DNA from: Candidatus Poribacteria bacterium
GTDB taxonomy: Bacteria > Poribacteria > WGA-4E > WGA-3G
Direction of reading: 5' to 3'
NCBI GenBank assembly: GCA_022394755.1
Contig: JAGFCA010000008.1
Span: 1-64,000, forward strand
Length of the DNA: 64,000 nucleotides
Part shown: positions 1 to 64,000 of the stretch, one piece after another
Layout: each line of letters opens with the position of its first letter
Position numbering within the stretch: the first letter of the stretch is position 1
Notes under the pieces: generated by a model
The model's input: only the letters and a program-made list of their open reading frames with translations
Database searches by the model: none
Told to the model about the DNA's origin: nothing
Translations under genes and position numbers: made by a program

Positions 1-118
1 CTACAATGAGCAGAATTCATAAATTGAAGCCTATGAATCAAGACAGTGTTGTAGATATATTCTGATACACTATTGTAAGGTGACAAAAAACTTTACACAC
101 CTCTAATTAGTCTTTTAA

Positions 119-148
119 TTGAATATTAACGTATATATGTGATATAAT
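119..148 (+). promoter_or_regulatory. Candidate sigma-70 promoter for the cytochrome/WD40/HMA gene
   Basis: A TTGAAT box at 119-124 and a perfect TATAAT box at 143-148 are separated by 18 bases, about 80 bases upstream of the likely ATG at 232. The spacing is acceptable and the -10 is ideal, but the -35 matches only partly and the region is AT-rich, so chance matches are possible. Confidence 0.4.
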
Positions 149-231
149 TACGGCAAATTTAGGATTTAACTTTCGGTGTATAATACAGTTATATTTGTCT
201 ACAGAACGTGAATGTAGGGAGTTTCAACATT

Positions 232-1830
232 ATGAATTCATCAGAAATAAGGGTTCAATTTTTACTTACAACATGTCTTCTTTTGTTTGTTTTTGGAAGT
301 CCATTTGTATTTGCCGACAATCATGGTAAACAGGAACCCGTAAGTTTCCATAAACAGATTTTTCCAATTTTAAAAAGAAGTTGCCAGGGATGTCATCATC
401 CTGGTGATCCTAATGCGGATCTAATTGTTACCACTTATGAGGAACTAAAACGCGGTGGTATGGCAGGAGAAGCAATCATTCCTGGCAAACCAGATGACAG
501 TCTTATAATAGAACTTATTACTGGTGATCCACCAGCAATGCCTCAAAACCAAGAACCCCTTTCTGCTGAAGAGGTAGCACTTTTTAAACGTTGGATTCTT
601 GAAGGTGCTAAAGATGATACTCCTGAAGAAGTAGATAATATTGGTGAAGCAAACTATCCGAGTTATACTGTTCCTCCAGTTGTGTCTGCCATGGCATATT
701 CAACGGATGGCAATACACTTGTAGTCTCAGGTGTTAGCGAAGTCTTATTGTATGACACCAAAAATTATGAAGTTAAGGCACGATTAGTAGGAAATGCACG
801 TCGTATCCAATCTATCGTCTATACATTGGATGGCAAGACAATTGGTGTAGCCGGTGGGTCTCCAGCACAATTCGGTGAAGTCCAATTGTGGAATGCAGAA
901 ACAAATAAACTTATTAAAAACATCCGTTCGACTTTCGATACGATTTATGGATTATCCATTTCTCCTGATGCCAGTAAAGTCGCTTTTGGGTGTTCGGATA
1001 ATACTGTCCGTGTAATAACTGTTGCTGATGAAGAGGAAATTGTCAAATTTGATAATCATAGTGATTGGGTTTTTGGCACTGTATTTTCTAAGGATGGTTC
1101 ACATTTTGTAAGTTGTAGTCGAGATACAGCACTTAAATTAGTAGAAGTAGACACAGGTTCATTTGTTGACGATGTAAATTCCAGTAATAAAGGTTATGGA
1201 GAAATAAACGCAATAGCGCGTCATCCAAATGCTGATCAGGTCATGAGTGTCGGCGAAGACAGAGTACCCCGCCTATATAAAATGTTCCGTGAAACCCGTA
1301 GAGATGTTGGAAATACCGATTTCAATCTCATTAAAGCTTATGAACCGCAAGGTGGATCCATTGATGCAGTCGCATTCTCAGCAGACGGCAGTAAATTTGC
1401 TACCGGAAGTTCCGCTGGTGAAGTACGTATATATAATGTCGCAGATGGCAAAAAGCTTCTTACACTTCCCGGTGATACTGTAAGTGTGTTTGCTGTTACA
1501 TTCCATCCTGATGGTAATCAGATTGCAGCAGGAGGCTTTGATGGTAAGGTTCGTGTATTCGATGCTATATCAGGTGAACAATTAAATACCTTCATGTCTG
1601 TACCAATAGAAACCACTGCAAGCATGGAAATTACATTAGCTGTATCGGGTATGACGTGAGCGGGTTGTGTGACAAAAGTGCAGGATGCACTTACTAAGCT
1701 TCAAAATGTAATTAGTGCTGAAGTCTCTCTACCAGATGTTGCTACCATAAAAGTACGAAAAGACAGTATATCTGTTGATGAATTGACAAAAGTCATAAAG
1801 ACCGCTGGATTTACCGCAACTAAAAAGTAA
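232..1830 (+). CDS. Secreted cytochrome c / WD40 / HMA-domain protein, predicted selenoprotein
   Basis: Predicted exported protein of 532 residues if the in-frame TGA at 1657-1659 is read as selenocysteine. From the ATG at 232 (a GTG at 208 is also in frame but has no ribosome site) there is a signal peptide, then a planctomycete-type haem domain with CQGCH at about residues 51-55, then WD40-like repeats to about residue 460. Read normally, the protein stops directly after 'SGMT'. The same frame continues for 56 codons to TAA at 1828-1830 with AGCV, a conserved alternation of hydrophobic residues and an AGFTA ending. This is the rest of a heavy-metal-associated domain, whose metal site is normally GMTCxxC. 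Sec476 would replace the first metal-binding cysteine and Cys479 the second. A hairpin suited to a bacterial SECIS follows the TGA. The alternative is a nonsense mutation or sequencing error of TGT/TGC. Confidence 0.75.
1676..1692 (+). promoter_or_regulatory. Putative bacterial SECIS hairpin downstream of in-frame TGA
   Basis: A perfect 7-bp stem (aagtgca / tgcactt) closes a three-base loop GGA. The stem begins 17 bases after the TGA at 1657-1659 and the first loop base is 24 bases after it. Known bacterial SECIS elements are short stem-loops about 16-37 bases after UGA with a G in the first two loop positions, which fits. It lies inside the continued reading frame, as bacterial SECIS elements do. 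Confidence 0.6.
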
Positions 1831-1851
1831 TTACTGAAGAGAGTTAAGTAT

Positions 1852-3303
1852 ATGTCTGTTGAAAAGCCAAATATCTTGTGGATATGTACGGATCAACAAC
1901 GTTATGACACGATAGGTGCTCTCGGTAACTCATACGTTTCAACGCCACATATTGATAGTTTAGTCGAAGAAGGCGTAGCATTTACACATGCGTATTGTCA
2001 AAGTCCTATTTGTACGCCAAGTCGGTCAAGTTTCTTAACTGGAATGTATCCAAGTGCGACACATGTTAACGGTAACGGTAATGATTTTTATCCAGAGACA
2101 TATCCACTTATAACTAAAACACTTGCAGATAATGGATATGATTGTGGGTTGATTGGGAAATTACATTTGGCAAGTGCCTTTCGGAGAATAGAACCGCGTG
2201 TCAATGACGGATATAGATATTGGCAATATAGCCATGCCCCAAGAGATGATTGGGAAGTAGGTCATGATTACGCCGATTGGGTTCGTTCAAAAGGTGCTAT
2301 ACTCGGTGAATTAACGAAGAATCCAGAAGGTGTTCCTGAGGAATTACATCAGACGACATGGTGTGCTGAAAAGACTATTGAGTTTATTCGTGAAAAACGG
2401 AAAGGTCCATGGCTTGCGAGCGTGAATATTTATGATCCACATCCCCCATTTAATCCACCACAATCTTATAGAGAGCAATTTAATCCAGGTGATATGCCAG
2501 ACCCTCTTTTTAAGGAGAGTGATTTACAACAACAACGTAAATTAGCGGATGTAGATTTTCAGTCGAAAGTCCAAACACCTGATGAATTGGATATGCGAAA
2601 TCCTATTATTCCTCAATCCCCGAATACAAAACCTGGTGACAGGATTGGTTCAAGAGATGCCAAGACTCTAATTGCCGCATATTACGCAATGATTAAACTA
2701 ATTGATGATCAGGTTGGTAGGATATTAGATGTTCTTAATGAAACAGGTGAGCGTGAAAACACTGTTATCATTTTCACGAGTGATCATGGTGAGATGCTTG
2801 GGGACCATGGACTGATTCAGAAAGGATGTCGATTCTATGAAGGATTAGTTCGTGTACCGTTGATAATTTCTTCTCCGACACGTTTTGAAAGTGGATTAAA
2901 AAGTGATGCTTTGGTAGAATTGGTTGATAAGGTTCCAACATTATTAGAATTAACTGGATTAGAAGTTCCAGCGGAAATGCATGGACGGTCGTTATTATCT
3001 ATCCTGCGAGGGAAGACTGATCCTAATCAACATCGTTCATCTGTTCGGTGTGAGTTTTATGATGCACTCGGAATACGGAACCATTCTTTCGCAACGATGT
3101 TTAGGGATAAACGTTATAAGATAGTAACATATCATGGACATGAAGCAGGTGAACTGTACGATTTAGTGGACGATCCTCATGAGTTTAACAATCTTTGGGA
3201 AGATTCAGAAAAACTGGAGATAAGAATGGATCTTCTAAAAAAGAGTTATGATGCCTCTATGTTTGCTATGGATAGAGGTCCGGAACGTGTAGGTCCAATG
3301 TAG
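1852..3303 (+). CDS. Sulfatase, type I formylglycine family
   Basis: Sulfate-ester hydrolase of the alkaline phosphatase superfamily, 483 residues, usual length for the family. The N-terminus starts directly with the core strand and metal-binding TDQQR. The formylglycine signature CTPSR begins at Cys54, the cysteine that the maturation enzyme oxidises. A second metal motif, TSDHGEMLGDHG, lies in the second half, and the C-terminal region has the usual ELYDLVDDPHE segment. There is no clear signal peptide, so it is probably cytoplasmic, perhaps acting on imported sulfated sugars or lipids. It sits 21 bases after the preceding gene and could be co-transcribed. The substrate cannot be told from sequence. 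Confidence 0.93.
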   Translation: MSVEKPNILWICTDQQRYDTIGALGNSYVSTPHIDSLVEEGVAFTHAYCQSPICTPSRSSFLTGMYPSATHVNGNGNDFYPETYPLITKTLADNGYDCGLIGKLHLASAFRRIEPRVNDGYRYWQYSHAPRDDWEVGHDYADWVRSKGAILGELTKNPEGVPEELHQTTWCAEKTIEFIREKRKGPWLASVNIYDPHPPFNPPQSYREQFNPGDMPDPLFKESDLQQQRKLADVDFQSKVQTPDELDMRNPIIPQSPNTKPGDRIGSRDAKTLIAAYYAMIKLIDDQVGRILDVLNETGERENTVIIFTSDHGEMLGDHGLIQKGCRFYEGLVRVPLIISSPTRFESGLKSDALVELVDKVPTLLELTGLEVPAEMHGRSLLSILRGKTDPNQHRSSVRCEFYDALGIRNHSFATMFRDKRYKIVTYHGHEAGELYDLVDDPHEFNNLWEDSEKLEIRMDLLKKSYDASMFAMDRGPERVGPM

Positions 3304-3580
3304 AGTTATCATGGTTGGGAAACAGAGTAACAACAAGAATACATACGAATTTTCAACATTACATACTTTTCGACATTTAATATAGAATTAAATTGTTATA
3401 GGTTGTATTCACACTGTAATATTTTAAAATTATACAAACAAAACCCATCTCTATTATTAATTTTATTGCATTGTATTGTATAAAGTGTGATAATTAACAA
3501 TGTTAGGACAGAATAAACTTATAATTCAGATAGGAATTTACCATTAAGTATTCTGGAGAGAGTAAAATATTGGAGGAAAA

Positions 3581-4399
3581 ATGTATCGTCTATTGCTATT
3601 ATCCTTGACTATAATTCTAATATGTGGTTTAAATATCGGAGAAGCTCAAATTGAGGTAGGATTTTTATATCTCGGTGATAATGGAGATTTTACTAAACCC
3701 GCTCTGGAATTTGCAAAAGATACATTTAATACAACACAATTAGAGAAAGGCGACATAAATAGCGCGAAATTTAAAAATTATGCTGTAGTTTGGTGGCACG
3801 AAGGAGATTCAGATCCCGGTGCATTATCTAATGCAGAAATTGATGCATTTAAGGATTATGCAGAAAGTGGAGGAGCAGTTCTCTTGACGGGTTGGGCTAT
3901 TCGATATGCGACACCTATGGGTTTGGAGGATGTAGATGCTCGACAATTCGGTCCAGAAGTTGACGATGGAGTTAATGTAGGGATAACAGTTCTTCCAGAA
4001 ACACTTGATTTAGGATTAGTTGAAGGTCTCGAAAATATTGATGGAAAAAAACCAGAAGTGAATGATAGGGTACAGATCAATTCAACAGGATTTCCAAAAA
4101 GCGGTGATTACTTTCAACTTTGGAAAAATTTTATTACACTTGCCAATTCATGGGGACCGCCTGCAAACGATTGGGGTGATAAGGTTGCATCATTTGGTTA
4201 TTGGGAAGCAGGAGATGGTAAAGTTTTTAATATGAATTGGCGACTCCCCAACTATCACAAGAATAATGAGAGTATTGATCAATTAGAACAACTTACAGAA
4301 AATGTTATTAATTGGTTAGCGAGTGAATCAGCATATTTAGATGTATCCTCACACGGTAAGTTACCGGTTGTATGGGGTAAGTTAAAGAACGCAAGGTAG
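3581..4399 (+). CDS. Secreted ThuA / glutamine-amidotransferase-fold-like protein with shared C-terminal tail
   Basis: 272 residues with a signal peptide (hydrophobic residues 3-16, AEA-like processing near residue 22). The body resembles the ThuA-like flavodoxin/amidotransferase fold: FLYLGDNGDF near the mature N-terminus, AVVWWHEGD, then SGGAVLLTGWA. No Cys-His-Glu triad is visible, so catalytic activity is uncertain. The last 15 or so residues (HGKLPVVWGKLKN) resemble the end of the secreted protein at 60859-61575 (KGKLAVSWAQMKK), suggesting a common C-terminal signal. Good ribosome site (GGAGG) before the ATG. The 277 bases upstream hold no gene. Confidence 0.6.
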   Translation: MYRLLLLSLTIILICGLNIGEAQIEVGFLYLGDNGDFTKPALEFAKDTFNTTQLEKGDINSAKFKNYAVVWWHEGDSDPGALSNAEIDAFKDYAESGGAVLLTGWAIRYATPMGLEDVDARQFGPEVDDGVNVGITVLPETLDLGLVEGLENIDGKKPEVNDRVQINSTGFPKSGDYFQLWKNFITLANSWGPPANDWGDKVASFGYWEAGDGKVFNMNWRLPNYHKNNESIDQLEQLTENVINWLASESAYLDVSSHGKLPVVWGKLKNAR

Positions 4400-4468
4400 T
4401 TATTAAAGGCAAAAATAATAAGCGGATTTTTCCGCAGCGTTAGTTTCATATCACATGTGGAGGTTAAT

Positions 4469-6943
4469 GTGAAACTCAGTTATAACTTGGGAACTACACT
4501 TCTTATAATACTCTCTTTCTGTTTGATAAATCCTAACTTAGGTATCAGTCAGATGGAGGAGAATGTTCCAAGTGTAGATGTACCAGAAATAACAGCATTG
4601 AAGGTTCATCCAGAATCATTAACATTAGAACATGCACGGGATGGACGTCGGATTATGGTATCGGGACAAACAAAAGATGGTAAATGGGTTGATGTATCAA
4701 CATGGGCAGAAGTAACAGCTGCTCCTGGCATTAAGATCCATGAGGATGGATATATCTTTCCTGAAGAAGTAGGTTCATCCAGTATTACTATCTCTGTGAA
4801 TAATATTACCACCGAATTACCTGTAACAGTCAAAAGTATTGATGCCCCACCAGTAAGTTTTGTACGCGATGTTATGCCTGTCTTGAGTCACGCAGGTTGT
4901 AATAACGGGACTTGTCATGGTGGAGCAAAAGGTAAAAACGGCTTCAAACTATCACTTCGAGGATATGATCCCGATTTTGATTACGAATTACTCATTGAAG
5001 ACATTACAGGAAGACGATTTAACAGAGCATTTCCTGAACAGAGTTTAATGCTACTTAAACCGACTTCTGAAGTACCACACAAAGGCGGTCAGGTAATAAA
5101 ACCGGATTCACGTGATTACAAACTCATACATCAATGGATTAGTGAGGGAGTGGTTTCTGACGTTGGAAAAATACAACGGGTTGAAAGGTTAGAGGTATTC
5201 CCAGAATCAGCAGAACTCTCTATGCCAGGATACAAACAACAGATGCTGGTAATTGCACACTATGCTGATGGTTCAACACGTGATGTAACTCGTGAAGCTA
5301 AGTTCACCAGTAGTTCTATTGATGTAGCAAAAGTCACAGATGATGGTGTTGTTACAGCTGAACGTAGGGGTGAAACTGCGATATTAACCCGTTATGAAGG
5401 TGCATATAGTACAAACGGTATTATCGTGATGGGAGATAGAAGCGGTTTTGAATGGGCAGAAACACAGGTATATAACTATATTGATACCCATGTTCACAAC
5501 AAACTGAAAAGACTGAAGATTCTACCCGCTGAACTTTGTACTGATGAAGAATTTGTACGTCGTATCTATTTCGATATGACAGGACTCCCACCGACTCCTG
5601 AACAGGTACGGAATTTCCTAATGGATACAACCGCATCTAAGGAGAAACGCGAAAAACTGATTGATTCATTGGTAGAAACAACAGAATATGTTGACCATTG
5701 GACACACAAATGGGGAGACCTTTTACAATCTAATCGTAAGTTCCTCGGTGAACGTGGAATGTGGTTATTTCAACAGTGGCTACAAGATGAAATTGCAGAA
5801 AATCGTCCATATAACGAATTCGTGTATGATTTGATTACCGCAACCGGTAGCGCATATTCTAATCCTGCTGCAAGTTATTTCCGTGTGTCACGTGAATATA
5901 CGGCTGCAGTGGAAAACACAACACAGTTATTCCTCGGAGTACGGTTTTCCTGTAACAAGTGTCACGACCATCCGTTTGAAGTATGGACACAGAATCAATA
6001 CTACGAAGTAGGAGCATTCTTTTCGGATGTCCAATTGAAAAATGGTAGATTACCTGGTGAAGAGGTAGTATACACAAGTTATAATTCAACCCCTGTGAAA
6101 CACCCAAGAACATTAGCAGTTGTTGATGCTTCAGTGCCTTTTGGTGAAATCAAGGATGAATCTAAAGATAAACGTACTTCATTTGCTGAATGGCTCACAT
6201 CAGCAGAAAACCCAATGTTTGCTAAAGCCGGTGTAAACCGTATCTGGAGTTATTTCATGGGACGTGGAATTATCGAACCTGTGGATGATATCCGTACGAG
6301 TAATCCACCCAGTAATCCTGAATTGCTTGATGCATTAACCAAAGATTTTGTTGAGAATGGTTTTGATATTAGACATATCATGAAGACAATCGCAAAATCT
6401 CGCACGTATCAACAGAGTATTAAGACGAATAAGTGGAATAAATCAGATAGTATTAATTTCTCACATGCCACAGCCCGTCGTTTGACAGCAGAACAGTTGT
6501 TGGATGCGATAGGTGTTGCGACAGGAAGTCAACCTAAGTTTCAAGGTGTACCGAAGAGTTTCCGTGCCGTACAACTGCCAGATAGTCAGGTGAAAGATGA
6601 CGGATTCTTGAAGTTATTTGGTCGACCAGAACGTGAAAGTTCCTGTGAATGTGAACGTACAACCGAAGTTAGTTTAGCACACGCCATGAACTTAATTAAC
6701 GGACCGACAGTTGCGGATGCAATTATAGATCCAAATGGACGTATTGCACAACTCATCAAAGAAGAGAAAGATGATCGTACCTTGGTTGAGGAGTTATATC
6801 TTGCAACATTTGCTCGGTTACCAGAGAAAACTGAATATGCGACAGCGGTAGAATTTCTTGGCAAAGCCGAATCAAAAGAGGAAGGCGCGCAAGATCTGAT
6901 GTGGGCATTACTGAACAGTCCTGCATTCTTGTTCAACCGCTAA
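4469..6943 (+). CDS. PSCyt/DUF1549/DUF1553 cytochrome-like secreted protein
   Basis: Large exported protein (about 824 residues) of the family paired with DUF1501 proteins in Planctomycetes-like bacteria. The likely start is GTG 4469, with GGAGG at 4459-4463 five bases ahead; an in-frame GTG at 4457 overlaps that site. Order: signal peptide, Ig-like (Big_2) domain, a haem-type segment with CNNGTCHGG, a second Ig-like domain, DUF1549 with CNKCHDHP (a CxxCH haem site) and C-terminal DUF1553 ending in the family-typical LLNSPAFLFNR. The role is unproven in the family; linkage to polysaccharide breakdown or outer-envelope redox has been suggested. It forms an operon with the DUF1501 gene 61 bases downstream. 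Confidence 0.9.
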   Translation: MKLSYNLGTTLLIILSFCLINPNLGISQMEENVPSVDVPEITALKVHPESLTLEHARDGRRIMVSGQTKDGKWVDVSTWAEVTAAPGIKIHEDGYIFPEEVGSSSITISVNNITTELPVTVKSIDAPPVSFVRDVMPVLSHAGCNNGTCHGGAKGKNGFKLSLRGYDPDFDYELLIEDITGRRFNRAFPEQSLMLLKPTSEVPHKGGQVIKPDSRDYKLIHQWISEGVVSDVGKIQRVERLEVFPESAELSMPGYKQQMLVIAHYADGSTRDVTREAKFTSSSIDVAKVTDDGVVTAERRGETAILTRYEGAYSTNGIIVMGDRSGFEWAETQVYNYIDTHVHNKLKRLKILPAELCTDEEFVRRIYFDMTGLPPTPEQVRNFLMDTTASKEKREKLIDSLVETTEYVDHWTHKWGDLLQSNRKFLGERGMWLFQQWLQDEIAENRPYNEFVYDLITATGSAYSNPAASYFRVSREYTAAVENTTQLFLGVRFSCNKCHDHPFEVWTQNQYYEVGAFFSDVQLKNGRLPGEEVVYTSYNSTPVKHPRTLAVVDASVPFGEIKDESKDKRTSFAEWLTSAENPMFAKAGVNRIWSYFMGRGIIEPVDDIRTSNPPSNPELLDALTKDFVENGFDIRHIMKTIAKSRTYQQSIKTNKWNKSDSINFSHATARRLTAEQLLDAIGVATGSQPKFQGVPKSFRAVQLPDSQVKDDGFLKLFGRPERESSCECERTTEVSLAHAMNLINGPTVADAIIDPNGRIAQLIKEEKDDRTLVEELYLATFARLPEKTEYATAVEFLGKAESKEEGAQDLMWALLNSPAFLFNR

Positions 6944-7007
6944 CCCCAAAACCAAATTGTGAAACTCTATAATTTAGAACAATTCACTATAATGGAGGAA
7001 ATAATTG

Positions 7008-8453
7008 ATGTTATCGTTACCACAAGCGCCCGGTAGATTATGTGACGGGTTCTCACGTAGAGAGTTTCTCCGCGTGGGTGGCGCCGCGATGCTGGGCATG
7101 AGTCTGCCACAAGTATTGTCACTCCAAGCCAGGGCAAGTACGACAGTTGATGCCGCGAAGCCTCTAAACGGTTGGGGCAAAGCAGATTCTGTCATTCTGC
7201 TCTTCTTGCAAGGCGGTCCGAGTCACATAGATATTTGGGATCCAAAACCGGATGCACCCTCAAATATTCGAGGTGAGTTCAATCCTATTCCAACAAACGT
7301 ACCTGGAATACAGTTATCAGAAACGATGCCGAAATTGGCACAGCAGATGGATAAAGCCTGTCTAATACGTTCAGTAAGTTATACACCTGCAGGTTTATTT
7401 AATCATACAGCTGCTATGTATCAAATGGTTACAGGTGATACACCGGATAAAGTTGCACCTTCTGGTCAACTTGATCCGCCATCTCCAATTGATCATCCAA
7501 ATGCAGCTGCACATATTTCTAAGTTCAGACCACCAGAAGAGCCAATGTTAGCTGCAGTTCAACTACCCCGTCCAATGCAAGAAAGTGGTATCATTGGTAA
7601 GGGTGGTAATGCTGGTTACCTTGGAAGAGCTTATGATCCATATTTCCTTTTCCAAGATCCGAACAAAGATATCAATCTTGACGATCTATCACTCCGTCCA
7701 GAAGTGCCACCGATGCGTTTGCAACGGCGGAAAACACTCCTTGAAACGATTAATGCTAATATGCCAGAAATCGACAAGGTTGCCGATTCCTTTGCATTGA
7801 ATGAGTATTATGAGAAAGCATACGATCTAATTTTATCTCAGAAGGCACGTAATGCTTTTGATTTATCTCAGGAAACAAATGAAATGCGTGATAAGTATGG
7901 CCGTCATACATTCGGACAGAGTGTACTTATGGCACGTCGTTTAGTAGAAGCAGGCACCCGTTTTGTGCAAGTAAACTGGCCTTCAGTCGCCAATGGTAAC
8001 CCAAATGAAACAGCATGGGATACACACGCAGCAAACTTTGGTCCGTTGAAAAACCTTCACTGTCCGAAATTAGATAGTGCGGTTTCTTCACTCCTCGAAG
8101 ATTTAGATCAGCGGGGAATGTTGGAGAATACACTTGTTCTTGCAATCGGTGAATTTGGTCGTTCTCCTCGAATGGGGATTAGTACATCAGGAAATGGTAA
8201 TGCTCCTGATGGACGGGATCATTGGCCATATTGCTATACAGGTCTTATTGCTGGCGCTGGTGTACAAGGTGGTCAAGTTTATGGTAAATCCGATGCAACG
8301 GGATCAACACCTCTTGAAAATCCTGTGGATCCACGCGATATTCTTGCAACTGTATACCATACACTCGGGATAGACCCACATACCATCGTAATGAACCACT
8401 TAGACCAACCACGCGAATTGGTTAAAGGTGAAGTGATTACAGGTATCTTTTAA
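7008..8453 (+). CDS. DUF1501 family protein, Tat-exported
   Basis: About 481 residues. A twin-arginine signal is clear: SRREFLRVGGAAMLGMSLP followed by a short hydrophobic stretch. The body belongs to DUF1501, an alkaline-phosphatase/sulfatase-fold family: FLQGGPSHIDIWDPKPDAP near the mature N-terminus, a WDTHAANF segment and GEFGRSPRM toward the C-terminus. GGAGG at 6994-6998 serves either TTG 7005 or ATG 7008; ATG is preferred by spacing. It lies directly after the DUF1549/DUF1553 gene, the usual arrangement, so the two products probably work together in the periplasm. No enzyme activity has been established for the family to my knowledge. Confidence 0.92.
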   Translation: MLSLPQAPGRLCDGFSRREFLRVGGAAMLGMSLPQVLSLQARASTTVDAAKPLNGWGKADSVILLFLQGGPSHIDIWDPKPDAPSNIRGEFNPIPTNVPGIQLSETMPKLAQQMDKACLIRSVSYTPAGLFNHTAAMYQMVTGDTPDKVAPSGQLDPPSPIDHPNAAAHISKFRPPEEPMLAAVQLPRPMQESGIIGKGGNAGYLGRAYDPYFLFQDPNKDINLDDLSLRPEVPPMRLQRRKTLLETINANMPEIDKVADSFALNEYYEKAYDLILSQKARNAFDLSQETNEMRDKYGRHTFGQSVLMARRLVEAGTRFVQVNWPSVANGNPNETAWDTHAANFGPLKNLHCPKLDSAVSSLLEDLDQRGMLENTLVLAIGEFGRSPRMGISTSGNGNAPDGRDHWPYCYTGLIAGAGVQGGQVYGKSDATGSTPLENPVDPRDILATVYHTLGIDPHTIVMNHLDQPRELVKGEVITGIF

Positions 8454-8464
8454 TAGACTGATAA

Positions 8465-8512
8465 TTATAGAAGCCTGCATTTGAAATGTAAATCAAGTGC
8501 AGGCTTCTATAA
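8465..8512 (+). terminator. Strong inverted repeat after the DUF1501 gene
   Basis: A perfect 15-bp inverted repeat (ttatagaagcctgca at 8465-8479 and its complement at 8498-8512) with an 18-base loop begins 12 bases after the DUF1501 stop. It lacks a clean T-run (aactctatta follows), so it may be a terminator or an mRNA-stabilising hairpin. Confidence 0.6.
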
Positions 8513-8619
8513 CTCTATTATTATTGACTTTATTCCTTCCAAATATATCCACACTTCTATAACCTAAATCATCATTTAGGTTTTTACAAAAACCAATATT
8601 CGTAGAAGAGGTAATCAAA

Positions 8620-11121
8620 ATGCTTGGTTTAATCTTTAGTAAGCAAGCAATTGTAAGACAAACACACCAGAAGAAGATTCTGATACCGTTGATACTTTTT
8701 TTAGTATTGAGTGTATGTATAGTTCATGCACAGGTTGCTCCGCAGTTAACAAATATCACACCCCGCGCTGCACAACGTGGCCAAACAATTGATATTACTC
8801 TTGAAGGGAAGAATATCAATGAAGACGCAGAAATATGGTTTAACAATCAAGGTATAAAGGCTGCTATTAAGCAAAAAGCGCCGTCTGCATCAGTCAGATT
8901 TAACGGGTCTGGTATCTCTGGTGATGTACCTACAAATCCACGCTTAGTTTTATCATTTGAAATTTCAAAAGATGCTCCTTTAGGGAACCATCAGATACGG
9001 TTAATAACACCGAACGGTGTTTCCAATGCACAAAATTTCATCGTTGGTGATTTACCTGAGATTAATGAACAGGAACCTAATTCTATGAAGGATGGGGCAA
9101 ATATGTTAACCTTACCTGTCACCGTCAATGGCACAGTTAGCTCTTTAGAGGATGTAGATTATTTTCGGTTCAATCTTAAAAAAGGTGCACGGTTAATATG
9201 TGACATAAATGCCCAACGAATGGGTTCAGCTTTAGACTCCTATATCGAATTATATGACCCATCAGGAAATGAAATTGTCAAGAGTGAAGATGGAAATGGC
9301 TTGGACTCCTTCATAGATTACACAACTGAAGTAGAAGGTGAATACACACTCTATTTGAGAGATGTTCGATATCAAGGTGGCGGCAATCACAAATATAGAT
9401 TAAGCATTGGTGAGTTACCCTATCTACAGAGTGTGTTTCCTCTGGGAGGGAAACGCGGTGCTGCAAATAATGTTGCTGTTAATGGGGCAAACTTAGGATC
9501 TCTCAACACCTTACAACTGAATATAGCAGCAGATGCATCTACAGGTATCCAAGAATTACGTGTAAACACAGAAAAGGGATTAGAGACAAACCCTTACCCT
9601 TTTGCAATTGGTGAGTTTAACGAGACCAACGAAACAGAACCTAATAATACATTAAAAGAAGAGAGCAAGATAGGCACACCAATAACTGTGAATGGTAAGA
9701 TAGAAAAAGCCGGTGATGTTGATAGGTATTCGATTACAGTAGAAAAAGGTGCTACATTCGTAATAGAAGTACAATCTCGCCAATTTCGTTCACAGTTAGA
9801 TCCTCTACTAACAGTATATTCACATAAGAAGGGCGAATCTGATGAGGATGTTGAAGAGCAAGTTATTAGTGTGAATGATGATGCCAGTGGAACAGATGCC
9901 ATAATTGGATTTTCAGCTCCAGAAGCCGGGAACTACGGCATATCTGTGCGTGACCTAAACAATGGTGGTGGCGCAGAATATCCTTACAGACTCACAATTC
10001 GACCATTAAAACCGAGTTTCAGTGTTAATGTCAGTACGGATAATCCTCGTATTACACGGGGAGGTACATTCGTGATGACTGTTTCAGTGGCACGGATAGA
10101 CGGTTTTAAGGGTGGACTGAAATTTTATTCCCCTGATTTACCAAAAGGGTTTGTAGTAAGCCCTACAGTCTTATATCCAACACAAAATCAAACGTTGTTG
10201 ACCATAACTGCCCCTGACGATGCAGCGTTAGGTCTACATCCTTTTTCTATAGTAGGGGTTGGTTCAATTGGTGATAAACGTATAGAAGTACCAGCATCCC
10301 CGAAAGAGATTCTTTTAACAGTAATGGAAGCACCTCCGTTCACGCTTGAAGTAGCAGATATAGATATTAATGTTGTACATAATAAGACTACAAACTTCCA
10401 TGTAATTGCACATCGTAAGGAAGGTTTTAATGATGCGATTGCACTAAATGTGGCAGGTATTCCAGGCCGTGTGTCGGGTGGAAAAGCAACGATCCCCGCA
10501 GGTAAGAATAGTGCAATGATTTCACTGCGAGCAGGAACAGTTGAACGACGAGAACAGTTTTCTGTTGTTCCTACACCTGGAACAAACTATATTTCCGTCA
10601 CTGGTTCCGCTAATGTAAACCGTGAAAATTATACTGAAGCAACGCCTGCTATTCCATTAACAGTCGTTGAAGCACCATTTATAGTAACAATCGAACCGTT
10701 ACGTTTTAGCATTGTGTTTCCTAAGTCAAAAACTGTAGATGAACCTACAGCTGCTGTAGAAGGAGATGGAACAATTGTAGCAGTATCCAACCCTTCACCA
10801 GCCGAGAATACCGATACTGAAACAGCAGAAACGACAGAAACTGTTGATCCTATTAAGAAGTCTGCGACACTCACAATGAGTATTGTTAGGCGCGGAAGTT
10901 TCACGGATTTTGTAACAATTACACCTATACTGGTGCCAGAAGGTATAACCGTTCCTGAAGCTACGATACCTATGAATGAGAATGATGTTGAGGTTGATCT
11001 CGAAGCAATAAGCACATTAGAAGCGAAGACCTATCAGGTGAAATTTCGTGGAACAGCGGTCATAAATGGCACTGCTTTCATTCAAGAAAGTCCAATAATC
11101 AATGTTAAAATCATAAAATAG
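8620..11121 (+). CDS. Secreted PPC-domain / Ig-like repeat protein
   Basis: 833 residues with an N-terminal hydrophobic export signal (about residues 22-37) and no enzyme motif. An IPT/TIG-like beta domain (ITPRAAQRGQTIDITLEGKN) is followed by two bacterial pre-peptidase C-terminal (PPC) domains, recognisable by DVDYFRFNLKKGARL and DVDRYSITVEKGATF with ELYDPSG- and LRDVRYQGGG-type segments. The second half is a series of beta-sandwich-like units. A Thr/Glu-rich linker lies near residues 705-745. Such proteins commonly accompany DUF1549/DUF1553 and DUF1501 genes and are thought to be extracellular structural or binding partners. A terminator follows. Confidence 0.75.
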   Translation: MLGLIFSKQAIVRQTHQKKILIPLILFLVLSVCIVHAQVAPQLTNITPRAAQRGQTIDITLEGKNINEDAEIWFNNQGIKAAIKQKAPSASVRFNGSGISGDVPTNPRLVLSFEISKDAPLGNHQIRLITPNGVSNAQNFIVGDLPEINEQEPNSMKDGANMLTLPVTVNGTVSSLEDVDYFRFNLKKGARLICDINAQRMGSALDSYIELYDPSGNEIVKSEDGNGLDSFIDYTTEVEGEYTLYLRDVRYQGGGNHKYRLSIGELPYLQSVFPLGGKRGAANNVAVNGANLGSLNTLQLNIAADASTGIQELRVNTEKGLETNPYPFAIGEFNETNETEPNNTLKEESKIGTPITVNGKIEKAGDVDRYSITVEKGATFVIEVQSRQFRSQLDPLLTVYSHKKGESDEDVEEQVISVNDDASGTDAIIGFSAPEAGNYGISVRDLNNGGGAEYPYRLTIRPLKPSFSVNVSTDNPRITRGGTFVMTVSVARIDGFKGGLKFYSPDLPKGFVVSPTVLYPTQNQTLLTITAPDDAALGLHPFSIVGVGSIGDKRIEVPASPKEILLTVMEAPPFTLEVADIDINVVHNKTTNFHVIAHRKEGFNDAIALNVAGIPGRVSGGKATIPAGKNSAMISLRAGTVERREQFSVVPTPGTNYISVTGSANVNRENYTEATPAIPLTVVEAPFIVTIEPLRFSIVFPKSKTVDEPTAAVEGDGTIVAVSNPSPAENTDTETAETTETVDPIKKSATLTMSIVRRGSFTDFVTITPILVPEGITVPEATIPMNENDVEVDLEAISTLEAKTYQVKFRGTAVINGTAFIQESPIINVKIIK

Positions 11122-11171
11122 AGATGTCGGTTTTTCGGAACCAAATCGGGTTATATACATTGTAAAATCAT

Positions 11172-11205
11172 AGAGGGACATATATTTGTATTTGTCCCTC
11201 TTTTT
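11172..11205 (+). terminator. Rho-independent terminator after the PPC-domain gene
   Basis: A 9-bp stem (agagggaca at 11172-11180, tgtccctct at 11193-11201) with a 12-base loop runs straight into a T-run. It lies 50 bases after the stop codon at 11121 and separates the PPC-domain gene from the bc-complex operon. Confidence 0.85.
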
Positions 11206-11263
11206 GTATTATGAATTTAGCTACAAACCTTTGTCATTTAAGGTTGTAGCACACTTAATTAAT

Positions 11264-11279
11264 TCACGGATATCCGTGA
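11264..11279. promoter_or_regulatory. Palindromic operator candidate upstream of the bc operon
   Basis: A perfect 16-bp palindrome, tcacggatatccgtga. A copy sharing the inner 14 bases and the flanking aattca and ata occurs at 17228-17241, ahead of the other respiratory operon. Here its centre is about 61 bases upstream of a candidate -10 element, a position typical of an activator site. The regulator is unknown. Confidence 0.6.
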
Positions 11280-11326
11280 TACATTAATTTTAAGAAGGTG
11301 AAATTCGTGCAAACAATTCTATATTG

Positions 11327-11335
11327 TGATATACT
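11327..11335 (+). promoter_or_regulatory. Candidate extended -10 promoter for the bc-complex operon
   Basis: TGATATACT carries the TGn extension plus a TATACT -10 hexamer (5 of 6), 42 bases before the GTG start of the Rieske gene. No convincing -35 box is present, which agrees with activator dependence through the upstream palindrome. Confidence 0.4.
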
Positions 11336-11376
11336 TTTGCAAACTAAATTATGTGATTTTCATATAGGGGGCATAA

Positions 11377-11865
11377 GTGTTATCTCGACGTAGTTTCTTC
11401 CAATCTTTGGGTTGGGGAAGTTTTGTTGCTTCTCTGGGTTTATGTTTTGGACCGGGATTAGTTCGTTACCTGTATCCTCGAGTTCTATATGAACCGTCAT
11501 CTGTATTTAAGGCAGGTTTTCCGGGAGAATATCCAAGAGGGAGTGTAAGCGAAAAGTTCAAGAAAGATCCTTTCGGAGTATGGATTGTCAGACGAGAAGA
11601 TGGCGTATTCTACGCACTTCTAACAACCTGCACACACCTTGGTTGTACACCTCGATGGCTTGGTTCAGAGAGCAAGTTTAAGTGTCCTTGCCATGGTAGT
11701 GGTTTTGACCGTGATGGAATCAACTATGAGGGACCAGCACCAAGACCGCTTGAAAGAGTAAAAATCACTTTAGCAGAAGATGGACAACTTCAAATTGACA
11801 AATCTGTCAAGTTCTTAGGTGAGAAAGGTCAGTGGGAGGATTCTGGTGCATCTTTAAAGGTCTAA
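11377..11865 (+). CDS. Rieske [2Fe-2S] protein of a cytochrome bc complex
   Basis: 162-residue Rieske iron-sulfur subunit that accepts the first quinol electron in a bc complex. A twin-arginine-like motif (SRRSFFQSLGWGSF) begins the N-terminal membrane anchor. The cluster ligands are in CTHLGC (about residue 86 on) and CPCHGSGF (about residue 107 on), spaced as in bona fide Rieske proteins. GTG start, preceded by AGGGGGC. First gene of the operon running to 17223; upstream lie a candidate promoter and the palindrome. Confidence 0.95.
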   Translation: MLSRRSFFQSLGWGSFVASLGLCFGPGLVRYLYPRVLYEPSSVFKAGFPGEYPRGSVSEKFKKDPFGVWIVRREDGVFYALLTTCTHLGCTPRWLGSESKFKCPCHGSGFDRDGINYEGPAPRPLERVKITLAEDGQLQIDKSVKFLGEKGQWEDSGASLKV

Positions 11866-11924
11866 TTTCAGACTAAAATCGCGTCTGCGTCAATGTTTGC
11901 ATCAATAGATATAAAAGGAAGATA

Positions 11925-12698
11925 ATGAACGAAGAACGTAAAGGTCTAAAAGAAAAGATTACGAATTCCGATATATGGAAATCAATTTTTCGTCACGGTT
12001 ATGAAAAAACTGGGCGACGCTATACGCTACAAATCCTTCAGAACGTTTGGCTCCACTTACATCCACCCCGAATTTCACGCCACGCTCTAAACTTTAGGTT
12101 CACTTGGTGCATGGGAGGTATCACATTTCTCATGTTTTTAGTGACTGCTGTTACAGGCGTATTGTTAATGTTCTACTACCGTCCCGTTGGACAATACGCG
12201 TTCCGAGATATACAAGCACTTGAGTTTGATATTCCTTTTGGTATGCTTCTTCGGAATATGCACCGATGGGCTGCACATGGAATGGTAATATCTGTGATGC
12301 TTCATATGTTCCGTGTCTTTTTAACAGGATCATATAAAAAACCGCGTGAGTTTAATTGGGCAGTCGGTGTGATATTATTACTTATAACCTTTTTCTTAAG
12401 TTTCACGGGTTATCTATTACCTTGGGACCAACTTGCATTTTGGGCAGTTACAGTTGGAACTAACATGGCAAGTGCTACTCCAGTATTAGGGAATGAAGGT
12501 CCATTTACACCAAAAGACATTGTAACGCCAGCCAATGATGTACGATTTGCATTACTTGGTGGAACAATGGTGGGTGAATCAACGTTATTACGATTCTATA
12601 TTTTACATTGTGTTTTTGTTCCATTGGCAGCAAGTGCCTTAATGGCACTGCATTTTTGGCGTGTCCGTAAAGATGGTGGAATATCCGGTCCTCTATAG
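11925..12698 (+). CDS. Cytochrome b, N-terminal half (b6-type)
   Basis: Di-haem cytochrome b subunit of 257 residues, similar in size to cytochrome b6, with four transmembrane helices. Two histidine pairs that hold the haems are visible: HRWAAH in helix B and, with MLHMF also in helix B, LHCVF and LHFWR in helix D. GYLLPWDQLAFWAVTV is the conserved helix C quinol-site region. The N-terminal 50 residues are basic and cytoplasmic. The cytochrome b chain is split as in b6f and many Gram-positive complexes, with the C-terminal half encoded 41 bases downstream. Confidence 0.95.
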   Translation: MNEERKGLKEKITNSDIWKSIFRHGYEKTGRRYTLQILQNVWLHLHPPRISRHALNFRFTWCMGGITFLMFLVTAVTGVLLMFYYRPVGQYAFRDIQALEFDIPFGMLLRNMHRWAAHGMVISVMLHMFRVFLTGSYKKPREFNWAVGVILLLITFFLSFTGYLLPWDQLAFWAVTVGTNMASATPVLGNEGPFTPKDIVTPANDVRFALLGGTMVGESTLLRFYILHCVFVPLAASALMALHFWRVRKDGGISGPL

Positions 12699-12739
12699 AA
12701 TTTAGAAGTAAAGTTTGAAAAAGGAGAATAGATTTAGAT

Positions 12740-13606
12740 ATGGAGAATTTTATAGCCTTAATATCGAAACCTGATAATGTTCCGATTTTAGCTATGCTGT
12801 TTCTGGTACCATACTTTATCTGGTTATCATATAAACAGGCAAGAAAAACTGATAAGATGGGTGTACCATCAGATGCGGAACTAAATGATAAGGTTTATGT
12901 GTGGCCATATCTATGTCGTAACGAATTTGTCTGCGCAATAATCGTCATGTTAATTCTTGGCGTATGGTCAATAATGATTGACGCTCCTCTTGAGGAAATG
13001 AGTGATCCGGCAAAAACACCGAATCCATCCAAAGCACCATGGTATTTCCTCGCTCTCCAAGAGATGTTAGTCTATTTCGATCCATGGATTGCCGGAGTCG
13101 TATTACCCGGACTGATAGTTGCAGGATTAGTAGCAATTCCGTATATTGACATCAACCCTAAAGGTAAAGGATATTACACTATTAAAGAACGTCCGTTTGC
13201 TTTAGGAGTATTCTGTTTCGGTTTTCTGATACTTTGGATTGTATTGATGATAGTTGGTACGTTCCTTAGAGGTCCCGGATGGAATATCTTTATGCCCTGG
13301 GAGAAGTGGGATTCGCATCGGATTGTTCCTTTAACGAATATCAACTTATCCTATCTATTCGGTATACGTAATGACGTAACTGCCAGTTTCTTCGGTTTTG
13401 TTGTTGTCTCAGGTTATTTTGCCCTTGGACCAGCAGTCTATATTTTATTCAGAAAAACAAGTCAGTTTATACAACAGCTTGGATTTGTAAGATATGTTAT
13501 TGTTTCATTCTTGTTTTTGTCTATGATGGCGTTACCTATTAAGATGTTCTTAAGATTGGCATTGAATATAAAATATGTTTGGGTAACCCCTTGGTTTAAT
13601 ATCTAA
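12740..13606 (+). CDS. Cytochrome b, C-terminal half (subunit IV-type)
   Basis: 288 residues with about five predicted membrane segments. The segment NPSKAPWYFLALQEML is the subunit IV form of the PEWY quinol-oxidation loop, here KAPWY. It completes the split cytochrome b and is longer than plastid subunit IV, with extra C-terminal helices. It lies between the cytochrome b N-terminal gene and the multihaem cytochrome gene, all in one direction. Confidence 0.92.
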   Translation: MENFIALISKPDNVPILAMLFLVPYFIWLSYKQARKTDKMGVPSDAELNDKVYVWPYLCRNEFVCAIIVMLILGVWSIMIDAPLEEMSDPAKTPNPSKAPWYFLALQEMLVYFDPWIAGVVLPGLIVAGLVAIPYIDINPKGKGYYTIKERPFALGVFCFGFLILWIVLMIVGTFLRGPGWNIFMPWEKWDSHRIVPLTNINLSYLFGIRNDVTASFFGFVVVSGYFALGPAVYILFRKTSQFIQQLGFVRYVIVSFLFLSMMALPIKMFLRLALNIKYVWVTPWFNI

Positions 13607-13687
13607 TATCCTATTTTCCAATTTAGAGATAAGATTTAATTCTCAATATTATCCGTAAATTTCAATTCGCTGGAGGTTATACATTTC

Positions 13688-16600
13688 GTGAGGAGCAAGA
13701 AAGAAATTCCCGCTGAAAGTAAATCTTATTCTGTATTGTTCTTTATTCTATCTGCATTGTTAGGATTGGTAACTATATGGGGTTTCTGGAGTGAGATGAT
13801 TACCCGTCGTCCTTGGAAAGAGATTCAACAGCAGTATTACCAATATGAATATGAGAAAACAACAGCAGAATTGCAAAACGCTAAAGATAAATTACCAGAA
13901 AAACCTGCTGAACCAGAAATAGATAGCAATGAAGAGCGAAAACTGAAAAAGGATATTGATGAGAAGAAAGTCGCTTTAGACGAAGCATTGCAGGATAGAA
14001 AATTTGAACAGAGTGAATCTGATGCTATCAATTATAAATATCAACATGCTTTGCATGAAGAAGATGGAAAATATACAGAGACTGTCAGGAAGTGGAAAGA
14101 AAAACTTGACGAGTTTGAACGTAGAATTGAAGGTGAATTAACTACTGCTGTCCTTGCAGCTGAAGCTGAATATGCTGATGTAAATAAGTCTCTTGCAGAT
14201 TTTTATCAGAATAGTAACGATCCTACCAAAGCTTTAAGTACCTACCTAATTGCACAAAAATACAAACCTACAGATACCTCCATTAAGGACAGTATCGCTG
14301 CCACACAAGAATCATTAGATACACTTGAATCTCAAAAAGCGGAATTTGAAAACGTTTCTCGACTTGAAGAGAAGTTGGCGGATGTGGGTGGTATCAAACG
14401 GACTTTCCTTGGAAGTCTATTAGAAAATCCATTTAGAGAAACACGCACTATTGTTCAATATTACCTTGAAGATTTTGATTATACCGCTGATAGGTGTGCT
14501 ACCTGCCATTTCTCAGTTGATAAAAGTGGATATGAAACCAGCGGTGATGAGATTTTTGAAGAAGTTGAAGGTGATGGAGAAACTCTGGTTAAACTACAGT
14601 TAAAACATCCAAAAGTCAAACTTGGTAGCGAATCGCTTGTTATAGACGGTTTTGATGCTGAATCAGAGGAATATGAACTAACTGAATCTGGTCTCCTTAC
14701 TCTTACCGATATAGATGTGTTTGGGGATATAGAGATTTCTTATGAAACAGGATATGATCCTGTTCTTCAGACACATCCACATAGAGATGTTTTACTCGGA
14801 AAACACCCTGTTGAAAGATTTGGATGTACCCCCTGCCACGGTGGTCAAGGACACGGATTAACTGCCAAAGCAGCACACGCCTTAACTCATGCAGAGTATT
14901 GGCTCACACCTGTGCTCGGATTAGATGAACATACAGGTAGAACTTCTGAAGAGAAAAAGGGTTATATGGAGTCTAATTGCCGACGTTGTCACGATGGTGT
15001 GATGAAGTTAGATTTTGGTGTTGATCCGGATACTCAGGTGCCAAAAGATTACGCACCAAACCTCACTAAAGGAATGCATCTCTTTGAAAACCTCGGTTGT
15101 CATGGATGCCACGCAGTTGAAGGATACAGTGCACTTAACAATATTGAAAAAGTTGGACCATCCCTGAAGAAAGTTGGAAGTAAAGTCAAAGATATTGCAT
15201 GGCTTGAAAGTTGGATTAAGACACCTGAGGCATACCTTGAAAACACAACAATGCCTAATTTCTTCCCTGCTGAGGGAATGAGTCAAGTTGTTTACTTTAA
15301 AAATGGTGGACAACGGACTGGTATCGTAACCGAAACACAGACTGGATATGATATTAAAGCAGATGATGGTACAGTATATCCTTACCCGAGAGATCAGGTT
15401 GTTCGTATCGTAGATGAGGTGAAATCTATTGCAGCTTATCTATCACAAATGACCGATGATACATTAGACGATTCTTCTGAATCATACGCAAAATCTGAAA
15501 GTGCAATCAGTGCTGGTGAAGAGACTGTAAAAACTGTTGGATGTCTTACCTGTCATGCTGTTGACGGATTGGGAACTGATTTTGCACCTGCATTAGACAG
15601 TGTGGGTACAAAAGTTACACCACAATATCTCAAACAGTGGATCGAAAATCCGAAGGCTTATGATCCAGATACTGCTATGCCGAGTTTACGCTTGAGTGAT
15701 CGTGAGTTAGACAATGTCGTAGCATATCTAATGAATTTACAGAAACCAACGACAAATGTAATCTCTACTTCAATTGGCGAAGTTGATCCTAATGAAGGTG
15801 AAAAACTTGTCAGAACTTATGGTTGTTTTGGATGTCACGAAATTTCAGGATTTGAGAATGAATCGAAAGTCGGTGCGGATCTGGGTGAATTTGGTGCGAA
15901 ACTTGCCGAAGAACTTGATTTTGGTGATACTGTAGGTGTTGATCATAGTTGGCACGGTTGGACAGTAGGAAAGATTACTAAACCACGCCAATACCAGACT
16001 CGTCGGATTGTTTCACGTATGCCTGTGTTCCAAATTAGTGACGATGAAGCGAAGTCTATTGCTGTATTACTAAAGAGTTTCCAGCCACAACCCTATCCAT
16101 TGAATTACATATTTGACCATGCAGTTGAACCTGAACGTGTTGAAAAACAGAAACAGATTGACGCCGGAAGACGGATCGTGGAAAAATATAATTGTACCGG
16201 ATGTCATGTCATTGAGGGTGAAGGTGGAGATTATACTGATGTGATTATAGCTCACGAAGGTTTGGATCAGATTACTGCGAAACAGTTATCACCACCACCA
16301 CTTCAATCACAAGGTGCACGTGTTCATCCTGACTGGTTATTTGATTTCCTGAAAAACCCGTCCGATATTAGATACGGACTAAATGTGCGTATGCCAACTT
16401 TCGGTATGTCAGATGATGAAGCAACAGCACTTGTGAAATACTTCTCTGCATTAGACGATGAACCGTTCCCCTATGAAACTCTCGCTCCTCCAATGTCTAC
16501 ACGAGCAGAATTACAGGTTGGGAAACAGATATTTGATGCACTTAAGTGTGACTCATGTCATCCATCAAAAGGTGAAACAATATCTCAAGGAAGCGATAAA

Positions 16601-16819
16601 GCTGGTAGACCCGACCTATCCTTAGCCGATGGTAGACTAAAACCAGATTGGCTTATGGATTGGTTAAAAGATCCACAAGCACTTCAACCGGGTACTGCAA
16701 TGCCACAAGCGTGGCCACTTGTTAACGGTGAACATCTCCCATACGGAAATTATGCTGGAAGTGATGCTGAAAAGCAGATACGCTTCGTTCGAGACTATAT
16801 ACTCTCATTGGGACGTTAG
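13688..16819 (+). CDS. Large membrane-anchored multihaem cytochrome c (eight CxxCH)
   Basis: 1043-residue protein. An N-terminal membrane helix (residues 15-37) is followed by a charged coiled-coil region (about 45-240), then a haem-rich part with eight CxxCH sites: CATCH, CTPCH, CRRCH, CHGCH, CLTCH, CFGCH, CTGCH and CDSCH. Several Met ligands appear in MPNFFP, MPSLRL, MPVFQI, MPTFGM and MPQAWP, so it looks like a chain of class I cytochrome c domains. One domain carries a beta-rich insert (TGIVTETQTGYDIKADDGT) between CxxCH and the next cytochrome domain, as in planctomycete haem-binding domains. It probably carries electrons away from the bc complex. GTG start with upstream GGAGG. Confidence 0.9.
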   Translation: MRSKKEIPAESKSYSVLFFILSALLGLVTIWGFWSEMITRRPWKEIQQQYYQYEYEKTTAELQNAKDKLPEKPAEPEIDSNEERKLKKDIDEKKVALDEALQDRKFEQSESDAINYKYQHALHEEDGKYTETVRKWKEKLDEFERRIEGELTTAVLAAEAEYADVNKSLADFYQNSNDPTKALSTYLIAQKYKPTDTSIKDSIAATQESLDTLESQKAEFENVSRLEEKLADVGGIKRTFLGSLLENPFRETRTIVQYYLEDFDYTADRCATCHFSVDKSGYETSGDEIFEEVEGDGETLVKLQLKHPKVKLGSESLVIDGFDAESEEYELTESGLLTLTDIDVFGDIEISYETGYDPVLQTHPHRDVLLGKHPVERFGCTPCHGGQGHGLTAKAAHALTHAEYWLTPVLGLDEHTGRTSEEKKGYMESNCRRCHDGVMKLDFGVDPDTQVPKDYAPNLTKGMHLFENLGCHGCHAVEGYSALNNIEKVGPSLKKVGSKVKDIAWLESWIKTPEAYLENTTMPNFFPAEGMSQVVYFKNGGQRTGIVTETQTGYDIKADDGTVYPYPRDQVVRIVDEVKSIAAYLSQMTDDTLDDSSESYAKSESAISAGEETVKTVGCLTCHAVDGLGTDFAPALDSVGTKVTPQYLKQWIENPKAYDPDTAMPSLRLSDRELDNVVAYLMNLQKPTTNVISTSIGEVDPNEGEKLVRTYGCFGCHEISGFENESKVGADLGEFGAKLAEELDFGDTVGVDHSWHGWTVGKITKPRQYQTRRIVSRMPVFQISDDEAKSIAVLLKSFQPQPYPLNYIFDHAVEPERVEKQKQIDAGRRIVEKYNCTGCHVIEGEGGDYTDVIIAHEGLDQITAKQLSPPPLQSQGARVHPDWLFDFLKNPSDIRYGLNVRMPTFGMSDDEATALVKYFSALDDEPFPYETLAPPMSTRAELQVGKQIFDALKCDSCHPSKGETISQGSDKAGRPDLSLADGRLKPDWLMDWLKDPQALQPGTAMPQAWPLVNGEHLPYGNYAGSDAEKQIRFVRDYILSLGR

Positions 16820-16840
16820 TGTAGGTTCGGTCATAATACG

Positions 16841-16854
16841 TCCCTATATAGGGA
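16841..16854. promoter_or_regulatory. 14-bp palindrome just upstream of the small cytochrome c gene
   Basis: tccctatataggga is a perfect palindrome 12 bases before the next ATG. It could be a hairpin that adjusts translation or a protein-binding site. No second copy was noticed in the window. Confidence 0.3.
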
Positions 16855-16866
16855 GTTCCGTCCTAT

Positions 16867-17223
16867 ATGAAACATCTTCTGATTGTAATTGTCATGATCC
16901 TTGTGTGGATTAATGGATTAATCTGGTTAGGAAATCAGATTGATCCATCTAATAGATATCCTTCAGAAGTAGAATATAAATATGCAAGATATTGTGCAGG
17001 ATGTCATGGAAAAGATGGTGAAGGGAATGGACGGATTGGGAGATTCAAAAAATTAGATCCTGCTGATCTGACTGATGAGAATTTGTGGACTGTTCATAAT
17101 GATGAGCAACTTCTCACAAGTATCCGAGATGGAAAAAACGATATGCCAGCCTTTCATTACTACCTAAATGATGAAGACCAACAGCAGATTCTTGATTATA
17201 TTAAGGCAAAATACAGGCAATAA
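16867..17223 (+). CDS. Small membrane-anchored cytochrome c
   Basis: 118 residues. An N-terminal hydrophobic helix (residues 2-20) acts as anchor or signal. A single class I cytochrome c domain follows, with CAGCHGKDGEGNG and a probable Met ligand in NDMPAFHYYLND. It is the last gene of the bc operon, 47 bases after the multihaem cytochrome, and is a plausible electron shuttle between the bc complex and the oxidases downstream. Confidence 0.92.
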   Translation: MKHLLIVIVMILVWINGLIWLGNQIDPSNRYPSEVEYKYARYCAGCHGKDGEGNGRIGRFKKLDPADLTDENLWTVHNDEQLLTSIRDGKNDMPAFHYYLNDEDQQQILDYIKAKYRQ

Positions 17224-17227
17224 TTCA

Positions 17228-17241
17228 CACGGATATCCGTG
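17228..17241. promoter_or_regulatory. Second copy of the palindromic operator candidate
   Basis: cacggatatccgtg matches the inner 14 bases of the palindrome at 11264-11279, and both are preceded by aattca and followed by ata. It lies 185 bases before the cupredoxin gene and about 55 bases upstream (centre to centre) of a TATAAT at 17287-17292. Paired sites in front of two respiratory operons suggest a common regulator. Confidence 0.6.
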
Positions 17242-17425
17242 ATAGTTGAATTTAACGGTTTGCCAATTAAAATATATAGGTGTTAATATAATGTGAATCT
17301 TATTAAGGATGAAGTGATTAATACCATATATCATGTGTTGACTTCCAATTTTAGGCACAGAATTTAAAATCACAAATTTCAGTTCAGATTAATATACTGA
17401 AAGAATTGAACTAAGGAGAAGAACA

Positions 17426-18190
17426 ATGAAAACTCTGAAAATCATTATTACACTTATAATGTCTGTTTCATTTGCAGCTATCACCTATGCTGGCAATATA
17501 ACAGGAACAGTTACTTTTGACGGAGATGTCCCGGAACGTAAGGCATTGTCCATTAATACGCAGGAAAAACACTGTTTGGATACTGCTACAGGAATGAAGT
17601 CTGAGGTACTCGTGGTTTCTAAAGGTAAAGGAATCCAAAATGTAGTTATTTATGCACGTGTTCGTGGACAAAAAGTAACACTACCAAAGACGAATCCAAA
17701 AGTAGACCAGCTTAACTGTCGTTACCTACCTCATGTAATTGCTGTACCAACTGGTACTACAGTTGATGTAACATCCAGTGATCCAGTTGCTCACAATGTT
17801 CATTCACATGCAATGAAAAATGAAGCAAAGAATTTCCAAGTACCAGATAAAGGTATTGTTATTCCATATACAGTAACTAAAGCAGAACCAATCAAATTAA
17901 CCTGTGATATTCATGCTTGGATGAGCGGTTATATTGTCGCTGTTGACAGCAACCATTTTACCGTTACAGGACAGAAAGATAGTGAAGGTAAATTCATTCA
18001 TCCAGATACTTATGAAAAATCAGCCGATACTGGTAAGTACACTTTGAAGGATGTTGCAGCAGGTAGAGTAAGAGTCGTCGCATGGCACGAAGAACTTGGG
18101 TCTGCTAACAAAACTGTTGAAGTTACAGCTGATGGCGATGTTACTGTTGATTTCAAAAGCACAGATTTCAAGAAACCTAAAAAGAAGTAA
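17426..18190 (+). CDS. Secreted cupredoxin-like protein with carboxypeptidase-regulatory-like domain
   Basis: 254 residues with a signal peptide (cleavage near ITYAG). The central part looks like a blue-copper fold: DPVAHNVHSHA supplies a His and CDIHAWMSG a Cys-x2-His-x2-Met cluster, the classic type 1 copper ligand set. The C-terminal part (GKYTLKDVAAGRVRVVAWHEELG) resembles the carboxypeptidase-regulatory/transthyretin-like fold. It is paralogous to the protein at 24432-25220, and the pair brackets the CydA-like/cytochrome c genes. A periplasmic electron carrier or copper donor is the likely role. Proteins of this type are sometimes labelled methylamine utilization protein, which is probably misleading. 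Confidence 0.8.
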   Translation: MKTLKIIITLIMSVSFAAITYAGNITGTVTFDGDVPERKALSINTQEKHCLDTATGMKSEVLVVSKGKGIQNVVIYARVRGQKVTLPKTNPKVDQLNCRYLPHVIAVPTGTTVDVTSSDPVAHNVHSHAMKNEAKNFQVPDKGIVIPYTVTKAEPIKLTCDIHAWMSGYIVAVDSNHFTVTGQKDSEGKFIHPDTYEKSADTGKYTLKDVAAGRVRVVAWHEELGSANKTVEVTADGDVTVDFKSTDFKKPKKK

Positions 18191-18290
18191 TCCACTATAA
18201 GAACAGACTGATTACCTGTTAAACTCATTCAATACATCCTCTATAGTGTATTGTATTAATATTATCAGTCTTCGATTGAGAGTATAGATA

Positions 18291-20201
18291 ATGCGTAATA
18301 ATTCTCTAATAACTAAAAAGAGAGTTTTTCTCATACTCGGTATAATGTTACTGGGATATGTCTTGTTGACAGTTGCTCCAGCATTTGCACAAGACACAAC
18401 CGATGCAGAATACCGTCCATTTCCGTTAATAGGTTCACGTAATGCTGCATGGATTGCTGCGCAGTTACACCTATTGTTCGGATCCTTCATCCTCGGTGTT
18501 CCAATGTTTGCGGTTATAATCGAGTTCATCGGATGGAAAACGAAGGAAGAACGGTATGACAGAATGGCGAAAGAGTTTATCAAACTCTGTATGGGAGCAT
18601 TTTCTACTACTGCCTTATTAGGTGGTGTTCTTGTTTTTGTCCTCCTATGGTGTTATCCAAAGGTCATGAGTAAGTTGAGTGGGATTTTCGGTCCTACAAT
18701 GATATTCTATGTCATTCTGTTCTTTGGAGAGACATTTACCTTATACCTCTATTCATACGGTTGGGATAAGATGCAAGGACGGTTTAAAGGATGGCATCTA
18801 TTCCTCGGTGTTCTCTTAAACGTCTGGGGAACAGCAATCATGTTTGTTTCCAATACATGGCTAACCTATCAGACGAGTCCCGGTACACAGTTAAGGAAAT
18901 TAACTGAGAAAACGAAGGAATCTTGGATAGAGAGTTCTATCGCGCAGAATCCTGAATTAACTCGCTCTGAAATAATGGCAGATGTAACTGATCATACAGT
19001 AATTCCATTACACAATGAAACAACAGGTGAATTTTTAGGGACAGTTTGGGAAGCAGTAAATAACTTTACATGGATGCCGGTTAATATACATCGGCTAATT
19101 GGAAATATCGCATTTGGTGGATCCATTGTTGCCGCATACGCAGCATTCCGTTTCCTTGTTGCAAAATCTAAAGAAGATAAAGCACATTACGACTGGATGG
19201 GATATAACGGGAACTTCATCGCTTTGTGCGGACTCATACCTCTGCCTTTTGCTGGCTACTGGTTAGGTAGAGAAATCTACATGTTTAACAATACTATGGG
19301 TATTAACATGATGGGTGCTCTCTTCTCTTGGTTATTTATTCTACAAGCTGTGATGATCGGAGTACTGTTTATTGGTGCAAACTATTACCTGTGGTCAGGA
19401 ATGGGACGAATAGATGGTGGAGAAGTATATGCACGTTATCGTCCTTATATGATAGCAATCATTGTTATATGTGTTGGAATATGGATGACACCGCGCACAT
19501 TATCTAAAATATCAAGTGCATCAGAACTCAGTGCAATGGGAGGTGGGAACCATCCACACATTGGGTTCTTTGGACTAATGACAGCGAAAAATACTGCTGT
19601 TAATATCATCATTTTGACAACCTTCCTAAGTTTCTTATTTTATAGAAGATCGGGTAAGTCCCCTACAGTGAGTTGGAAAGGATTCGGTAACATCATAATA
19701 TCGATTATCTTTTTCTTAGGGGTGGTATCTATTGTCGTAATTGGAATTGTTGGTTTCACAGTTGATACAGATATTCGTGTGAATGTATTGACACCTTGGC
19801 AGGTAGTGATAGCACTTACCGTTATGTTTGCTGTCACCGTGCTTGACATATTTATGTATCGTAAAGCAACGACAGCCGGAACTATTAGATGGGGACAGAT
19901 TAGTGAACGATCTCAATATGTCCTTATCCTCCTTGCAATTACCTTCACATCACTTATGGGATTGATGGGGTATGCAAGGTCCGGTTTACGAGAAGGGTGG
20001 CATATCTTTGGCGTTATGAAAGATACATCACCAGATGCATTTACACCTTCTTTGAGTAGTGCTGTAAACACTGTATCCGTCATCATGGTAATCTTTTTCG
20101 CCCTTGTAGGCTTTATCTTCTGGTTGGGACTATGGGGTGAAAAGAAAAAAGATAACTCAGTACAACTTGAAGACGAAGTTTCTGCAGAGAGTGACGACTA
20201 A
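18291..20201 (+). CDS. CydA-like cytochrome bd-family oxidase subunit I
   Basis: 636-residue integral membrane protein with an N-terminal hydrophobic segment ending in APAFAQ and then about ten further helices. It matches CydA: the helix I region AAQLHLLFGSFILG has the His of the high-spin haem, VNIHRLIGN carries a b558-type His, and the fold of repeated helices is retained. The conserved quinol motif GRQPW is replaced by GREIY in AGYWLGREIYMF, and no CydB gene is nearby. Instead a membrane cytochrome c gene follows after 15 bases. This suits the CydA-like families thought to take electrons from cytochrome c or to have other activities. Oxygen reduction by this protein is an inference. Confidence 0.85.
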   Translation: MRNNSLITKKRVFLILGIMLLGYVLLTVAPAFAQDTTDAEYRPFPLIGSRNAAWIAAQLHLLFGSFILGVPMFAVIIEFIGWKTKEERYDRMAKEFIKLCMGAFSTTALLGGVLVFVLLWCYPKVMSKLSGIFGPTMIFYVILFFGETFTLYLYSYGWDKMQGRFKGWHLFLGVLLNVWGTAIMFVSNTWLTYQTSPGTQLRKLTEKTKESWIESSIAQNPELTRSEIMADVTDHTVIPLHNETTGEFLGTVWEAVNNFTWMPVNIHRLIGNIAFGGSIVAAYAAFRFLVAKSKEDKAHYDWMGYNGNFIALCGLIPLPFAGYWLGREIYMFNNTMGINMMGALFSWLFILQAVMIGVLFIGANYYLWSGMGRIDGGEVYARYRPYMIAIIVICVGIWMTPRTLSKISSASELSAMGGGNHPHIGFFGLMTAKNTAVNIIILTTFLSFLFYRRSGKSPTVSWKGFGNIIISIIFFLGVVSIVVIGIVGFTVDTDIRVNVLTPWQVVIALTVMFAVTVLDIFMYRKATTAGTIRWGQISERSQYVLILLAITFTSLMGLMGYARSGLREGWHIFGVMKDTSPDAFTPSLSSAVNTVSVIMVIFFALVGFIFWLGLWGEKKKDNSVQLEDEVSAESDD

Positions 20202-20216
20202 ACAGAGGACAAGATT

Positions 20217-21773
20217 ATGACTAAGAACACACTAATTAAAATTGTATCTCTGATAATAATGGTTATTAGTTTCATTGCATTTATATCGGGTGCTGGGGCA
20301 TTTCCGATTAACACCGAGAATGATCAAGTCTTACCTTGGTCTGTGTGGTTTACGATTTCTGTACTGGTGAATATGGTGTTATGGTATCCAGTAATGAAAT
20401 TGGTGTCTTTTTCCTTAGGTGTGATATGGTTTTATGCTTTTGTGGCTGCACTTGTTCCAAATACATCAACTGCTACTGGAGATGTAACATCGTTAGATTG
20501 GTCTGACCCTGATGCTGTTGCTGAAATTGGATTAACTATTTTTAATACCAAAGGACAGTGTAGTGCCTGTCATACATTAGATACATCTGCCCCTAAAGGG
20601 AGATGTCCAGATTTAACCGATATTGGCTTAAATGCCGCCAGTCGTGTACCAGGTATGGGAGCAAAAGAATATCTAATCGAATCACTCTATGATCCAGGAA
20701 AATATTTAGTTCCTGGGTACGGCAAAATTATGCCGGAGGTATGGAAAAACCCAATTGCTCTCACTAAGGTAGAAATTGAAGCAGTTGTTGCTTTTCTACA
20801 AAGTTTGGGTGGGGACATTGATCCTGAACCGTTTACTGAACCTATTGATAGAGCTGAAATCGGTACTACAGCTGCAGCATTACCTCCATTACTTTCTGGG
20901 GATCCAGAAGCAGGTAAGAAAGTCTTTATCTCCGCTGCCTGTATATCTTGTCATGAGATTAGCGGATTAGAAAATCCAAACGCTGGGGAAGCATCCGATG
21001 ATTTTGAAGTTGTAACTGCACCGGATCTTTCTGAAATTGCCGCATTCAATGAATTACGTTATATAGAGGAATCAATTCTACTACCACATGCACAGATTGT
21101 AAGCGGTTACGGAAAAGTTACTGTAACCGCAAATGGAATTACATATCAAGGCACTCTTGTTTCACAAGATAATGAGCAGATTGTTGTAAAAGTCAAGGCA
21201 GATGATGGAACTGAAACTGAGCATACCATACTTTTAAGTGAATTGGATGAAGAACCAATAGAAGAACTTGATAATCTTAAAGGAAGAGGTTATTTAACAT
21301 TAACTGTAACTCCACTTGATGCTGACGCACCTATCAGTGGAGAAATTGTTGAAGAAACTACTGAAAGTGTGACCTTAAAGGTGGGTGATTCTACACAGAC
21401 AGTTTCTAAAGATGCAGTAAAACAACGGTTCCGAGGTATTATGGATGCTGATGGTGAGGAAGTCATTGGAGAACTCATCTCAGGGGATATGGATAGTGAA
21501 GAAATCGTAATAATGGTTGATGGTACTGAAGAAACATTCGATCCGTTTTTCGACTTTACCCCTGATAGTACAATGTTTATTCTTGGTTCAGGAAAAAAAC
21601 TCTATGTTACCTCACCAATGCCTGATAACTTTCCATTTCTATTAAAGGTTGTAGACCAAGCAGATCTATTGGCTTACCTAAGTACATTGACCGGTTCTAC
21701 AACTACTGAAGAAACACAATCCGCAGAAGCATCTGAGGATACAGGCGATACAAACGAAGAAGTGGCTGAATAA
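20217..21773 (+). CDS. Membrane-bound di-haem cytochrome c with beta-rich insert
   Basis: 518 residues: three N-terminal membrane helices (to about residue 80) and two cytochrome c domains, CSACH at 115-119 and CISCH near 243. The second domain is split by an insert of about 170 residues of beta-rich units (for example ESVTLKVGDSTQTVSKDAV) before the likely Met ligand in SPMPDNFP. Similar but shorter inserts are known in planctomycete haem-binding domains, and one occurs in the protein at 13688-16819. It directly follows the CydA-like gene, so it probably forms the electron-input subunit of that complex in place of CydB. Acidic C-terminal tail. Confidence 0.85.
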   Translation: MTKNTLIKIVSLIIMVISFIAFISGAGAFPINTENDQVLPWSVWFTISVLVNMVLWYPVMKLVSFSLGVIWFYAFVAALVPNTSTATGDVTSLDWSDPDAVAEIGLTIFNTKGQCSACHTLDTSAPKGRCPDLTDIGLNAASRVPGMGAKEYLIESLYDPGKYLVPGYGKIMPEVWKNPIALTKVEIEAVVAFLQSLGGDIDPEPFTEPIDRAEIGTTAAALPPLLSGDPEAGKKVFISAACISCHEISGLENPNAGEASDDFEVVTAPDLSEIAAFNELRYIEESILLPHAQIVSGYGKVTVTANGITYQGTLVSQDNEQIVVKVKADDGTETEHTILLSELDEEPIEELDNLKGRGYLTLTVTPLDADAPISGEIVEETTESVTLKVGDSTQTVSKDAVKQRFRGIMDADGEEVIGELISGDMDSEEIVIMVDGTEETFDPFFDFTPDSTMFILGSGKKLYVTSPMPDNFPFLLKVVDQADLLAYLSTLTGSTTTEETQSAEASEDTGDTNEEVAE

Positions 21774-21823
21774 TATATCCACGATCTAATTAAGTATACA
21801 ATAACGATTAAGGAGGTAAACCC

Positions 21824-22600
21824 ATGAAACGAATTTCACTCTTCACAATATGTTTCGTAATATTCATCGCATGTTGGGTTTTCCTACAATTTGTTATAGG
21901 CGGAGTTATCTCGAAACCAATACCAAATAGTGTTATTGGGATGTATATGGCGTTAGTTCTGGTGGCAATATTAGTACATGTTTCAGTTGAGGATTCAAGA
22001 TTCAAAGAATTTCTCAGACCTGTCTATGAAACACTTGTTGATGATAGATATCGTGTTAGACGACTTGTTTTAGTTATCGTCATTCCATTACTTCTTACTG
22101 GATTTTCATATACGAACTTAGCACAAAAAACTCCTCCACCAGGTGATCCACGCGATGCACATCCTACACCTCCACTTGAGCTAAAATACAAGGATGAGGT
22201 AATTGAGACGATGCAAAAGGCACAAAACCCTTACCGTCATTATGAAAAGGATGATCCTGAGACATTCAGATCGCATGTGGAAAATGGAAAAAAAGTGTAT
22301 TATGATAACTGTTTTTATTGCCATGGGGATCACTTAGATGGACAAGGACATTTTGCACACGGACTTCAACCACTACCAGCGAACTTTCAAGATCCAGGGA
22401 TTATTCCAAACTTCCAAGAAGCATACTTCTTTTGGAGAATTAGTAAAGGTGGACCAGGTTTACCTGCATCAGGAACACCTTGGAATACAGCGATGCCAGT
22501 TTGGGAAGATCATCTTACACAAGAAGAAATATGGGATGTAATCCTATTCCTGTCTGATTATACAGGCTATAAATATAGAACTTTTGGGGAGGGACACTAA
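21824..22600 (+). CDS. Membrane-anchored cytochrome c
   Basis: 258 residues with three predicted N-terminal helices (to about residue 100), then one cytochrome c domain: CFYCHGDHLDGQGH and a Met ligand likely in TAMPVWEDHLT. The ribosome site AGGAGG is excellent. It is part of the CydA-like gene group, with the stop codon one base ahead of the next start. Confidence 0.9.
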   Translation: MKRISLFTICFVIFIACWVFLQFVIGGVISKPIPNSVIGMYMALVLVAILVHVSVEDSRFKEFLRPVYETLVDDRYRVRRLVLVIVIPLLLTGFSYTNLAQKTPPPGDPRDAHPTPPLELKYKDEVIETMQKAQNPYRHYEKDDPETFRSHVENGKKVYYDNCFYCHGDHLDGQGHFAHGLQPLPANFQDPGIIPNFQEAYFFWRISKGGPGLPASGTPWNTAMPVWEDHLTQEEIWDVILFLSDYTGYKYRTFGEGH

Positions 22601-22601
22601 A

Positions 22602-24341
22602 GTGTTTAGAAAAGTATTTGTCCTTTGGTCTATTCTCATAGGTTTTACCATTTTTATATCTATACAGTCATATACGCAAGATGCTCCAGAAGTCTCTGCC
22701 AAAGGTAAGGAAGTATATGAACACAGTTGTGCACATTGCCACGGTATTGAAGGACGGGGAGATGGAAGCGCAGCAGAAAACCTACTTCCAAAACCGAGAG
22801 ATTTTACTCGCGGATTATATAAAATACGATCCACTGAGAGTGGTGAACTTCCAACGGATCAAGACCTGTTTGATATAATAACGGATGGGATGCCGGGTTC
22901 ATCAATGCCAGGATGGGAATCCCAACTTAAAGCAGATGAACGCTGGGAAGTCGTAAGTTATATTAAAACCTTCTATGATGGTTTTAAAGAAAGAGAAACA
23001 CCACCCAGAGAAATAAGTTTAGAAGGTAAAATAGCTTATTCCGCTGAAAGTGCCCAAATTGGCAAAACACTGTATACTGATCTGGGTTGTATTGAGTGTC
23101 ATGGGAATGTTGGTAGAGGTGATGGTACGTCAGCACCTACTCTTACAGATGCCTGGAATGATCGGACATGGCCAGCGAATCTCGCAGAGAATTGGAATTT
23201 CAGAGGGGGAACGGATACAGAAGATATTTTCAAAAGGTTTATTGGAGGTATCGCAGGATCCCCTATGCCAGCATTTGAAGGTGATAGTTTTCTCCACTTC
23301 GGTCTATCATCTGAAGAATCTAAGCGACTTTCTGAAATGGAAAATAAAGATGAAATGACACCTGAAGAAGAGGAAGAATCAGGTAAACTTTATGAGAAAA
23401 TGGATGAAGCAGTACTTGTTGCCTTAGATAGAGCTGAAGGAACTGAACTCACACCTGAGGCACAAAAGATTTATGATGATGCAATGAAGGTTGTAGCTGA
23501 AAAAAGTTGGCATCTTGCAAACTATGTAAAATCTCTTTCACCTGAAAAACGTCCTGAAACCGCTATCGGGAACAACTCCCTTCGCTCACAATACACTGTT
23601 GAAGAGCTTCCAATAATTGAAGATGAAGCATGGAATACTCTTGAAGATAGTTATTATCCTCTTGTTGGACAGGTTGTTATTGAACCACGTCAGTTCAATC
23701 CCACGATTGACTCTGTAAGAGTAAAATCATTCTATAACGACACTGAAGTCGCTTTCCTTTTTACATGGCATGATCGAACACACAATATTGAAGTCGAAGA
23801 AAACGAAGATACAGGTACGTCCTATGAGGATGGTATCGCTATTCAGTTTCCTGTAAAACCTCCAAAAGGTCCTACGGATGAAAAACCATATTTCCTATGG
23901 GGAGGTAAAAAACCTGTATATGTTTGGCAGTGGAAAGCTTCTGAACAAGACAAAATTACAGAATTGACGGTAAAAGGTGTCAATAATGTTACGGTTCAAG
24001 AGAATCAAGGGGACCTAAATGTGAAAGGTGAATACAAAGACGGCGAATATAGATTGTGGGTAAAACGTGCACTAACAACTGATGATAAAAAAGACCTACA
24101 ACTTGAACCGGGTGTATTTGTTCCGATTGCATTTTCAGCATGGGATGGTGCAAATGGAGATAAAGATATCAAAAGAGTTATGTCAAGTTGGTATTCTTTT
24201 GTTTTAGAACCTGTACCATCGTCCAGACGATTCATCTATCCACCCATAGTGGCTTTGCTTTCTGTTGGCTTCTTAATCGGTCTACGAGGCTTTGTACAAA
24301 GAAGAAATTCTGCATCAGATGAAGCAGAGACAGAACAATAG
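22602..24341 (+). CDS. Di-haem cytochrome c fused to an ethylbenzene-dehydrogenase-like haem domain
   Basis: Exported protein of about 579 residues. GTG 22602 is the likely start because GGGGAGGG at 22586-22593 lies at the right distance and the preceding gene ends at 22600; an in-frame TTG at 22584 would overlap. Order: signal peptide, cytochrome c domain (CAHCHGIEGRGDG), second cytochrome c domain (CIECHGNVGRGDG), then a domain like the gamma subunit of ethylbenzene/DMS dehydrogenase (DOMON-like b haem fold) with VAFLFTWHD and DGIAIQFP, and a C-terminal helix. Three haems are therefore expected. It may relay electrons to the CydA-like complex. Confidence 0.82.
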   Translation: MFRKVFVLWSILIGFTIFISIQSYTQDAPEVSAKGKEVYEHSCAHCHGIEGRGDGSAAENLLPKPRDFTRGLYKIRSTESGELPTDQDLFDIITDGMPGSSMPGWESQLKADERWEVVSYIKTFYDGFKERETPPREISLEGKIAYSAESAQIGKTLYTDLGCIECHGNVGRGDGTSAPTLTDAWNDRTWPANLAENWNFRGGTDTEDIFKRFIGGIAGSPMPAFEGDSFLHFGLSSEESKRLSEMENKDEMTPEEEEESGKLYEKMDEAVLVALDRAEGTELTPEAQKIYDDAMKVVAEKSWHLANYVKSLSPEKRPETAIGNNSLRSQYTVEELPIIEDEAWNTLEDSYYPLVGQVVIEPRQFNPTIDSVRVKSFYNDTEVAFLFTWHDRTHNIEVEENEDTGTSYEDGIAIQFPVKPPKGPTDEKPYFLWGGKKPVYVWQWKASEQDKITELTVKGVNNVTVQENQGDLNVKGEYKDGEYRLWVKRALTTDDKKDLQLEPGVFVPIAFSAWDGANGDKDIKRVMSSWYSFVLEPVPSSRRFIYPPIVALLSVGFLIGLRGFVQRRNSASDEAETEQ

Positions 24342-24431
24342 TTTGAAGATATTAGAAATTTATATTTGAGATACAGTTTATTATGGTGCATGACAAAAAG
24401 TAATATGCATCGAATACTAAGGAGATAAAAA

Positions 24432-25220
24432 ATGAAGATTAAATTGTTAACCTCACTGGCAGTTCTTCTTGTGTTTAGTTTAGGTCTAATCGTTTTTGCA
24501 GACGATCACGGGAAGTCCGATGAAATGAATAAGCTCGTTTTCCCAAAATCCTATTCTGCAAAAGCAGTGAGTGGTGGTGGGAAAATTAGTGGTGTTGTAA
24601 AATTTGAAGGCGATTTGCCTGAAAAGAAAAAGCTTGAAATTAACAAAGACGAAGCAGTTTGTGGTGCTGAGGACAAGTACGATGAGTCCGTTGTCGTTGG
24701 TGAAGGTAAAGAACTAAAAAATACAATCGTATATCTTATGGATATTTCTACAGGAAAAGATTTCGATAAAAAAGCAAAATTAGAAATGGATCAGAAAGGA
24801 TGTAAATTTACTCCTCATGTTCAAATCGTTCCTGTTGGCGCTCGTTTAACGATGCTAAATTCCGATAAAGTGAATCATAACGTGCATATATTTAGTTCTA
24901 TCAATAAGGAAGTTAACAAACCACAACCGAAAGTTCGTAAGAAAATGCCACTCGCAGCAGTGAAAAAAGCTGAAGGTCCCGTAGAAGTTAAATGTGATAT
25001 TCACGGATGGATGAAAGCATGGATCGCTTATGTGCCACATCCATACTTTGCAGTAACAAACGAAAAAGGTGAATTCACTCTTGAAGATGTTCCTGCAGGA
25101 ACCTATAAATTAGGATATTGGCATGAAGCTTGTGGTAGCAATATCAAAGAACCGGTTACGGTTACTGTTGCTGCTGGTGGAGAAGTCAAACAGGACTTTA
25201 CACTCAAACTTAAAAAGTAG
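24432..25220 (+). CDS. Secreted cupredoxin-like protein, paralogue of the one at 17426
   Basis: 262 residues with a signal peptide (FADDHG follows). Blue-copper ligands are suggested by KVNHNVHIF and CDIHGWMKA (Cys-x2-His-x2-Met). The C-terminal segment GEFTLEDVPAGTYKLGYWHEACG is a carboxypeptidase-regulatory-like fold. Domain order and key motifs match the protein at 17426-18190, so the two arose by duplication and bracket the CydA-like cluster. Good AAGGAGA ribosome site. Likely a periplasmic copper or electron carrier. Confidence 0.8.
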   Translation: MKIKLLTSLAVLLVFSLGLIVFADDHGKSDEMNKLVFPKSYSAKAVSGGGKISGVVKFEGDLPEKKKLEINKDEAVCGAEDKYDESVVVGEGKELKNTIVYLMDISTGKDFDKKAKLEMDQKGCKFTPHVQIVPVGARLTMLNSDKVNHNVHIFSSINKEVNKPQPKVRKKMPLAAVKKAEGPVEVKCDIHGWMKAWIAYVPHPYFAVTNEKGEFTLEDVPAGTYKLGYWHEACGSNIKEPVTVTVAAGGEVKQDFTLKLKK

Positions 25221-25226
25221 TTTTGT

Positions 25227-26144
25227 GTGAGCAATCAAATTACGGTAGAAGATCTAACGCACATGTACGACACACGTTGTGCGTTAGATCATGTTAATTT
25301 CTCCGTAGAACGTGGTGAAGTATTTGGATTTCTCGGTCCAAATGGTAGTGGAAAAACAACACTTTTTAAAATTCTATCAACACTGATAACACCAACTTCT
25401 GGCGTTATCAATCTCTTCGGACATAATATACACACTGAACAGAAATCAGTAAGAAAGTTGTTGGGGGTTGTTTTTCAAAGTCCTGCCTTAGATGATAAGC
25501 TGACTGTTTTTGAGAATTAAAGACATCAAGGACACCTATACGGACTTAGAGGTAGACAACTAAACCACAGAATTAATGAACTTCTATTACAGTTTGAACT
25601 AAATGATAGAACAAAAGATCTTGTAGAAGAATTATCAGGAGGATTACAAAGACGAGTAGAAATAGCAAAAGCGTTACTTCACTCACCTCAAGTATTGCTA
25701 CTTGATGAACCAAGTAGTGGTTTGGACATAGGAGTGCGACGGCAACTTAACAAGTATCTTACTACTCTTGCGGAGAATGAAGGTATTTCAATCTTACTAA
25801 CAACACATCTCATGGATGAAGCGGATGAATGTACACGAGTTGCTATATTGGATGAGGGACGATTAGTGGCAATCGGTACTCCAGATGAACTCAAATCACG
25901 GATCGGGGGAGATGTTGTGTTAGTTGAGACTAATAATGGTCAATCCTTATCTAATAAGATTGAAGAAGAATTAAATGTTTCAACAACTGTAACGGATAAT
26001 TTTATACATATTGAGTCTACTCGTGGGAATGAATTCATAAAGGATATAATGGTAGCTTTTCCTGATGATATACAGAGTATACGGCTAAGTAAACCTACTT
26101 TGGAAGATGTCTTTATTAAGTTGACAGGAAACAAGTTTGTGTAA
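25227..26144 (+). pseudogene. ABC transporter ATP-binding protein interrupted by an in-frame TAA
   Basis: A 305-codon ABC ATPase frame broken by TAA at 25518-25520 with no frame change. Before the stop: Walker A GPNGSGKTT and LTVFEN. After it: HLYGLRG, signature LSGGLQRR, Walker B VLLLDEPSSG and TTHLMDEADE. In relatives the stop position is leucine (LTVxENL), so a single TTA-to-TAA change explains it. TAA is not a selenocysteine codon. Either the gene is freshly inactivated or the base is wrong. It pairs with the permease 11 bases downstream. Drug/lipid or NosF-type copper-related export are both possible; the position between cupredoxin and oxidase genes favours a link to respiratory assembly. 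Confidence 0.85.
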
Positions 26145-26155
26145 GGATACACAAA

Positions 26156-26938
26156 GTGGTTAACATACTGGTACCGGTTTCAACTATCTGGTGGCGTGAA
26201 ATCATAAGGTTTTATCGTCAACGTAGTAGACTCTTCAGTGCTATCGCACAACCCTTAGTATTTTGGATCCTCATTGGAAGTGGTCTAAATGCATCATTTC
26301 AACCAGCAGGATTGACTGAAGAAATAGGATATATTGAATATTTCTATCCAGGTATAGTTGTTTTAGTATTGCTTTTCACAGCTATTTTCGCTACAATCTC
26401 TGTTGTAAATGAGCGGAGAGAAGGTTTCCTACAAAGTGTCCTCGTATCACCTGTATCACGCGGTAGTATAATTCTTGGACAAGCTTTAGGTGGAACAACA
26501 TTAGCACTCATTCAAGGTCTCCTTCTGCTATGTCTTGCACCGCTAATCGGTATTAAATCCAGTATTACATCTATTATAATAACAATCGGTGTAATGACAC
26601 TTTTGGCGTTTGGCTTAACGAACCTTGGTCTAATCATTGCATGGCGTATGGATTCAACACAAGGTTTCCATGCAATAATGAACCTAATACTCATTCCCAT
26701 ATGGTTGCTCTCAGGAGCATTCTTCCCAGTTACTGGAACACCTATATGGTTGAAATGGGTTATGAAATTAAATCCTTTGACTTACGGACTTGCAGCTTTT
26801 AGGACTGGAATATATAGAAACACATATCAACAGATTGGAAACATCCCATCTTTGACATACTCTATAAGTATAATAGTTGTTTTTTGCGTATTGACTTATT
26901 TGGCGGCTACGTTAACAGCGTCCTCCAAAAGTATATGA
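26156..26938 (+). CDS. ABC-2 type transporter permease
   Basis: 260-residue integral membrane protein with six predicted helices and an ABC-2 family body: FYPGIVVLVLLFTAIF, NERREGFLQSVLVSPVSR (the coupling-helix region) and LSGAFFPVTGTPIWLKW. It partners the ATPase upstream. GTG start with AAGGAT ahead. The reading frame is intact even though the ATPase gene is interrupted, which argues for a recent lesion or a sequencing error there. Confidence 0.88.
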   Translation: MVNILVPVSTIWWREIIRFYRQRSRLFSAIAQPLVFWILIGSGLNASFQPAGLTEEIGYIEYFYPGIVVLVLLFTAIFATISVVNERREGFLQSVLVSPVSRGSIILGQALGGTTLALIQGLLLLCLAPLIGIKSSITSIIITIGVMTLLAFGLTNLGLIIAWRMDSTQGFHAIMNLILIPIWLLSGAFFPVTGTPIWLKWVMKLNPLTYGLAAFRTGIYRNTYQQIGNIPSLTYSISIIVVFCVLTYLAATLTASSKSI

Positions 26939-27016
26939 ACGATATGGAATTGAATTAAATGTGTACTCTATGAACTGGCATAAAACAAATATTGTACACA
27001 TCTTAAGGAGAATTTG

Positions 27017-27688
27017 ATGTACAAATGGTTACCGTTCCCTGAAAATATCTCAACGTTCGGAGTAGGCGTTGATAAACTTTTCATGTCAATCTATTGGCTT
27101 ACTTTAATCGTCTTTATTCTGGTAACAATTACACTCGTTGCATTTCTTATTATGTACCGACACAGACCAGGACATAAGGCAGCATATATTGAGGGTAGTA
27201 CAAAGTTAGAAATTATTTGGACAACAGCGACAACAGTTATTGTTTTTGGATTAGCTCTCTTGAGTTATCCCCAATGGAATAAAATTAAATCACCTACACA
27301 GTTACCAACCCCAGAAGTTATTGTTCAAGTTAGTGCTAAACAATTTAACTGGGATATGACTTATCCAGGTCCAGATGGTGAATTTGGCACTGAAGATGAT
27401 CTTGAATTAGAAAACCAATTACATGTTCCTGAAGACAAAGTTGTACATATACAACTAACATCCGTGGATGTAATCCATAGTTTTTTTCTTCCAAATTTAC
27501 GTCTAAAACAGGATGCATTGCCGAACAGATTCATCACTGTCTGGTTTGAAGCTATGGAAACAGGAAATTACGAAATTGCATGTGCCGAACTGTGTGGATT
27601 TGAACACTTTGGTATGCGTGGATTTCTCACTGTTCATTCAGAAGCCGATTATGAGGCTTGGAAGGCAGAAATGTGGCCTCCTCAGTAA
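27017..27688 (+). CDS. coxB: Cytochrome c oxidase subunit II
   Basis: 223-residue CuA-bearing subunit of a haem-copper oxidase. Two N-terminal helices (about residues 20-45 and 65-85) anchor a cupredoxin domain whose CuA ligands are visible: VIHSFFLP, then CAELCGFEHFGM with two Cys, Glu, His and Met. No cytochrome c domain is fused, so a separate c cytochrome is the donor. AAGGAG at 27005-27010 fits ATG 27017 better than the TTG three bases earlier. First gene of the oxidase cluster. Confidence 0.95.
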   Translation: MYKWLPFPENISTFGVGVDKLFMSIYWLTLIVFILVTITLVAFLIMYRHRPGHKAAYIEGSTKLEIIWTTATTVIVFGLALLSYPQWNKIKSPTQLPTPEVIVQVSAKQFNWDMTYPGPDGEFGTEDDLELENQLHVPEDKVVHIQLTSVDVIHSFFLPNLRLKQDALPNRFITVWFEAMETGNYEIACAELCGFEHFGMRGFLTVHSEADYEAWKAEMWPPQ

Positions 27689-27756
27689 ACTCTATACGAG
27701 TGGCCTAAAAGAAAAAGATTTTGGACTGATAGGTTGCGAAAGGAGTAAATATAATT

Positions 27757-29694
27757 ATGCAAGAAAATGAAAAAATGTCGCATGAAAATGATAATGATGA
27801 ACACCATCTGCCAGCGAATGGTGACAATGGAACGGAATCACACGACCATGATCATGACCATGATCATGACCACGACCATGATCACGACCACGACCATCAT
27901 CACGAAGAAAGTTTTATAAGTAAGTATATCTTCTCTTTAGACCACAAAATGATTGGGAAGCAATTCCTTGTCTACGGTTTACTCATGTTTTTTGTAGGTG
28001 GCGGACTTGCCTTACTATTTAGATGGCAACTTGCTTACCCAGAAAGACCTATACCCATCATCGGTGCCTCACAGCAATATATTGATGAAGGAGAAGTTGC
28101 CACCGGTGCTGATAAGATGTGGGAAAGGATCTACGAATCGGACAAAGAGGAATGGCTTGAAGTTAACATGCCAAGTGGTGTAATTACCCCAGCCTTCTAC
28201 AATATGCTCTTTACAATGCATGCAACAATTATGGTCTTCTTTGTTGTTGTACCAATCCTTGTGGGGGCATTTGGCAACTTCCTAATTCCACTCATGATCG
28301 GAACACGGGATATGGCATTCCCTGTCCTAAACATGCTCTCTTTTTGGCTTGCTGTGTTAGCAGCAGTTATAATGACTGTAGGCTTTTTTGTGCCGGGAGG
28401 GCATGCTGCAGCCGGATGGACAGGTTATGCACCACTATCTGCTGATCCACAGTGGACTGGCGTAGATTGGGGACAGAATCTATGGGCAATTAGCTTGTTG
28501 ATTCAGGGATTCTCATCGTTAGTTGGCTCGATCAACTACATAACTACGGTTATAAATATGCGTGCACCGGGAATGACCTTTTTCCGGTTACCATTAGTTA
28601 TTTGGTCTCTATTTATCGTTGCTATCCTTCTGCTATTGGCGTTTCCCGTTTTGTCCTCAGCATTAGCACTTCTCATCTTTGATAGACTTGCCGGAACAAC
28701 ATTCTTCACTTCAACAGCTGAAGGTGGTGGTGACCCGCTTCTATGGCAACACCTGTTCTGGTTCTTCGGACACCCAGAAGTATATATCCTTATTCTACCC
28801 GGTATGGGTATCGCATCTGAGATGATTCCTGTCTTTTCACGGAAACCAGTTTTCGGATACAAATCTATGGTGTATGCTATGATTGCAATCGCATTCTTGG
28901 GATGGATTGTTTGGGGACACCATATGTTCCAGAGTGGGATGCAACCAAGTCTTGGGGCATTCTTCATGACTACAACAATGCTTATTGCTGTACCATCGGC
29001 TATAAAAACATTCAACTGGTTGGGTACGTTATTCCGCGGTTCAATTCGATTTACAACGCCAATGCTACATAGTATTGCCTTTGTCTCAATGTTCGTAATT
29101 GGTGGATTGAGTGGAATCTATATGGCAAACACACCGGTCGATATATATATTCATGACACCTACTATATTGTTGCTCATATTCACTATGTTGTCTTTGGTG
29201 GTAGTTTGTTTGCAATTTTTGGCGGAGTCATCTATTGGTATCCAAAGATGTATGGACGGTATATGAATGATACCTTGTCGAAGATACATTTTTGGTTAAC
29301 ATTCATTTCCTTTAATTGCACCTTCTTCCCAATGCACATACTTGGTATTGGAGGACACATGCGTAGGATTTCTGATCCAACGCAGTACGAGTTTTTACAA
29401 GGGTTTCAAGGCATGAATATCTTTATCACGATGAGTGCCTTTACACTCGGCTTCGCTCAATTAATCCTTCTTTTCAACTTCTTCTGGAGTATGTCTCGAG
29501 GTAAAGTTGCAGAAAAGAATCCTTGGAATGTCAATACATTGGAATGGGAAGCACCTACACCAGTGCCACATGGTAATTTTGAACAAATTCCAACTGTATT
29601 CCGTGGGCCTTATGAATATAGCGTCCCAGGAGAAGAATCAGATTGGATTCCACAAGCACAACCCGAACATGCCCCCGCTACTGGTGGTGATTAG
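27757..29694 (+). CDS. coxA: Cytochrome c oxidase subunit I with His-Asp repeat N-terminus
   Basis: 645-residue catalytic subunit that reduces oxygen to water at haem a3-CuB. Twelve helices are expected. GHPEVYILILPGMG holds the CuB His and the cross-linked Tyr, as in A-type enzymes, and TYYIVAHIHYVVFGG holds the a3/a haem ligands. MHATIMVFF provides the other haem a ligand. Unusually, residues 29-51 are an almost pure His-Asp repeat in a cytoplasmic N-terminal extension, likely to bind metal such as Cu or Zn. A separate entry describes the DNA repeat. Confidence 0.96.
   Translation: MQENEKMSHENDNDEHHLPANGDNGTESHDHDHDHDHDHDHDHDHDHHHEESFISKYIFSLDHKMIGKQFLVYGLLMFFVGGGLALLFRWQLAYPERPIPIIGASQQYIDEGEVATGADKMWERIYESDKEEWLEVNMPSGVITPAFYNMLFTMHATIMVFFVVVPILVGAFGNFLIPLMIGTRDMAFPVLNMLSFWLAVLAAVIMTVGFFVPGGHAAAGWTGYAPLSADPQWTGVDWGQNLWAISLLIQGFSSLVGSINYITTVINMRAPGMTFFRLPLVIWSLFIVAILLLLAFPVLSSALALLIFDRLAGTTFFTSTAEGGGDPLLWQHLFWFFGHPEVYILILPGMGIASEMIPVFSRKPVFGYKSMVYAMIAIAFLGWIVWGHHMFQSGMQPSLGAFFMTTTMLIAVPSAIKTFNWLGTLFRGSIRFTTPMLHSIAFVSMFVIGGLSGIYMANTPVDIYIHDTYYIVAHIHYVVFGGSLFAIFGGVIYWYPKMYGRYMNDTLSKIHFWLTFISFNCTFFPMHILGIGGHMRRISDPTQYEFLQGFQGMNIFITMSAFTLGFAQLILLFNFFWSMSRGKVAEKNPWNVNTLEWEAPTPVPHGNFEQIPTVFRGPYEYSVPGEESDWIPQAQPEHAPATGGD
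27841..27906 (+). repeat. His-Asp coding tandem repeat in coxA
   Basis: About 11 degenerate six-base units of the form cat/cac-gac/gat in tandem, coding alternating His and Asp ending in HHHEE. Codon choice varies along the tract, so it is probably maintained by selection on protein and not only by slippage. Confidence 0.9.
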
Positions 29695-29735
29695 TTGAAC
29701 CGATATCAGTTGAAGTTGCTTCTGCGGGAATCTGT

Positions 29736-30713
29736 ATGAATGACAAAAACCATTATAATCCTTGGTTACACAGCATCGCAGTTCTCACCGCAGGAGCAAC
29801 CTTCTTATTGATTGTAGTAGGAGGAATTGTTACAAGTACTGAATCAGGTTTAGCTGTTCCAGACTGGCCAACAACATTTGGATATAATATGTTTCTCTAC
29901 CCACTATCAGAAATGGTGGGAGGAATATTATATGAACACAGCCACCGATTGATGGGATCACTTGTTGGATTGCTAACGATTTCGTTATTGGTTATGTTAT
30001 TAGTCAATGATACCAGAAGATGGTTGAAATGGCTTGGATTATTAGCTCTTATCGCTGTAATTGTTCAAGGCATTCTTGGTGGACTTCGAGTAACGGAACT
30101 CAGCATTACTTTAGCAATTCTACATGCCTGTTTGGCACAAGCGTTTTTTGCATTATTGTGTGGTATTAGTTGGTTTACATCACGCAAATGGTATAACAAT
30201 TCTATACAAGAAGAAAGCGTAGAGAATAACCAAAATACAAAGAGATTACAAAGATTAAGTTTACTAACGACCTGTCTCATATATATTCAACTGATATTCG
30301 GAGCATTATTACGACATATTGGAAGTAAACTAAGCTCAACTCTTCTTTTATATGTTATAATAGGTATACATATACTCTTTGCACTATTGATTACACTCCA
30401 TATTTTTCTGTTTCTCAGACGTTTTTTCAGTATGGAGAGCAAATCACCTGAAATTGGTGGGAGATTACCTTTAGTCCTACTTGGATTGGTAGCCGTACAG
30501 ATTATATTCGGAATTGGTGCTTATCTAACAAGACTAACATTTATTGGAGAAACAGTCTCTACTGTTCTAACGGATCTAATCACTACCAGTCATGTCGCTG
30601 TAGGGGCGTTGATGCTGGTAAGTAGTTTTGTTATTACCTTAAAATTGTTTCGGTTCAAATTGCCCTCAATTTCTAATGGAACAACAATTGACCATACACT
30701 GGTCACGGAATGA
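29736..30713 (+). CDS. ctaA: Haem A synthase (CtaA/COX15)
   Basis: Converts haem O to haem A by oxidising the C8 methyl group. 325 residues with eight predicted helices in two pseudo-symmetric halves. Conserved segments: VPDWPTTFG near the N-terminus, the haem-ligating EHSHRLMGS, ILHACLAQAFFAL, then LLRHIGSKL and TSHVAVGALML in the second half. It overlaps ctaB by four bases, so synthesis is probably coupled. Confidence 0.92.
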   Translation: MNDKNHYNPWLHSIAVLTAGATFLLIVVGGIVTSTESGLAVPDWPTTFGYNMFLYPLSEMVGGILYEHSHRLMGSLVGLLTISLLVMLLVNDTRRWLKWLGLLALIAVIVQGILGGLRVTELSITLAILHACLAQAFFALLCGISWFTSRKWYNNSIQEESVENNQNTKRLQRLSLLTTCLIYIQLIFGALLRHIGSKLSSTLLLYVIIGIHILFALLITLHIFLFLRRFFSMESKSPEIGGRLPLVLLGLVAVQIIFGIGAYLTRLTFIGETVSTVLTDLITTSHVAVGALMLVSSFVITLKLFRFKLPSISNGTTIDHTLVTE

Positions 30714-31639
30714 ATATGCGTTCAACAACAGTTACGTTACCTGAGACAGATAACATAAAGACCAAAACGAAATCATCAGTCTTTATTGAAAGAGTTGATG
30801 ATTATATAGAACTCATCAAGCCAAGATTGGTAGTAATGATATTGATTACTACTGCTGCAGGATACTATCTTGGAACACAGGGCACTATGAACTGGCTGAT
30901 GTTCCTGCACACATTAATCGGGTCTGGATTAACTGCTGCCGGTGTTTTAGGTCTAAATCAATATCTTGAACGTGATATAGATTCTCATATGAAGCGAACA
31001 CAGGAGAGACCTATACCTGCAGGAAGGATATTTCCTATGCAGGCACTCCTATTTTGTACTATTCTCACCGCAGGTGGAATGTTATATCTGACCTTCATAG
31101 TAAATCCATTAAGTGGATTTGTCATTTCTCTAATAGTCGTTAGTTATCTGTTTATCTATACTCCATTAAAACGAAAAACATCTCTATGTACATTAATTGG
31201 GGCGTTTCCAGGGGCACTACCCCCTGTCGTCGGATGGGTTGCAGCGCAAGGTAGACTAACAGGTCAAGCTTGGGTATTATTTGCAATTCTATTCTTGTGG
31301 CAAATACCACATTCACTTGCAATAGCATATATCTATCGTGAAGATTATGCGAATGCTGGTCTAAAACTGTTACCTGTCATTCATCCAAATGGAAATAGTA
31401 CACGCAGACAAATAGTATTAAACTGTCTCGCCCTATTCGGTATCGGATTACTTCCTACTATGTTTAGCATTGCAGGTGGGTTTTATTTCATTGCAGCACT
31501 ACTCATTGGTGGAATGTTTCTTGTAAGTGGTATTTATCTACAAAAAACACATTCCTTAAAGGCAGCACGGTACGTCTTATACGCATCATTAATTCATTTA
31601 CCACTACTTTTTATAGCTATGGTAATTGATAAGATATAG
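30710..31639 (+). CDS. ctaB: Protohaem IX farnesyltransferase (haem O synthase)
   Basis: 309-residue UbiA-family prenyltransferase that adds a farnesyl group to haem B. The first Asp-rich motif NQYLERDIDSHMKRTQERP is clear, and the following LPPVVGWVAAQG is typical of CtaB. Nine helices are expected. It lies between ctaA and subunit III genes, in line with an oxidase using haem A. Confidence 0.94.
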   Translation: MNMRSTTVTLPETDNIKTKTKSSVFIERVDDYIELIKPRLVVMILITTAAGYYLGTQGTMNWLMFLHTLIGSGLTAAGVLGLNQYLERDIDSHMKRTQERPIPAGRIFPMQALLFCTILTAGGMLYLTFIVNPLSGFVISLIVVSYLFIYTPLKRKTSLCTLIGAFPGALPPVVGWVAAQGRLTGQAWVLFAILFLWQIPHSLAIAYIYREDYANAGLKLLPVIHPNGNSTRRQIVLNCLALFGIGLLPTMFSIAGGFYFIAALLIGGMFLVSGIYLQKTHSLKAARYVLYASLIHLPLLFIAMVIDKI

Positions 31640-31661
31640 ACTTCACATTTGAGGTAATTTC

Positions 31662-31934
31662 ATGGAACAAGATAGACGTACAGGGAATTTGAAGTTAGGA
31701 TTAGCATTAGGACTTCTATTTATTGTTTTATTTGTCTTTGCAACATTATGGATGACCTTACAGATAGATGTTCCACCTAATGTAAAAACCATCGTTTCTT
31801 GGGTTACGACAATAGTGGCAGCAGGTATTGGCATTTTTCTGATCGGAACTTCAATTATAACGCTTATTGTTTCAATCATAAAGGCAGTTATCTGGAAATT
31901 AAAGAGACGAACAGGAAATGATGAATCATTCTGA
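31662..31934 (+). CDS. Small two-helix membrane protein of the oxidase cluster
   Basis: 90 residues with two predicted transmembrane helices (about 14-35 and 46-72) and basic ends. No recognised motif. It overlaps the subunit III gene downstream by 17 bases, so it is translated with the oxidase and may be an accessory subunit or assembly factor. I do not recognise the family. Confidence 0.65.
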   Translation: MEQDRRTGNLKLGLALGLLFIVLFVFATLWMTLQIDVPPNVKTIVSWVTTIVAAGIGIFLIGTSIITLIVSIIKAVIWKLKRRTGNDESF

Positions 31935-32511
31935 GATTGAAATGACTCAAAGTCGACCATTGAGTAATGCAAAACTGGCAATTTTTATTTTACTCGGTGC
32001 TGAGACGATGTTATTTGTTGGATTGATTGGTGCTTTTCTTGTTTTTCGAATGGGTAGTGTTACATGGCCACCCATATCACACGCTGACATTAATCTACCA
32101 CGATTGGTCACTGGCATAAATACCATTTTGCTAATCATAAGTGGATATATAATGTTTCAAGCGTTGCGTGCAGTACAGAAGGATAGATTAAAACAACTCC
32201 GGAATATGTTAATTGTTACTGGAGTATTAGGTTTACTCTTCTTAGGGATTCAAGGATATGAATGGATCCAGTTGATCGGTAAAGGGTTGACATTACAATC
32301 TGGTATATTCGGTGGTATTTTTTATGTGTTGATCGGATGCCATGCAGTCCATGTTTTCTGTGCTGTTGTCTGGTTAACAATAGTAACTGCTAAGGCTATT
32401 ACATTTAAGTATTCTGGCACGGATCATACAGGGGTAGCAACTTGTACAATTTATTGGATTTATGTTGTTGCTCTTTGGCCAATTCTCTATATATTAGTAT
32501 ATCTTACATAG
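31918..32511 (+). CDS. coxC: Cytochrome c oxidase subunit III, first copy
   Basis: 197-residue haem-copper oxidase subunit III-like protein with five predicted helices. Family-like segments: KLAIFILLGAETMLFVGLIGAFLVFR, GIQGYEWIQLIGKGLTLQSGIFGG and GCHAVHVFCAVVWL. A second, slightly longer copy lies at 33761-34411. The two may form alternative complexes or a heteromeric unit. Overlaps the small membrane-protein gene before it. Confidence 0.85.
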   Translation: MMNHSEIEMTQSRPLSNAKLAIFILLGAETMLFVGLIGAFLVFRMGSVTWPPISHADINLPRLVTGINTILLIISGYIMFQALRAVQKDRLKQLRNMLIVTGVLGLLFLGIQGYEWIQLIGKGLTLQSGIFGGIFYVLIGCHAVHVFCAVVWLTIVTAKAITFKYSGTDHTGVATCTIYWIYVVALWPILYILVYLT

Positions 32512-32520
32512 GGTAAATAT

Positions 32521-32748
32521 ATGATACAAAAATGTCTACTATGGATAATAATTCTTGGGTTTGTAATTTTGGTAATCCCAATTTCCCTTGAGGCATGTCC
32601 TGCATGTAAAGAATTGGATGAACCTATCGCAAAAGGTTTTAATTGGAGTGTTCTATTTATGATGGCGATGCCATTTACTGTATTCGCTGCAGTAGGTGGT
32701 ACTGTTTTCTATCACTTCAAACGTGGAAATCTAAACAAGGATATTTAG
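32521..32748 (+). CDS. Small CPxC membrane protein
   Basis: 75 residues: a hydrophobic leader (about 5-25), then LEACPACKELDEPIAKGFNWS on the outer side and a second helix (about 44-66), ending in a basic tail. The CPAC pair next to the membrane could bind copper or form a disulfide. It sits between subunit III and the methyltransferase gene, nine bases after subunit III. I have no established function for it; oxidase assembly is an inference from place. Confidence 0.6.
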   Translation: MIQKCLLWIIILGFVILVIPISLEACPACKELDEPIAKGFNWSVLFMMAMPFTVFAAVGGTVFYHFKRGNLNKDI

Positions 32749-32771
32749 TACATTTAATTATAAGGAAGAAT

Positions 32772-33659
32772 ATGTCAAGCGATGCGATAAAAGATAATGG
32801 GTTTGATTCCTGGGTACAGTGTATTGACTGTAGAAAAGGAATGTCTCAGGTAGCATCGCAAAGCGTTTCTCTTATCCTAACAGATCCACCGTATTTTCTT
32901 GATGGATTGGATGACAATTGGGATACACATAGAATTAAATCGAGATTGAAAAAAGGTGTAATCGGTGGAATACCAGTTGGGATGAAATTTGATCGTGCAC
33001 AGGGACATAACCTATACAAATTTCTTAAACCTGTAGCAGAAGAGTGGTTCCGTATACTAAAACCAGGTAGTTTTGTTCTCTGTTTTTCACATCCGAGGTT
33101 ATCCCATCGTTCCGCACTCGCAATAGAGGATGCGGGGTTTGAGATAAGAGATATGTTGGCATGGCGGTATGAAGGACAAGCAAAAGCGTTCACACAAGAC
33201 CACTTCGTAAGAAAAAGCAAATTACCAGAGGATGAGAAAGAGAAAATCATTAAGGCTTTGGGTGGCAGGAAAACACCGCAACTCAAACCACAAATGGAGC
33301 TTATTATTCTGGCGCAGTCACCACGTGAAGGCACTTTCGTTGACAATTGGCTTCAGCATCAAACAGGACTTATAGATGTATCCGATCCAGTTGTGGAAAA
33401 CGACAGATTTCCTGGAACAGTGATTCCTGTTTCTAAACCGCGTGAAAAGTTCGGACATATTGCAGCCAAACCTGTTCCGTTACTTCGGCATTTGGTAAGA
33501 ATATTCTCTGCCGAGGGGACAGTGGTTTGTGATCCGTTCACAGGATCAGGTTCAACCGGAATAGCAGCACGTTTAGAAGGACGAGACTTTATTGGATTTG
33601 AAATCGATAGTGAAATCGCAGAAATTGCTGATGCTCGAGTTGAAATTGGGACACACTGA
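32772..33659 (+). CDS. Orphan DNA methyltransferase (N6-adenine/N4-cytosine, beta class)
   Basis: 295 residues from ATG 32772, which has AAGGAAG eight bases ahead. Motif IV DPPY lies at residues 38-41 and the AdoMet-binding motif I DPFTGSGSTG at about 254-263. This order (IV before I) defines the beta class. The long middle part (residues 60-240) is the target-recognition region. No restriction endonuclease or specificity gene is near, so it is a solitary methylase or a phage-derived gene. Its position inside a cytochrome oxidase operon, reading in the same direction, is unexpected. Confidence 0.88.
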   Translation: MSSDAIKDNGFDSWVQCIDCRKGMSQVASQSVSLILTDPPYFLDGLDDNWDTHRIKSRLKKGVIGGIPVGMKFDRAQGHNLYKFLKPVAEEWFRILKPGSFVLCFSHPRLSHRSALAIEDAGFEIRDMLAWRYEGQAKAFTQDHFVRKSKLPEDEKEKIIKALGGRKTPQLKPQMELIILAQSPREGTFVDNWLQHQTGLIDVSDPVVENDRFPGTVIPVSKPREKFGHIAAKPVPLLRHLVRIFSAEGTVVCDPFTGSGSTGIAARLEGRDFIGFEIDSEIAEIADARVEIGTH

Positions 33660-33760
33660 CACAACATAGCATTTTACATAGAAACTTGATTGGTTTTAAT
33701 TAATACTTAGTTTAATTGTAATAACGGACAGATATTAATAAAGAAAAGGAGTAAAGTATA

Positions 33761-34411
33761 GTGGAAGAAGCTACCACTTTAGATCATTCTGAAGACGTAT
33801 ACGAACCATCGCTTACGCCTGATAGCATGGGAAAACTCGGAATGTGGATTTTCTTAATTGGGGATACCATGTCCTTTGGGGCTTTGCTGGCTGCCTACGC
33901 TGCAATCCGCGCAGGCGCAGGGGTAGTCGGATGGGTTCCTCCAAGTGATATACTCGGGATTAACCTAACCGCGGCTATGACGTTCTTACTTATATGTAGT
34001 AGTGTCACCATGGTTAAAGCGTTAGAATCAATTCAAAAAGGCAATGTGAGTAGGATGTGTGATTTTCTTGGGCTTACTATTCTTGGAGGTGTTATTTTCC
34101 TCGGATTACAAGCCTATGAATGGTATCATTTGATAGCACACGGATTGACACTTACTGGTATACCTGAACACAGTATTTCAGGAGATGTAATAAGCGGATC
34201 AAATCTTTTTGGTCCTACCTTCTATACAATCACCGGTTTTCACGGACTACATGTTACCGGTGGGGTTATATACCTTATTGTAATTTTGAGAAATGCTTGG
34301 TCAGGACGCTATACTGCTGATTTTAACCATGAAGTTGAAATCGTAGGGCTGTATTGGCACTTTGTTGACCTTATTTGGATTATGGTTTTCACTTTTATTT
34401 ATCTATTGTAG
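33761..34411 (+). CDS. coxC: Cytochrome c oxidase subunit III, second copy
   Basis: 216-residue haem-copper oxidase subunit III with five helices: KLGMWIFLIGDTMSFGALLA, GLQAYEWYHLIAHGLTL, TFYTITGFHGLHVTGGVIYL and a C-terminal GLYWHFVDLIWIMVFTFIYL, all typical. It matches the family better than the copy at 31918. GTG start after AAAAGGAG. Followed 12 bases later by subunit IV. Confidence 0.93.
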   Translation: MEEATTLDHSEDVYEPSLTPDSMGKLGMWIFLIGDTMSFGALLAAYAAIRAGAGVVGWVPPSDILGINLTAAMTFLLICSSVTMVKALESIQKGNVSRMCDFLGLTILGGVIFLGLQAYEWYHLIAHGLTLTGIPEHSISGDVISGSNLFGPTFYTITGFHGLHVTGGVIYLIVILRNAWSGRYTADFNHEVEIVGLYWHFVDLIWIMVFTFIYLL

Positions 34412-34423
34412 GAGGAAACGAAT

Positions 34424-34762
34424 ATGGCTCAAGATGGACACGACAAACATCCGAGATATTTCTTAATTTTCATTTGGTTGGCTGTGCTAACTGCTGTTGA
34501 AGTTGGCGTAGCAATTCCAGAATACTCTGTTGTTCTAAAGGCAATAATTCTCATCGGATTAGCATGTGCAAAGGCGTATTTGGTGGCAGCATATTTCATG
34601 CATTTGAAGCTTGAGAAACGAACCTTAGCAGCATTTGTAATTACACCATTTCTTATCTGTGTCTTTCTGGTGATTATGTTACTTCCAGATATAACTTCAG
34701 ATTTACGTTATGATGGTCTTGAAAAATCTCAAACCGAAGTAGTAAATACAACTGATAACTAA
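34424..34762 (+). CDS. Cytochrome c oxidase subunit IV (CtaF/CyoD-like)
   Basis: 112 residues with three predicted helices. HPRYFLIFIWLAVLTAVEVG and KAYLVAAYFMHLKLE are typical of the bacterial subunit IV family. Such proteins support assembly of the CuB site. Directly follows the second subunit III gene. Confidence 0.88.
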   Translation: MAQDGHDKHPRYFLIFIWLAVLTAVEVGVAIPEYSVVLKAIILIGLACAKAYLVAAYFMHLKLEKRTLAAFVITPFLICVFLVIMLLPDITSDLRYDGLEKSQTEVVNTTDN

Positions 34763-34791
34763 GGCCTATTTCTATTATTAGGTAGGAACTG

Positions 34792-35439
34792 ATGAATAAT
34801 CCTATCGAAAACCGTAGTCAGGAGGAAAATAGAATCGAAAAGAGTTCGATTCCTTGGATTGTATTAGGTGTGGTTATTCTTACTATTGCTGGAATAACCC
34901 TATGGACAACTGTAAAACCAAATGCAAAAACATCTGAACCTATTCCGTTGACAAGTGTCCCTGATTTTAATCTAACGAATCAAGATGGAAAACCTTTTGG
35001 GTTATCCGATTTGGATGGTAAATTGTGGGTAACTGATTTTATCTTTACTAATTGTCCAACAATTTGTCCAGATATGACACAAAGAATGGCAGAGTTACAA
35101 TCTGAAATCAGCAACGATAAGGTCAATTTTTTATCTATCACTGTTGATCCTGAACGCGATACACCTCAGGTCCTGTCTCAATATGCGTTAGATAATGGAG
35201 CAAAACAAGACAGATGGCAATTCTTAACGGGAGATAAGGATCATATTTACAATTTGGCGAACAAAGGTTTTAAATTACCTGCTGCATATCATGAAGGTGT
35301 GTTTCCACATAGTAGAAAGTTCGTAGTCATTAAACCGGATAGAACTATCCATGACTACTATGATAGTCGTAGTGAAGCAGCTATGAAGAAATTACGAAAG
35401 GATATAAAACTGATACTCAAGGATGAGGAAAATAACTGA
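34792..35439 (+). CDS. SCO1/SenC copper chaperone
   Basis: 215-residue thioredoxin-fold protein anchored by one N-terminal helix (about residues 24-42). The copper site is visible: TNCPTICPDM (Cys-x3-Cys) and the distant His in VFPHSRKFVV. It delivers copper to, or reduces, the CuA centre of subunit II. It lies in the oxidase operon and its stop codon overlaps the next start. Confidence 0.94.
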   Translation: MNNPIENRSQEENRIEKSSIPWIVLGVVILTIAGITLWTTVKPNAKTSEPIPLTSVPDFNLTNQDGKPFGLSDLDGKLWVTDFIFTNCPTICPDMTQRMAELQSEISNDKVNFLSITVDPERDTPQVLSQYALDNGAKQDRWQFLTGDKDHIYNLANKGFKLPAAYHEGVFPHSRKFVVIKPDRTIHDYYDSRSEAAMKKLRKDIKLILKDEENN

Positions 35440-35699
35440 ACTTTATAATCTCTATTCTTGCTTTTCTAATACATTTTCCTTTCGGATTTTATCGCGTTCG
35501 GTTTAGAAAGTTCAGTCGTCCTTGGGGTAGATGTTTATATATCCCAATTGTGCTAAACTTTGTCGTACGTCGCTTTATTCTTCAATGGCATTGGCAGACA
35601 GCAATAGTGTATTTATGGCCAGCAACATTACTCGCACATATTATTGGAACTTGGATTGGTTATCACTATAAAACCTATAATAACGCGGAAACAGAATAG
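35436..35699 (+). CDS. Small basic membrane protein with probable CTG start
   Basis: 87 codons in a frame that opens directly after a TAA, so the only available start overlapping the SCO stop is CTG 35436 (GATGAGG ends nine bases before it). The product starts NFIISILAFLIHFPFGFY, has two hydrophobic stretches, many Arg and Trp (FRKFSRPWGR, WHWQTAIVYLWP), and a final helix. Amino-acid composition looks truly coding. The family is unknown; co-translation with SCO suggests a role in oxidase assembly. Standard ATG/GTG/TTG gene calling would miss it. Confidence 0.6.
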   Translation: MNFIISILAFLIHFPFGFYRVRFRKFSRPWGRCLYIPIVLNFVVRRFILQWHWQTAIVYLWPATLLAHIIGTWIGYHYKTYNNAETE

Positions 35700-35737
35700 G
35701 ATTACTTCACTATTATTAATATTATTGAGATAAGAAG

Positions 35738-37636
35738 ATGAAAAAAATATATGTCCCTGTTGACAACTCTGATTATTCTGATGCAAGTATTGACTTAGCT
35801 GTGGAATTCGCAAAACACTTTGAATCCCAATTGGTTGGGTCACACGTTTATGCAGCAAAAATGCATGATGTTCGCTTTAAGCAGATGGAGTATACACTTC
35901 CCGAGGAATATCAGGATGAAGTTGAACTGGAAAAACAGCGACGTATACACGACACACTCATTACAATGGGACTCCAACTAATTTCGGATTCCTATCTTGA
36001 GGTAATGAAGAAGAAGTGTGAATTGTTCAATATTCCATTTGAACCACAAATGCCTGAAGGTAAACACTATATTAAACTCGTAGAAGATATCCAAGAAGGC
36101 GAATACGATCTTGTGATTATGGGTGCTCTTGGCATGGGTGCTGTAAAAGATAGCCTAATTGGTGGTGTAACAGAACGTGTTGTTAGACGAATTAACACTG
36201 ATACTCTTGTTGTGCGAAACCTTGACCCAATTGAAGAACAACAAGGAAATATTCTTGTCGGTATTGATGGGAGTCCTGAATCGTTTTCTGGTTTAAAAAC
36301 CGCTATCCAACTCGGTCAAAAGTTCAATAAACAGGTAGAAGCTGTTGGCGTTTATGACCCGTACCTACACTATATTGTTTTTAATTCTGTTGTGAATGTA
36401 CTTACTGAACGTGCCGCAAGAACATTTAGATTTAAAGAACAGGAACAACTCCACGAAGAAGTAATTGATACTGGATTGGCAAAGATATATCAATCCCATT
36501 TAGAAGTCGCACGTTCTATCGCAAAAGAAGAACACGACTATAATTTAAAAATTACCCTCCTTGATGGTAAAGCGTACGAAAAAATAATACAATACACCCG
36601 CAAAACTGAACCGTGGCTTCTCGTCTTAGGACGAATTGGTGTTCATAGTGAACAAGAAATGGATATAGGAAGCACTGCAGAAAATCTACTACGTCTTGCG
36701 CCTTGCAATGTTCTACTATCAAGTCAAAGATATTTTCCACAAATTGATGTAAAAGCAGAAGAAACATTGGTATGGACTCAAGAGGCATTGGACCGTATGG
36801 AGAAAGCCCCTCCTCTGGTACGGGGTATTGCAAAGACTGCTGTTCATCGGTTTGCTATTGAACGCGGACATTCTGTCATTACTGAAAGTGTTATTGACAA
36901 AGCTATGGAAGCTATTATGCCACAACGTGCTTCTGAAAAATTAACACGCGTGGCAAAAGAGATTGCCGAACAGAAAGTTTTGGAATCAGGTGATGTCCAG
37001 ACATATATATGTGGTGAATGTGGGTATGCCGCACATAACCAGCAACCTGTGGTTTGTCCCGTATGCAGTTCTCCTCCAGAACGATTCCAGATGGTTAACA
37101 AAGATTCATTGGACCATATTGCTGTTGATGAAGGAGGTACTGAGGAAGAGGAAACCTTCGATGGTGTCCGTCTACAGTGGTCTGATCAAGCGAAAAAGGC
37201 TTTACGTACTGTGCCACGAGGCTACATGAGACGAAACGTGAAAGCACGAATTGAGAAATCTGCTCGTTCACAAAAAATACATACTATTACTAATGATTTT
37301 GCAACTGAAATAATTGATGAAAGCATGGGTGAAGCAGCAGCTGTACGTGAAGATGCTCCAGAACTTAAAGCCATGCAGACTCAGGATAAATCGCATGATA
37401 CTACAGATACAAACAATTTTGCCAGCACTCTACAGTGGACAGGAGAAGCAATTGAACGATTAAACTTAGTTCCTGAAGGCTTCATGCGGAATATCACTCA
37501 AACCCGTATTGAACAGAGAGCAAATGAAGCAGAAATTATGGAAATCACTCTCGATTTTGCCGCACGCGTTATTGAAGATGGAAGAAGTTTGGCAAATGAA
37601 GTATTAGGTGAGTATTACCAGCAGACACAAGAATAA
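35738..37636 (+). CDS. Tandem universal stress protein fused to rubredoxin-like and three PCP_red domains
   Basis: 632 residues. Order: two universal-stress (UspA) units in about residues 1-335, with MGALGMGAVKDSLIGGVTERV and LGRIGVHSEQEMDIGSTAENLLR resembling the nucleotide-binding loop; a PCP_red domain (344-400); a rubredoxin-like zinc or iron knuckle CGECGY...CPVCSSPPERF (423-455); and two further PCP_red domains (479-530 and 565-620). Each PCP_red copy begins with a W(T/S) motif and has a short helical core (LVWTQEALDRM, LQWSDQAKKAL, LQWTGEAIERL). This combination is unusual. The rubredoxin-like knuckle and PCP_red suggest redox or tetrapyrrole chemistry, and the Usp part a stress signal. 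Confidence 0.82.
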   Translation: MKKIYVPVDNSDYSDASIDLAVEFAKHFESQLVGSHVYAAKMHDVRFKQMEYTLPEEYQDEVELEKQRRIHDTLITMGLQLISDSYLEVMKKKCELFNIPFEPQMPEGKHYIKLVEDIQEGEYDLVIMGALGMGAVKDSLIGGVTERVVRRINTDTLVVRNLDPIEEQQGNILVGIDGSPESFSGLKTAIQLGQKFNKQVEAVGVYDPYLHYIVFNSVVNVLTERAARTFRFKEQEQLHEEVIDTGLAKIYQSHLEVARSIAKEEHDYNLKITLLDGKAYEKIIQYTRKTEPWLLVLGRIGVHSEQEMDIGSTAENLLRLAPCNVLLSSQRYFPQIDVKAEETLVWTQEALDRMEKAPPLVRGIAKTAVHRFAIERGHSVITESVIDKAMEAIMPQRASEKLTRVAKEIAEQKVLESGDVQTYICGECGYAAHNQQPVVCPVCSSPPERFQMVNKDSLDHIAVDEGGTEEEETFDGVRLQWSDQAKKALRTVPRGYMRRNVKARIEKSARSQKIHTITNDFATEIIDESMGEAAAVREDAPELKAMQTQDKSHDTTDTNNFASTLQWTGEAIERLNLVPEGFMRNITQTRIEQRANEAEIMEITLDFAARVIEDGRSLANEVLGEYYQQTQE

Positions 37637-37794
37637 AAAGGTTAGTACTTTTCACTTCCCAGACATGGATTCCTTTAATTCTCAGTATAAACTACTGTTC
37701 AATGATTGAAATTACAATCAAAATTACTTCTAAATCAACCGGTTATCCCAGCTTTAAATAACAGTATCTGCTGTATAAGAATAACAGGACCGAT

Positions 37795-38223
37795 ATGGCT
37801 GATATACCCATTATTACTTTTCAGATCCTCGGTCCAAATGAAGGTGCTGCAGAAGGTTCCACCAAAGGTTTATGGTTTAAAGTAAAATCTGAACCCCCTC
37901 CACAAGATGACCTATTAGTTGCCATAAAAGTATGCTCATCTAATGGAGAAGTAAAACAAACCGGATTTATCATGATTCTAAAACATGAATCCCATTCAGC
38001 AGACTTTTTCTATAAGACTGTCCTCGGTGAGCTTGATGTATGGTTGGAAATTGAACCAGTCTCCTCTCTCCAAAATCTTGAATTTCCACTCATTACAAAT
38101 GAAGGTTATGTTATTGAAGCAGGTTATATAATTACTGAGTACAACATCGGTGATTTATCAAAAATAGTTCCCTTTCAGTGGAACGGTCATGATCGTGGGG
38201 TGTGGACAGATGAAAGTCGTTAA
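37795..38223 (+). CDS. Hypothetical protein, beta-rich
   Basis: 142 residues without signal peptide or membrane helix. Pattern of alternating hydrophobic residues suggests an all-beta domain, perhaps like Calx-beta or fibronectin folds (TFQILGPNEGAAEGSTKGLWFKVKS). No catalytic motif. It stands alone between the Usp/PCP_red gene and the propeller gene, with gaps of 158 and 194 bases. I do not recognise it. Confidence 0.55.
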   Translation: MADIPIITFQILGPNEGAAEGSTKGLWFKVKSEPPPQDDLLVAIKVCSSNGEVKQTGFIMILKHESHSADFFYKTVLGELDVWLEIEPVSSLQNLEFPLITNEGYVIEAGYIITEYNIGDLSKIVPFQWNGHDRGVWTDESR

Positions 38224-38417
38224 TATGACAATTCAGATAGAGAAGCTTGATCTGATGTAGAATACCTACAACCAACCCAACACAAACGTAATTCCTGTAT
38301 AGATACATAGTATGTATAGTTGTTGAGAAAGATGTCAGATTAATAATTTCATTGGTGTTGTAGGATGTTAAAAATCATAAATATCATACAAACTAACTCT
38401 GGTTCCGGAGGAATGTA

Positions 38418-39731
38418 ATGAATAAGAAAATTTGTATTAGTCGAGTAATTACGGTAGTAAGTCTTGTAATCCTCTTTTTCTCAATGACCAGTTGTGCTCC
38501 AGTTATTTTTGATATAGATAACGCTACAAGTAAGAATTGGCATCAGTGGCGAGGACCAAACAATGATGGTGTTAGTAATGCAACCGATGTTCCTACAACT
38601 TGGAGTCAAACAGAAAATGTAAAATGGCGGTTTCCCTTACCTGGAGAAGGTGCATCCACACCTGTTATATGGGATGATAAAATCTTCCTTACATGTGCTG
38701 ATGGTGAGGAACTGGTTCTGATGTGTATTAACACACAAGGTGATGAACTATGGAAACGCACATTAGCAACAGGTAATAGAAGGTCGCGTGGAGATGAAGT
38801 AAATTTCGCTTCACCATCCCCAACAACTGATGGTAAACATGTGTGGGCGTTTTTAGGAAGTGGTGATCTTGTATGTTATGATTATGATGGTAATCAGGTG
38901 TGGAAAACAAACTTGGCTGAACGGTATGGTGAATTCAATCTGTATTTTATTATGTCGACCACTCCACTTCTTTATAAAGACAAACTATACATGCACTTAA
39001 TCCATAGTAGTGCATGGTTAGTTCTGGCACTTGATAAGATGACAGGTGAAGAGATATGGAAACAGAAAAGGAAAAGTGATGCCATACAAGAATCTGAACA
39101 GGCATATACATCACCGATGCTCTATCAAGACGCTGAACGGGAGTTACTGATTGTTCACGGCGCAGACTATGTGACCGCACATAATCTTGATGATGGAAGT
39201 GAAATTTGGCGGTGTGGTGGGTTCAATCCAGTACAAAACTACAACCAATTTTTCCGATTTGTAGCTTCACCTGTTTCAACTGATGGATTAATTGTCGTGC
39301 CATCAGCAAAAAACGGTCCAGTGATTGGAATAGATCCCTCAGGAACTGGTGATATCACAGATACTCAATGGCAAAAATGGAAATTGAGTAGAGGAACTCC
39401 AGATGTACCGTCACCATTAATACATGATGGTTTAGTCTATCTATGTCGCGAAAACGGAGATCTAATTTGTATTGACGCAACAACAGGAGAACAACTTTAT
39501 AGACACCAGACACACCGACATCGACACCGTTCATCTCCTGTTTATGCTAACGGACATATATACCTAACAGCCAGAGATGGTGTTGTAAATGTTGTTAAAG
39601 CCGGCAAGGACTTTGAGATTGTTGCTACAAATAATATTGATGAAGAAATCGCAGCATCTCCTGTAATTTTGGATGGCACGTTATACCTACGTAGTTACAA
39701 TGCGTTGTATGCAATTGGAAAGAATGAGTGA
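38418..39731 (+). CDS. PQQ-like beta-propeller lipoprotein
   Basis: 437 residues. The N-terminal helix ends in a lipobox MTSC, so lipid attachment at Cys is likely. The rest is an eight-bladed PQQ-type propeller: HQWRGPNNDGVS at the start, repeated W-docking units such as GDELWKR, GNQVWKTN, GEEIWKQ and GSEIWRC. Similar proteins include BamB and PQQ dehydrogenases, but catalytic residues of dehydrogenases are not evident. It overlaps the next gene by four bases. Confidence 0.85.
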   Translation: MNKKICISRVITVVSLVILFFSMTSCAPVIFDIDNATSKNWHQWRGPNNDGVSNATDVPTTWSQTENVKWRFPLPGEGASTPVIWDDKIFLTCADGEELVLMCINTQGDELWKRTLATGNRRSRGDEVNFASPSPTTDGKHVWAFLGSGDLVCYDYDGNQVWKTNLAERYGEFNLYFIMSTTPLLYKDKLYMHLIHSSAWLVLALDKMTGEEIWKQKRKSDAIQESEQAYTSPMLYQDAERELLIVHGADYVTAHNLDDGSEIWRCGGFNPVQNYNQFFRFVASPVSTDGLIVVPSAKNGPVIGIDPSGTGDITDTQWQKWKLSRGTPDVPSPLIHDGLVYLCRENGDLICIDATTGEQLYRHQTHRHRHRSSPVYANGHIYLTARDGVVNVVKAGKDFEIVATNNIDEEIAASPVILDGTLYLRSYNALYAIGKNE

Positions 39732-40615
39732 AAAGCTACAAGGAACTCCCCGATGATGCGGGGTCTAACATTGTTGGACAAGTTACAGCACAAGCAAAAA
39801 GAGTAAACCAACGGCTAAGTTCTGTTAAACATACGATAGCAGTTATGAGTGGTAAAGGTGGCGTAGGTAAAAGTGCAGTCACCTCAAATGTGGCAACTGC
39901 ATTGGCTTTGCAAGGGTTTTCTGTAGGTGTCGTTGATGCGGATATTAACGGTCCTACAATTGCCAAAATGATGGGGGTGCGGAAGTCTAAATTAGAATAT
40001 ACTTCGGCAGGGGTTAAACCCGCAATTACATCGCTTGGAATCAAAGTCATCTCTATGGATCTTCTCTTATCTGAAGATGATGCACCAGTATTATGGAACG
40101 CACATTCTCAGAAAGATGCCTTTACTTGGCGGAGTACAATGGAGGTAGGAGCCTTACGAGAATTTATCGGTGATACAGAATGGGAAGAATTAGATTATCT
40201 CCTTCTTGATTTACCTCCAGGTTCAGAACGTTTAGCAAATGTAGTCGAACTTATTCCGTCTCTTAGCGGTGTAGTCGTTGTTACGATTCCGTCAGATGTA
40301 TCACAACTAATTGTAAAGAAGTCTGTAACAATGGCAAGAGATGTTCTAAATGTACCAATTATAGGTGTGGTAGAGAATATGTCGTATTATGTATGTCATC
40401 ATTGTGGTGAAAGTGAACCACTATTTTCAAATGATGACGCTGTTGAGAGTGCTTTCCAATTCACTCTACTTGGTAAAATACCATTTGATCCAAAACTCTC
40501 ACAGTGTAATGATAGTGGAGTACCCTATATTCAACAACACCCAAATAATCAAGCAAGTGAAGCAATTGTTGCGACTGTTGAGAATATCAAGAAATACTTT
40601 AACGCATTATCCTAA
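39728..40615 (+). CDS. Mrp/ApbC-type iron-sulfur carrier ATPase
   Basis: 295-residue P-loop ATPase of the Mrp/NBP35 family that binds and delivers Fe-S clusters. Deviant Walker A MSGKGGVGKSAVTSN near residue 40, DADINGPTIAKMMG, DLPPGSERL, and the cluster-binding CHHCGE near residue 223 (YVCHHCGESEPLF). GTG start overlapping the propeller stop, so translational coupling is likely. Placed among PCP_red and radical SAM proteins, it may mature their clusters. Confidence 0.9.
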   Translation: MKSYKELPDDAGSNIVGQVTAQAKRVNQRLSSVKHTIAVMSGKGGVGKSAVTSNVATALALQGFSVGVVDADINGPTIAKMMGVRKSKLEYTSAGVKPAITSLGIKVISMDLLLSEDDAPVLWNAHSQKDAFTWRSTMEVGALREFIGDTEWEELDYLLLDLPPGSERLANVVELIPSLSGVVVVTIPSDVSQLIVKKSVTMARDVLNVPIIGVVENMSYYVCHHCGESEPLFSNDDAVESAFQFTLLGKIPFDPKLSQCNDSGVPYIQQHPNNQASEAIVATVENIKKYFNALS

Positions 40616-40662
40616 TTTGTGAATGAACAAGAGTTCTCCTAAAACTTTAATGGAGATAGTAA

Positions 40663-41187
40663 ATGAAATTCCTATGTATAGAATGTGAAACTGCAATGAA
40701 ATTTAAGGATGTAACCCGTCCTGAACAGGGATCTGTCACGGCTGTTTTCGAATGTCCAGACTGTTTTACTGAAATTGCTATGTTCCTAAATCCATCTGAA
40801 ACACAAATGCTAAAATCGTTGGATTTAAAACTTGGTGGAACCAATGAGACTGCACAACCGATGCAGATGGTACGTTCCCAATTACAAACAGGTAAAGAAG
40901 ATTCAGTACCAAATATTACATCTCAAATAGAGGGTAGTGAAACAGCTGAAGGAGGAAAGTGTCCTTTCACCTCCGTAATATCTGAAGCCTACGAAGAGGA
41001 ATCCGAACCCGAAACTGATGGTCTCTCATGGACACAAGACGCATTAGAACGTTTAGAACGTATACCTTCATTTGTCCGCCCAATGGCTAAAATGGGGATT
41101 GAAAGTTACGCAAAAGATAACGGACATACAGAGATCAATGCAGAGGTAATGGATCAAGCACGTGGAAACTTCCCAGCACAGTTCTAA
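40663..41187 (+). CDS. Zinc-ribbon protein with C-terminal PCP_red domain
   Basis: 174 residues. The N-terminal part has two Cys pairs, CIEC and CPDC (residues about 5-8 and 35-38), a rubredoxin-like or zinc knuckle; a further GGKCPF lies near residue 94. Residues 121-174 form a PCP_red domain with LSWTQDALERLERIPSFVRP, one of the clearest copies in the window. Soluble. GGAG ribosome site. It follows the Mrp gene and belongs to the PCP_red neighbourhood. Confidence 0.8.
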   Translation: MKFLCIECETAMKFKDVTRPEQGSVTAVFECPDCFTEIAMFLNPSETQMLKSLDLKLGGTNETAQPMQMVRSQLQTGKEDSVPNITSQIEGSETAEGGKCPFTSVISEAYEEESEPETDGLSWTQDALERLERIPSFVRPMAKMGIESYAKDNGHTEINAEVMDQARGNFPAQF

Positions 41188-41300
41188 TCTGATCAAATTG
41201 GTTGATTGAGTCCCTGTATACAAGTTATAATTTGAACACTGGAAAAATGTCAAATTAGTAACCTTTATTCCTAATATATTCAATATCAGGAGGATTATCA

Positions 41301-41975
41301 ATGGTGGATTACGGAGAAAAGAAAAACCTCACCTACGCCCCTACAGATATATTATATCCTGAAGATGATGGAAAACCGATGGCTGCAGGCGATCTACACA
41401 GAAGTCAGTTAATCAGGACATTACACGTTATTGAAGCATACTATGCCTCTGATCCAATGGTCTATGTTTCAGGTGATTTATTCATATATTACGAAGAGGG
41501 TGTACCATCTAAGTCTATATCCCCTGATGTTTTGGTTTCTTTCGGTGTAGGTATGAAGCAACGTAGGACTTACAAAGTATGGGAAGAAGGGAAAACACCA
41601 GAGTTTGTGATGGAGTTCAGTAGTAAGAACACTTTTGAAAAAGACTTAACTGAAAAGATTGAGATTTATGAATCTCTAAGTATACAAAATTATTTCCTCT
41701 ATGATGCTGAAGATCTATACCTGCCATCACAACTGATGGGGTATGAGTTAATAGATGGCAATTATGTTGATTTACCCTGTAATGAGAACGGTATCCATGC
41801 TTCGTCAATTGGGTTAGCTTTCCAAGTATTGGATGATGGATTAGGTATCTATAATCCTTCAACGGGTGAATTGTTACAAACACCTGTAGAACGGGAAGCA
41901 AAGCGAGCTGATAGTGCAGAAGCAGAAGTTGCTCAACTTAGAGAACAGGTTGCTCGAATGCAATCACAATCTTAA
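41301..41975 (+). CDS. Uma2 (DUF820) family PD-(D/E)XK nuclease-like protein
   Basis: 224 residues. The Uma2 fold is shown by YVSGDLFIYYEEG, SISPDVLVSFGVG and PEFVMEFSSKNT, in which Asp, Glu and the Ser-Ser-Lys region fit the PD-(D/E)XK pattern. The C-terminal 30 residues form a short coiled coil (AKRADSAEAEVAQLREQVAR), as in many Uma2 proteins of cyanobacteria and Planctomycetes. Function in cells is unknown. Good AGGAGG ribosome site. Confidence 0.88.
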   Translation: MVDYGEKKNLTYAPTDILYPEDDGKPMAAGDLHRSQLIRTLHVIEAYYASDPMVYVSGDLFIYYEEGVPSKSISPDVLVSFGVGMKQRRTYKVWEEGKTPEFVMEFSSKNTFEKDLTEKIEIYESLSIQNYFLYDAEDLYLPSQLMGYELIDGNYVDLPCNENGIHASSIGLAFQVLDDGLGIYNPSTGELLQTPVEREAKRADSAEAEVAQLREQVARMQSQS

Positions 41976-42039
41976 TTTGTTTCAACAAACTTGTAAGTAT
42001 GACATCTTATATAATGATGGATAAACTGATTAACAAGCG

Positions 42040-42498
42040 ATGCGTACGATAGTAGAACTCTCAATCAGATATATTCATCTAACTTCAGCAATAGTTTGGT
42101 TCGGAGGAGTTTTCTTTACGACAATAATTACAATACCTATAGTCCGTGGAAACTTAGATTCACAAGACCTGCTTAAAATACACAATCGATTTCGCGGTAT
42201 CATCTCTTTGATGATACACATTCTATATACAACAGGCGCGATCGTTGTCTTTATCGTTGCTTGGAACAACGATATGAAATTAAATGCAGAGTATATGATT
42301 ATCTCAGGGGCAAAATTAGCGGCATTCGGATTAATGGCTCTGTTTTGGGGTTTATACAGTTCACTATATCGTAAAAAACTTGAAGTCGCACCACCGAATA
42401 GTAATATTAACATACCTACACATATCAATCTTTTTGGTTATTTAACACTTTTTTCAGGAATAATTGTGATCGCACTTGCTTTACTATTAAGAATCTAA
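42040..42498 (+). CDS. Four-helix membrane protein, HemJ/CopD-like
   Basis: 152 residues with four predicted helices. The first, SIRYIHLTSAIVWFGGVFF, has the His-x6-Trp-x-Gly pattern found in CopD proteins and in the protoporphyrinogen oxidase HemJ, and length and topology match HemJ. Other membrane-near His residues (IHNRF, MIHILY, PTHINLFG) could bind haem or copper. It ends directly before the radical SAM gene, so the pair is surely co-expressed. Haem-linked or copper-linked function is an inference. Confidence 0.55.
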   Translation: MRTIVELSIRYIHLTSAIVWFGGVFFTTIITIPIVRGNLDSQDLLKIHNRFRGIISLMIHILYTTGAIVVFIVAWNNDMKLNAEYMIISGAKLAAFGLMALFWGLYSSLYRKKLEVAPPNSNINIPTHINLFGYLTLFSGIIVIALALLLRI

Positions 42499-43800
42499 AT
42501 GGAAAAAACTAAAGTTCAGGCTGTCTCATGGAATATAACTCGGTTGTGTAACCTTAAATGTACACACTGCTATCTTCCCGCAGGATTCGTAGATACAGAA
42601 GAATTTCCTCAAGGATACATTAGAGATACCGAATTAACACAATCACAGTGTTTTCGTGTAATTGATGAAATCGCAGAAATCAATCCAAACATTCTCCTAA
42701 TCCTCACAGGAGGAGAACCGTTATTACGACCTGATATTCTGGAAATCTCAAAATACGCTTCAGACACAGGATTTCTTGTGGTAATGGGTACAAACGGTGT
42801 TTTGCTCAATGACGAAGTCGTTGAAAAAATGCAACATAGCGGTGTTACAGGAGCAGGTTTAAGTATTGATTCAATACAACCTACTGATCACGACAAGTTT
42901 CGTGGTATGGAAGGGGCATGGCAGGCAACGATGGATGGTGTTGAAGCACTCAAACGGGCAAAGCTTGATTTCCTTGTACAGACTTCGGTTACACAATGGA
43001 ATTACGATGAAATTCCCCAGATTGTGGAATACGCATATCAGTTAGGTGCAAAAGTGCTCAATCTCTATTTTCTTGTTCGAACCGGTAGAGGGAAAACTGT
43101 TATGGACATTACTCCTACACAATATGAGAAAATGTTAGAGACCATGTTCCAATTACAGTCAAAATATAGTGGAAAAATGTTAATCGCAGCAAAATGTGCC
43201 CCACATTACAAACGAGTTATTTATGAACAGCAGTCCGACTCCGCATTCCTTCAAGGATATCCCAGTGGAACATGTCCATGCGGTATCTACTATTGTCGCA
43301 TTAGTCCTGAAGGAGAACTAACACCATGTCCATATTTACCTGTGAGTGTCGGTAATCTAAAAGATGAAAGTTTCGTCAAACTTTGGAATGAATCTGAAAC
43401 CTTTCACGATTTGAGAGATCGAAATAGACTTGAAGGAAAGTGTGGTGCTTGTGAATTTAAAGAGGTGTGTGGAGGCTGTAGAGCTCGTGCCTATGCAACT
43501 ACAGAGAATTATCTCGCAGCTGATGAATCTTGTGAGTATCAACCTGGACAAGAAAAACAACCGATTCAATTCGAAAAACGGACTGCCTTTGCATCAGAAC
43601 CCGATTACGATCTCACATGGAATGATGCTGCTGAGAAAAGACTAAAACGTGTGCCATCATTTGCACGAGGAATGGTTATTAAGAGTGTTGAAAAATACGC
43701 ACGTGAAAACGGATATCAGGAAATTACTCCTGAACTTATGCAGGCAGTCAAAAAGCGGTTTGATAAAACAGGAATTCCCTCTTTTAGACCACGACGTTAG
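42499..43800 (+). CDS. Radical SAM/SPASM protein with C-terminal PCP_red domain
   Basis: 433 residues. The radical SAM cluster motif CNLKCTHCY lies at residues 14-22, with LTGGEPLLRPD following. The C-terminal SPASM region binds extra [4Fe-4S] clusters: CPCGIYYCRISPEGELTPCPY and CGACEFKEVCGGCRARAYA. Residues 372-433 are a PCP_red domain (LTWNDAAEKRLKRVPSFARG). The SAM/SPASM part resembles the haem-maturation enzymes AhbD and NirJ, so a tetrapyrrole substrate is possible, but peptide-modifying SPASM enzymes also fit. Directly abuts the HemJ/CopD-like gene. Confidence 0.88.
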   Translation: MEKTKVQAVSWNITRLCNLKCTHCYLPAGFVDTEEFPQGYIRDTELTQSQCFRVIDEIAEINPNILLILTGGEPLLRPDILEISKYASDTGFLVVMGTNGVLLNDEVVEKMQHSGVTGAGLSIDSIQPTDHDKFRGMEGAWQATMDGVEALKRAKLDFLVQTSVTQWNYDEIPQIVEYAYQLGAKVLNLYFLVRTGRGKTVMDITPTQYEKMLETMFQLQSKYSGKMLIAAKCAPHYKRVIYEQQSDSAFLQGYPSGTCPCGIYYCRISPEGELTPCPYLPVSVGNLKDESFVKLWNESETFHDLRDRNRLEGKCGACEFKEVCGGCRARAYATTENYLAADESCEYQPGQEKQPIQFEKRTAFASEPDYDLTWNDAAEKRLKRVPSFARGMVIKSVEKYARENGYQEITPELMQAVKKRFDKTGIPSFRPRR

Positions 43801-43854
43801 CATAGTGAGACAAATCAAAGACAGACGTTGACTAAAATTGTTGAGGTACATTGA

Positions 43855-44574
43855 ATGCTATCACCAGATCAAATTTCATCTTTCCAAGAAGATGGATATC
43901 TTATACTTGAAAATCTTATAGATACAGATATAATTAACGGATGGAGAGAACAAATTTGGAAGCATTTTGATTCCAGTTTGGAAACTCCTGAGTCTTGGCC
44001 TGATAATTACGTCGTTGAGAACTTCGGTTTCTCACCACTATTTGGTCAATTACCGGCAATGCAAGAGATTATTGAACAATTAGGTGGAGGACACTTTGCA
44101 GGCGGCGGTGGATCACCCTTAGTGAAATGGCCAAATAAGGATGATGAATGGTCTATGCCGGGGAGTGGACATATTGATGCATATGGTCCAGGTGGTTGGA
44201 GTCCGTTTATGATGGGAGCAACAACCTATCTCTATGATGTTGAACCGAGTGGTGGAGCATTCGTATTTTGGCCAAAAAGTCATCATACCACACACGAATA
44301 CTTCCTTAAATATCCTGAACAAGTAGACGGAAGTTTTAGGGATATTGAAGGATGGGGATGGCATCTCTTCTCAGATTCATCACCAGAGGGACCACGCGAG
44401 TTTATTGGGGCTGCTGGCGATGTTGTTCTGTGGCACGCATATTTATGCCATACGGGTTCTGGGAATATCAATGACATACCTCGTGTTGGTATATTTGCAC
44501 GGTACCACCATAAACAACGAGAGGAAATTCGGTATGAAATACCTGAAGACCTTTGGAAATACTGGGTTATTTAA
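43855..44574 (+). CDS. Phytanoyl-CoA dioxygenase (PhyH) family protein
   Basis: 239-residue Fe(II)/2-oxoglutarate-dependent oxygenase. Iron ligands: HIDAYGPGG (His-x-Asp) near residue 103 and the distal His in VVLWHAYLCHTGSGN near residue 193; an Arg in VGIFARYHH could bind 2-oxoglutarate. It starts with the family pattern QISSFQEDGYLILENLID. PhyH proteins are numerous in Poribacteria; their substrates are mostly unknown. The next gene begins ten bases on. Confidence 0.92.
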   Translation: MLSPDQISSFQEDGYLILENLIDTDIINGWREQIWKHFDSSLETPESWPDNYVVENFGFSPLFGQLPAMQEIIEQLGGGHFAGGGGSPLVKWPNKDDEWSMPGSGHIDAYGPGGWSPFMMGATTYLYDVEPSGGAFVFWPKSHHTTHEYFLKYPEQVDGSFRDIEGWGWHLFSDSSPEGPREFIGAAGDVVLWHAYLCHTGSGNINDIPRVGIFARYHHKQREEIRYEIPEDLWKYWVI

Positions 44575-44583
44575 GGAGTAAGT

Positions 44584-45075
44584 ATGAGTGAGCAAAACAA
44601 GGTTCAAGAACGACTCACAAATGTTGAAGATAGATTAGAACGGTTAGAAACACTTTTGACAAGTATAAATGACAAGTTGGAACAACCATCGCAATCTGCA
44701 GTTGCTGATGGTCGCGAAAGTACTGAACAATTCCAACAATGGGTCACTGACTATGTATCTATGCGACTACAACAATTAGTCCCAGAGACATGTGATCATC
44801 CTGCCGAAACGCCAAAGGTTGATGGTCCATTTCTTGATAATACTAATGTTCCATGTACCGAAGAAGTAGTACATAGAGTTAAACGTATTCCGATTCCTTT
44901 TGTCAGAGAGATGGTAGTTCAACGTGTAGCAGAAAACGCACGTTCGGCTGAAATTGAACGTGTGGATATAGATTTCTTTGAAGAGGCAGCCACATTCTGA
45001 CAATGTAAAGCCACAGAGGAGTTCCCTCTGCCCGACTTCGATTGGAAGGACTTCTTGAAGGCTCCAAATTTTTAA
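44584..45075 (+). CDS. Small coiled-coil PCP_red protein, predicted selenoprotein
   Basis: 163 residues if TGA 44998-45000 is read as selenocysteine; 138 residues otherwise. An N-terminal coiled coil (residues 3-40, VQERLTNVEDRLERLETLL) precedes a linker and a PCP_red domain (89-138, EEVVHRVKRIPIPFVREMV). The frame continues after the TGA for 24 codons, with CAA TGT next, giving a Sec139-Gln-Cys141 motif and the plausible tail PLPDFDWKDFLKAPNF, ending at TAA 45073. A six-bp hairpin with G in its loop lies 13 bases after the TGA. UxC motifs are typical of redox selenoproteins. I know of no described PCP_red selenoprotein. If the TGA is a stop, the shorter protein is still a normal PCP_red protein. 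Confidence 0.72.
45014..45030 (+). promoter_or_regulatory. Putative bacterial SECIS hairpin after the PCP_red TGA
   Basis: Stem cagagg (45014-45019) / cctctg (45025-45030) with loop agttc, whose second base is G. The loop starts 20 bases after the TGA. Geometry and loop G match bacterial SECIS elements and the hairpin at 1676-1692. Reading it as a terminator is weaker: no T-run follows. Confidence 0.55.
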
Positions 45076-45186
45076 CCTATACGCAATAAACCGGATACCT
45101 CTTTATATTTAAAAATCTATTCGATTTTGCCGATGTGGTAACATAAAAAGGATATTGATTACTGTATATTCTTATTTGGAGATAAC

Positions 45187-45756
45187 ATGTCATCAATTGG
45201 AGCCAGGACACATTTTACTCCTGCCGAATATCTTGTATTAGAACGAAAAGCTATTTATAAGAGTGAATACATTAACGGAGAGATATTCGCAATGTCTGGT
45301 GCTACTCTTACACATAATCTTATTACGGTTGATATTGCTACTGAACTTAACATCCTATTACGTGAATCAGAATGTAGAGTAGTAACCAACGATTTGCGTG
45401 TAAGAACCTCCCCAGATGTTTCTTATTTTTATCCAGATGTTATTGTCTATTGTGATGAACCTAAATTCGAGGATGATTCATTTGATACACTCCTAAATCC
45501 TGTCATAATCATGGAAGTGCTATCACCCTCAACTGAGGAATACGACAGAAACGAGAAATTTGAATACTACAAGCGACTATCATCCTTGAAGGAATATATC
45601 CTCGTAGCACAAGATAAAATTTCAGTTGAGCATTATGTTATACGAGGTGCAGACTGGGAATTCACAACATTTGAAGATCCAAATGAATTTCTTACACTTT
45701 CTACTATCAAATGTAATCTACCATTAAAGAATATCTATAGACGCGTTGATCTTTGA
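45187..45756 (+). CDS. Uma2 (DUF820) family PD-(D/E)XK nuclease-like protein, second copy
   Basis: 189 residues, typical length. FTPAEYLVLERKA at the start, EYINGEIFAMSGAT, then VSYFYPDVIVYC and VIIMEVLSPSTEEYDRNEKF with the catalytic-type Asp, Glu and following polar residue, then FEYYKRLSSLKEYILVAQD. This is the classical Uma2 pattern. It differs much from the copy at 41301, so they are not a recent duplication. Ends with TGA directly before the next gene. Confidence 0.92.
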   Translation: MSSIGARTHFTPAEYLVLERKAIYKSEYINGEIFAMSGATLTHNLITVDIATELNILLRESECRVVTNDLRVRTSPDVSYFYPDVIVYCDEPKFEDDSFDTLLNPVIIMEVLSPSTEEYDRNEKFEYYKRLSSLKEYILVAQDKISVEHYVIRGADWEFTTFEDPNEFLTLSTIKCNLPLKNIYRRVDL

Positions 45757-45789
45757 TTGATACTAAAAAGTATATCTAAGCGAAAAAAT

Positions 45790-46161
45790 ATGGACTGGGT
45801 ATTTAATACATTCTCAGAATATCTTGAGAATGATTTCAAGAAGCGAATAGGTAATAAAAATCCCACTGTGGCAGACTTATGGAATGCTTTCCAAGTGTTA
45901 TTTCCTGCAACATCAGCACAACTTTTAGTGCAAGAACCTGTGGGAAACACGGTTAAGTTTAAAGCCCTTGCCTTTTTCTATGCCGATGAAATGGGACCAT
46001 TAATAGATGCGCCACTCGAATACCTAAAACAGAATTTTGGTGGAGGGAAATTCAAAATTAACTTTTATCACGGAATGCAGTTTATCGCAACAATTAATTT
46101 TAAACCTGAAGGTCCTGAAATTTGGAGAGACCTACCTGAAATGGAGGCTATGAATATTTGA
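45790..46161 (+). CDS. Hypothetical soluble protein
   Basis: About 123 residues from ATG 45790 (MDWVFNTFSEYLENDF); an in-frame TTG at 45757 would add 11 basic residues with no ribosome site. Mixed alpha/beta composition, no signal peptide or metal motif. It ends at TGA 46161, whose last base is the A of the next ATG. Unknown family; linked by overlap to the HEAT-repeat protein. Confidence 0.55.
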   Translation: MDWVFNTFSEYLENDFKKRIGNKNPTVADLWNAFQVLFPATSAQLLVQEPVGNTVKFKALAFFYADEMGPLIDAPLEYLKQNFGGGKFKINFYHGMQFIATINFKPEGPEIWRDLPEMEAMNI

Positions 46162-46610
46162 TGGATAGCTATCAATTGTATAAGGAGTGTCCACAATGTG
46201 GAGAGGAAAATATCCAGAAATTGGATATAAACTCTTGGTTTTGTTTGGATTGTGATTGGGATAACCTGTCTACTATATCTAATGATAATGATGAACTCGT
46301 CTCCTCACTCTTACACGGTGATATACATTCACGGAGAATTGCCGCACAATCCCTTATAAATATTGGGGATGCAGAAAGACACATTGCTACACAAGCGGAT
46401 ACTCAAACATTAATCAATGCTCTTGATGATGAGGATTCTGATGTACGCTATTTTGTCGCTGTTGCACTTGGAAAATTAGAAGCGACACTTAGTTTGGCAA
46501 AACTTAAAGATATTGCACAGAACGACAATTCTGCTCTTGTCCGGCAAGGAGCGAGCACCGCCATTGAGCAGATAGAAGAAGGATTTCAAAAGAAACTGAT
46601 TTCAGGATAG
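46161..46610 (+). CDS. Zinc-ribbon / HEAT-repeat protein
   Basis: 149 residues. The N-terminus has CPQCGE and CLDCDWD (residues about 9-12 and 30-33), a zinc ribbon. The rest holds HEAT-type helical repeats: DIHSRRIAAQSLINIGD, DSDVRYFVAVALGKLE and NSALVRQGASTAIEQI, a protein-binding scaffold. ATG overlaps the preceding stop by one base, so the two are coupled. Confidence 0.8.
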   Translation: MDSYQLYKECPQCGEENIQKLDINSWFCLDCDWDNLSTISNDNDELVSSLLHGDIHSRRIAAQSLINIGDAERHIATQADTQTLINALDDEDSDVRYFVAVALGKLEATLSLAKLKDIAQNDNSALVRQGASTAIEQIEEGFQKKLISG

Positions 46611-46641
46611 ATTATACTGTCAATATTAAAGGAGACTGTAG

Positions 46642-47700
46642 ATGGAGAAAGTTCAATTAGGATATATCGGTTGTGGTTTTATGGGACAGAAAGTACATAT
46701 ACCAAATTTCGCAAGTATTCCTGAGTGTGAAGTAGTTGGACTTGCAGAAGTTCGAACTGAACTCGGGAAGAAAGTTCAGAAACGTTTTGATATACCTCAT
46801 CTATACAAGGATCATATTGAACTTGCTGAAAATCCAGACATTGAAGCTGTGGCAGTCTCCGCAGATTTCGCATTACAAGGTGAAATAGCAAAGGATCTAT
46901 TAAAGGCTGGTAAACATGTCTTCATGGAAAAACCGATGGCTGTTTCAGTAGAACAAGCACAAGCTATTGTTGATGCATCCAAAGAATCTGGTAAAAAGCT
47001 GATGGTTGGCTACATGAAACGGTATGATGCTGGAAACGAAATCGTTAAAGAGAAGATCGCACAATTCCGTGAGACTGAAGAACTCGGACGGTTAACCTAT
47101 GCACGAAATCATGCATTCGGTGGAGACTGGGTGTGTAATTTAGATACACCAATGGATAGTACAGAGGAATCGAAACCAAGTGTTCCACAGAAATTTCCTG
47201 AATGGCTACCTGAGAATTACTATGGACCTTATATTGGCTATCTCCAACAATATACACATAATGTCAATTTAATGCGTTGGTTTCTTGGCGCAGGTGATGA
47301 TGTAACTATTAAAGCTGTTGATCTAAATGAAAACGGATATACAGGTGTTGTTATCTTTGATATGGCGGGTGTCCGAGTTACACTTGAAACAGGTCATGTC
47401 TCACACTATCGTTGGGATGAACATTCACAGATTTATTTCCAACACGGCTGGATACACACATGGGCGCCACCATTATTGCTAAAGAATACACCGGCAGAAG
47501 TTGAAATATACCATGCTGGTGAAGAACAAGAAATTACAAGACCGATACCCAAACCATCTTGGACATGGGCATACCATAGAGAAGCAGAATACTTTATCAA
47601 AAATCTGAATAATCCTGAACCTTTCCGCTCCTCAGCAGAAGACACATTAACAGATGTCAGAATATTTGAGGAAATCTATCGTATCTTTATTGATCAGTAA
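46642..47700 (+). CDS. Gfo/Idh/MocA family oxidoreductase
   Basis: 352-residue NAD(P)-dependent dehydrogenase. N-terminal Rossmann fold with GYIGCGFMGQKVH, the catalytic EKPMAVS motif near residue 95, and a C-terminal substrate domain with RNHAFGGDW and YLQQYTHNVNLMRW, where the His is a likely active-site residue. Such enzymes usually act on sugars or inositols. Good AAAGGAG ribosome site. It converges with the minus-strand gene that ends at 47767. Confidence 0.93.
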   Translation: MEKVQLGYIGCGFMGQKVHIPNFASIPECEVVGLAEVRTELGKKVQKRFDIPHLYKDHIELAENPDIEAVAVSADFALQGEIAKDLLKAGKHVFMEKPMAVSVEQAQAIVDASKESGKKLMVGYMKRYDAGNEIVKEKIAQFRETEELGRLTYARNHAFGGDWVCNLDTPMDSTEESKPSVPQKFPEWLPENYYGPYIGYLQQYTHNVNLMRWFLGAGDDVTIKAVDLNENGYTGVVIFDMAGVRVTLETGHVSHYRWDEHSQIYFQHGWIHTWAPPLLLKNTPAEVEIYHAGEEQEITRPIPKPSWTWAYHREAEYFIKNLNNPEPFRSSAEDTLTDVRIFEEIYRIFIDQ

Positions 47701-47766
47701 TACATTTGGGATATCACATTAGTTTATGTCTAATGAACTAACATATATTTCTTTCTCAACCATCCA

Positions 47767-50067
47767 TCACTTACGCATTAATATTTCTGTATTATTAATA
47801 TCAATTGCCAATTCATAGTTCTCAGCAAGATATTTTGCAATAATTGGATGTCGTTCTTCTACGGGAATTCCATCTACATTATCGAACCAACCCCCAGTCT
47901 TAAAGATCACTAACCGTGTTTGAGCTGCTTCTAAGTCAGCTACCACCTCCTGCTGCATCCCTGGTGTTGAGGCATAACATACCATGAAGAAACGGGTCAC
48001 ACTTGGTCTATTAGCAAAGAAATAATACGCACCTTGGCTCGTAAAATCAAATATCCTTTCCTCTGGTGATGTATTCTCTTGTATGTAAGATACAACCTTC
48101 TGTATTTGTTCGGCTTGATCATCAGGAATATCCACCTGTCCCGCCCGTTCAAATTCCTCTGGGGCAAGTGTCCGTTTAAATGGGTTATGTAATACATGGT
48201 TCCATCTTCCCTTGAAGACCTCTAAAGGATTATGTACTTGACTGACATACCATAGACAGAGAAGAGTTGGGATAATAATAAATATAGTCTTCAACGACAA
48301 GTGCCAAGGTGATCTTACTCTTGGAATGTCAACACTTGAATCGGTACGCTTATTAAACAGGTTGATGAACATACCAGAGAATACTCTATCAAAAGGGAAG
48401 AGACAGAGTATCCATAAAAACGTTGCGCCAAAGTGTAAGTGTCCACCATCAGATCTACCAAGTGCAGTACGGAAAAATGCAATACCTCCCAACACTACCA
48501 GCAACAATTTCAATGCATATATTGGATAAGTTTCATTGCTTGATAATCGTTTATATGTCAGATAAGCTACTGTCAAAACATAGACACAAATTGGAAAATA
48601 CCATCGAAACTTATCACTCAGTATGAATGCTTTCCATCCTTGATCTTTAAAGATATTTAGAGTGGCAGATAGACTCGGAAAAGCAAGACCCCAGGTTGCA
48701 AGTTGATATTTACACTGAATATAGGAATTCCAAATAGCATCATCTAACGCTCCATGTGCCAAAAAATAGATTCCTATCGGGAGAAATCCCATTAGGATTC
48801 CAAAAGAATAACTTAGGAGTGGCAACGGACGCGTTCTCAACGGAATCCCTCTCTGAAAACTATAGATGAATAGAAAGAGTCCGATTGCACCGAGTGTATA
48901 CAAACCTATTTCAGTACTATACCAGAATGCTAAACAGGTGAAAATACCTCCAAGTATTATCTGCCAACCTGAGAAGATTATCCTTGAAAGCGGTGTATAC
49001 TTGTTAGAAGTATTCTGATCTAATCTAAATAATCCATTCTCACGATGGGAGGTTAGGTAATTTGCAATGAAGGCGAATGCAAGTAATCCAAGCGTATGTC
49101 TTGCAGATACAGAAAAGTTGCTTCCTGAAGAAATCAGAAAACAGATGAATGAGGTAATTACGCCACCACGGAAGATTTGCAATCCAAGTAAGTACAAGGC
49201 AACATATCCAAACGGATTTAATACACGTTCCATTGAGCGTACACCCATCAACGTTGGACCAAAGAACTTACTACCGAACCAAGCCAAGTAGGCATTTTGA
49301 AAAAGTCCATGCTGCACATAGATATCTTTAAAAACTACACCTCCATGTAGCATTTCGTTTAGTGGGGCAACCCTTTCTCCTTCATGGAACATATCTATAC
49401 CACCATTAATATTTCCGTTATATAGTAGTAAGTAGATGAAGACAGGTATTAAAATATACACAAAGCATCGATAAAGTAATAATATCCATCTTGAACATGG
49501 AATTATATACGCATCCGACGTAGTGTCAGATTGTGTAATAACGTTATCTGTATTATCCACTTCAGCTACATTGGATTTTCTAAAGAATAAACCAACCTTC
49601 AATAATAGAGATAATCCGACAGGCGGTATTAACCAGATCCAGCTGGCATTATTATAATTTATGACTTGAATCCAACATAACCATAATGGCAAAGAAGCTA
49701 TAGCATACTGCCTAAGTACATGCTTAATTGGTTTTTGAGTAACCTTTGCCACCCATTTGCCATAGATAAGCCATCCGAACCAGTACGCCGAAATAGTGAT
49801 TGGGATACCGATGAGCGCAAGAAGGTAATAGAAGATTTCTTGTTGTTTGGGATATTGATTGTTGCTAATCCATCCCACTACACCTGATGTGTCATGGAAT
49901 TCAAAAACAAGATAGTTTTTGAGTGTGAATCCAATTCCAATTGCAAGTGAAAACGCGGATATTGTTATGATACGTAAATATGGACGGATAGAGGTATCGA
50001 AGACTATATTCAGATCAGGAAGCGTTTTTCGGAGGGAGTGAAACCAGCCAAGTTGCAGAAATTGCAT
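47767..50067 (-). CDS. Large polytopic membrane protein, GT-C glycosyltransferase-like
   Basis: 766 residues with an estimated 12-14 helices and a C-terminal soluble part after residue 640. A luminal-type segment after helix 6 (GGIDMFHEGERVAPLNEMLHGG) resembles the acidic first loop of PMT/ArnT-type GT-C transferases, which hold a catalytic Asp/Glu near the N-terminus. The C-terminal region (EQIQKVVSYIQENTSPEERIFDF) also resembles that found in such proteins. The donor and acceptor are unknown. The stop is TGA. Assigned by topology and pattern only. Confidence 0.6.
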   Translation of the reverse strand: MQFLQLGWFHSLRKTLPDLNIVFDTSIRPYLRIITISAFSLAIGIGFTLKNYLVFEFHDTSGVVGWISNNQYPKQQEIFYYLLALIGIPITISAYWFGWLIYGKWVAKVTQKPIKHVLRQYAIASLPLWLCWIQVINYNNASWIWLIPPVGLSLLLKVGLFFRKSNVAEVDNTDNVITQSDTTSDAYIIPCSRWILLLYRCFVYILIPVFIYLLLYNGNINGGIDMFHEGERVAPLNEMLHGGVVFKDIYVQHGLFQNAYLAWFGSKFFGPTLMGVRSMERVLNPFGYVALYLLGLQIFRGGVITSFICFLISSGSNFSVSARHTLGLLAFAFIANYLTSHRENGLFRLDQNTSNKYTPLSRIIFSGWQIILGGIFTCLAFWYSTEIGLYTLGAIGLFLFIYSFQRGIPLRTRPLPLLSYSFGILMGFLPIGIYFLAHGALDDAIWNSYIQCKYQLATWGLAFPSLSATLNIFKDQGWKAFILSDKFRWYFPICVYVLTVAYLTYKRLSSNETYPIYALKLLLVVLGGIAFFRTALGRSDGGHLHFGATFLWILCLFPFDRVFSGMFINLFNKRTDSSVDIPRVRSPWHLSLKTIFIIIPTLLCLWYVSQVHNPLEVFKGRWNHVLHNPFKRTLAPEEFERAGQVDIPDDQAEQIQKVVSYIQENTSPEERIFDFTSQGAYYFFANRPSVTRFFMVCYASTPGMQQEVVADLEAAQTRLVIFKTGGWFDNVDGIPVEERHPIIAKYLAENYELAIDINNTEILMRK

Positions 50068-50114
50068 CTATCTCTCTATATTGACATAGGTGTTGAGAGG
50101 AATCTGTGATGGAT

Positions 50115-50828
50115 TTATTGAACCACATCACCTTCCACAGGTTCAACTTGGACTTTTATATTCTTCAGATAATCTATAGCACGTTCTAATTCTTCTGAAG
50201 TTCCTTGCATCTCTAACATTACCCAGCCAGATTCTTCAGTAACATTAGCACGACGGATGTTTGTTATCACACCGTATTGTTTACCAATGTTGTAAATAAT
50301 TGGTTCTGTAATTTTTTCTGGTGGAAAGGTAAGACGTACTTTAATTGATCTCATCTGTGCTCCACCTGATGGTGGGATTTGGAATGGAACTTCAACAAAA
50401 TCCGATTTCGTATCATCCCATTCAAAAACTTTGATCACACGGATTGTATCTTCATAAATTGAAATTACAAGATAAGAAACACCGGGGTAGGTTGGTTCGC
50501 CCCATGCCATTGCGTCTTCTTTATCTTTATCAGAGAAATATGCTTCGTGATTCGGATGTGAATGGTAAAAAACCTTAATTGGTCGATTCTCGTTATCTGC
50601 CTCTTTATGGACAGATATTAAGTCATCTGGATGCATTAAGTACGCTGTTCGGGCATCCCGCGGGTATGTGCTTGGATCTTCTTTATGCATCTCATTTTGG
50701 ATATTTCGACAAGGTCTAACGAATTCCTGAGAATCTGTCTGTAGTATAACACCACAGCATTCATCAGGAAATTCCGACTTCGCATGAGCACATATCTCAT
50801 CAAGAGTATCGGGAAGTAATGTAACCAT
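50115..50828 (-). CDS. JAMM metalloprotease fused to a NIL domain (Mec-like)
   Basis: 237 residues. The N-terminal Mov34/JAB domain has CCGVILQ and the JAMM zinc site HSHPNHEAYFSDKD (His-x-His-Pro-x6-Ser-x2-Asp), with an upstream Glu in EFPDECCG. Relatives such as mycobacterial Mec cut the isopeptide-like bond of CysO-cysteine or trim the carrier tail. Residues from about 165 form a NIL-type ferredoxin-like domain (SIKVRLTFPPEKITEP), which in other proteins senses sulfur amino acids. It is the last gene of the cysteine operon. Confidence 0.87.
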   Translation of the reverse strand: MVTLLPDTLDEICAHAKSEFPDECCGVILQTDSQEFVRPCRNIQNEMHKEDPSTYPRDARTAYLMHPDDLISVHKEADNENRPIKVFYHSHPNHEAYFSDKDKEDAMAWGEPTYPGVSYLVISIYEDTIRVIKVFEWDDTKSDFVEVPFQIPPSGGAQMRSIKVRLTFPPEKITEPIIYNIGKQYGVITNIRRANVTEESGWVMLEMQGTSEELERAIDYLKNIKVQVEPVEGDVVQ

Positions 50829-50852
50829 TCGTTTTTTACTGTTATAATCTAT

Positions 50853-50882
50853 CTTGTAAGAGGATATCTATCCTCTTACAAG
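50853..50882. repeat. Perfect 14-bp hairpin between cysO-like and JAMM genes
   Basis: cttgtaagaggata at 50853-50866 and its exact complement at 50869-50882, two bases apart. It lies 19 bases after the stop of the cysO-like gene and 25 before the JAMM start. Without a T-run it may stabilise or separate the two messages, or partly stop transcription. Confidence 0.65.
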
Positions 50883-50901
50883 CAAACCGAAATGTATGTA
50901 G

Positions 50902-51180
50902 TTATTTGCCACCAGCGATTGCAGGGATGATTGAAATTTCTGCACCGTCTTCTACCTCTGTGGATTTACCATCAAGAAAACGGATATCTTCGTCGTTGAG
51001 ATATATGTTAACAAACCGGCGGATGTTCCCATCTTCATCGCAAATTCGTTCTTTCATTCCCGGATAACTTGAATCCAAATTATCAATGATAGTGTTGATA
51101 TCCGGTCCTTCGGTTTCTACCTCTGCAAGATTTTGCGTCAACCTTCTCAGAGGTGTTGGTATACGAACTGTAACTGACAT
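50902..51180 (-). CDS. Ubiquitin-like sulfur carrier (CysO/MoaD/ThiS-type)
   Basis: 92 residues from the ATG at 51180, which has GGAGG six bases ahead on the minus strand; an in-frame ATG 13 codons earlier lacks a site. Beta-grasp pattern: SVTVRIPTPLRRLTQ, NIYLNDEDIR and DGAEISIIPAIAGGK. The C-terminus is GG followed by one Lys, so the tail would have to be trimmed to expose Gly-Gly for thiocarboxylation. The JAMM protease encoded downstream could do this. Serves cysteine synthase as sulfur donor (inference from the CysO-CysM system). Confidence 0.9.
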   Translation of the reverse strand: MSVTVRIPTPLRRLTQNLAEVETEGPDINTIIDNLDSSYPGMKERICDEDGNIRRFVNIYLNDEDIRFLDGKSTEVEDGAEISIIPAIAGGK

Positions 51181-51346
51181 GTTATTCCTCCATGTAATTA
51201 TGTGTCTTTGTAATGACACAATTTTATGTTTGAAATCAAAAAAATATAATGTTTAAAGTTCTAAATTAGTTATTGCTCTAATGATATAATGTAAATTTAA
51301 TAAGATTGTATATACTTTTTATAGGTCGAGAAGTAAACGTTATGAA

Positions 51347-52105
51347 TTAGATTGAGTAGTGTAAACCACACTCTTTGTTATTTTCTTCTGTATCAACGGC
51401 ATTCTGCCATCGCCATCGACCTGCGCGTTTCGGTTCACCTGGACGTATTCGAGTCGTACAAATCTTGCATCCGATTGATTCATAAAGCTGACCATGAGAA
51501 TCTGGTTCAAACAATGGATTCACAGGTACATCATTCTCTCGCACAAATCTCCAAACTTCCTCTTCTGTCCAGTATATTAATGGACTTACCTTAAGGATTG
51601 GGTTATCCATAGAAGAAATTATCTCGACTTTTTGGAAATTCTGCCGTGATTCAGACTGATCTCTTCTTGTACCTGTTATCCATACATCTAAAGTATCTAA
51701 TAGGCGTTGCATGGGACGAACTTTACGTATTTCACAACAGTATCTCTGTTTTTCTCTACTGTCAAAGAATAGGAATTCACCGTGTTCGTTGACCATTTTC
51801 TTTACTTCGGCAGGTTCAGGTTGAATATGCTCAATTTTTATTCCGTAACGCTTTTCGACAGTTTCAAAAAAGGTATATGTTTCTGGAAAAAGTCGGAGTG
51901 TATCAATAGTACATACTCTGAACGGTAAATTATTCTCAGCAGCAAGATGTATTTGCACCATACCGGATAACTGGCCACTTGTAACTATAGCCGCTCTATC
52001 GTCAAATTGCTTGAATAGAGAGAATAGTATCTCTTGAGGATTATCTTCTAAACTAATTTGCTGCTTCAATTGAACCATTGTGGCACTTTGAATTTGAAAT
52101 GTCAT
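51347..52105 (-). CDS. cysH: APS/PAPS reductase (CysH)
   Basis: 252 residues. Reduces activated sulfate to sulfite using thioredoxin. Motifs: TSGQLSG (nucleotide loop), CTIDTLRLFPETYTF, RYCCEIRKV (paired Cys, about 122-123), WITGTRRDQS, IGCKICT (Cys-x2-Cys) and the C-terminal catalytic ECGLH. The paired Cys plus Cys-x2-Cys form the [4Fe-4S] site typical of APS reductase. So adenylylsulfate is the likelier substrate than PAPS. It sits between cysteine synthase and the sulfur carrier. Confidence 0.92.
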   Translation of the reverse strand: MTFQIQSATMVQLKQQISLEDNPQEILFSLFKQFDDRAAIVTSGQLSGMVQIHLAAENNLPFRVCTIDTLRLFPETYTFFETVEKRYGIKIEHIQPEPAEVKKMVNEHGEFLFFDSREKQRYCCEIRKVRPMQRLLDTLDVWITGTRRDQSESRQNFQKVEIISSMDNPILKVSPLIYWTEEEVWRFVRENDVPVNPLFEPDSHGQLYESIGCKICTTRIRPGEPKRAGRWRWQNAVDTEENNKECGLHYSI

Positions 52106-52131
52106 TCAATCCTTTCCTGCTATAACCTGCT

Positions 52132-53082
52132 TTAAGTAAGAGTCTCCATAATATCTGTATCAAGTTCAAAGTATCTGCTTAAGCTAAAGTACCGTTCACC
52201 AGTGTCAGGTAGTATAGTGACAACCGTTTTCTCAGGTCCTTTTGCCTTTGCTACTTGAAGTGCTGCATTAACATTTGCTCCAGAAGACATCCCAACCAGT
52301 AGACCTTCTTTTTCAGATATATCCTTCATTGTCTGGTATGCCACCTCTTCTGAAACTGCAATAATATCATCAATTATGTCTACGTTTAATACTTCTGGTA
52401 CCATGCCTGCTCCTAATCCATCTATCCGCGTTGGACCAGGAATCCCGCCAGATAAGACAGAAGATACCAATGGTTCCACTGCAATCACTTTAGTATTTGG
52501 GTTTTTTGCTTTAAGTACTTCACCAACACCTGTTAATGTACCACCTGTTCCTACGCCAGTAACAAAATAATCTATATTACTATCCATTGCGTCTAAAATC
52601 TCAACAGCAGTTGTTTCACGGTGGATTTTAGGGTTAGCAAGATTCGTAAATTGGTTTGGCATATAGTGTCTCTGGTTTCGACGTAAGATTTCTTCTGCTT
52701 CCCAAATGGCACTTGCCATACCACCGTGTTCAGGAGTAAGTACGATATTTGCTCCAAAGGCAGATAACAGAGCGTATTTTTCACTACTAACATTTTCCGG
52801 CATCGTTAAAGTGACATTATACCCACGGGCAACACCTACAATTGACAACCCAATTCCCGTATTTCCTGCCGTTGGCTCAACAATTGTATCACCTGGTTTC
52901 AGTATACCTTTTTCTTCTGCATCAATTACCATTCCATAACTAATACGGTCTTTTATACTTCCGCCGGGATTATAGGACTCTAACTTTGCATAGATCGTCG
53001 CATCCTCGTTCTCTGGTAACGCATTCAAGCGTACCATAGGGGTATTCCCGATAAGTTCAGTAAGATTTTGAGCAATTTTCAT
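52132..53082 (-). CDS. Cysteine synthase (CysK/CysM family)
   Basis: 316-residue PLP enzyme of fold type II. The cofactor Lys is in SYNPGGSIKDR near residue 43; TAGNTGIGLS binds the substrate carboxylate; GTGGTLTGVG binds phosphate; SSGANVNAAL lies near the end. Given its neighbours it may use the thiocarboxylated carrier protein like CysM, rather than sulfide. It overlaps the Rrf2 gene by four bases. Confidence 0.93.
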   Translation of the reverse strand: MKIAQNLTELIGNTPMVRLNALPENEDATIYAKLESYNPGGSIKDRISYGMVIDAEEKGILKPGDTIVEPTAGNTGIGLSIVGVARGYNVTLTMPENVSSEKYALLSAFGANIVLTPEHGGMASAIWEAEEILRRNQRHYMPNQFTNLANPKIHRETTAVEILDAMDSNIDYFVTGVGTGGTLTGVGEVLKAKNPNTKVIAVEPLVSSVLSGGIPGPTRIDGLGAGMVPEVLNVDIIDDIIAVSEEVAYQTMKDISEKEGLLVGMSSGANVNAALQVAKAKGPEKTVVTILPDTGERYFSLSRYFELDTDIMETLT

Positions 53083-53516
53083 ATAAAGAACGGATGTGGA
53101 TGTGATGGCCGAGATAAACGTTTTAGTTTACGTGCATGACAACACAGTTCATGCAGTGTTTTCGTGTTCAACACATCTCGTACCTCTTGTTCAATATCTG
53201 CAAGAAATGTAGTTATCTCAGACGAATCTTGTGTTTCAAATCCTTCTGTAAAATTAACTGGTCCATCAACAGCAGAGAAGATATCTCCAATACGTATTTC
53301 GTCTGGTGGGAGTGCAAGACTATAACCCCCATCCGGTCCTCTGCGACTTGTCGTTAATCCTGCTTTTTTCAATTCTAATAGTAGCTTTTCTAAAAATGGT
53401 CCCGGAATGCTACGTTTTTCCGCCAATGATGTCACTGAGACGTATTCCTCACGATACTTCAAACCTAGTTCTAACATAGCACAAACTGCATACTTCAACT
53501 TGGCTGACAAATGCAT
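53079..53516 (-). CDS. Rrf2-family transcriptional regulator (CymR-like)
   Basis: 145 residues from ATG 53516 (AAGGAG seven bases ahead). Winged helix-turn-helix of the Rrf2 family: KLKYAVCAMLELGLKY, VTSLAEKRSIPGPFLEKLLLELKKAGLTTSRRGPDGGY (three parts of the family pattern), IRIGDIFSAVDGP. The Cys-x5-Cys-x5-Cys iron-sulfur motif of IscR/NsrR is lacking; only CCH near the C-terminus. First gene of the cysteine operon, so it probably represses it in response to cysteine, as CymR does. Confidence 0.9.
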   Translation of the reverse strand: MHLSAKLKYAVCAMLELGLKYREEYVSVTSLAEKRSIPGPFLEKLLLELKKAGLTTSRRGPDGGYSLALPPDEIRIGDIFSAVDGPVNFTEGFETQDSSEITTFLADIEQEVRDVLNTKTLHELCCHARKLKRLSRPSHPHPFFI

Positions 53517-53553
53517 CAAATACTCCTTTAATCTAAAACCAATAGACAAAACA

Positions 53554-53582
53554 ATTATAGTATATATAACCAAATTTGTCAA
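53554..53582 (-). promoter_or_regulatory. Consensus sigma-70 promoter of the cysteine operon
   Basis: On the minus strand, TTGACA (53577-53582) and TATAAT (53554-53559) are both perfect and separated by exactly 17 bases, 38 bases before the Rrf2 ATG. One of the best promoters in the window. Confidence 0.85.
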
Positions 53583-53598
53583 ATAATAAAGAAATCCT

Positions 53599-53622
53599 AA
53601 CCAATATAGTCGTATATAGGTT
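53599..53622. promoter_or_regulatory. Inverted repeat upstream of the cysteine promoter, operator candidate
   Basis: aaccaatata at 53599-53608 and tatataggtt at 53613-53622 are inverted repeats with one mismatch and a four-base spacer, 16 bases upstream of the -35. A related half-site (tataaccaaat) overlaps the promoter spacer. Fits an Rrf2-type dimer site. Confidence 0.45.
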
Positions 53623-55019
53623 GTGTTTTCTTACATAATTGTTATACCATTTCAATTGATTTATTTACATTATGACTCTATTTTGTGTTCTGTTCTTTGG
53701 TAGGAGGGATCTCCGAATCCTGATTCTTTGAATGAGACATTTTTTATTAAAATTGTATAACTTTGACTGTTCAATTCTTGGATATGTGAACTTTTTCCAT
53801 TCTTCCAGACTCACATCCGTTATATACAATTACCCTCCATAATTCTGAACTTATTACATAAGATTAAAAAAAGGCGAAAATCATTATTAACAAAATAAGT
53901 CAAAAAAAATTGAAGAAACTAAAACATAACACACCTAACATATAATATTATAGAAATTATAACGAAATATAATTTACAACAGAAAATACATTAAAGAACA
54001 ATATCACAGAAAACAACATTGTACTTGAAAATTGTGTTTTATTATGTTATTATGCATATTACATAAAAATTATTATAAGCATATCGTAAAAAATGTTGTT
54101 ATGAAATTTCATTACAGTTATGAAAACGAAATCGAAATCACATACTCTTACAAACCTATGCCAGAACTGGGTTCAGAATACTATAAACAAGAACAGAATT
54201 TCTGTTTTGAAAAAAATAAAAAATTTAACTAATTTATACGAATTCATAAAAAACCTTTCTGAGACTGGCTTTAGAGCAGGTTTAAACATGCTGTGTAAAG
54301 AATTGTGCTATGAAAATAAAACTACGGTTTATCTCCAAAATATGAATCGTTTCCACGGATAAAATTCCTGATAGTGGACTATTTGTAGACTAAAATATAA
54401 ACGCAAGAAATAGGAAGATAAAATGAAAACCATAAACCTACATAATACCAAAACCAGACATACAAACAACATGCATAATAAAAAAAATAAATTGAAGAAA
54501 ATAAATGACAAAGAAACTAATATCATATAGATAAATACACGTTGCAATAACATATAGAGAATTATTATAATACATAATGGGAAAATAAAGTGTATTGTAA
54601 TCTAATCCAATAATCTGATTTTTCAGGAGTGCATCTGTCAATAAAAATTATGCTATGAGAATAATAGTAAAAACAGAATCATCGCTCATCAAGGAAAACT
54701 ACAAAATTGGAACTTTTTTCAAATTTTAGAATTTGAGGTAAAATTCGTTACAAACCCAGACAGTGACTAACAGGAAAGCCAGTGTAATAACAAGAGACAT
54801 TCCTACACTTTGTAGGAAAAGTGTAACATTTTCTCACACATCTAATAAAATGTACTAAGTTGGAAAAATGATAAAATCATCTTAATAATGTAATAGTTGA
54901 GATTTAATACTTCTGTAAACTGTATACTGAAAACCAATAACTGTAATCTATAAAATATACACATGGAAAATACGATATTTATGCCAAAAACTTTACATAC
55001 CCCATATCCTCTCAACATA
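53623..55019. other. Gene-free, extremely AT-rich stretch
   Basis: About 1.4 kb with no convincing gene on either strand. Short open frames exist (54032-54232, 54120-54362) but have no ribosome site, no family pattern and a composition like random AT-rich sequence. A small perfect hairpin (ttcctaca/tgtaggaa) lies at 54800-54818. The stretch may be a decayed gene region or an insertion hotspot. No tRNA or mobile-element ends were seen. Confidence 0.7.
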
Positions 55020-55048
55020 TTGACACGTTGACTGTAATGGTATAAAAT
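55020..55048 (+). promoter_or_regulatory. Candidate sigma-70 promoter for acetyl-CoA synthetase
   Basis: TTGACA (55020-55025) and TAAAAT (55043-55048) with a 17-base spacer, 141 bases ahead of the acs ATG. The -35 is perfect and the -10 matches five of six. The long leader between them has no recognised riboswitch. Confidence 0.55.
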
Positions 55049-55189
55049 GAAGAAAATACATAAGGCATTGCCCTGTATCCACTATATATGTGTTTATTTT
55101 AACTATTAATATACAGGTGTTTGTCAGTGAAATTGTTGCTTGCATATATGAAGAGTGAATGTGTAGAGATTAGAAACAGGAGAGAATAG

Positions 55190-57133
55190 ATGGCAAATAA
55201 TGTTTTTCCACCCAGGGAGACGGATTATCCTATCGGTGAAGCACACGTCAACAGTTTAGAGGCATATAAAGAAAAATATGCCGAATCAATTAAGGATCCT
55301 GAACTATTTTGGGAAAATATCGCTGAACGGTTGACGTGGTATAAGAAATGGGATACTGTGCGGGATTATGATTTTGTGAAAGCACAGATTAAGTGGTTTG
55401 AAGGCGCAACTCTAAATGCCTGTTATAATTGTCTTGATCGACATGTGGAAGATGGACATGGAGATGAAACTGCAATTGTTTGGGAAGGTAATGATCCATC
55501 CGAGGATAAAACATTCAGTTTTAATGAACTGTTATCTGAGGTGAAAAAATTCGCTAATGTCCTAAAGGAACAAGGAATTCAAAAAGGTGATAGGGTATGT
55601 ATCTATCTTCAGATGGTTCCTGAATTAGCAATTGCAATGTTAGCATGTGCCAGAATTGGTGCTATTCACTCAATCGTTTTTGGCGCATTCTCAGCTGAAT
55701 CCTTACGGGACCGTATCAATGATTCTTCATGTAAATTGCTCATTACCCAAGATACTGCTATGCGGGGTCCTCGTAGTGATATACCTATGAAAGCGAATGC
55801 TGACGCAGCTGTAGCGGATTGTCCTTCTATTGAAAAGGTTGTTGTTGTTAAAAGAACTGGGGACAATGTTGAATTCGATTCAACACGAGATTTATGGTGG
55901 CATGAAGCAATGGAGACTGCCGATACCGAATGTGAACCTGAAGTTATGAATGCTGAAGATCCACTCTTTATTCTTTATACTTCTGGATCTACAGGAAAAC
56001 CGAAAGGGGTTCTTCATACCACAGGTGGATATCTGGTATATACTTCCTATACACATGAACAGATTTTTGATTATCATGAAGGAGATGTGTATTGGTGTAC
56101 TGCTGATATTGGTTGGATTACAGGACACTCCTATATTATATACGGTCCTCTTGCAAATCGGGCAATTACTGTCATGTTTGAAGGTGTCCCAAACTACCCA
56201 GATTTTGGCAGATTCTGGCAAGTGGTAGAAAAGCATAATATCAATCTCTTCTATACAGCTCCGACTGCTTTACGTGCTTTGATGAAAGAAGGAGATACTT
56301 GGGTTGAGAAATATGATAGATCAACGCTAAGACTTCTCGGCACAGTGGGTGAACCGATTAAAGAACCAGAATGGTTGTGGTATTACAATATTGTTGGAGA
56401 TAAACGTTGCCCGATAATAGATACATGGTGGCAAACGGAAACAGGTGGAATCCTTATAACACCATTACCTGCAGCAACACCGTTAAAACCAGGGTCTGCT
56501 ACTTATCCATTCTTTGGTATTGAACCTGTTATTTTGGATGAAGAAGGAAATGAAGTTGAAGGGAATCCTGCAACTGGATATCTGTGTATTAAAGGCGCAT
56601 GGCCAGGGATCATGCGAACTGTTTATGGCGATCATGAAAGGTTTATTGATGTCTACTTCAGTCGGTTCCCCGGTTACTATATGACGGGAGACGGGGTGTT
56701 ACGGGATGAAGATGGATATTATTGGATCACTGGACGAGTAGATGACGTTCTCAATGTATCTGGACATAGGTTAGGAACTGCTGAAGTAGAAGGGGCAATT
56801 GGACAACATGATACTGTCGCTGAAGCTGCTGTAGTTGGATACCCTCATGATATAAAAGGGCAAGGGATATACGCTTATGTCACACTTATGACTGGGGAAT
56901 CTCCATCTGATGATGTCGCAGCTGAGATTAAGCTTGAAGTACGTAAACATATTGGACCTATAGCGACACCTGATAAGATCCAGTTTACTCCTGCATTACC
57001 AAAAACACGTTCAGGAAAGATTATGAGAAGGATTCTACGGAAAATAGCTGAAGGTGATGTTACTGATATGGGAGACACTTCTACATTAGCTGATCCGACA
57101 GTTGTTGAGGCGTTGGTCGAAGGACGACAATAG
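55190..57133 (+). CDS. acs: Acetyl-CoA synthetase
   Basis: 647 residues, the normal length. Forms acetyl-CoA from acetate, ATP and CoA. N-terminal ACAS segment ([18 protein letters not shown]), AMP-binding P-loop [11 protein letters not shown] near residue 265, WWQTETGG, and the C-terminal regulatory Lys motif [14 protein letters not shown], where acetylation of the Lys controls Acs in other bacteria. AGGAGAG ribosome site. A promoter candidate lies upstream. Confidence 0.97.
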
Positions 57134-57195
57134 GTATACAGGATTTTAACTGTAATCGTGGATGGTTAATTCCTTCCTCGATTACATGGTATACC
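57133..57195 (+). other. Nested inverted repeats after acs
   Basis: Outer arms ggtatac (57133-57139) and gtatacc (57189-57195) enclose inner arms tgtaatcg (57151-57158) and cgattaca (57179-57186). Together they could fold into a branched-free, bulged hairpin directly after the acs stop. No T-run is present, so a message-stability role is as likely as termination. Confidence 0.4.
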
Positions 57196-57249
57196 TTAAA
57201 TAGCTGATAGTGATGAAAAAATGAGTATAGCTGGTATGAAGGAGTATTT

Positions 57250-57744
57250 GTGGCAACTGCACAGAAAATTGTTGATATATTAAAACAGCAAAATATAACG
57301 CATGCTGTGGGTGTTCCAGATAACGGTAGTGCAAAGATATATGAACTCCTACGTGATGAACCCCAGATAGATGTAATAACTGTAACACGCGAAGGGGAAG
57401 CGTTTGCTATCGCTTCGGGCTTGTATATTGGTGGCAAAAAACCTATCATTATTATACAGAATACAGGATTTTTGGAATCTGGTGATGCCATCCGGGGTAC
57501 CGTCATCAATATGAAGATCCCTGTTGTCGTTTTCATCGGATATCGGGGGTACCATAATCGTGATGAGAATGGGGACTGGGTCGACTCAGTTGCTACATTC
57601 ACAGAGCCAACTCTAAATGCATGGAACATACCATATAAGACGTTAGAAGAGGATACAGATATTGAGTATATTGAATGGGCATTTAACAAATCTGATGAAT
57701 CCTCATTACCAGCTGTAGTACTACTTATTGGACATGCAACATAG
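57250..57744 (+). CDS. TPP-enzyme PYR-domain protein, sulfopyruvate/phosphonopyruvate decarboxylase alpha-like
   Basis: 164 residues covering only the N-terminal pyrimidine-binding half of a thiamine-diphosphate enzyme. ITHAVGVPDN, VTREGEAFAIASGLYIGGKKP (in two parts, with the catalytic Glu after Arg) and IIIQNTGFLESGD resemble the alpha subunit of sulfopyruvate decarboxylase (ComD). The beta (PP) subunit is not beside it, so it must be encoded elsewhere or the protein has another job. GTG start with AAGGAG ahead. It is followed by moeA. Confidence 0.75.
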   Translation: MATAQKIVDILKQQNITHAVGVPDNGSAKIYELLRDEPQIDVITVTREGEAFAIASGLYIGGKKPIIIIQNTGFLESGDAIRGTVINMKIPVVVFIGYRGYHNRDENGDWVDSVATFTEPTLNAWNIPYKTLEEDTDIEYIEWAFNKSDESSLPAVVLLIGHAT

Positions 57745-57782
57745 TAGATATTTAAATAAAAAGATGAATGGAGTTTTAAAGC

Positions 57783-58985
57783 ATGCTTAGTGTTCAAGAA
57801 GCACGACAGAAAATGTTAGACAGTATACCTGTAATGTCCTCGGAGTCTCGACAGATTCTTGAATCTACAGGATATGTTCTGGCAGAAACACTAAACGCAA
57901 CTGAAAATATACCACCGTTTGACAATTCTGCAATGGATGGGTTTGCAGTACAATCAAAGGATGTAAATGGGGTATCCAAAGAGAAACCTGCATCACTAAA
58001 TGTTGTTGAGACTATAGCAGCTGGATATGCCCCGAAAATGACTGTTGAAAGTGGTCAAGCTGCACGAATTATGACAGGTGCTATGATGCCTGAAGGGGCA
58101 GATGCAGTCGTCATGCAGGAGGTCACTGAACTAACGGGAGACACTGTTAGTATATTTGAATCGGTTGAAGAAAACGAAAATGTTCGGTTTACTGGAGAAA
58201 GTGTTAGTTTGGGGGATTGTGTGATGTCTCCTGGTAAAGTATTACGTCCTCCTGAAGTTTCAATGCTTGCTTCATTGAATTGTTCAGAGGTTAAAGTCTT
58301 TAGGAAACCCAAAGTTGCCATTGTATCAACGGGGGATGAACTCACTCCACTCGGTGAACCGTTGGAACCCGGAAAAATTCGTGATAGTAATAGGTATGGT
58401 ATTTTTGCTCAGGTCGATGAAATTGGATGTATCCCTATTGACATGGGTATCGCACCAGATGATGAAGCAGAAACAGAACGTATTTTTCGTGAATCGATTT
58501 CTAAGGCTGATGCTCTCATAACAAGTGGCGGGGTTTCTGTTGGAGAGCACGACATAGTCAAGAACGTATTGACGAAGTTAGGGGAGATGAATTTTTGGCG
58601 AGTTGCTATGAAACCTGGAAAACCGCAGGCTTATGGTAATATTGATGGAAAACCTGTTTTTGGACTCCCCGGAAATCCTGTATCCTCACTTGTTGTTTTT
58701 GAGTTATTTGTACGTCCTGCGTTACTCAAAATGGCTGGACATAGAGATCTATTCCGTCCAACATTCAAAGCGAGACTTGAGACAGATGTAACCAATAGAG
58801 ATGGACGCGTAAATTACATGCGAGCAATTCTGACTGAAGAGAACGGACATTTCGTAGCAAAAACAACAGGACCGCAAGGTTCCGGTATATTACATTCTCT
58901 GGTATTGGCGAATGGATTAATCATTATTCCTGATGGCGTGACTATCAAAGCAGGTGAGACTGTTGATGCACATTTACTTACCTGA
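57783..58985 (+). CDS. moeA: Molybdopterin molybdenumtransferase MoeA
   Basis: 400 residues. Inserts molybdenum into adenylated molybdopterin. Family landmarks: LSVQEARQKML, DNSAMDGFAV, RIMTGAMMPEGADAVV, STGDEL, SGGVSVGEHD and GLPGNPVSS. Full length with the C-terminal domain IV. It implies that the organism makes molybdenum enzymes. Confidence 0.96.
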   Translation: MLSVQEARQKMLDSIPVMSSESRQILESTGYVLAETLNATENIPPFDNSAMDGFAVQSKDVNGVSKEKPASLNVVETIAAGYAPKMTVESGQAARIMTGAMMPEGADAVVMQEVTELTGDTVSIFESVEENENVRFTGESVSLGDCVMSPGKVLRPPEVSMLASLNCSEVKVFRKPKVAIVSTGDELTPLGEPLEPGKIRDSNRYGIFAQVDEIGCIPIDMGIAPDDEAETERIFRESISKADALITSGGVSVGEHDIVKNVLTKLGEMNFWRVAMKPGKPQAYGNIDGKPVFGLPGNPVSSLVVFELFVRPALLKMAGHRDLFRPTFKARLETDVTNRDGRVNYMRAILTEENGHFVAKTTGPQGSGILHSLVLANGLIIIPDGVTIKAGETVDAHLLT

Positions 58986-59006
58986 AAAACGAGAATTGGG
59001 TGTAAT

Positions 59007-59846
59007 ATGATTGTTGATACACATGTACATGTCTGGGAAATAGATCCCCCGAAATATCCTGTAGGACCAACAGCACCTAACTGGACTTCATTACCTGATG
59101 AACCGGGTACGGCAGATGAACTCCTTGAAGAGATGGACCTACATAATGTTGACTGGTCAGTATTGGTGCAAACCAGTTGGTCAACATGGGATAACGGTTA
59201 CATAGCCGATTCTGTAGAGCGATTTCCTGATCGATTTATCGGACACGGACTGATTGATCCGCAAGATCCTAATAATGCTGAACAAGTAAGGTATTGGATT
59301 AAGGATAGAGGATTAGTTGGTTTCAGGTTTCACCCAATGTATTACTCCGATGAGAAGATCCTAATCACCGAACAGAATAAACCGATGTGGGAAGAAATTG
59401 CCGCTGTTGAAGCTGTCATCCAATTTCATCTACGTGCTGAACATGCTGATCAAATTGCTATCATCGCACAACAGTATCCACAACTAATACTCATCTTAGA
59501 TCATATGGGATATCCCCAAGTTGAAGAAGAGAAATCTCTATTTCAGCCGATTGTAGATCTTGCGAAATACAAAAATATATATTTTAAATTATCAGATGTG
59601 GCTGGTCGTTCAAGTGAGGAATTCCCGTTTACAGATGTTCACTCATTCATCAGAAAGCTACTGTCAGCGTTTGGATCAGAACGAACAGTCTGGGGTACAG
59701 GATTTCCAGGCCATCATAGAACAAAACACAACTGGCTAACATTAGCAGACGAACTACGTCTCATACAGGAAGGACTTCCATTTTTAACTTCTCAGGATAA
59801 AGATAACATCCTTGGAGGCACAGCAGCAACTATATGGGATTTATAG
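59007..59846 (+). CDS. Amidohydrolase family 2 (TIM-barrel metal hydrolase)
   Basis: 279 residues. IVDTHVHVWE at the N-terminus holds the first two metal His; GFRFHPMYY, QFHLRAEH, ILDHMGYP and the C-terminal WGTGFPGHH complete a barrel of the amidohydrolase-2 type (lactonase, or decarboxylase such as ACMSD). Normal length. The substrate is not clear. It lies between moeA and an alpha/beta hydrolase and may share a small catabolic operon with the latter. Confidence 0.9.
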   Translation: MIVDTHVHVWEIDPPKYPVGPTAPNWTSLPDEPGTADELLEEMDLHNVDWSVLVQTSWSTWDNGYIADSVERFPDRFIGHGLIDPQDPNNAEQVRYWIKDRGLVGFRFHPMYYSDEKILITEQNKPMWEEIAAVEAVIQFHLRAEHADQIAIIAQQYPQLILILDHMGYPQVEEEKSLFQPIVDLAKYKNIYFKLSDVAGRSSEEFPFTDVHSFIRKLLSAFGSERTVWGTGFPGHHRTKHNWLTLADELRLIQEGLPFLTSQDKDNILGGTAATIWDL

Positions 59847-59883
59847 TTTAATTTCTTCAAATTACCCAATCCACAATCAATAA

Positions 59884-60606
59884 ATGGATTCTATAGCTAT
59901 GCACTGGGGTGATGTTTCATTCACCGATTCAGGTGGAACAACACGTCCACTACTCTTCTTACACGGTACCGGTTGTGATTCTACTGATTGGTCATCGGTT
60001 ATTGATTACCTTCCATCAAATCAACGCTACCTTACTCTCGACTTTCGCGGACACGGGAAGACCTCTGTTCCAACCCAATCATTTTCTCTTCATGATCTTG
60101 CTGATGATGTTATTGCCATCATTGACAACCAAAACATAAGCGAAGTTATCCTTGTCGGGCATAGTCTTGGTGGCATGGTTGCGATGCGTGTAGCGAGTAG
60201 ATGTGTAAATGTTGTTGGTCTTATCTTGTTAGAAGGTTGGACCAACCTTAAATCTGCAGGCACAGCTTTTGACACAGATAGGTTTTACGGGACACTATCC
60301 CCAACGGAAATCAATCGGATTAAAGAAAAGTCTGAAAAAACACGATCCCGTTTTCAACCAAGTATTTGGAAAGATTTTTGGAGTACAGTCATATCCTTTA
60401 ATGGTTACAACTACCTAAAAGAAGCATCCATACCAATCTATGAGGTATTCGGTGAAATGGGCAGAAATGATGCCACCGAAGATCTGTTAGATATTCCATC
60501 TAACCCTAACATTCAGGTTAAATGGATCTCAGACGCAGGACATTATTTGCCACATGAACGTCCTATGGAAGTAGCAGAGATATGTAATGAGTATTTAACA
60601 ACTTAG
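59884..60606 (+). CDS. Alpha/beta hydrolase
   Basis: 240 residues. Oxyanion region LHGTGCDSTDW, nucleophile elbow GHSLGGM (Ser near residue 96) and the catalytic His in DAGHYLPHERP; an Asp acid is expected between. Typical for esterases, lactonases or haloperoxidase-like enzymes. Located 37 bases after the amidohydrolase gene, so the two could act in series on a lactone or ester. Specificity is unknown. Confidence 0.9.
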   Translation: MDSIAMHWGDVSFTDSGGTTRPLLFLHGTGCDSTDWSSVIDYLPSNQRYLTLDFRGHGKTSVPTQSFSLHDLADDVIAIIDNQNISEVILVGHSLGGMVAMRVASRCVNVVGLILLEGWTNLKSAGTAFDTDRFYGTLSPTEINRIKEKSEKTRSRFQPSIWKDFWSTVISFNGYNYLKEASIPIYEVFGEMGRNDATEDLLDIPSNPNIQVKWISDAGHYLPHERPMEVAEICNEYLTT

Positions 60607-60858
60607 ATATTTTTGGTTGTTATGATACCAATTAAAGAACTTTTTCCATGAATGGCTGTCGTATATATTGCCAATACCATTGAAATCAGGTATTATATAC
60701 ATTACACAGTCTTCACACGATTGATCAGGTTTTCCTACATTCCTTGATTTAAGATTTTATACTTGTAGAAACACCTACCATTGAATTTACACGATAACCA
60801 TAGTCTAATCTGATATATTACCTAACTGAATACATCCAGTAAAGCTAAGGAGATAGCA

Positions 60859-61575
60859 ATGAAACATGTTAACTATTTACCCCTCCTGATTTCCTGTATT
60901 CTCGTAATTATGTTTGTCATGTCTGTAGATCTTGTTTTCGCTCGTGCATTTAACAACGATTTCGAGACTGGCGACTTGACAGACTGGGAAGAGAAAACTG
61001 GGGATGCGTTTGATTTTCAACCTACATGGGGAGATAACCCAACAGCACGTAACCGTGGACAACCTTCTGAACATCAAGGAGATTGGTGGCTCGGTTTGGC
61101 TGAGAAATATCAAGGACCAGATAAGGGAGCTAAACTTGGACAGAAACCGGGTGATTTGGCTACAAATGCCGCTGGTGCGGTAGCTCCTGATGCTCCCCAA
61201 GGTACTCTAACTTCAATTGAGTTTAAGATAATTGGAGAAACTATGAATTTTTTGATGGGTGGTGGTAATCGTCCGTGGGAAAATCCTAACCCGTGTTGTG
61301 TTAATCTTGTAATTAATGGAAAAGTTGAACGGACAATGACCGGTAGTAACACTGAAACAATGACCCGAAGAGAATGGGATGTTTCTGATTTAAAGAATAA
61401 AATGGCTAAGCTTGTGGTTGTTGACAACCACACCGGTGGTTGGGGACATCCGAACTTTGATGATGTGCATCAAGCCAATGCTGCTGGTGAGAACATCCCT
61501 TGGGATAGAGTGCTTGTTGTCCAAGCAAAAGGCAAGTTAGCGGTCAGTTGGGCACAGATGAAGAAATATTATTAA
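60859..61575 (+). CDS. Secreted protein with beta-sandwich fold and shared C-terminal tail
   Basis: 238 residues with a signal peptide (to about residue 28, VFARA). FNNDFETGDLTDWEEKTGDAF is the start of a jelly-roll type domain seen in secreted proteins with carbohydrate-binding-like folds, followed by WWLGLAEKYQG and VNLVINGKVERTMTG. The end (AKGKLAVSWAQMKKYY) resembles the tail of the protein at 3581-4399. No catalytic motif. Good AAGGAG ribosome site; the 252 bases upstream hold no gene. Confidence 0.65.
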   Translation: MKHVNYLPLLISCILVIMFVMSVDLVFARAFNNDFETGDLTDWEEKTGDAFDFQPTWGDNPTARNRGQPSEHQGDWWLGLAEKYQGPDKGAKLGQKPGDLATNAAGAVAPDAPQGTLTSIEFKIIGETMNFLMGGGNRPWENPNPCCVNLVINGKVERTMTGSNTETMTRREWDVSDLKNKMAKLVVVDNHTGGWGHPNFDDVHQANAAGENIPWDRVLVVQAKGKLAVSWAQMKKYY

Positions 61576-61704
61576 TCTTATGCAGATTATATTATCCTTA
61601 TGAGGATTAAATAAATTTTTCGGTATTTCTAATTATTCCGCACCTACTTGCCTGGAGTACTACGTCTCTCTCCCAAATTGACGCTAATGGTGCGGTATCC
61701 TAAA

Positions 61705-61736
61705 CGGATATGTATGGCTAATGTCATACATATCCG
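61705..61736. terminator. Bidirectional hairpin between convergent genes
   Basis: cggatatgtatg at 61705-61716 and its exact complement at 61725-61736 with an eight-base loop, midway between the plus-strand gene ending at 61575 and the minus-strand gene ending at 61836. It can serve both directions, though T-runs are short or lacking. Confidence 0.55.
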
Positions 61737-61835
61737 GTGATTGGCTTAATGTAATTCTTACCGTTGATTCCTTGATTCCTTGATCCAAATACAATAATCT
61801 GATATATCAAGTTCATGTTAATATAGTCAACTACG

Positions 61836-63005
61836 CTAATATCTCAACCTTTTACCTGTAGTCCAATTCACAAAGTGTTGTCCCATCGTTTCAAGGTTGA
61901 TTATTTTACACTCATCGGTGTTTGCATATATAATAGTCTTTCCATTTGGATTGAAAACTGCCCCCCAACCTTTACCGATTATGCGAGGAGTGATTTTACT
62001 ATTTACATCCAGTTCCCATCTGAGTGGATTTTGATTTATATTTTCATTGAGTACCAATTTAAGATCTACCCACCAAATGCTGTTTTCCAAACCATGTGGA
62101 TCTTCTCTATTCTCCTCATCTGGTCTAGATTTCATATCTGGCATTACTTCATATAATATCTGAGATCCTTTAGTTGAGGTTTGAAATCGATGTATTCTTT
62201 CTTTACTAACAATCTTTGTCCACATAGGAAAATATGGTGTAAGAGAAACGCTCCAGATACCTATATCATCTAAAACATAGATATTCTTGGAATCATATGC
62301 CCATTCCACTTGTGTGTCCTTAGTAATCCGTGGTTTTGGTTGAGTAAAGAGTTGTGGTATAATTTTGGGTTTCTCTATAGGTGCCCACTTTGCAAATTCT
62401 TCTTTCTCAGTCTTAGAAAATATAATTTTGTTCTTCTTGGTTTTGATAGGTAATCCCTCACCTATTTTTTTAATAACCCACCCTGGTGGTTGAACCAATC
62501 GTGATGCAGTATCTTTCATTTTTGTGGACTTTGATTCAAATGGATGCGATTTAAAGGACATTAAGTAAGAATAATATTGCCCATCTTGTGAAAATTGGAG
62601 TTTACTTATTGGATAATCGGTTTCATAGGTAAAACCTCTTTTTTGCTCTAAGGTATCAGGCATAAATAGATGGATACCATAGCCCTCAATTGGGTCATAC
62701 TGCAAAAACGCGAAGTTATTTGTACTTGGTATTGAGACAACCTCTTTATAGTCAGGAGTGAGAGCATGTATACCGAAATTCTGAGTATGACTTTTAGGAT
62801 CAAGTGCAAGAAGCACAAGGGAGAATTCAGAGCCTCCCACATACCTATTTTCGATTAGCATGACTACAAACTTACCATCTGGAGAGTAAGCAGAAGGATG
62901 CATGAGACCTAAGTATCTATAATCTTTAAGCTCGGCAGAGGTTGGGTTAAGTATGTAGGTGCAAAGTATAAGACAGATGTATGTTAGTCTATACAGATAT
63001 TGCAT
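61836..63005 (-). CDS. Secreted beta-propeller-like protein
   Basis: 389 residues with a signal peptide ending near PTSAE. Repeated patterns such as AYSPDGKFVVML, LQFSQDGQYYSYL, WAYDSKNIYVLDD and VFNPNGKTIIYAN are typical of WD40-like/TolB propellers. There is a Lys-rich middle part. No catalytic motif. It stands first of three minus-strand secreted-type proteins at the end of the window. Function unknown. Confidence 0.7.
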   Translation of the reverse strand: MQYLYRLTYICLILCTYILNPTSAELKDYRYLGLMHPSAYSPDGKFVVMLIENRYVGGSEFSLVLLALDPKSHTQNFGIHALTPDYKEVVSIPSTNNFAFLQYDPIEGYGIHLFMPDTLEQKRGFTYETDYPISKLQFSQDGQYYSYLMSFKSHPFESKSTKMKDTASRLVQPPGWVIKKIGEGLPIKTKKNKIIFSKTEKEEFAKWAPIEKPKIIPQLFTQPKPRITKDTQVEWAYDSKNIYVLDDIGIWSVSLTPYFPMWTKIVSKERIHRFQTSTKGSQILYEVMPDMKSRPDEENREDPHGLENSIWWVDLKLVLNENINQNPLRWELDVNSKITPRIIGKGWGAVFNPNGKTIIYANTDECKIINLETMGQHFVNWTTGKRLRY

Positions 63006-63033
63006 TGTGTTCTCCCAATAGATACTGTATGTT

Positions 63034-63555
63034 TCATTTTATATTAAATGGCGGATGGAATGACATAAGGTTTCTTGTGAGATTCAACTGGGTTATACCT
63101 CCATCGCCCTTCATCATTTCTTTCTCTTCAATATAAGTACCATCTACTGATATAGTTGTGATGGTAATTCTATATCCTGCCGGTATTTGACCTATACATG
63201 TAAAAGTATCAGAATTACTGTTGAGAATTATAAAGTTCTTTGCACTTATTCTACCAGGAGCATACCAAGTTATTCTAATGCGTTTCAGAGCGTTGTGATA
63301 TTTTGGTGATACCCCTTGTTCAGTATTGATCTGCATATTGTAATTCATGTCAATATCGTCTTGATGAGAGAGTTTGACATTAATGTTGCCTTGGTTTATT
63401 CCCTCCCATGCCCATAGGAAATTTGGTATATTCTGAAAGAGGGTATATATAAGTATAAAAAGGATAAAAATGAATATTGGAACGGTTCTGTTGTTGAATA
63501 TGGGATGAACGGGTCTGTTCATTTGGAGTATCCTATGTGTTTGCAGGCAGGACAA
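63034..63555 (-). CDS. Hypothetical membrane-anchored protein
   Basis: 173 residues (about 162 if translation starts at the second Met, MNRPVHPIF). One N-terminal helix (NRTVPIFIFILFILIY) anchors a beta-rich outer domain. It ends 28 bases ahead of the propeller gene on the same strand and is probably co-transcribed. No recognised family. Confidence 0.55.
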   Translation of the reverse strand: MSCLQTHRILQMNRPVHPIFNNRTVPIFIFILFILIYTLFQNIPNFLWAWEGINQGNINVKLSHQDDIDMNYNMQINTEQGVSPKYHNALKRIRITWYAPGRISAKNFIILNSNSDTFTCIGQIPAGYRITITTISVDGTYIEEKEMMKGDGGITQLNLTRNLMSFHPPFNIK

Positions 63556-63598
63556 GGATTAATTACCATTTTATCCTGCCTACAAACAGTTTAATTTC

Positions 63599-64000
63599 TT
63601 ATTTCCAATTATCTTTGATCTTAACGGGTGTAGGAATCTTCGGTTTATAAGTTGCATTCGGAGATAGCTGGAATGCAACTTGTTTTGGTCCCCATTCCGT
63701 TGGAATTTGGGTTAAGAATACCTCTCCTACTACACCGACATTTTGGTCATCCTCATATTTACAAATCCGATCTTGACCACCGTGTGCATGTAGATCATCA
63801 CCTCTGATCCACATTGTGACATCATGCCCAAAAGGAACTTGATGTATAAAGGAGAAAGTACCGTCAGTTTGCACAAGCATTTTACCATCCTCACGACAGT
63901 TGGGAGAACGGACGCTCCATCTTACACGTGTTCGATTCCAACGGTTCTTGATAACGATTCTGGAATCTTCTTCGGTTGAAAAAGAAACTAATTGAGAATC
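63599..64000 (-). CDS. Hypothetical protein, 5-prime end beyond the window
   Basis: The frame is open from the stop at 63599 to the right edge of the window, at least 133 codons, so the gene starts outside. The visible part has DGTFSFIHQVPFGHDVTMWIRG and an aromatic, beta-rich composition. Another start at 63880 is possible but the open frame before it (RTRVRWSVRSPNCRED) looks coding. It belongs to the same minus-strand group as the two genes before it. Family unknown. Confidence 0.5.
   Translation of the reverse strand, partial: DSQLVSFSTEEDSRIVIKNRWNRTRVRWSVRSPNCREDGKMLVQTDGTFSFIHQVPFGHDVTMWIRGDDLHAHGGQDRICKYEDDQNVGVVGEVFLTQIPTEWGPKQVAFQLSPNATYKPKIPTPVKIKDNWK

Follow-up and report, generated by a model that had tools for sequence, protein, structure and literature searches.

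A probable selenoprotein family with a PCP_red-like domain and a C-terminal Sec-x-Cys motif in Poribacteria and further phyla

The locus, its protein and its neighbours

The window, i.e. the whole stretch of DNA analysed, covers 64,000 nucleotides of contig JAGFCA010000008.1 from a 5.2 Mb Candidatus Poribacteria genome. The parts described between 39728 and 45075 lie on its forward strand. A frame of 163 codons at 44584–45075, closed by the stop TAA (45073–45075), aligns over its full length with homologues from 68 Poribacteria genomes and from other phyla, and is crossed at 44998–45000 by a TGA predicted to be read as selenocysteine (Sec, U139). The 24-codon tail that follows (45001–45072) begins with Gln-Cys, C141 being encoded at 45004–45006. 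The earlier note had described CAA TGT and 22 further sense codons running to the TAA, and a hairpin located 13 nt 3′ of the TGA, with G in the second place of its agttc loop. Both descriptions are exact, the hairpin being CAGAGG-agttc-CCTCTG at 45014–45030. An open tail of 24 codons alone is not rare by chance; the signal beyond chance is that TGA, tail and hairpin are all conserved, both among 67 Poribacteria genes aligned by codon and among 40-odd genes from other phyla.

The predicted product has 163 residues. From the N-terminus it would consist of a helical stretch, the C-x-H...C region, a helical domain that is PCP_red-like, the U139-Q-C141 motif and the tail. The PCP_red-like domain spans residues 94–135 (44863–44988). 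Pfam PF08369 is matched by all 25 family members scanned (E ≤ 0.1, best 1.2e-6). The PCP_red label of the earlier note is right, though weak for the member in the window, which scores 22.2 bits, short of the gathering score of 32.5. The protein is PCP_red-like, and strict PF08369 membership is not claimed. PF08369 is the C-terminal domain of the protochlorophyllide reductase subunit BchB, represented by PDB entries 2kru and 2l09. A sequence search of the PDB gave no homologue and mostly coiled-coil noise. For a structure model of residues 49–163 (pLDDT 62), the top two PDB fold matches are the PCP_red-type NMR structures 2l09 and 2kru, with E values of 0.07 and 0.18 that are not significant. 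No active-site geometry is claimed, since the AlphaFold models are of low confidence. In an alignment of 25 members from four phyla, C70 and H72 (C-x-H) and C91, encoded within 44791–44856, are invariant, together with the motif RIPIPFVR, U139, Q140 and C141. C70, H72 and C91 are possible partners of U139 and C141. Among other relatives Q140 varies, with UPC in genome G454 and UAC in G479 and G480.

Upstream of the Sec gene, a radical SAM/SPASM protein with a C-terminal PCP_red domain is encoded at 42499–43800; it most resembles the models for haem b synthase and NirJ2, with scores under their cut-offs. A gene for a PhyH-type dioxygenase (43855–44574) lies between the radical SAM and Sec genes in the family of the window and is absent from the examined loci of Poribacteria families f2 and f3. 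In these two families, as well as in the phylum of genome G178, the radical SAM gene adjoins the Sec gene. Other neighbours, at 39728–42498, are kept in many Poribacteria loci, namely an Mrp-type P-loop NTPase (39728), a small PCP_red protein (40663) and a CopD/UPF0093-like membrane protein (42040), with a Uma2 gene (41301) in some. The six PCP_red matches found are all those of the genome, and they cluster within 8.2 kb (window 36773–44988), distributed among a Usp protein with three such domains, the small protein, the radical SAM protein and the Sec protein. The Usp protein, at 35738, carries a rubredoxin-like motif in addition to its three PCP_red domains. Haem-copper oxidase genes lie beside this cluster, and SCO1, COX3, a COX4-type subunit and a UbiA-type prenyltransferase are encoded in the region. 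Near the Sec gene of G181 there is a gene for a MauG-type di-haem peroxidase, the two being separated by one small gene. The examined Methylomirabilota-like loci, which belong to the largest non-poribacterial group, share no such haem or radical SAM neighbours, and for this reason a haem or respiratory role is considered a lead and not a result.

A second site with TGA and hairpin had been mentioned earlier as mutual support. It most likely corresponds to TGA 1657–1659 (GMT[U]AGC, in an HMA domain), where the TGA is kept in about 60 Poribacteria genomes, while a few f3 genomes have no stop. The frame at 208–1827 is a second candidate selenoprotein in the window, a PSCyt1/WD40 protein with a C-terminal HMA domain, for which the hairpin is AAGUGC-AGGAU-GCACUU. 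Its nearest NCBIfam model, below cut-off, is the metal-binding selenoprotein NF041115. Furthermore, Poribacteria contain small stand-alone HMA-type frames of about 110–150 aa, each crossed by a single in-frame TGA and frequently arranged as adjacent pairs. Examples are G068:C67:240-940, G029:C1:1731691-1732340 and G083:C1:619300-620186.

Conservation in Poribacteria and in further phyla

Of the 85 Poribacteria genomes, all of which were searched, 68 have a homologue, in every case with the in-frame TGA (68/68); none of the 68 has Cys at the Sec position. Matches among named records are all to Candidatus Poribacteria or uncultured Poribacteria, save one. This one, in Rhodospirillales (L076), was rejected, since an unrelated protein there matches LPDFDWKDF by chance. 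Genome G055 has two copies that are damaged or fragmentary (L112 and L115), both at the end of a contig and each with an extra TAA or TAG 3′ of the TGA.

In the 67 codon-aligned Poribacteria genes, the TGA is present in every gene, and U139 and C141 are invariant. All-pair dN/dS is 0.10 in the N-terminal body, 0.031 in the PCP_red-like part, 0.074 in the hairpin codons and 0.027 in the remaining tail, ratios that are rough because dS approaches saturation everywhere but in the hairpin. As judged from this alignment, the tail, which the earlier note thought to look like coding sequence, is under protein-level purifying selection, with dN/dS of about 0.03–0.08. Homologues that stop at the TGA and lack a conserved tail, or a loss of purifying selection downstream, had been named as observations that would refute the Sec reading; homologues do not end there, and selection continues past the TGA.

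Synonymous diversity (pS) is about 0.71 throughout these genes and falls to 0.39 in the hairpin codons. The two Glu codons of the hairpin are GAG in 132 of 132 cases, compared with 484 of 1216 in the body; its Pro codon is CCT in 67/67 and its Leu codon CTG in 65/67. At the next Pro codon, beyond the stem, all four codons are in use. Low dN/dS combined with a synonymous suppression confined to the hairpin codons indicates that the stretch is selected as protein and the hairpin additionally as RNA.

Outside Poribacteria, a profile search of 387 relatives led to four genomes in three families, all with the TGA. In the three further phyla, the Sec gene occurs in 2/4, 4/5 and 44/95 of the genomes searched, with TGA at the Sec site in 2/2, 4/4 and 43/44, respectively. 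The motif around the site is [A/S]ATF-U-x-C or a close variant throughout, with the exception of G441. In total, the family is present in over a hundred genomes of at least four phyla. In the tree, Poribacteria form one clade (100/99), and so does family f94 of the 95-genome phylum (98/93). This phylum is probably Methylomirabilota. Its family f199 includes pmoA-bearing genomes, of which one is closed (2.8 Mb), and f94 has large genomes and a GC of 0.705 in the single locus measured, as in Rokubacteria.

The sole homologue without TGA, in G441 (L165, G441:C66), has TTA (Leu) at the Sec site, while its tail and hairpin are intact. Either a mutation or an assembly error would account for it; its close relative G437 (L162) has TGA at this position. 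The forecast that relatives with Cys-x-Cys would be found was not borne out in the genomes searched, and no Cys form appeared in the genomes of the four phyla or in the wider profile searches. Weaker stop-free matches of the wider searches were rejected as Cys forms, being mostly PCP_red regions of longer proteins.

A divergent subfamily is present in G480 and G479 (L182 and L183). It ends in AASY[U]ACRAQ(S/P)GA and has lost most of the tail, while U-x-C and a hairpin are kept. In both, a second TGA lies inside the hairpin loop and would terminate the protein nine residues past Sec.

The hairpin and the decoding machinery

The putative bacterial SECIS hairpin (45014–45030) has a stem formed by 45014–45019 with 45025–45030 and the loop AGUUC at 45020–45024; it is supported by pairing, by compensatory changes between phyla and by synonymous suppression. 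Pairing is present in 99.3% of cells in Poribacteria. Stem columns are homologous and gap-free between Poribacteria and two other phyla, and across 86 distinct sequences the six inner base pairs are intact in 99.6% of cells. At columns 20/30 Poribacteria have A-U and the others G-C, columns 21/29 are G-C versus G-U or A-U, and columns 18/32 are A-U, G-U or G-C. Covariation across groups was reached by none of 500 shuffles, and the slight excess within groups by 24 of 500. Because the latter is slight, the argument from RNA relies on the changes between phyla and on the suppression of synonymous change. The loop sequences are AGUUC/U and AGGAU, the stem in the G181 phylum is CUGAGG/CCUCAG, and the divergent G479 and G480 have CGGGAG-CGUGA-CUCCCG.

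Published limits for bacterial SECIS elements are a loop of 3–9 nt, a stem of 4–16 bp, G in the first two loop positions, a spacing of 16–37 nt and MFE ≤ -7.5 (PMC13188914). The hairpin lies within all of them: its loop has 5 nt with G second, its stem has 6 bp, the UGA is 19 nt away, and the energy of the consensus is -8.7 kcal/mol. The single-sequence folding energy of the region is unremarkable (z = -1.15), and the Rfam search gave no match to a SECIS-type family. An extension of the lower stem (CAAU...AUUG) was rejected, as it does not exceed shuffles.

The lack of selB and selC had also been named in advance as evidence against Sec, and both were found in the genome of the window. Its tRNA-Sec (selC) scores 78.5 bits against a gathering score of 47, full-length SelB scores 373 bits, and the two genes are about 60 bp apart on one contig. 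The evidence on these genes covers Poribacteria, where SelB is present in 76/85 genomes and in 63 of the 68 bearing the Sec PCP_red-like gene, the remaining five being at most 83% complete. TGA also serves as a terminal stop: it closes the tail itself in nine relatives, and 10 of the 48 long ORFs of the window, in a mechanical count that takes in the second candidate Sec site at 1657. The codon accordingly serves in both roles and has undergone no global reassignment.

Interpretation and comparison with known selenoproteins

We hold with high confidence that TGA 44998 is read as Sec, in a selenoprotein family of at least four phyla, a judgement that excludes the function. The tRNA-Sec and SelB would decode the codon, and the hairpin would direct decoding as a bacterial SECIS element. 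The computational analysis establishes the conservation of the TGA, tail and hairpin, together with the decoding machinery in Poribacteria. Points counted against this reading are that the evidence for it is at the level of sequence, that single-sequence folding is not significant, that covariation within groups is slight, that one homologue has Leu, and that there is no Cys form, which is unusual for selenoproteins.

A coding and conserved tail would be explained equally by programmed read-through, in which the UGA is misread by a near-cognate tRNA carrying Trp, Arg or Cys, short and long forms are made, and the hairpin only stimulates the process. UGA followed by C is indeed a leaky context. 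However, TAA or TAG never occupies the TGA position, although the tail has homologues in over a hundred genomes; moreover, the genome has selC and selB, loop, stem and spacing of the hairpin agree with the SECIS rules, and the Cys two places after the recoded residue is invariant, all of which make read-through very improbable. Standard annotation would simply end the protein at the TGA, after residue 138, by which point the PCP_red-like domain is complete, and downstream conservation would then belong to another element. We give this possibility next to no credence, as the codons downstream evolve as protein (dN/dS 0.03–0.08) and are conserved in the same frame over phyla to a common end.

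Concerning function, U-x-C can reasonably be regarded as a redox motif. From the neighbourhood and the motif, we propose tentatively that Sec-x-Cys with C70, H72 and C91 forms a redox or metal-thiol centre for the maturation of haem or respiratory enzymes, possibly with the radical SAM protein. A serious contender, if somewhat short of probable, is that the Sec reading holds for a protein unrelated to haem, dealing with soft metals (Hg, Cu, As) or general thiol-redox, and that the proximity of haem genes is incidental. The unconserved neighbourhood in the largest non-poribacterial group agrees with it, as do the PCP_red score of the window member below the Pfam cut-off and the set of C-x-H, C and U-x-C, which could bind soft metals. 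On the other side, PCP_red is matched by every member scanned (25/25), a haem-synthase-like radical SAM enzyme stands beside the gene in two phyla, and a MauG-type di-haem peroxidase is near it in a third. That the family is Sec-obligate, setting a Sec-x-Cys centre on a scaffold of tetrapyrrole-enzyme type (PCP_red-like), with Sec in at least four phyla, no functional Cys form and a hitherto undescribed Se-dependent step of haem or respiratory maturation with a radical SAM partner, is a composite proposal that we consider unlikely to hold in full.

We conclude that this is very likely a real new selenoprotein family, decoded by the mechanism standard in bacteria. If so, a selenoprotein family of over a hundred genomes is added, which homology-based selenoprotein finders may miss, and gene calls ending at a TGA like that at 44998 give truncated proteins in the phyla that carry it. 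It also raises the testable question of why Sec, and not Cys, has been kept over such distances. The authors of deep-Sep state that selenoproteins without Cys homologues may not be identified correctly by their method (PMC12013277).

The earlier note knew of no described PCP_red selenoprotein, and the family is likewise not in the inventory of May 2026, which lists 119 prokaryotic selenoprotein families (PMC13188914 Table 1); the groundwater MAG survey that is its reference 66 may include the family unnamed. Among the NCBIfam release 20 families matched by the 25 members at E up to 0.1, there is no selenoprotein model. Within the text covered by the literature searches, selenoprotein combined with Poribacteria or with PCP_red gave no match, and combined with Rokubacteria or Methylomirabilis it gave unrelated titles. 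Compared with PCP_red (PF08369), the likeness consists in the weak profile match of 25/25 members and in the top two PDB fold matches, the latter not significant by E value; the Sec protein carries in addition a helical N-terminal part, the C-x-H...C region and the Sec-x-Cys tail, and has no BchB enzyme body. The U-x-C spacing is shared with thioredoxin-like Sec.2 (PF13192) and the SO_0444 family Cu/Zn efflux transporter (NF033936; PMC13188914 Table 1), whereas Sec PCP_red-like members match neither model. Nearly all listed selenoprotein families have Cys homologues (PMC13188914), while for this unlisted family none was found in the genomes and profile searches described above. With the SelB/bSECIS selenoproteins of that inventory it shares the in-frame UGA, a hairpin 19 nt downstream whose loop has G among its first two positions, tRNA-Sec and SelB, and a redox-type Sec motif.
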